Positions 1 through 20,843 of a stretch of DNA of 20,843 nt are shown here, piece after piece. The stretch is from a virus: IMG/VR virus record IMGVR_UViG_3300031963_001110, positions 1 to 20,843 of that record, one strand, 5' to 3'. Every line of letters starts with the position of its first letter. Position 1 is the first letter of the stretch. The notes beneath the pieces were generated by a model. The model was not told where the DNA came from. It searched no databases and saw only the letters and a list, made by a program, of their open reading frames with translations. The position numbers and the translations under genes were made by a program.

Positions 1-295
1 ATCCTATATTCCCACCCAATGCACCTGTTCCACTGTTAATTTTTGAAAAATCTGCCGTAAGTCCAGATGGTAAACTTATTTCGACTGGTGAAGTAGATGC
101 GTTACCCGCACTAAATACTAGATTTCCCTGTATGATTAATCTATCTCCAGACCTTGATCGAAAAACTCTTTGAGAACTTAGAGTTCCTTGGCTAACTGTA
201 ACGGTATAAATTTCGGTGGCCGTAACCACAGGCACATTTACTGGAACCTCAGTAGTCACTTGTGTAGTTGTTGGGGTAAATGCTGATGATGACAT
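1..295 (-). CDS. Putative tail-fibre/adhesin-associated protein, 3' end outside window
   Basis: The reading frame starts at ATG 293-295 and stays open to the window edge, giving 98 codons with no stop. A strong ribosome binding site (AGGGAG, about 7 bases before the ATG) lies in the 15-base gap after the preceding fibre gene. The protein begins with a Ser/Thr/Val-rich stretch (MSSSAFTPTTTQVTTEVPV) and continues as short hydrophobic beta-type segments separated by Gly, Ser and Asn. There is no signal peptide or membrane segment. The composition and the place directly behind the tail fibre suggest a fibre, adhesin or capping component of the tail tip. That role is inferred from position and composition; no family was recognised with certainty. 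Confidence 0.7.
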   Translation of the reverse strand, partial: MSSSAFTPTTTQVTTEVPVNVPVVTATEIYTVTVSQGTLSSQRVFRSRSGDRLIIQGNLVFSAGNASTSPVEISLPSGLTADFSKINSGTGALGGNIG

Positions 296-310
296 TTTAA
301 ATCTCCCTAA

Positions 311-2602
311 TTAATATGCCCAAGTTGGTTTGGAATCTAGTTCAATATCTCCAAACAATTCAAAATTTGTGACAGCAACATTGCCATTTGAGTTTATATA
401 AATTTGATTTGCCCCCGGCGAAATACCAACTGCAAAAGCACCAAGAGGAGCCGATCTATTAACTGCTGTTAATGCTTGGTTAAAATTTGCAATATTTTTT
501 AAAAATAAATTTGAAATAGTTATTGTAATGTTGCTAACTGAATTAAAAGTAAAAGATGCGTTTATTTTACATCTCCATGTTCCATCTTGCATTTGATATG
601 GAATAAATACACCCCTTATTACGCTAAAACCAGCCGCCGTACTGGATACAGTTAGGGCCAAACCTCCGCTATAATTTCCCCCGTGTAGGTATTGTTTTAA
701 CCCCATCTTGGTAGCTTTTGCGTCTGTGTATGTTGTCGGGTCTGGAAGTCTTTCATCGTCAACAGTACCACTCAAAATAGTGTCAGCATTTACAGTTAGC
801 GGGAAACTTGCGCCAATCGCAGGTGCATTAAGAGCGTAGTTTATGACGCTTGTGCTACCTGAAGATGCTGGCAATGTCACACGAATCATGCCTGTAGTTG
901 TGATATCAACCAAGAAACCAGCCGGAGGTGTGTCACCTGTCGTCTGATAGCTTAGGTTGTAATCACCACCTGCGCCAGACTTGGCGAACTTAGCAGATAC
1001 ATAGAATCTGACAGGTGCAGCACTTGATATAAACACCCAACCAGTCAACTCACCTGCGTCCATTGTGCCAACGTTTTGAACGTTAGTTGTGGCTCCAGAT
1101 GTAAGTGATACCTGTGCTCTAGCATTGGTGCCGCCGACTACTGCGCCACGCTTAGGTGCTACATACATCGTTGTCGCGCTAGATGCTACGCCAATAGGCA
1201 CACTGACTTGGCCTATCGTTGTTGGTTCAGTTGTTACTATTAAGCCAGCCGTTGTGGCAGATAGGAAATAAGCTTCTCCAGGTGTAAGTCCCCAAGCTGT
1301 TTTGGTAACTTCGCCTACCATTGTAATATCAAACTGGGTAGGAGAAGCAGCCGAGATCATGCCAATTACTTCAGCCGTATTGGCTGCGCTCGCTATGGCT
1401 TTTACATACGATGTGCCGTCATAATAAACAACATCACCAATGACAAAGCTATTGGCTGCCACTATTGTAAATACAGTGCCACCGCCGCCGCCACCAATTC
1501 CAGACCATGCCGCGCCTTTGTAGCCTTCAAATGTCCCGCTCTCATTGTTATAGCGTATCATTCCATCAACGCCAGACGGCCTTTCAAGGTTGTCACCGGC
1601 TGGAAGTTGCAGAGCACCAGTGACGGCTGCTGTGCTAGATATTGCTTTATTTAGTAAAGTCTCTGATCCGTTTAATGTTGCCAGCGTGCCAGTTGTCGGC
1701 ATTGTCACCGCTGATGCTGCAGTTGTGGTGATGTTTAAATCAAAGTTACCAGTGCGAGTTAAAGTGGCTGCGTCGTTATTATTTACGCCTGTGCCGCCTT
1801 TTGAAGCTGGTACAATTCCTGTCAGATTTGAAGCTGTGATGTCATCAATTGCGGCAATGTTTTTCTCAGATCCAAGATCGCCGGATGCAAACTTGCTATT
1901 GGCTGACGCCTTATAAATCAAGCTTCCCTTAGTGCCAGTACGGTCAATGGTAAGGCCAGAGCCTTCAGATACGGCATCGTTTCCACCCTTGTTAACAAGG
2001 ATATTTTTATCTTTCACGTCAAGGTTTACAGTATCCACCGTAGTGGTAGTGCCAGATACCGTTAGATTACCTGGGATGCTTACGGTAGACGTAGCACCGC
2101 CCAAGGTCATGGTGTTTGCACCCATGCTTGCGCCAACAGTCAAAGCACCATCGGCTTCGACATCAAGTGCGTTATTTCTAATCTTTGTACCGTCAAGAAA
2201 GCCGTTTTTAACCGTCTTATCTTGAATCTCTTGAGCACCGAGAGTCAGTACAACAGTTGCAGACACGTCTGGGAATGTGTAGGTGCGGTCTACAGTGCTA
2301 TTAAAATCAAGCACGTTATCGGCTCCAGCGGAGCATCCTGTTAAATCAAAGCTAACTGTTTTAGTCGCATCAGCGGCATCTTGCTGCATAATGCCTGTGC
2401 GCCATGACGCGCCAAGATAAAGCCTTGGTGCCTTTAGTGTGCTGCTTAAATAGATAGAGCCTTCAATAACGTCATATTCAGCCGCATAGCCAGCGTCATC
2501 AACAAATACTGGCAAAGTATTGGTAGCTGTCTCAAGGGATAAATCCTCGGGAGCCTCAATATTGACGCCGTTAGCAAATCTAAGTTTTTTTACGGTAGGC
2601 AT
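311..2602 (-). CDS. Tail fibre protein
   Basis: This 763-aa protein has the look of a phage tail fibre: low in Cys, rich in Gly, Thr, Ser, Ala and Asn, and built of short beta repeats. Residues 1-150 form a probable attachment region. Residues 150-310 are a Thr/Gly-rich shaft with the frequent fibre motif PASKGGTG near 265-272. Residues 348-368 carry the common motif RYNNESGTFEGYKGAAW, followed by a six-glycine hinge (370-375). Residues 376-485 look like a further fibre module ending in a VAPKRG-type boundary. The remaining C-terminal part (490-763) is beta-rich and probably the receptor-facing tip. The ATG at 2602 directly follows the hub stop codon and has an AGAGGAG site 8 bases upstream. 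Host-range determination is likely from family knowledge but not shown by the sequence. Confidence 0.85.
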   Translation of the reverse strand: MPTVKKLRFANGVNIEAPEDLSLETATNTLPVFVDDAGYAAEYDVIEGSIYLSSTLKAPRLYLGASWRTGIMQQDAADATKTVSFDLTGCSAGADNVLDFNSTVDRTYTFPDVSATVVLTLGAQEIQDKTVKNGFLDGTKIRNNALDVEADGALTVGASMGANTMTLGGATSTVSIPGNLTVSGTTTTVDTVNLDVKDKNILVNKGGNDAVSEGSGLTIDRTGTKGSLIYKASANSKFASGDLGSEKNIAAIDDITASNLTGIVPASKGGTGVNNNDAATLTRTGNFDLNITTTAASAVTMPTTGTLATLNGSETLLNKAISSTAAVTGALQLPAGDNLERPSGVDGMIRYNNESGTFEGYKGAAWSGIGGGGGGTVFTIVAANSFVIGDVVYYDGTSYVKAIASAANTAEVIGMISAASPTQFDITMVGEVTKTAWGLTPGEAYFLSATTAGLIVTTEPTTIGQVSVPIGVASSATTMYVAPKRGAVVGGTNARAQVSLTSGATTNVQNVGTMDAGELTGWVFISSAAPVRFYVSAKFAKSGAGGDYNLSYQTTGDTPPAGFLVDITTTGMIRVTLPASSGSTSVINYALNAPAIGASFPLTVNADTILSGTVDDERLPDPTTYTDAKATKMGLKQYLHGGNYSGGLALTVSSTAAGFSVIRGVFIPYQMQDGTWRCKINASFTFNSVSNITITISNLFLKNIANFNQALTAVNRSAPLGAFAVGISPGANQIYINSNGNVAVTNFELFGDIELDSKPTWAY

Positions 2603-4867
2603 TTATGGGACTCCTCTGACTTCATTTACCTTTAAGTTTGTCGTAGATCCTGATTGCTCTAAGCTCGTTATGATGCCCTTGGCAGTCTCGGACGTATCAG
2701 CGACCGCCGTATTTTGTATCTCGATAACATCGCCAATAGATGATGCCAAATCTTCGCTTGCAGTTGATAGGGTATATTCTACCGTTGGATTTCCTAAATA
2801 TCCAGCAATAGCCGCCTTCCTATTTTGGATGCTTTCTAGGACGTGCTGCACTGTCTTAGATTTCTCAACCCTGTGAAGTTGTTTATTAATTGGCAAATCC
2901 ACAACAGCCTTAGGGCCAGTACCAGACAAAGCCGCAAGATTGACAAGCTGTGGGTTCTCAAATTCGACAGATGTTACTATGTCCTGATATTCAACCGTGG
3001 CCGATGTCTCGCCTGCCAGCATGTTTACCTTGTCCCTAATCCCATCAGTTGTTAGGGCTTGTGGATTTTTTATTAGCTCATACTCTACTTGGCGGGATTG
3101 GTTGACCCTTAAAAGCCCCAATGTGCTGCTAGTGATAGATTGGGCAGCGTCCAGATAGCTTGAGAAGCTACTAGCTTGATCTTGTGGAAATGTCACAGAT
3201 ACATTAGCAGACAAATCAGATTGAGCTTGTGTGAATGTTGCGTCATTTGTAGACATTCCTGATGATTTAACTATGAATTTTAAAGCTTCCGCATGGCTCA
3301 TCGATGCGCCTGGGCTAAATCTAAATTTAACCCTAGCATCTGATAGATTGATTTTTGAGTTAGGGCCAAGCTGAAAGTATAAAGTTGCAACAGTTTGACC
3401 GCCAATCGTATAGCCTCCAGCTGCATAAATATTGGTCGGCATCAGATAGCTAGTCGCAAATCCTGATTTATTGTCGATTATTGGAACACCAAAAACCTCT
3501 TCAGCCTCCCAGTCATAGCTAGCTGTATCTCCTGACTCGACCCAACAGCTAAAGCTTGGATACGTGCCGTCTGTTGGCAGCGTACAGGCTTGATTATATG
3601 CAGCCGCAATGCTCGTCTCAATCCTGCTAAAGTCATCGAAAAATACATAGACTGCTAGGTTATAAGCACCGTATAAATTTGCACCAAATCCACACACAAC
3701 GCCGCCACGAGCACCCAAGCTTTGCAAACTTGCTGGCATTGCTGAAGCTGGTAGCAAGTCTCCAATTTCACCGTTGAATGTGGCTATATTTGATAGACGA
3801 TAAAAGACAATATAATTAGTTGGATAATATGTCCTTGGCTGTACCTCAAAATTTAAACTTAGTGGCACAGGTACTTTTAAGTTTCCATTTTGACCTTTTG
3901 TTAAAGGAAAAACTAAAGCAGCACTTGCCTGACTCCCAAATGTCAGACGCTTGATGTCTATGCCTGTATATCTTCCGGCGATCCATGTTGTCGTTGAACC
4001 TTGATTGGCACCACTTGGCCCCACTAAAATAGCGTTTTGACCGTCTGCAATGTTATATAAAGGACAAGGTGGGCTACCAAATGGATCGATATGACGATAA
4101 CCAATCCCCACTTTAATGGGGCTAGATTTGCCTAAAATTATAGGGATAACAGCATTTTCATCGGCTGGCTTTGGAAACATACTGCCGTTTCCAGTATAGA
4201 CATGACTTTGGGCGCGGGTGCCAAAGCTTGCTGTATTCTTTAGCTTTTGGAAGGTGTCCAAAACACTCACGTTTAAGATGCCGTATCTATATGAGACGCT
4301 GCCCACTTCACCGTCAAATATCTTACGATTATTGGCAACAGAATCAATGCATACCCAGACAGACACAGGGGCATTGCTTAAGCTTTCGTACTGGCCAAGA
4401 ATATCAGGCTTTCCAATAAGCGATTGACCCCATCTATCAGTACAAATAAAGGAGATATCAGTATTGCTAAGAGAAAAAACACCATCAGCGATATTACGCA
4501 TGCTCTGACTAAAAGATGGGTAACTTTCAATTAATGGCTCCCAGGTCGCGTCAGGTAAACCAGCAATGCCTGATGTCTCCCTTGTCTTTGTTCCGGTCAA
4601 GAATATATTATGATCAAGTGTAACAACATTTGAAGGATTAGTTAAATCAAGCGCACTGGTGATTTCTATTTGAGTGCCAAAATATACCCACGTCAAAACG
4701 GTTGCGCCGTTGATAATTACTGAATCAATAAATAAGCCAGCGGGAATGGTAAAAACATACTTGCCAGGCGTAGATAGTTGACCTGACGCTAAGTATCTTC
4801 TGGCTGTCATCTTGACCAGAAAAAACCGCTCCGAGGCTGGCTCTAGTGCTGACTCTGCAAAGGTCAT
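2603..4867 (-). CDS. Tail hub / tail-tip structural protein
   Basis: A 754-aa protein encoded after the tape measure and distal-tail-like genes and just before the fibre, the usual place for the central hub of a siphovirus tail tip. The N-terminal 100 residues are beta-rich. The middle contains a segment typical of tail-hub proteins (VIPIILGKSSP, about residues 240-250). The last 200 residues include short helices and an ending of the kind seen in phage tip proteins (SSIGDVIEI ... GIITSLEQSG). No peptidase or lysozyme motif was recognised. The ATG overlaps the upstream stop as ATGA, implying translational coupling. The hub call rests mainly on gene order and general character; the protein could equally be called a minor tail protein. 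Confidence 0.7.
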   Translation of the reverse strand: MTFAESALEPASERFFLVKMTARRYLASGQLSTPGKYVFTIPAGLFIDSVIINGATVLTWVYFGTQIEITSALDLTNPSNVVTLDHNIFLTGTKTRETSGIAGLPDATWEPLIESYPSFSQSMRNIADGVFSLSNTDISFICTDRWGQSLIGKPDILGQYESLSNAPVSVWVCIDSVANNRKIFDGEVGSVSYRYGILNVSVLDTFQKLKNTASFGTRAQSHVYTGNGSMFPKPADENAVIPIILGKSSPIKVGIGYRHIDPFGSPPCPLYNIADGQNAILVGPSGANQGSTTTWIAGRYTGIDIKRLTFGSQASAALVFPLTKGQNGNLKVPVPLSLNFEVQPRTYYPTNYIVFYRLSNIATFNGEIGDLLPASAMPASLQSLGARGGVVCGFGANLYGAYNLAVYVFFDDFSRIETSIAAAYNQACTLPTDGTYPSFSCWVESGDTASYDWEAEEVFGVPIIDNKSGFATSYLMPTNIYAAGGYTIGGQTVATLYFQLGPNSKINLSDARVKFRFSPGASMSHAEALKFIVKSSGMSTNDATFTQAQSDLSANVSVTFPQDQASSFSSYLDAAQSITSSTLGLLRVNQSRQVEYELIKNPQALTTDGIRDKVNMLAGETSATVEYQDIVTSVEFENPQLVNLAALSGTGPKAVVDLPINKQLHRVEKSKTVQHVLESIQNRKAAIAGYLGNPTVEYTLSTASEDLASSIGDVIEIQNTAVADTSETAKGIITSLEQSGSTTNLKVNEVRGVP

Positions 4868-5328
4868 CGCTTAACCCCAAGGGCAATCATGGCACCGCCA
4901 GACGGGGCCGTGCCAACAGATGTATAAAAATCAGCTCCAAAACCCCAATCAGCTACTACACCAAGCCATTTCATGATGCCGACCCTAGTGTATCCTGAAA
5001 TTTCCATTCTCAAATGTACAGGATCATTCCCTTTAAAAGCATAATCTGGAAATGTAAAAGTCAAATAACCCATCCAGTGCTCGGATGTTTGCTCTGTTGT
5101 ATCATTGCTGAATGTTTCCCAGTTGCTTGCTACAAGTGTTGCGCCTTTTGATTTTTGCGTGACCAGTAGTCGCACTTGGTAACTAAATGGATCAGCATTT
5201 TTATGGTATATGCGCACATTTGCGAGGCTAAGATCGCCATCTTCTGGGATGTTAAAACGTCCAAGCTCAGTAAATTGACCACTGACCACGTGAAAATATG
5301 AATATTCAGGATAGAGCAATATATTCAC
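4864..5328 (-). CDS. Tail-tip accessory protein of unknown function (GTG start)
   Basis: A 154-aa protein between the distal-tail-like protein and the hub. It starts with GTG at 5326-5328. That GTG overlaps the TGA stop of the upstream gene (GTGA), and a GGGAGG site lies a few bases ahead, so the start is well supported despite the rarer codon. Its own stop overlaps the next ATG (ATGA). The sequence is rich in Tyr, Phe and Trp with alternating hydrophobic residues, suggesting a compact beta domain, perhaps a jelly roll (residues 45-130). No catalytic motif, signal peptide or membrane segment is evident. Tight coupling on both sides implies it is made in step with the tail-tip proteins. I do not recognise its family. 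Confidence 0.75.
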   Translation of the reverse strand: MNILLYPEYSYFHVVSGQFTELGRFNIPEDGDLSLANVRIYHKNADPFSYQVRLLVTQKSKGATLVASNWETFSNDTTEQTSEHWMGYLTFTFPDYAFKGNDPVHLRMEISGYTRVGIMKWLGVVADWGFGADFYTSVGTAPSGGAMIALGVKR

Positions 5329-6404
5329 ACTACCTCCCGAAGCTCGACAGAGAGATTGTAATAGCCTCTAAGCACGTGCTGAAGTTGCAACGGTGAAGTC
5401 ACTGCGACATAGTGAGTCATTTGTCTTAAATTTTGGCTCACCTGCTTCTTGGGATCTATGCTTAGGAAAAAAGGCTTCTCAATTCCCAAGTCATAGAATA
5501 ATTCTTCTAATTCCATAAGCTCGTCATCTTTTAATAATTGCACAGAAATAGAGCTTAATGATAATACTTTTGGCCTTCTATCTATATAAAATGAGCCGCT
5601 TTCTGATACTAATTTTATACTCGTGTCTTCTCTTGAGCGAGTAAAGCCTGTGGCAATGTTGGTGTTTACTGGGATGACGGATGACCCCATAAAGCCAACA
5701 GCCGCTTGGATTGCGTTATTTGTACGGTCATCAATATAGATGCGCCAAAATCTACATGGTTGCTCAACAGTACCAGAAAAGAAAGCCCCCTCACCTGACA
5801 CCTCAAACTCTTGATCTACTGGTATATCATCTTGCCAGATGTCTAAGTTATTGCCTTGCAGCCTAATAGTGGCTGTATCGCAGTTAAATACTTCACCCGC
5901 CGGGGCCAGCAAAGCCGCGAAGTCCACATCTTGTGGCATCCCAAGATCGACCTTGATCCATGCGCCTGTATTGTATCTTCGCTCGTCAGCCGATAATATG
6001 CTGCCAGTTCTATCAGTTGTCCCAAGAAAGCCAAGAGTAAACCAAATGGCATCGGTCTGATTGCTGATATTTAATGTCTTATCAGCCGCAAAAGATATGA
6101 CTATTCTGTCGCCTGATCCTTGTGACAAGGTTAAGCCTTGGGATGCGCAAGCTGTCTCGATCTTGGTTTTTAACTGTGCGAATGTGTATGATCCGGTATC
6201 GACCGTATACGTGGTGCCATTAATATAAATCTTGCAGTTTTTTTCGTGAATCTCATACAGGTTCGCCGCTTTCCACAGTTTACTGCGAATGGCATGGAAT
6301 AGATTGGACGCAGGGTAGCCGGATTGATTACCAGACGTTTCGACCGTCGATGCATCCAGATAATTATTGTATGAAAATCGCGCATTTTTTTGAGCTAATG
6401 TCAT
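5325..6404 (-). CDS. Distal-tail-like protein with discoidin-like fold
   Basis: A 359-aa protein encoded directly after the tape measure, where siphoviruses place the distal tail protein that joins tube and tip. Residues 30-47 (YPASNLFHAIRSKLWKA) followed by 148-164 (AWIKVDLGMPQDVDFAA) and 216-225 (PCRFWRIYID) give the pattern of an F5/8C/discoidin-like galactose-binding fold. Between the first two elements, residues 57-145 look like an inserted small domain that resembles one in the tail tube protein. The C-terminal third (260-359) is beta-rich with Trp absent. The ATG overlaps the tape-measure TGA (ATGA). The discoidin resemblance is seen in the sequence; the distal-tail role is inferred from position. 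A carbohydrate-binding adsorption role is possible. Confidence 0.65.
   Translation of the reverse strand: MTLAQKNARFSYNNYLDASTVETSGNQSGYPASNLFHAIRSKLWKAANLYEIHEKNCKIYINGTTYTVDTGSYTFAQLKTKIETACASQGLTLSQGSGDRIVISFAADKTLNISNQTDAIWFTLGFLGTTDRTGSILSADERRYNTGAWIKVDLGMPQDVDFAALLAPAGEVFNCDTATIRLQGNNLDIWQDDIPVDQEFEVSGEGAFFSGTVEQPCRFWRIYIDDRTNNAIQAAVGFMGSSVIPVNTNIATGFTRSREDTSIKLVSESGSFYIDRRPKVLSLSSISVQLLKDDELMELEELFYDLGIEKPFFLSIDPKKQVSQNLRQMTHYVAVTSPLQLQHVLRGYYNLSVELREVV
5970..6236 (-). other. Probable inserted domain in distal-tail-like protein (residues 57-145)
   Basis: This segment separates two conserved parts of a discoidin-like fold. It reads as strands (CKIYINGTTYTVD), a helix (FAQLKTKIETACAS), strands (RIVISFAADKTLNIS) and an LGF..TTDRTG turn. 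The same element order occurs in the tail tube protein at residues 243-345. The match is by eye and low in identity. Confidence 0.45.
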
Positions 6405-9172
6405 GCTGACAGCCTCGCGTTTTGTCTATTAAGCTGCAAAATTATATCAGCAAAAGCTTGTTGATTCACCTTGGCCTCTGTTTTTATTACCATCGGGCTG
6501 CTTACGGCTGAGTAAATTGCAGACAACATAGCCGAATCACTGCTAGGTGAGTCAGAACTTTGACGCATCAGGAATGATCCAAGCTCACTGACCATATCTC
6601 TAGGCACTACAAGCTCTCCAGGAGTCAGCATGGCTGGTACAGTGTCTGTCCCTTTTGGTGAGAAGAATCCATCGGAAGCGTAGACCATGCCGCCTTTGCT
6701 AAAACCTAAAACTTTACCAATGCTCGAAGCAGCTTCAGCCAAAAGACCATCACCGCCACCGCCGCCACCAAATGGGTTGCTAAGTGATTTGATGAGTCTT
6801 TCAATTGGGTCTGTCAGCCTAGCTAACTGATTACTAAGACCGCCAAATAAATCGCTAAACAATGCTCCGACATCTTTAAAGGCTCTTGCTAACTCTGTGA
6901 ATATATTTCCAATGCGCTGAAATGATTCTGTCAGTCTTTGAATATATCCAAGAAGCGGGTCAAATACGCCACTCAATGCATCGCCAATAGCGTTTACAAA
7001 ATTATTTATAGCACTCTCAAATGCTGGCCCAAGTTGTTCAAAGAATGAAACAAATGCACCCCCGATGCCTTGAATGAAACCAGACAAAGCACCGCCAAAG
7101 CTTTGTATAAATAAGTTCCATTGTTGATTAAATACTTCATCAAATCTATTAAAAGAGTCTTCTAGTCCTTTCCAAATATTCTTGAATAGATCCGATAATC
7201 CTGGGCCAATTCCTAATAATAATTGACCTACAGCCGGGCCAATATTATTAAAAAAATCTTTGGTTGCTTGCGTCCAATTTTCTGCGCCTTGGCTGAATGA
7301 TTCATTTATTCCTTGTGTAAGCTCATCGGCTGGCTTACCCAAAATCAATTCGCCAACTCTTGCTAAAGCTGGACTAAAAACCATAGCTCTCACAAGAGCC
7401 GCCGCAATCTTTACAATGCCGCCTTTATTTATAAGTGTATCAACCAAAGCCTCGACGACAACTGGAATAGACTCAGCCACCGCTTGGATAATGTCTGGGA
7501 CACTATTGATAAATTCTGTGATAAATTTCTTTGTGGCTTCTGGCCCGCGAGATAAAAGCTCTGTGATCGCACCAAGTCCTGGGATGCCAAATGAATTTCC
7601 TATAATTTCGCCTATTTGACTAACAGCTTTAACAGCTCCCGCTTTGCCTTGAAGTGCCAAAGCCAATCCACCCGTAATGCTGGCAGCAATTTCGCCTTCT
7701 TTAAAAGGTGAGCCCAAATCTTTACCGCTTCTAGCAAACTCTATAGCTCTAGTTATTTCATCCTGAAACCTTTGGGCAAGATTACCAAAAGGATTTGCAA
7801 ACACACCTTCCAAGAATGATTTTTGCTCTTCCGCCTGCTTTCTTAGCTCATCATTGGCTTTTTTAGCCTCATCGATTAGAAATTTATTTGTTTCTATAAC
7901 CCTATTTTTTTCAACCAAAGCAATCAGAGTGGCGGTCTGTTGCGCTGAAAAAAGCTTTTCTTTTGATACGTTTCTAATCTCAACTATTTCTTGGTCATAT
8001 CTAGCCTTTATTTTGGCAGCGTCATCAGCTGTTGACGTTCGAAGCTTGGCTAATAATGTGTCGTAAGCTTTTGCAGCCTCTTCAGCTTTCTTTTTAGCGT
8101 CTTCTAAAGCTTTGCCAGTAACTCCTAAGCTTTCGGCAGCCTTGGCTTTTGGAAATGAATTAAGACGCTCCAAGAAGTTTGACGTGGCTTTGGTTGCGCC
8201 TTGTGCTTGTTCTACTATCCCGCGAAAACCATTGGATACTTTCTTGGATTGATCTCCTACATTGATATCTCTAAACGCAGCGGCCTCTTCATTTAATAGC
8301 CTTACATTTTGCGCAGCCTGAGCATATGCAGCACTGGCACCCAATATTGATGCGCCTATGCTTGTATCCTGTGACTGTTGCTCATCTCGGCCTCTTTTTA
8401 CAGCTTCGGTCAAACCATCCACAGCGTCAGCCGTGGCCTTTAGTGCCCTTTGAATGAAAGAGCTTTCTGTAACGGTTTTTCCTATTTCTTTTACAAAATC
8501 ACTAAAAGAATTTGTAAGCTGTGAAATTCTACCGCCAAAAGACTCTAAATCCTTTGAAGCAGACCCACCAAACTTCTGATTCACAAGATCAATGGCCGCG
8601 CCAGCTTCTAGCTGTTGCTTGGTAAGATTTCTAAATTCTGCGCCGTAATTTCCAAGCTTTCCAATGCTTCCATCTAACGTGCCACCTAAAAGCCTTACCG
8701 CAGACTCAACATCTTGACCCGTGGCAGCGGCAAGATCAATGGCAGCTTGTGTTAGCTCTTTGGCTTTTTCGGTTGATACGCCAAAAGACTGGGCAATGAT
8801 AAAAGTCTGCTTAACCAGGTCATCACTTACGCCAGTGCTTGACTTGATAGCATCAGCAAAATCTAGGACACTGTTAACAGCCTGAGAGCTTGCATCGCCA
8901 ACAGATCTTAAGCTTGCTTCTATTTGTCTGGTTAGCTTTGCATCTTCTACGGCTTCATTTATGCCTTGCCTAATAGCTTGAAAGCCGCCAGTTATAGCAA
9001 GGAAAGCACCGCCGAGCTTTAATGCTCCGCCCTTAAATGTTTTGAAGAAATTGTCTGATTGATCTTCAGTCTGTTTTAATACTTTGACGCTTTCACGTCC
9101 AAATAATTCAATGGCAGCTTGGGCATCTTTGGCATCAAGATTAATCTGGATGGTTACGTCATTTTCTGCCAT
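6401..9172 (-). CDS. Tail tape measure protein
   Basis: A 923-aa protein that sets tail length and is threaded inside the tail tube. Residues 1-260 are helical and Ala/Gln/Lys-rich with typical tape-measure text (residues 150-180, GQDVESAVRLLGGTLDGSIG). Residues 350-455 are strongly charged coiled coil. Residues 495-615 are hydrophobic and Gly/Ala-rich, a possible membrane-active segment. Residues 635-780 show regularly spaced Phe/Trp. A six-glycine hinge (802-807) precedes the conserved C-terminal motif FFSPKGTDTVPAMLTPGELV (836-855). The ATG has a GAGGT site 7 bases upstream and overlaps the end of the chaperone frame by 14 bases. Lambda gpH is 853 aa for a tail of about 135 nm, so a tail of similar length is inferred. 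No lysozyme or peptidase domain is visible. Confidence 0.93.
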   Translation of the reverse strand: MAENDVTIQINLDAKDAQAAIELFGRESVKVLKQTEDQSDNFFKTFKGGALKLGGAFLAITGGFQAIRQGINEAVEDAKLTRQIEASLRSVGDASSQAVNSVLDFADAIKSSTGVSDDLVKQTFIIAQSFGVSTEKAKELTQAAIDLAAATGQDVESAVRLLGGTLDGSIGKLGNYGAEFRNLTKQQLEAGAAIDLVNQKFGGSASKDLESFGGRISQLTNSFSDFVKEIGKTVTESSFIQRALKATADAVDGLTEAVKRGRDEQQSQDTSIGASILGASAAYAQAAQNVRLLNEEAAAFRDINVGDQSKKVSNGFRGIVEQAQGATKATSNFLERLNSFPKAKAAESLGVTGKALEDAKKKAEEAAKAYDTLLAKLRTSTADDAAKIKARYDQEIVEIRNVSKEKLFSAQQTATLIALVEKNRVIETNKFLIDEAKKANDELRKQAEEQKSFLEGVFANPFGNLAQRFQDEITRAIEFARSGKDLGSPFKEGEIAASITGGLALALQGKAGAVKAVSQIGEIIGNSFGIPGLGAITELLSRGPEATKKFITEFINSVPDIIQAVAESIPVVVEALVDTLINKGGIVKIAAALVRAMVFSPALARVGELILGKPADELTQGINESFSQGAENWTQATKDFFNNIGPAVGQLLLGIGPGLSDLFKNIWKGLEDSFNRFDEVFNQQWNLFIQSFGGALSGFIQGIGGAFVSFFEQLGPAFESAINNFVNAIGDALSGVFDPLLGYIQRLTESFQRIGNIFTELARAFKDVGALFSDLFGGLSNQLARLTDPIERLIKSLSNPFGGGGGGDGLLAEAASSIGKVLGFSKGGMVYASDGFFSPKGTDTVPAMLTPGELVVPRDMVSELGSFLMRQSSDSPSSDSAMLSAIYSAVSSPMVIKTEAKVNQQAFADIILQLNRQNARLSA

Positions 9173-9742
9173 GTTTTGACCTCATGTCTTCGGCTTGGCA
9201 TTTTTCTAGCTCTACGTCGATTATACCAAAAATCTCAGCTTTCAGCGCGTCCATCTCTGAAATACTTGATGTGTAACCTAACTTGGCTAATCTTTTTCTT
9301 TGTACAAATTCAGCAACAAACGGAGCCGCTTCATTAGTCATGCTTGAGCCGCGAAACGCAGCCCTAGCTTGCATCCTGAGAGCGGCCTTTAGCCGTTTCC
9401 CACTTTAAATCCATTTAAAAGTAAGCCAGCAATTTCAACCAGCGTGCCATGTAAGTCTTCAATGTATTGCATATCATCGAACGACTTGACATCTTCGCCA
9501 GTAGCTTTGCATTTTAAGCAAACGTCAACGTAATGATCTTTGCTGATTTTTACCATTTCGCGCACTGACTTAAGCTTCTGCATTTGATCACCTTCTACAG
9601 TCCCATCATCCTTGACGGTGACTTGCAGTCTTTCGACGTAATCAAACTTTTCATCAAACGTAGGCAAGCGAAGAGTGACGCTCCCCTCCCAAGTCGCGTC
9701 ATCTCCCTTGCATATCGTTGGCACAATCTTAATTGTCTTCAT
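9159..9742 (-). CDS. Tail assembly chaperone, -1 frameshift product (G-T-like)
   Basis: Predicted 194-aa fusion: 116 residues of the short chaperone, then a -1 slip at 9395-9401, seven residues (RLKAALR) and the 71 codons of the overlapping frame that starts formally at ATG 9374 and stops at 9159-9161. The T-like tail is basic and helical (FVAEFVQRKRLAKLGYTSSI; ends RSKHGRK), suited to binding a tape measure or tube protein as in lambda G-T. The -1 frame is open from the slip site through the T region, and no convincing ribosome binding site stands before ATG 9374. Independent translation of the 71-aa frame cannot be excluded. The frameshift is inferred from sequence and known lambda biology; its efficiency is unknown. 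Confidence 0.8.
9389..9742 (-). CDS. Tail assembly chaperone, short form (G-like)
   Basis: A 117-aa protein between the tail tube and the tape measure, the standard position of lambda gpG-type chaperones that coat the tape measure and recruit tube subunits. The N-terminal half is beta-rich (KIVPTICKGDDATWEGSVTL); the C-terminal half is acidic and helical (residues 60-110) and ends in LLLNGFKVGNG before TAA. A GAGGT site precedes the ATG, in the gap after the tail tube stop. The last codons lie over the slippery heptamer GGGAAAC, so a fraction of ribosomes should shift into the -1 frame and make the longer product. Function comes from gene order and the frameshift layout; sequence resemblance to lambda gpG itself is not obvious. 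Confidence 0.85.
   Translation of the reverse strand: MKTIKIVPTICKGDDATWEGSVTLRLPTFDEKFDYVERLQVTVKDDGTVEGDQMQKLKSVREMVKISKDHYVDVCLKCKATGEDVKSFDDMQYIEDLHGTLVEIAGLLLNGFKVGNG
9395..9401 (-). promoter_or_regulatory. -1 ribosomal frameshift site GGGAAAC
   Basis: On the minus strand the last codons of the short chaperone read GT[G GGA AAC] GGC TAA, an X XXY YYZ heptamer in the correct phase, six bases before the stop codon. Slipping back one base puts ribosomes into the frame that encodes the T-like region. A small CGGC/GCCG hairpin starts at the last base of the heptamer. A stronger 8-bp stem with a three-base loop lies at 9346-9364, about 30 bases downstream, which is further than usual for a stimulator. 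Lambda uses the related GGGAAAG at the equivalent place. Confidence 0.85.
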
Positions 9743-9751
9743 TGTTACCTC

Positions 9752-11242
9752 TTAGACAAAGGCAACGTACACTTCCCCATCACCATCAGAGTTTACAAAT
9801 GCTTGCAACTCTAGGTCAAGTTGAGCCAATCCATCGGCGTCACTAACTGAGAAGGCTGATATCGTTGCGGTTGGTACATATAGACATCCTGCCTTACCAG
9901 GTGCCCAATTTCCACCGCTTTTTTGTCCAAAGCTGTATTGGAATTTTACGTCAGTATTTTGACGGAATCTTTCAAACTGCTTGGCATCATATTGCTCTAG
10001 TAGAGCCGAGACTGAAATGGTTACTGTCCTAGCATTAATAATAGAGCCTTGGACACCCGACGCAGCGCAAACGGATGCAATATCTGCTTTTGGCGTGTCA
10101 ATTGTCATGTTGACTGTGGACGCTTTGAAGCAAGCAAACTCGGAGCCTAGTCCAAGCATAACTTCATTGTCTTTGGCAGCCAATGGGTCAGCATTGTCAA
10201 ATGCTGGAGTTTGAGGTGAGCTAAAGTCTACAGCCACATCTGACTGATAACTTAGCGCTCCAGTATCATCGGCCGTAAAGCCAAGGGTCGCGCCAGCAGA
10301 ATCAACGCCAGACAGCCAATCAATGGACAATGTGCCAGCCGCTTTTGAGACTGTGAACTTGCCATTTGCCGATGAATAAGCGCAAGCAATAGAAGTACCA
10401 GCAACAGCACTCATGGCTTGTGCAACAGCCTCGGCTAGTTCTAGTGGTGTCTTATAAAGCTTTTGCTGCAATGTAGCTGTGACAGTGCCAGATCCAACAT
10501 CAAAATCAATTTTATCTGCACCTGCTTCGATTTCCATTGGATCAAAGAAGTAGCCAACCCCTTCAAGGCTATAGCTTGCATTGATAAGCTCGCCAGCCGA
10601 GATATCAAAGCTTGCACTCGTTACTCGACTTCCAGCCATGGCTTGCAATGCTCCGCCTTGGCCTAGGTAATGCCAGAGTGTAAGTGTAGGGTGGCTATCA
10701 TTTGCAGGCTTATATAGTACGCATTTGCCTAGATTTGTACCGGCAGGAGTAGCTACAGGGGTCTGAAAGCCAAGAGCTAAGTCATCGCCAGCAACGCCAT
10801 CAAGTGCTCTGATGCGGTACCCATTCACTGCATCTTTGATCAAAACAGCTTGACCACGTTGAAACTGTGCGCCTTCGCCTGCGCCAACTTTAAGAGCCGA
10901 GACTGTCGATCCTGCCACGGTGTCATATTGAGCGGCAGCAACAGCTTTAGCACCGAGAGAAGCTTCAAGTAGCAAAGCATAATTAGGCTCTTGACCTTCT
11001 ACGCCACTGGCTCGGAGGTAATGCGACAAAGAAGCTGTAGGAGCCTCTGCTCCAATGATTGCTTTTGCAGTACCAATCGAAGCCTTTAGCTCTGCATTTT
11101 CTAGCAGGTTAAAGCCGCCTTCCATTGCAAAGTCATCTTGCAGCGCAACATAATCACTGGCAGCGGATGGCTTCGCTGGAGTGCCTTCCGTGGTTTCTTT
11201 TTTAATAGCGAGAACGCTATTTCTTGTCTGAATTGATGCCAT
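9752..11242 (-). CDS. Major tail tube protein (large, with extra domains)
   Basis: A 496-aa protein directly upstream of the chaperones, the position of the tail tube subunit. The N-terminus (RNSVLAIKKETTEGTPAKPS) is typical of tube proteins that open with a beta strand and a loop carrying a GTPA-type motif. The C-terminus (LDLELQAFVNSDGDGEVYVA) is also typical, with a final strand pair. Tube proteins are usually 150-300 aa, so this one carries additional material: a region at about 100-190 and a small domain at 243-345 that resembles one in the 359-aa distal-tail-like protein. The ATG is set by a strong AAAGGAG site 6 bases upstream. As the tube subunit it should be among the most abundant virion proteins. 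Some of the extra domains may project from the tube surface. Confidence 0.85.
   Translation of the reverse strand: MASIQTRNSVLAIKKETTEGTPAKPSAASDYVALQDDFAMEGGFNLLENAELKASIGTAKAIIGAEAPTASLSHYLRASGVEGQEPNYALLLEASLGAKAVAAAQYDTVAGSTVSALKVGAGEGAQFQRGQAVLIKDAVNGYRIRALDGVAGDDLALGFQTPVATPAGTNLGKCVLYKPANDSHPTLTLWHYLGQGGALQAMAGSRVTSASFDISAGELINASYSLEGVGYFFDPMEIEAGADKIDFDVGSGTVTATLQQKLYKTPLELAEAVAQAMSAVAGTSIACAYSSANGKFTVSKAAGTLSIDWLSGVDSAGATLGFTADDTGALSYQSDVAVDFSSPQTPAFDNADPLAAKDNEVMLGLGSEFACFKASTVNMTIDTPKADIASVCAASGVQGSIINARTVTISVSALLEQYDAKQFERFRQNTDVKFQYSFGQKSGGNWAPGKAGCLYVPTATISAFSVSDADGLAQLDLELQAFVNSDGDGEVYVAFV
10208..10516 (-). other. Probable inserted domain in tail tube protein (residues 243-345)
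   Basis: The segment runs from KIDFDVGSGTVTATL through a short helix (LELAEAVAQAMSAV) and beta strands (GKFTVSKAAGTLSIDWLSG) to LGFTADDTGALSYQSD. This order of strand, helix, two strands and an LGF..DDTG turn matches residues 57-145 of the distal-tail-like protein. Comparable text occurs in other phage structural proteins. The match was made by eye. Confidence 0.5.
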
Positions 11243-11271
11243 CCTTGGCTCCTTTAAACAGTTAAAATGGT

Positions 11272-11724
11272 TTAAATTGGCTCTTGATATTCTACCCTTA
11301 AGGTTATCTCTAGGGCAAGATACTTAGACTCTGCCCCTTGGATATAATTAATGCCGCCATCATCCGTGATAACAGCTTTAATGCATTGCCCAGAAAGTGT
11401 TGAATCTGTTTCAAATGCTAATAAAATCTCTCGGTGTGCGTCAATGATATCTTTTTCAACCATAGCCCTGCCAAGTGTGTCATTTTCGGTATTTACCACT
11501 TGAGTGACTAGGCCAATCGTATAATCCCGCTCCCATGTGGCAATGCATCCCACATATCTCTCGGTGTTTGTACCTGGGCCAATGGCTAAACCAAAAGCCT
11601 TGCGCAGCAAAATAGCTGTATTCTCATCAAGTGCATATGGATTGGGTACACGCTGAAAGTTTGGCAGAATAGTCTCTAACTTTGTTACAATGCTGTCGTA
11701 GATGTCTGCAATCTTGGTAGTCAT
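11272..11724 (-). CDS. Probable tail terminator / tail completion protein
   Basis: A 150-aa protein directly before the tail tube gene, where siphoviruses encode the tail terminator (gpU-like) that caps the tube and joins it to the head. It opens with an amphipathic helix (IADIYDSIVTKLETILPNFQ), has beta strands with a central helix (residues 90-110, EKDIIDAHREILLAFETD), and ends in a strand pair (KYLALEITLRVEYQEP). This alpha/beta pattern fits the gpU/gp17-type fold. Its ATG overlaps the preceding gene by four bases (ATGA), indicating translational coupling to the adaptor. The function is inferred from position, size and predicted fold; no diagnostic motif is present. Confidence 0.65.
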   Translation of the reverse strand: MTTKIADIYDSIVTKLETILPNFQRVPNPYALDENTAILLRKAFGLAIGPGTNTERYVGCIATWERDYTIGLVTQVVNTENDTLGRAMVEKDIIDAHREILLAFETDSTLSGQCIKAVITDDGGINYIQGAESKYLALEITLRVEYQEPI

Positions 11725-12536
11725 CTTGTCATAAATCCTGATTTTCTAGTGATTTCATCTACTTCCACATGTCCGTTTTTGTTTACGTCAATGGTATACA
11801 TACGGCTCGCCATTTCTTCATTAAACCTTCTTTTTGCTTCGGCTACATGCTCACGATACGGAGTTCCAAAAGCTTGATAAACAATCTCAGCAACCTTATG
11901 ACAGGCGGCATTTTCAAAGACTGACCAATCCATAATTTGTCCACGATCGACAGCGAAATTGCGCTTTCTAATATCTTTCACAATGGCTTCTGACGCCATG
12001 AAATGTTGCTCTTTCCAGTGTGTTTTTCCGGCTTTGAATCCTGATAATATTTGGGGCTGCATAAGGTCAGGATATATGCTTGATAAAGCTGTGTCATTAC
12101 TGAATTTTTGGCCGATATAAGCAATGCCAGCCGTAAAATCACTAGGCCAGCCAATGCGTAGCCAGTAGCGGTTATATATTTGAAAGCTTGAAAGCCCTAC
12201 GGTTTTGCTTTCTTGTTCGGAGTTCCATCCGCCATCAATATGCAAAGACCAGCTAATACGGCCTGACTCTGTCATTCCATCAGTTTGATCGATGATATCG
12301 ACCACATCATACCAACTGCCATTAAACCAGACCTCTATGATCGGAGCACCTGAACCGCTTGTTGCTGGCGTCGATAGTTCCATCCAGATGTTATTAAACG
12401 GACAATTTGCAGCTATGTATATTTTATTGCCTTCGGTGTAATTTAAAGCGTAAGTGCCAACCCGATAATCACCTACAGCCACGGAGATATCGGTGGTCTC
12501 ATATATTACCCGCTGCGTTACGAGGCTTATTGTCAT
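11721..12536 (-). CDS. Probable head-tail adaptor protein with C-terminal EF-hand loop
   Basis: A 271-aa protein in the connector region. Residues 1-140 are beta-rich with many Trp/Tyr (IEVWFNGSWYDVVDI; NRYWLRIGWPSDF), suggesting a beta-sandwich. Residues 150-245 are helical (SEAIVKDIRKRNFAVDRG; AACHKVAEIVYQAFGTPY; EHVAEAKRRFNEEMASRM), like small connector-ring adaptor proteins. The C-terminus has DVNKNGHVEVDE (residues 250-261), a textbook 12-residue EF-hand calcium loop with acidic or Asn residues at 1, 3, 5, Gly at 6, a hydrophobic residue at 8 and Glu at 12. The start overlaps the stop of the preceding 48-aa gene (ATGA). The adaptor role is inferred from context. Calcium binding is likely from the motif but untested. 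Confidence 0.6.
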   Translation of the reverse strand: MTISLVTQRVIYETTDISVAVGDYRVGTYALNYTEGNKIYIAANCPFNNIWMELSTPATSGSGAPIIEVWFNGSWYDVVDIIDQTDGMTESGRISWSLHIDGGWNSEQESKTVGLSSFQIYNRYWLRIGWPSDFTAGIAYIGQKFSNDTALSSIYPDLMQPQILSGFKAGKTHWKEQHFMASEAIVKDIRKRNFAVDRGQIMDWSVFENAACHKVAEIVYQAFGTPYREHVAEAKRRFNEEMASRMYTIDVNKNGHVEVDEITRKSGFMTR

Positions 12537-12679
12537 ATTCCTGGCCTTTCTATAACTAGCTCAAATTTTTTACGCGCCATATAAAAATCGTTTGGCAATA
12601 TAGTCTCAACGCCCATACGACCAGCAAGTACGCTTACTGGTTTTAAAATAGGAATTAAAAACCTTACAAGCTTGCCCAT
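12533..12679 (-). CDS. Small conserved-context protein, 48 aa
   Basis: This short frame fills an otherwise empty 142-base gap. Its ATG (12677-12679) shares a base with the TAA stop of the upstream 130-aa gene (TAATG), and its TGA (12533-12535) overlaps the next gene's ATG (ATGA). Both junctions are the kinds used throughout this operon, which strongly supports a real gene. The product begins MGKLVRFLIPILKPVSVLAG and continues with a basic C-terminal half ending RKKFELVIERPGI. The N-terminal 20 residues form a short hydrophobic basic stretch that might be an amphipathic or membrane-touching helix. No family is recognised. The position suggests a small neck component or assembly factor. Confidence 0.65.
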   Translation of the reverse strand: MGKLVRFLIPILKPVSVLAGRMGVETILPNDFYMARKKFELVIERPGI

Positions 12680-13071
12680 TATAGGTATTCCCTAATTTTG
12701 TTAATCCATTGGTCAATGCGATCTTGAGTGGCAAAACCACTCGGAGTTTTCTGAGACAAGCGATAAATCGCCGTAGGAAAAGCGCCGTTTCTAAGGCGTA
12801 TCAAAACGTCAAGAAACTCGTCAAACATCTGATCTGATTGCTCCGTCGTTATACCTTCAAGCGTATTGTCTGCTAGTAGGTATTTGATTAACTCGTCAGA
12901 TTTTTTCTGATACTCCTCAAGCTTTCCGGCAATCATTTCTCTTGGAGTCGGTACAATTGGCGGCCTCGTGTAAACAGAAAGTTTTTCCTGCCAAACTTCT
13001 TCCGAGGTATCGTCTGGAAGTTCAAGTTCGCCTATCTTTTGACCCAGATAATTTAATACGTTTCTAATCAT
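12679..13071 (-). CDS. Hypothetical virion or assembly protein, 130 aa
   Basis: A mostly helical 130-aa protein between the glycine-rich fibre and the adaptor. It begins MIRNVLNYLGQKIGELELPD, with a SEEVWQEKLSVY helix, then a charged helical middle (residues 45-85), and ends DQWINKIREYL. A GAGG site lies between the fibre TGA and this ATG. Its own TAA overlaps the following 48-aa gene (TAATG). A helical protein next to a fibre gene could be a fibre assembly chaperone or a connector-associated protein. Neither can be shown from sequence, and I do not recognise the family. Confidence 0.7.
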   Translation of the reverse strand: MIRNVLNYLGQKIGELELPDDTSEEVWQEKLSVYTRPPIVPTPREMIAGKLEEYQKKSDELIKYLLADNTLEGITTEQSDQMFDEFLDVLIRLRNGAFPTAIYRLSQKTPSGFATQDRIDQWINKIREYL

Positions 13072-13078
13072 GTCGACC

Positions 13079-14923
13079 TCACAAGTTTGCTACGCATGAT
13101 CCACCGTTACCACCAGCCCCGCCCGTTGTTCCAGACCCGGACGCCCCAGTCGCACCTGCAACACCTATGATTTCAAGGCCAGAGTTGGTCACCACGTTAA
13201 ACAATTGTATTCTGCCGCCTTGACCACCATTTCCACCGTTTCCTCCAACCCCAGTACCGGCTGCGTTACCACCCGTGCTTCCGTTTCCACCGTTTGCCGA
13301 AATAAGACTATTGACCGTCGGGCCAGTTTTTTTAGCGTAAGCTATATAAACATAACCGCCACCGCCGCCTCCAGCACCGCCCGTGCCTCCAACGTTACCT
13401 ACTGTTTGGTTTAAACAAGTTCCGGCATTGCCGCCAAGTACAGTTATTACTCCAGCCGGTGTTGATGGGCCGGTTATAATTTCCGCTGCGTAAATAGCGA
13501 TAACACCGCCGCCTCCTCCACCTCCGGGTGCGCCACGTGACGAGTTAGCACCGTCGCCGCCTCCAGAGTTTCCACCACGACCGCCAGCGCCGCCAGATAT
13601 TGAGGCTGCGCCTCTTAAGAGGTGTTGATCATACCTACCTAAATGCGTTGGACCATTTGCACTGCCGCCTCCACCCGTTCCCACACCAGCTCCAGCTGAT
13701 CCGGCTCCAGACGCTCCAGACCCACCGCCAGCACCACCATTAGAGTTATTAACTGTTCCGGGGGCTGATGATGCCAATCCGGCGCTTGTAGAACCGGCTG
13801 CTCCTGTCGATCCCGCTCCGCCTCCACCAAGTATGACAGCAGCTAAAGAGCTGCCCCCTGCTGCTCCGCCTGTGCTTGATGAGGTTTGGCCAGTATTTCC
13901 ATTTCTTAATATTGCTCCAGCCGGCGCATTTGTTAAGTCAAGTGTCCTGCAATAGATTGGGAATCCGCTAGTGTTTATCAGAGCGCCGGGGCCAATTGTG
14001 AGAGTATTGTAGTATGGAATTTGTGACAGAGTTAAAGATCCTGTGACGTTTAGATCTCCGTCGCTGCCGTTACCAAAGTATTCAAAAATATTTTCTTCTT
14101 CCCAAGAAGGTATTCCAGACATTACACGCAAAATGTCTGACTCATTTCCTATTGGTAATCGAGCAAGGCTTGTTCCGTTATTGTAAATCAAGTCACCAGT
14201 TGTTGTGGTTGGATCTAGTATTGCAGCGTCAAGTTGTGCTTGAATGTTAGAAGTTGCGCCATTTAAATATTGAAATTCAGTATTTGAAACTGAACCGTCT
14301 GCTATCTTAGCAGCGTCAACACCAGAAGCTATGTTGGTATTGTCAACAGACCCAGCTGTGTCATCAATCTTGCTATCTATTTGAGATTGAATATCAGAAG
14401 TAACTGATGACAAGAAACCTAGTTGAGTGTCACCAACGCTCGATGTTGTAGCTTTACCGCTGCCATCCGTTGTCATTACTTTGTTTGGTGTAAGTGCTGC
14501 CATTTTGCTGTGGGCAATATTTGCAGAGCCATTAATTTCTGCGTTGTTAATTGAGTTTGTGAGGTTTAGTTTTGTGTGAGAAATAGCGGCCGTACCCGAT
14601 ATATCAGTGTTTGTAATAGTTCCTGGATTAATCGTAGCAGTGACTGTTCCTAGCGCGTCGTCGTATGTTAAAGTAATTTTCGTACCGGCAATCATCATAG
14701 ATCCAGCGGCATCTTGTGCTCTCTCGATTGAAAAATAGAGGTTACTCGTACCTTCTGGTAGGTCATCAGTTGACGACAAAGCCGATCCTGTTGAGAATTG
14801 AAACTCAACTCCAGCATCATTTTTTAAATAAAGTTTGTTGTCTGTTTTTGGATATATACTAATAAACCCAGACGGCGGAGTTGTGCCAGCGCTACCTGTT
14901 TCAAGTTCAAGAATTGATGCCAT
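13079..14923 (-). CDS. Fibre-like structural protein with glycine-rich C-terminal domain
   Basis: A 614-aa protein encoded in the head-neck region. Residues 1-75 contain the phage fibre motif DLPEGTSNLYFSIERAQ (54-70). Residues 103-141 and 166-233 hold short degenerate repeats common in phage fibres. Residues 240-345 are a beta-rich bridge. Residues 352-609 are extremely rich in Gly, Ser, Ala and Asn, with runs of up to seven glycines (467-473), broken by hydrophobic strands such as VIAIYAAEIITG, YVYIAYAKKTG and RIQLFNVVTNSG. That layout suits a beta-helix or a packed polyglycine-II domain as in the tip of some phage adhesins. Its ATG overlaps the preceding stop (TAATG). Placement among head-neck genes suggests a capsid or neck fibre, though a tail fibre is possible. 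Confidence 0.75.
   Translation of the reverse strand: MASILELETGSAGTTPPSGFISIYPKTDNKLYLKNDAGVEFQFSTGSALSSTDDLPEGTSNLYFSIERAQDAAGSMMIAGTKITLTYDDALGTVTATINPGTITNTDISGTAAISHTKLNLTNSINNAEINGSANIAHSKMAALTPNKVMTTDGSGKATTSSVGDTQLGFLSSVTSDIQSQIDSKIDDTAGSVDNTNIASGVDAAKIADGSVSNTEFQYLNGATSNIQAQLDAAILDPTTTTGDLIYNNGTSLARLPIGNESDILRVMSGIPSWEEENIFEYFGNGSDGDLNVTGSLTLSQIPYYNTLTIGPGALINTSGFPIYCRTLDLTNAPAGAILRNGNTGQTSSSTGGAAGGSSLAAVILGGGGAGSTGAAGSTSAGLASSAPGTVNNSNGGAGGGSGASGAGSAGAGVGTGGGGSANGPTHLGRYDQHLLRGAASISGGAGGRGGNSGGGDGANSSRGAPGGGGGGGVIAIYAAEIITGPSTPAGVITVLGGNAGTCLNQTVGNVGGTGGAGGGGGGYVYIAYAKKTGPTVNSLISANGGNGSTGGNAAGTGVGGNGGNGGQGGRIQLFNVVTNSGLEIIGVAGATGASGSGTTGGAGGNGGSCVANL
13097..13870 (-). repeat. Glycine-rich repeat domain (residues 352-609)
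   Basis: About 258 residues dominated by Gly with Ser, Ala, Asn and Thr. At least three units repeat the order glycine run, hydrophobic strand of 6-8 residues, turn, second strand, then (A/L)-x-GGN-type glycine segment. The units lie roughly at residues 464-500, 513-548 and 562-598. At the DNA level the plus strand shows recurrent ccgcc/ccacc runs from the glycine codons. The codons vary between copies, so this is an old protein repeat and not a recent DNA expansion. Confidence 0.75.
14225..14428 (-). repeat. Fibre repeat pair (QLGFLSSVTSDIQSQID type)
   Basis: Two copies of a short motif about 50 residues apart in the 614-aa protein: TQLGFLSSVTSDIQSQIDSK at residues 166-185 and TEFQYLNGATSNIQAQLDA at 215-233. 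The motif is widespread in phage tail and head fibres. It probably forms short helical turns within a trimeric shaft. Confidence 0.6.
14501..14617 (-). repeat. Fibre repeat pair (DISGTAAISHTKL type)
   Basis: Two adjacent copies of a 20-residue motif in the 614-aa protein: TITNTDISGTAAISHTKLNL and SINNAEINGSANIAHSKMAA. The shared pattern is (D/E)I-x-G-(T/S)-A-x-I-(S/A)-H-(T/S)-K. It fits a repeating shaft element. Confidence 0.6.
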
Positions 14924-15129
14924 TATATATACTCCCCAACTGATCCAGCTTTGAGCGTCATGGATTTGTTCAATGTTCCGTCTGTTATTTTAAGTGCTGC
15001 GCCGTCATATATTATAACCTTAGCTCCATCTTCAACAATCATTTTCTCTCGGATGATATGCTTATATGACTCGTCAACTGTCGTCGTCGTTTGCGTGTCG
15101 CAACTCGTCGTAGACCCTATAACCGGCAT
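14923..15129 (-). CDS. Small beta-repeat protein upstream of the fibre, 68 aa
   Basis: A 68-aa protein joined by TAATG overlaps to both the preceding 127-aa gene and the following 614-aa fibre-like gene, so all three are probably translated together. Residues 30-55 read VEDGAKVIIYDGAALKITDG, a repeating hydrophobic/Asp-Gly pattern typical of a small beta-solenoid. The N-terminal 20 residues are Thr-rich (STTSCDTQTTTTVDE). No signal or membrane segment is evident. Its tight coupling suggests a capsid-decoration or fibre-anchor function. This is inference; the family is not recognised. Confidence 0.7.
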   Translation of the reverse strand: MPVIGSTTSCDTQTTTTVDESYKHIIREKMIVEDGAKVIIYDGAALKITDGTLNKSMTLKAGSVGEYI

Positions 15130-15512
15130 TATGAAATCTCCTCAACTGCGACGACGATGCTACCAGCCTGAGATTTTGCGTAAACAATGATAGCATCTGT
15201 TAAATCCCAGAACCTCTCGCCACGAGCCGGAACCTCAACGCCTACATATCCAATCGCAGAGTTATCATAGTTTACTTTTAATTTAATTGTAGAGCTTTGG
15301 TTTTGAATTGCTAGGCCGTTTCTTCCAGATAACGGAACTGCTGGAAGTGGCCACCACTGCGCATCGTCTATCGTCATCTCGGTTATGCGCCCACCATTTT
15401 TTAGACCTGACGGCCTAATTTCGCCAGTAACGGTGGTTCTTACGGCAACCTCACCGTTGAGTTCCTCAAACTTTTGAAACTCGCGGTCGTTTAACGTTGG
15501 AGGTAATGACAT
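15129..15512 (-). CDS. Probable virion structural protein, 127 aa
   Basis: A 127-aa beta-rich protein. The C-terminal half (KLKVNYDNSAIGYVGVEVPA; GERFWDLTDAIIVYAKSQAG; SIVVAVEEIS) resembles small phage structural proteins made of one compact beta-sandwich, in which a YDNS..GYVG..VP..GERF pattern is common. The ATG is preceded by AAGGAT and lies inside the end of the 77-aa gene (47-base overlap in another frame). The TAA overlaps the next ATG (TAATG). Position behind the major capsid protein suggests a head decoration or fibre-anchoring role. The family resemblance is from memory and the function is unproven. Confidence 0.72.
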   Translation of the reverse strand: MSLPPTLNDREFQKFEELNGEVAVRTTVTGEIRPSGLKNGGRITEMTIDDAQWWPLPAVPLSGRNGLAIQNQSSTIKLKVNYDNSAIGYVGVEVPARGERFWDLTDAIIVYAKSQAGSIVVAVEEIS

Positions 15513-15699
15513 CGCTCGTTATCCTTTTTGCGTTCACGTCGCCGGTGAAATAAGCTACCTGACGTGTCCCGTGCGGTACGATGAAATGTATTTTAATCGG
15601 TGTTCTAATTGCACGCAACTGTGCGATCAAATCTGCCGGATCGTTGCCGACAATAAAGCCCATTGAGTCGTAGGGATTGAGAGAATCGAAAGCGATCAT
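15466..15699 (-). CDS. Small hypothetical protein downstream of capsid gene, 77 aa
   Basis: A 77-aa frame starting at ATG 15697-15699 with GGTGA a few bases upstream, directly after the capsid-gene terminator. Residues 20-45 (NDPADLIAQLRAIRTPIKI) form a plausible helix-strand core, followed by a strand (FIVPHGTRQVAYFTGDV) and a basic tail (KRITSD ... KRPRVSKV). The last 15 codons overlap the next gene. It could be a minor head protein or a coupling leader. No family is recognised, and the long overlap lowers certainty a little. Confidence 0.6.
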   Translation of the reverse strand: MIAFDSLNPYDSMGFIVGNDPADLIAQLRAIRTPIKIHFIVPHGTRQVAYFTGDVNAKRITSDVITSNVKRPRVSKV

Positions 15700-15714
15700 A
15701 AATCACCAAAAGAT

Positions 15715-15746
15715 AAAAAGGAAGCGAGGCTCTTAACCTCGCCCCC
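15715..15746 (-). terminator. Intrinsic terminator after the major capsid gene
   Basis: On the minus strand, 9 bases after the capsid stop codon, GGGGGCGAGG pairs with CCTCGCTTCC (10 bp, two G-U pairs) around a 7-base loop TTAAGAG, followed at once by TTTTT. The next start codon is only 15 bases further on. Either the terminator leaks or a promoter within the capsid gene serves the genes downstream. Confidence 0.75.
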
Positions 15747-15755
15747 ATTGCCACA

Positions 15756-16616
15756 TTAAGCAGCTGTAACTTTAATACATTTTTTAGCACCTTCGATGCC
15801 AAGAGCAACGCCGAAAATCAAATCAACTGACATCAGAATTCCATGCTTTCCAGCAGGATGGAGATCAGAGATTTTCACTGCCATTTCTTTTGCCATAACC
15901 ATTAGCAATGCGTCTGGGCAAAGGAAAAATGCGGTGTCTTCTGCCAAGCTGTTGTCCTCAGCAATTTGCCAGCCGTAACGACGAAGGCCAAGTTTCCCGC
16001 CAATGACAGGAGTATCAGACGCGCCAAAGTCAGAGCTCACAAGAGTTTGAGAAGCAAGCACGTCGCTATAGTAGGAAGGATCAAGAAGACCAAACCAGCC
16101 TTTTGACATATCCCATTTTGCTTGGGCAGCAAGTTTACGGACAGCTAGAAGCTGTGTGCTGTTCATATCGGTGACGCCATTGATAACGTGATCAGGAGCA
16201 GCAGCCGATGGAACAAGCGCAGCGTAAAGAGCTGTGTTGACAGCCTTCTCAACTGCAAAAACCAAGGAAGCCATAACTTCTGGATTTTGGCGATCGATCA
16301 AAGACATCAGCTCAACTTCGTCAGCAAATTCAAAAGCAGCTGTGACATGCTTGTCAGCTTTTACGTCAACATAGCTTGTAGAAATTGCAGACGGAGCAAA
16401 TGTATTGCTGTCTACTGTGCCAACTGTTTTAGTTGTAGCTGATGGAGCCGCTACGGAGTAAACACGTACAGTGTCCCCACCCTTGCGGATTTCACCAGAG
16501 TAATCCTTGTTTACAATGCTTCCAAGCAAGAGGCTTTCGCGTAGTTGTTTGGTTGCTACTGGAGACCAGTATTTTTGCACCTGTGCTGCAATGTCTGTTA
16601 AGTTTGTACTTGCCAT
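15756..16616 (-). CDS. Major capsid protein (P22 coat-like, HK97 fold)
   Basis: A 286-aa coat protein. The N-terminus (MASTNLTDIAAQVQKYWSPV) and the following ESLLLGSIVNKDYSGEIRKG (27-46) match the N-terminal region of P22-coat-like proteins, and the rest shows alternating beta segments and helices expected of the HK97 fold. The frame is open upstream for 35 more codons, but those overlap the scaffold gene and lack a good binding site. ATG 16614-16616 has a perfect AAGGAG with 7-base spacing, so it is chosen. The gene follows the scaffold and precedes a strong terminator, as expected for the most highly expressed head gene. With no protease gene visible, cleavage of the coat is not expected. 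Confidence 0.88.
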   Translation of the reverse strand: MASTNLTDIAAQVQKYWSPVATKQLRESLLLGSIVNKDYSGEIRKGGDTVRVYSVAAPSATTKTVGTVDSNTFAPSAISTSYVDVKADKHVTAAFEFADEVELMSLIDRQNPEVMASLVFAVEKAVNTALYAALVPSAAAPDHVINGVTDMNSTQLLAVRKLAAQAKWDMSKGWFGLLDPSYYSDVLASQTLVSSDFGASDTPVIGGKLGLRRYGWQIAEDNSLAEDTAFFLCPDALLMVMAKEMAVKISDLHPAGKHGILMSVDLIFGVALGIEGAKKCIKVTAA

Positions 16617-16651
16617 TTTTTCACTCCTTGAAAGTTTGGCTTTAGTTAAAT

Positions 16652-17248
16652 TTATTGCCCCCAGATTATCTGATCCCGCCTCCATTTGTTCATTTCGGCA
16701 GAATTTTTGAGAGTCTTCCACTCTGATTCAGTGATTTTACCTGGGCCACCATTCAAGCCTTGGGGAGCTTGTGCTGGAAACTTGGTAACTCTCTGCACCA
16801 TTTCTGGCCATTGCCTTTTGAGTGACTCAGCCACTCGAGCAACGGTCATCTTGTCGATCTCTCCAGTTTCTGGATTGACTGCTACCTCATCGGTATCAAT
16901 CAGTTTAAACCATTTCTGGTCAACCTGGCCTCCCAGAGCTTCGATCACTGAAGTCAACTTCATGCCACGGGTGATGCGCTCGTCCAACTCCTGTCGTTGA
17001 GCACGTTCCCTAGCTAGTTCCTCTTCCCGAGCCTTAAGCAGAGCTTCATAGTCACCGCGCTTCCTTGCGTCAGTTTCTTCGCGCTCCTTTTCCTTGGCTA
17101 AAAAAGTCTCAAGTTGTGCTTGCAGTTTCTTTTTTTCGTCCAAGAGCTTTCGGTGTGTCTCGTAAGCGATTGTTGACTTAGCTTCTTGATTCTCTGGTTG
17201 CGCCACAGGCTCCCCAGATTGCTCCACAGGAGCTTTCTGATCGGTCAT
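16652..17248 (-). CDS. Capsid scaffolding protein
   Basis: A 198-aa protein just upstream of the major capsid gene. Residues 1-30 are acidic and Pro/Gln-rich. Residues 30-95 are a strongly charged coiled coil (Glu, Lys, Arg, Leu). Residues 100-150 are a mixed region. Residues 172-195 (ITESEWKTLKNSAEMNKWRR) form a basic, Trp-containing amphipathic end like the coat-binding tails of known scaffolds. It probably lines the inside of the procapsid and leaves on packaging. A promoter lies immediately upstream at 17280-17307. An AAGGATGGTGA site precedes the ATG. No protease motif is present, so it is a plain scaffold and not a fused protease-scaffold. Confidence 0.85.
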   Translation of the reverse strand: MTDQKAPVEQSGEPVAQPENQEAKSTIAYETHRKLLDEKKKLQAQLETFLAKEKEREETDARKRGDYEALLKAREEELARERAQRQELDERITRGMKLTSVIEALGGQVDQKWFKLIDTDEVAVNPETGEIDKMTVARVAESLKRQWPEMVQRVTKFPAQAPQGLNGGPGKITESEWKTLKNSAEMNKWRRDQIIWGQ

Positions 17249-17279
17249 TTGTCACCATCCTTGGTTAAAACGTGTTAAA

Positions 17280-17307
17280 ATTATATCACTTTTCTCTTTC
17301 TTAGCAA
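17280..17307 (-). promoter_or_regulatory. Predicted sigma70-type promoter for scaffold and capsid genes
   Basis: On the minus strand, TATAAT at 17280-17285 is preceded by TG one base upstream (extended -10, TGATATAAT). TTGCTA at 17302-17307 lies 16 bases further upstream (4 of 6 matches to TTGACA). Transcription would start near 17273, about 25 bases before the scaffold ATG. A TTTTAAC direct repeat (two copies, 3 bases apart) follows the -10 box. Chance matches are possible, but the -10 is complete and sits at the only gap in this part of the operon. Confidence 0.55.
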
Positions 17308-17784
17308 ATCCCCAAACGTTTTTCTATAAAATCTCACAATCTGTTTAAATTCTAGTTGCGATATTCTAAGGAAAATCCTTTTGGGCCTGTTGCGTCCACC
17401 TTCTTCGTTATATCTAGCGATATCAGCGTTTGATTTGCCGTCATTGCGCCTGCCAGTGGGCCTGATAATGATTGTCCTGTCTTTGGTTTCAGAGATAATG
17501 CTATCAAGCATTTGGCCTGTCAGCGTCAAGTTTGATCTAGTTGGTGAGGTGTTAGACGATAAACTGTCAAACATTTTACGCTTTTTGACGTAACCTGGGC
17601 TTAGCCTTGCCAGCCTTGTCTTTGCTTGTAAGTTATCTTTGACTCCATAGCCTAGCCTCGTGCGCTTGACTACCAAATCACGAGCAAAGACGCCGACATC
17701 CCGTAAAGCAGCCTTACTAATCGCTTGCTCAACCGATTTCTCTAGCTTTTTTATGATGTTGGCAAATTGCCGTTGCCCACTCAT
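17281..17784 (-). CDS. gp10/gpG-like connector or tail-completion protein (copy 2)
   Basis: A 167-aa basic protein (many Arg/Lys) with the pattern of HK97-gp10/Mu-gpG-type virion morphogenesis proteins: N-terminal helix (residues 8-45), LSPGYVKKRK (61-70), NLTLTGQMLDSI (85-96), then RYNEEGGRNRPKRIFLRIS (124-142) and a final helix. These proteins complete the tail or join it to the head. Its ATG overlaps the preceding gene's end by four bases (ATGA). It shares the element order of the neighbouring 147-aa protein, suggesting that the two are paralogues. The family call is made from motif order, not from a search. Confidence 0.65.
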   Translation of the reverse strand: MSGQRQFANIIKKLEKSVEQAISKAALRDVGVFARDLVVKRTRLGYGVKDNLQAKTRLARLSPGYVKKRKMFDSLSSNTSPTRSNLTLTGQMLDSIISETKDRTIIIRPTGRRNDGKSNADIARYNEEGGRNRPKRIFLRISQLEFKQIVRFYRKTFGDLLRKRKVI

Positions 17785-18224
17785 TCTTGAGCCTTTACAA
17801 ATCTAATTATCTTAGAAAGCTCTGTTTCAGTAATTCCCAAGAAGTCTCTAGCTTTCTTTGGGTCTGGCGTGGGCTTTCCATATGTGCCACGGATATTACC
17901 ATCAGCTTTGGCGTTCTCTTCACTGCCTGGCTCAAATCCAATGGTCACGCTGCGGCTTGTCTTATCCAAAACTTCTATGGCTGCGAGCATATCGCCAGAC
18001 AACTGCAGATCAACTTTACCCGCTGACTTGCCAGCCACTTTAAAATCAAGGCTCTCTTTGTATGACTTCGAGTAACCTGGAAACCTTCTACCCTCTTTGT
18101 CTTTGCCTTGATCGGTACGGTTTACAATTCTTTCAATGATAAGGTCAGCAACCTCATCCTTTTGGTCAGAGTTTAGGCCGTAACCTGATAGATCAATCTT
18201 GATCTTCTGCCATTTCGTCGCCAT
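17781..18224 (-). CDS. gp10/gpG-like connector or tail-completion protein (copy 1)
   Basis: A 147-aa protein starting within the last 32 bases of the portal gene. Helix 21-35 is followed by GRRFPGYSKSYKESLDF (45-61), VDLQLSGDMLAAIEV (71-85), a beta hairpin, and ARDFLGITETELSKIIRFVK (125-144). The R-x-FLG-hydrophobic-(T/S) ending is characteristic of Mu-gpG-like virion morphogenesis proteins. Position after the portal and before the scaffold fits a connector or assembly role. It resembles the next gene in element order. Role and family are inferred. Confidence 0.65.
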   Translation of the reverse strand: MATKWQKIKIDLSGYGLNSDQKDEVADLIIERIVNRTDQGKDKEGRRFPGYSKSYKESLDFKVAGKSAGKVDLQLSGDMLAAIEVLDKTSRSVTIGFEPGSEENAKADGNIRGTYGKPTPDPKKARDFLGITETELSKIIRFVKAQE

Positions 18225-19617
18225 TGTCTTCCTCTTGAGTTTCTACAGGGCCAGTCTCACCTTCTCTAGCCTCAAGATCAATGCCACGTTCTTCATCAAT
18301 TTCACGCTCTAAAGCCTCAATCTGAGCATAAGTCATTTGAGGATTGAGCATCTGAATAGCTCGGCTGCGAGTAGTAAAACCAGCCGCATATTCTTCACGG
18401 GCTTCTTGGATTAACTGCATACGCTGTGTGCCGACTGGGATAACAGAGAATCTTGCCACAACTTCAGCTGTGCTTGAGAAGATTGTGCGATTTTCTACCA
18501 ATCCTTGGCTAACCCATATTGGATGCATCTTGTGTAAGATCATGTCCCACATTTCATGCTCTGCTTTTGCGTAGGAAACTGTTTGAGCTTGGCGCACATC
18601 AAAAGTATCAGCCTCGTCAATGATTTTGGCAATACCTGAAACCGATTGCTCTGGCGCAAGTTGTCCGACTGATCCTGTCTTAATCCCCTTAGATCCAAGC
18701 CACAAAGAAAGCTCTGACTGGATCAAATTAAGCACTTCCTGATAATCAACTTCTGGCTTTAAAGTTCCAATCTCTATATCCTTCTCAGGGTCATCAGACT
18801 TTAAAAACCAAAGAGCATTAGGCGCATAAGTTGGGTCTGCTACTTCGCCATTTTTGATGTAGGTGATTGAGAAACTAGAGAACAAAGCGGCAAGGTTTAA
18901 ATCAGTCAAAGCCGCTGGCACATATTCAGCAAGTCTGATTGAGTCCAAGTCAGGCACAGGCACCAGCTTTAGTGCGCTTTGGTTTACATAAACAAATGGC
19001 AGCACACCGTATGGATTGACGCCATCAGCAAGGCCCATTTCTTCCATTGCAGCATAGTCAACAGTCTCATCACTCTTAACTACTGCAAACTCAGTATCAG
19101 TGTAGACCCAGTAGATCTCACGCTTTTCAGCATCACGGCCAGCAAGCATGATAACCATAGTTGGCTTGGTTGGATCGACAAGGTCATCAGAGAAAATAGC
19201 AAAGCGGTCATTTGGAATGACTCTAATCTTTGGCCCGTCTTCTGTGATGTAAGGATGAATCAGCGCAGACCTACAAGCATTATAGAGCCTGTTAGATTGA
19301 TGCATTATCATGTTGGCATTGGTCTGTTTTTCGTACCAAGATAAAAGCTCTGCATCTGCTTCATTGCCATCAGATATTTCTCTGATAACTCCGGTCTGGT
19401 AAATGTTGGATAGCTTATCTACGTACCTAGGAATGATATTGATCGGCACAATGCGCTCCATCGCGTAGCGCAGCACTCTTGGTGACAGTAAACGCTCAAG
19501 ATTTTTAACGATGTAAGGCTCAAGATTGCCCTCAAGAATGTCCAGCATTTTATAATTAACTTGCATGGTATCTGATTGGGCTTGTACTACTTTTTTGACT
19601 AGCTTCGGGTCAATCAT
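18193..19617 (-). CDS. Portal protein (SPP1 gp6-like)
   Basis: A 474-aa portal protein that forms the dodecameric DNA channel at one head vertex. It has the expected flow: N-terminal helices, beta wing (residues 125-215), the commonly conserved NPYGVLPFVYV (201-211), a long helical stem region (230-310), and SGIAKIIDEADTFD (327-340), a stretch typical of SPP1-like portals before the crown. The C-terminal 40 residues are highly acidic (EEDNGDEMAEDQD). ATG 19615-19617 has a TAAGGAG site that overlaps the terminase stop codon, so the two genes are translated in close sequence. Portals of this family are usually 450-520 aa, so the gene is full length. Confidence 0.92.
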   Translation of the reverse strand: MIDPKLVKKVVQAQSDTMQVNYKMLDILEGNLEPYIVKNLERLLSPRVLRYAMERIVPINIIPRYVDKLSNIYQTGVIREISDGNEADAELLSWYEKQTNANMIMHQSNRLYNACRSALIHPYITEDGPKIRVIPNDRFAIFSDDLVDPTKPTMVIMLAGRDAEKREIYWVYTDTEFAVVKSDETVDYAAMEEMGLADGVNPYGVLPFVYVNQSALKLVPVPDLDSIRLAEYVPAALTDLNLAALFSSFSITYIKNGEVADPTYAPNALWFLKSDDPEKDIEIGTLKPEVDYQEVLNLIQSELSLWLGSKGIKTGSVGQLAPEQSVSGIAKIIDEADTFDVRQAQTVSYAKAEHEMWDMILHKMHPIWVSQGLVENRTIFSSTAEVVARFSVIPVGTQRMQLIQEAREEYAAGFTTRSRAIQMLNPQMTYAQIEALEREIDEERGIDLEAREGETGPVETQEEDNGDEMAEDQD

Positions 19618-19626
19618 CTTAGCTCC

Positions 19627-20843
19627 TTACAATATTATCGAGCGTGTTCCGCCACGATCTTGGTCAGCAAGTTTCCTGACTATGCAATAGCCAAAGGCTG
19701 TCGTAACGTGCTGATATCTTTTTGAGTCATCTTCAATAAGATTAGCACCTTTTTTAAATGCCGTCAGCCTTAAGCCTTGATCTAATGTCGGGCAGTTATG
19801 AACGAATAGTCTAACCTCTCCACGCTCATTCTTGCAATATGCGTTGATAGTATTATGACGGGTTCTAATTGCTGGATTTGACAACGGAACGCAGTATTTA
19901 TAACTGATGCCAGCCCGATCAAGAGATTCTTTGATTATTTCGTAGTCACTTCGCTTACTTGAGGTGTGCCTAGCCTTTCCAGATGCGTCACCATAAATCT
20001 CATACTGTTTACCCGGCACAATGATGCCACGGTCAAAAAACTCTTTCATGACCTCATCAGTTCTCGCACCGTCAATGATGACCTCATCGAAAGCATGAAA
20101 GCAGCCGTCTTCATATGCCATAGCTAATGCAGATAATGGCTTGCCTTCGCCGATGTTAAAGTCAAAGCTGATTAGTATTGGGGTTTCTGGCCTTGGTCGC
20201 CAGATGGTTTTATCAGCCTGAGATGCCGAATCGTACTGGTAGTAGATGACTTCGTCTGCAATTTCAATCCATTCGCCGTAAAGCATGCGCCTGGCCCTTT
20301 TGGGGTCAAGGTCTGCTTTGAGTTGGTTGATGTATTGCTTTGGCAGAAATGGGTTATCTTCTGTGCGACTATAAAAGACATGACGAGTAGGATGTTTTTC
20401 ACGATTAGAATTAGGTGCAATAAAATATCTATAAGCCCAATGCCCAGGTGAATCAGGGTTAGTGGCAGCAATAATAAGAGGGCACTTGATATGCGGTAAA
20501 CGTCCCACACGCATTTTGATCTCATGATATGCTTGCTCGTCATCGCCATGATTCTCCGTTAGTTCCTCAATCGCCGCGCCTGATAATTCCAGAGAGCGAA
20601 GCTTGCTGTAGCGTTTATCTGCCCAAGATTTGCTAATTATCTCACTGCCATTAACAAACCAAATCTTACCGATATTATGCCACACTCTGTAATATCTTTG
20701 GTCAATACCTTCCAAATGCTCAAGTATTTTTAGATAAAGAGTATCTTTGAGATCCGGCAAAGCTCTACGGCCAATTAGAAATCTGGCTCGGTTATTCTCT
20801 AAACAATGCCTGATAATGATATGCGCCATGAGGATTGACTTTG
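19627..20843 (-). CDS. terL: Terminase large subunit (5' end outside window)
   Basis: The large terminase packages DNA into the prohead (ATPase) and cuts it (nuclease). The frame is open at the window edge. The first in-window codons read KSILMAHIII, so the edge falls inside the Walker A motif (GKS) and the formal ATG at 20829 is not the true start. Numbering from that ATG, the Walker B region with two Glu is near 83-90 (SGAAIEEL), the coupling motif AATNPDSPGH is at 121-130, and the RNase-H-like nuclease has Asp223 (SFDFN), Asp281 (YGDASG) and the region around Asp367/His374 (EDDSKRYQHVTTAFGY). About 400 of the usual 430-500 residues are visible. A small terminase is probably encoded upstream of the window. 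Confidence 0.95.
   Translation of the reverse strand, partial: KSILMAHIIIRHCLENNRARFLIGRRALPDLKDTLYLKILEHLEGIDQRYYRVWHNIGKIWFVNGSEIISKSWADKRYSKLRSLELSGAAIEELTENHGDDEQAYHEIKMRVGRLPHIKCPLIIAATNPDSPGHWAYRYFIAPNSNREKHPTRHVFYSRTEDNPFLPKQYINQLKADLDPKRARRMLYGEWIEIADEVIYYQYDSASQADKTIWRPRPETPILISFDFNIGEGKPLSALAMAYEDGCFHAFDEVIIDGARTDEVMKEFFDRGIIVPGKQYEIYGDASGKARHTSSKRSDYEIIKESLDRAGISYKYCVPLSNPAIRTRHNTINAYCKNERGEVRLFVHNCPTLDQGLRLTAFKKGANLIEDDSKRYQHVTTAFGYCIVRKLADQDRGGTRSIIL

Follow-up and report, generated by a model that had tools for sequence, protein, structure and literature searches.

Head, neck and tail fibres in described viruses

The gp38 adhesins of T-even phages are glycine-rich, hypervariable host-binding tips, and that of phage S16 is a polyglycine-II sandwich. 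Fibres on the capsid of phage 7-7-1 hold the flagellum before the surface receptors are engaged. The head spike of RcGTA is composed of a jelly-roll base, held by an N-terminal arm and bearing a flexible adhesive fibre (PMC7296036). The neck fibre of Anabaena phage A-1(L) is a three-gene product, with gp82, gp81 and gp80 operating as anchor, bead and tip, respectively; its genes lie far from the other structural genes of the phage, and its tip module did not bind the tested host (PMC10966104). Neck fibres may also be optional, as the NPS of lactococcal phages, present in 73 of 113 phages of the 936 group (PMC6669499); in TP901-1 the gene of this neck fibre lies behind the baseplate genes. The gene positions in TP901-1 and A-1(L) therefore make gene order indecisive for the location of a fibre. 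As far as tail fibres are concerned, the host range of Hafunaviridae is reported to be determined by a tail-fibre adhesin gene (PMC8651126; see also PMC9229481), and the baseplate tail fibre gp24 of Pam3, characterized by a glycine-rich distal domain, is adjoined by its chaperone gp25, which combines a variable N-terminal with a conserved C-terminal domain (PMC9608196).

The locus described here would encode an adhesin fibre that can be exchanged and has attachment and chaperone proteins of its own; it is probably carried on the head or neck, the location being read from gene order, and we assign this reading a probability of roughly 55%. Its nearest precedents, in terms of how they work, are the RcGTA spikes, the 7-7-1 capsid fibres, the HFTV1 turrets and the neck fibres of A-1(L) and of lactococcal phages. 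In particular, the RcGTA spike resembles the proposed 127-aa base and fibre in its operation and with no sequence match, and it attaches as a pentamer at capsid vertices. The neck fibres of A-1(L), which are multi-part, and of lactococcal phages, which are optional, have a carbohydrate-binding end and are like the module in these traits; no search relates the A-1(L), 936 or TP901-1 fibres to it, and in A-1(L) and TP901-1 the fibre genes are placed elsewhere than between capsid and neck. The tip is glycine-rich like T-even gp38, with neither a match to Pfam GP38 nor, for its model, a fold match in the PDB (the sensitivity of Foldseek to polyglycine-II being uncalibrated). Similarly, the Pam3 pair is like the 614-aa and 130-aa proteins in its glycine-rich distal domain, its adjacency and its two-domain chaperone, and matches them neither in sequence nor in fold.

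Gene order and coupling of the locus

The window, that is, the whole stretch of 20,843 nucleotides that was analysed, is a viral record of IMG/VR in which the minus strand encodes the structural genes. The order, in which some labels are positional, is terminase, portal, Neck1-like, scaffold, capsid, 77-aa, 127-aa, 68-aa, 614-aa, 130-aa and 48-aa genes, followed by the 271-aa and 150-aa genes, the tail tube, the tape measure, the tail-tip genes and a last 763-aa fibre. The major capsid protein (15759-16616, minus strand; PHROG 267 major head protein, E=5.6e-19) represents the left border of what we call the slot. Its reading frame was listed as 15756-16721 from a GTG (321 aa); relatives and a good Shine-Dalgarno sequence (AAGGAG) favour the ATG at 16616 (286 aa). 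The right border is a conserved 271-aa protein (11724-12536, minus strand; A2 alignment), neck or adaptor by position, the start of which is overlapped by the 48-aa frame (12533-12679, minus strand), in turn TAATG-coupled to the 130-aa gene. The tail tube downstream of the locus matches PF18906 (E=1e-12), and the 150-aa gene gives a weak tail-terminator match (E=0.01). The initial annotation had placed the fibre gene between capsid and connector genes: this order holds, with the capsid upstream and the tail tube downstream, whereas the connector label of the 271-aa gene, which has no PHROG family match, is positional only, and a Neck1-like gene precedes the capsid gene.

The 614-aa frame (13079-14923, minus strand) starts with ATG behind a good Shine-Dalgarno sequence (GGGGAG). 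TAATG coupling had been claimed for this gene together with the 127-aa and 68-aa genes, and it is indeed found at the 127-68 (CATAATGCC) and 68-614 (TATAATGGC) junctions; a 7-nt gap with no TAATG separates the 614-aa from the 130-aa gene (TGAGGTCGACATG). The 130-aa gene, chaperone-like, is absent from the initial account.

The 614-aa protein and its glycine-rich tip

The frame, a PHROG match and glycine counts bear out the initial description of the 614-aa protein as a fibre-like N-terminal half joined to a glycine-rich C-terminal half. Specifically, residues 1-282 (14078-14923, minus strand) comprise a virion-proximal N-terminal domain and a repeat shaft, in which residues 83-197 match PHROG 16122, 'virion structural protein' (E=7e-7), and residues 10-98 are about 51% identical (E=3e-22) to a separate 295-aa protein in the same slot of a related locus, L040. 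Residues 47-98 match this L040 fibre protein a second time, so the repeats noticed at the outset are real. An 'SKIRF...' N-terminal domain found in slot proteins was considered for the 614-aa N-terminus and rejected, as its profile gives no match; the N-terminus has relatives of its own in L040 and L045.

Residues 283-614 (13082-14077, minus strand) form the tip, supported by family matches, an AlphaFold2 model and a profile match to HRTV-15 gp33. It opens with the motif FG[DN]GSDGD at residue 283, followed by hydrophobic strands with glycine-rich loops between them. The 258-residue glycine-rich stretch reported initially proved genuine, since the richest segment of that length contains 93 glycines, as against a maximum of 75 in 2000 shuffles of the same protein. 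At least 119 viral stretches carry the DNA pattern for the motif, and most of them encode motif, hydrophobic strands and glycine-rich loops alike. In a single-sequence search the 614-aa tip matched 57 of 84 retrieved domains at E<0.1, the best among the matches listed being L136 (E=1e-63). As the 614-aa protein contributes to the 40-sequence tip alignment A7, the A7 score on it (E=7e-61) is high by construction and independent support comes from the single-sequence search. Pfam and NCBIfam hold no model for the domain in the members tested, save one stray NCBIfam match, and 19 of 40 family members match PHROG 13336, of unknown function. The FGDGSDGD domain is thus a widespread viral domain with no Pfam model. 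Against Pfam Gly_rich_2 (PF21722) the 614-aa protein gives no match above the curated cut-off; the L015 slot contains a 313-aa protein that matches Gly_rich_2 and on which A7 is silent.

The AlphaFold model of the tip, built on the 40-sequence alignment, has a pLDDT of 86.3 and a pTM of 0.88, and displays long hydrophobic strands between glycine-rich loops. The structure-database search proposed at the outset was run on this model: Foldseek, of uncalibrated sensitivity to polyglycine folds, matched nothing in the PDB (best E=3.6); its matches to predicted viral proteins were an uncharacterised protein from a phage (TM 0.83) and collagen-like proteins of giant viruses. PDB sequence searches with the 127-aa, 614-aa and 130-aa proteins and the tip family gave nothing convincing, and glycine-rich Obg-type proteins, with weak PDB matches (E 0.02-0.09), were not accepted as tip homologues. 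Being very common, with no Pfam model or solved relative found and yet with a confident fold, the domain recommends itself for structural study and for metagenomic host-range prediction. As a separate observation, the model of residues 270-614 is similar to proteins labelled 'collagen-like' in Orpheovirus and Pandoravirus (E 1e-14 to 1e-12), and on this structural likeness giant viruses may have the domain as well.

Kinship with a tail-fibre adhesin

With the search space set to 10,000, the A7 profile detects HRTV-15 gp33 at E=4e-22. It remained silent on the controls, namely 20 shuffles of gp33, reversed gp33, the reversed 614-aa domain and the Gly_rich_2 protein. A direct pairwise search of the 614-aa protein against gp33 gave no match; the link between the two therefore runs via the family profile. 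By this comparison the 614-aa tip belongs in the FGDGSDGD family together with the Hafunaviridae adhesins, which supports the initial proposal that the fibre is of adhesin type and ends in a glycine-rich tip. The cultured viruses with the motif region are tailed viruses of Halorubrum and Haloarcula, where it is mostly annotated 'putative adhesin', so that the tip family ties bacterial phages to host-range adhesins of archaeal viruses. Control of host range by this domain is published for Hafunaviridae only (PMC8651126). Besides the domain family, shared by profile, the Hafunaviridae adhesin (PMC8651126) has, like the 614-aa tip, a small gene downstream of it and exchange between viruses, the adhesin gene lying in a hypervariable region. 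The two differ in that the Hafunaviridae adhesin is a separate tail-fibre gene of about 335 aa behind baseplate genes, whereas the window's tip is joined to a shaft in one gene between capsid and neck; the Hafunaviridae downstream gene gp34 has no detectable relation to the 130-aa protein.

This kinship bears directly on a different explanation, namely that the locus encodes an ordinary tail (side) fibre whose genes fell between capsid and neck by chance and whose parts are assembled onto the tail or baseplate. The initial annotation had named homology to a tail-tip fibre as speaking against a head or neck location, and in part such homology exists, as HRTV-15 gp33, a tail-fibre adhesin that sets host range, belongs to the tip family: of the relatives whose function has been studied, the one nearest to the tip is encoded behind baseplate genes. 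In the same direction, other FGDGSDG genes are often preceded by large genes with matches to tail or baseplate families, and a fibre gene of cyanophage ACG-2014d with a weakly similar motif directly precedes neck gp13. T4, too, carries fibre and baseplate genes beside its neck genes. The window phage, however, has a tail-end fibre of its own, separate from the module, the 763-aa protein at 311-2602 (minus strand), with a conserved N-terminal part (55-66% identical in four relatives) and a divergent C-terminal part, and the slot retains its place between capsid and neck in relatives and in L136, away from the tail-tip genes. We regard a tail fibre as the less likely reading, and the preferred reading remains that of an adhesin fibre on the head or neck.

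The companion proteins

The 127-aa protein (15132-15512, minus strand) comprises an N-terminal arm with an LNDREFxKF motif (residues ~1-40) and a C-terminal jelly-roll-like domain. A homologue in the same slot of L040 is 52% identical (E=8e-46), and the family alignment contains 11 sequences. The AlphaFold2 model has a pLDDT of 62, with residues 1-40 below 50 and the C-terminal domain at about 70-83; fold matches to cupin or jelly-roll proteins are weak (best E=6e-4). From this layout we infer a base or attachment protein of the fibre, whose LNDREFxKF N-terminus would serve as a docking arm. The 68-aa protein (14926-15129, minus strand), with TAATG on both sides and a short hydrophobic repeat that appears beta-solenoid-like by eye, is a candidate linker or collar; it is 29% identical to a homologue in L040 (E=3e-5), aligns with 56-aa proteins of L005-L019 and matches PHROG 4772, of unknown function, at E=9e-4.

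The 130-aa protein (12682-13071, minus strand) is a two-domain, fibre-associated protein. In a search of 9556 ORFs its N-terminal domain (residues 1-38, 12958-13071) found matches only directly downstream of FGDGSDG genes, in L136 (E=7.5e-9), L171 (E=9.9e-9) and the L085 lineage. The C-terminal domain (residues 39-130, 12682-12957) is found behind other fibre genes (L086, L087, L094, L095) and in L040. No plausible PDB match to a solved chaperone was obtained; by analogy with Pam3, the protein looks like a fibre chaperone.

A jelly-roll-like protein encoded next to the capsid gene, as is the 127-aa product, recalls many capsid protrusion proteins, and the locus could on these grounds be a capsid decoration or stabilising structure devoid of adhesive role. 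Against such a structure stand a dedicated chaperone-like gene and a tip of an adhesin family; besides, many relatives are devoid of the whole block and several have a separate decoration-like gene of about 132 aa. We deem this explanation highly improbable.

The module and its slot in related viruses

In L040, whose capsid is 54% identical to that of the window, the slot retains the window's order: 127-like, 68-like, 614-N-like, glycine-rich tip, 130-like and neck-position genes. The tip is here a separate 375-aa gene (profile E=5e-44), and the match to the 130-aa C-terminal domain is 25% identical (E=1e-6). Since shaft (295 aa) and tip (375 aa) are separate in L040, the 614-aa protein of the window is both joined in one gene. 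The L136 capsid is not among the matches of the capsid searches, and its order is scaffold, capsid, an 89-aa DREYEKF protein, a 122-aa repeat protein, a 252-aa fibre part, a 401-aa FGDGSDG protein, a 156-aa protein with the 130-aa N-terminal domain, neck-position genes, tube and tape measure, these labels being given by eye and order except for the tip and the 130-like domain. The order kept in L040 and the similar layout of L136 agree with the initial association of the 127-aa and 68-aa genes with the fibre. The same two loci led us to reject a locus unique to the window contig.

Capsid searches yielded about 70 loci, with capsid identity from 100% down to 30%. The distance between the capsid and the 271-aa gene, measured with profiles of both proteins, is bimodal: in 16 loci the 271-aa gene lies straight after the capsid region (0.2-0.9 kb), and in 35 it is 1.5-5.3 kb off. 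Once identical capsids are removed, 40 distinct capsid relatives remain, of which 28 show a block of at least 1 kb and 12 lack one. Parsimony counts at least seven gains or losses of the slot, on a tree with few supported branches. The slot stays between capsid and neck for capsids down to about 37% identity; the position noted initially is thus a recurrent one and not the accident of a single contig. Its contents vary, including YadA-stalk proteins, the Gly_rich_2 protein of L015, a homologue of the GP4 fibre gp80 (L025) and many unnamed proteins. The slot itself is thus conserved, and the fibre-like proteins within the block differ between relatives and are exchanged. An LNDREFxKF-type motif opens the first protein in nearly all blocks, and in L063, L065 and L068 this N-terminus is fused to a 400-470-aa protein. 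The anchor motif is found in 30 of 35 slot-bearing loci versus 1 of 16 slotless ones, the single case being a false match and not a motif protein; with only two supported independent pairs, on which the association is not significant, the raw counts are not independent of ancestry.

In many of L024-L068 a decoration-like protein of about 132-140 aa (KKVGAPFSNE...TIGTAALTAGKV...) follows the capsid and ~70-aa genes; it is present in slotless loci as well, and absent from the window's clade.

The optional nature of the block, as in the lactococcal NPS, together with the A-1(L) tip module that did not bind its tested host (PMC10966104), would also fit neck whiskers or collar fibres with a role in assembly or sensing and with no host binding. 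That the tip family contains a host-range adhesin, and that a tip end is common to the window phage and an unrelated one, as expected of receptor binding, speak against such whiskers and render them improbable.

Annotated phages gave no match to the capsid, the 127-aa or 130-aa proteins, the L136 tip or the L136 anchor protein, so that the search turned up no cultured phage that carries this locus. No capsid relatives were found among candidates in bacterial genomes, nor 130-aa relatives among plasmids.

Proposed function of the module

The reading of an adhesin fibre on the head or neck is built on the composition of the module, its conserved position, its presence or absence among relatives, the tip family and the association of tip and putative chaperone, all seen at the sequence level; from these we infer trimerisation, docking site, host binding and order of action. 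In this model, the 127-aa protein would dock to the virion by its conserved N-terminal arm and present its jelly-roll, which the 68-aa protein would extend. The N-terminal half of the 614-aa protein would form the shaft, probably trimeric, and the C-terminal FGDGSDGD domain the host-binding tip, folded with the help of the 130-aa chaperone. Housed in the optional slot between capsid and neck and swapped whole or by its tip, the module might provide a second binding organelle besides the tail-end fibre. If it is indeed borne on the head or neck, this receptor-binding organelle could be changed by cassette exchange, leaving the tail tip untouched. A wider proposal, to which we give slightly less than an even chance, is that an uncultured phage family has, in the space from capsid to neck genes, an adhesin island that is optional and open to exchange; it would equip the head or neck with host-range tips of the tail-fibre type and of unsolved fold, along with a chaperone and a docking protein of their own, as a second, independently evolving host-recognition organelle. 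On the whole, the initial interpretation of the locus is partly supported. The tail-fibre nature of the Hafunaviridae tips counts against a head or neck location, as does a tip end that adjoins the terminase in a podovirus-like phage.

The tip end in a podovirus-like phage

This phage is represented by three contigs from three samples (L083, L084, L085), with a PHROG 156 portal and an interrupted terminase. All three start inside the tip gene, after which come the 130-aa gene, a 127-aa gene distinct from the window's and the terminase. L085 is identical to the window over its first 428 bp, and all 23 differences fall in the next 383 bp, which suggests, at the level of the aligned DNA, a recent exchange of the tip end between the two phages. 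As all three contigs end at the shared tip, the identical stretch is possibly an assembly joint. By sequence, the 130-aa gene of the podovirus-like phage is a real homologue, exchange or assembly joint alike.

Some further features of these genomes were observed. The 763-aa fibre of the window and a 714-aa podovirus-like fibre (L097:2698-4842) end alike (GDIELDSKPTWAY and GDIELESKPTWAY, respectively); a second fibre end common to the two phages suggests a common host. The 828-aa terminase of the podovirus-like phage (L083:990-3476; also L004/L085:1291-3777) carries an intein-like insert (CLAKGTLVATPTGPVEIEK...LANGLVTHNSGKS); residues 46-271 match a PHROG helicase entry, probably via that entry's own intein. 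Directly after the podovirus-like capsid gene lies a gene for a 199-aa endonuclease, GIY-YIG-like by eye (L083:9166-9765). Finally, three tandem proteins of about 540 aa and similar build, at least two of them with the FGDGSDGD tip, are encoded beside a terminase-like gene at L206:6460-11381; this array is a tandem duplication of the adhesin.
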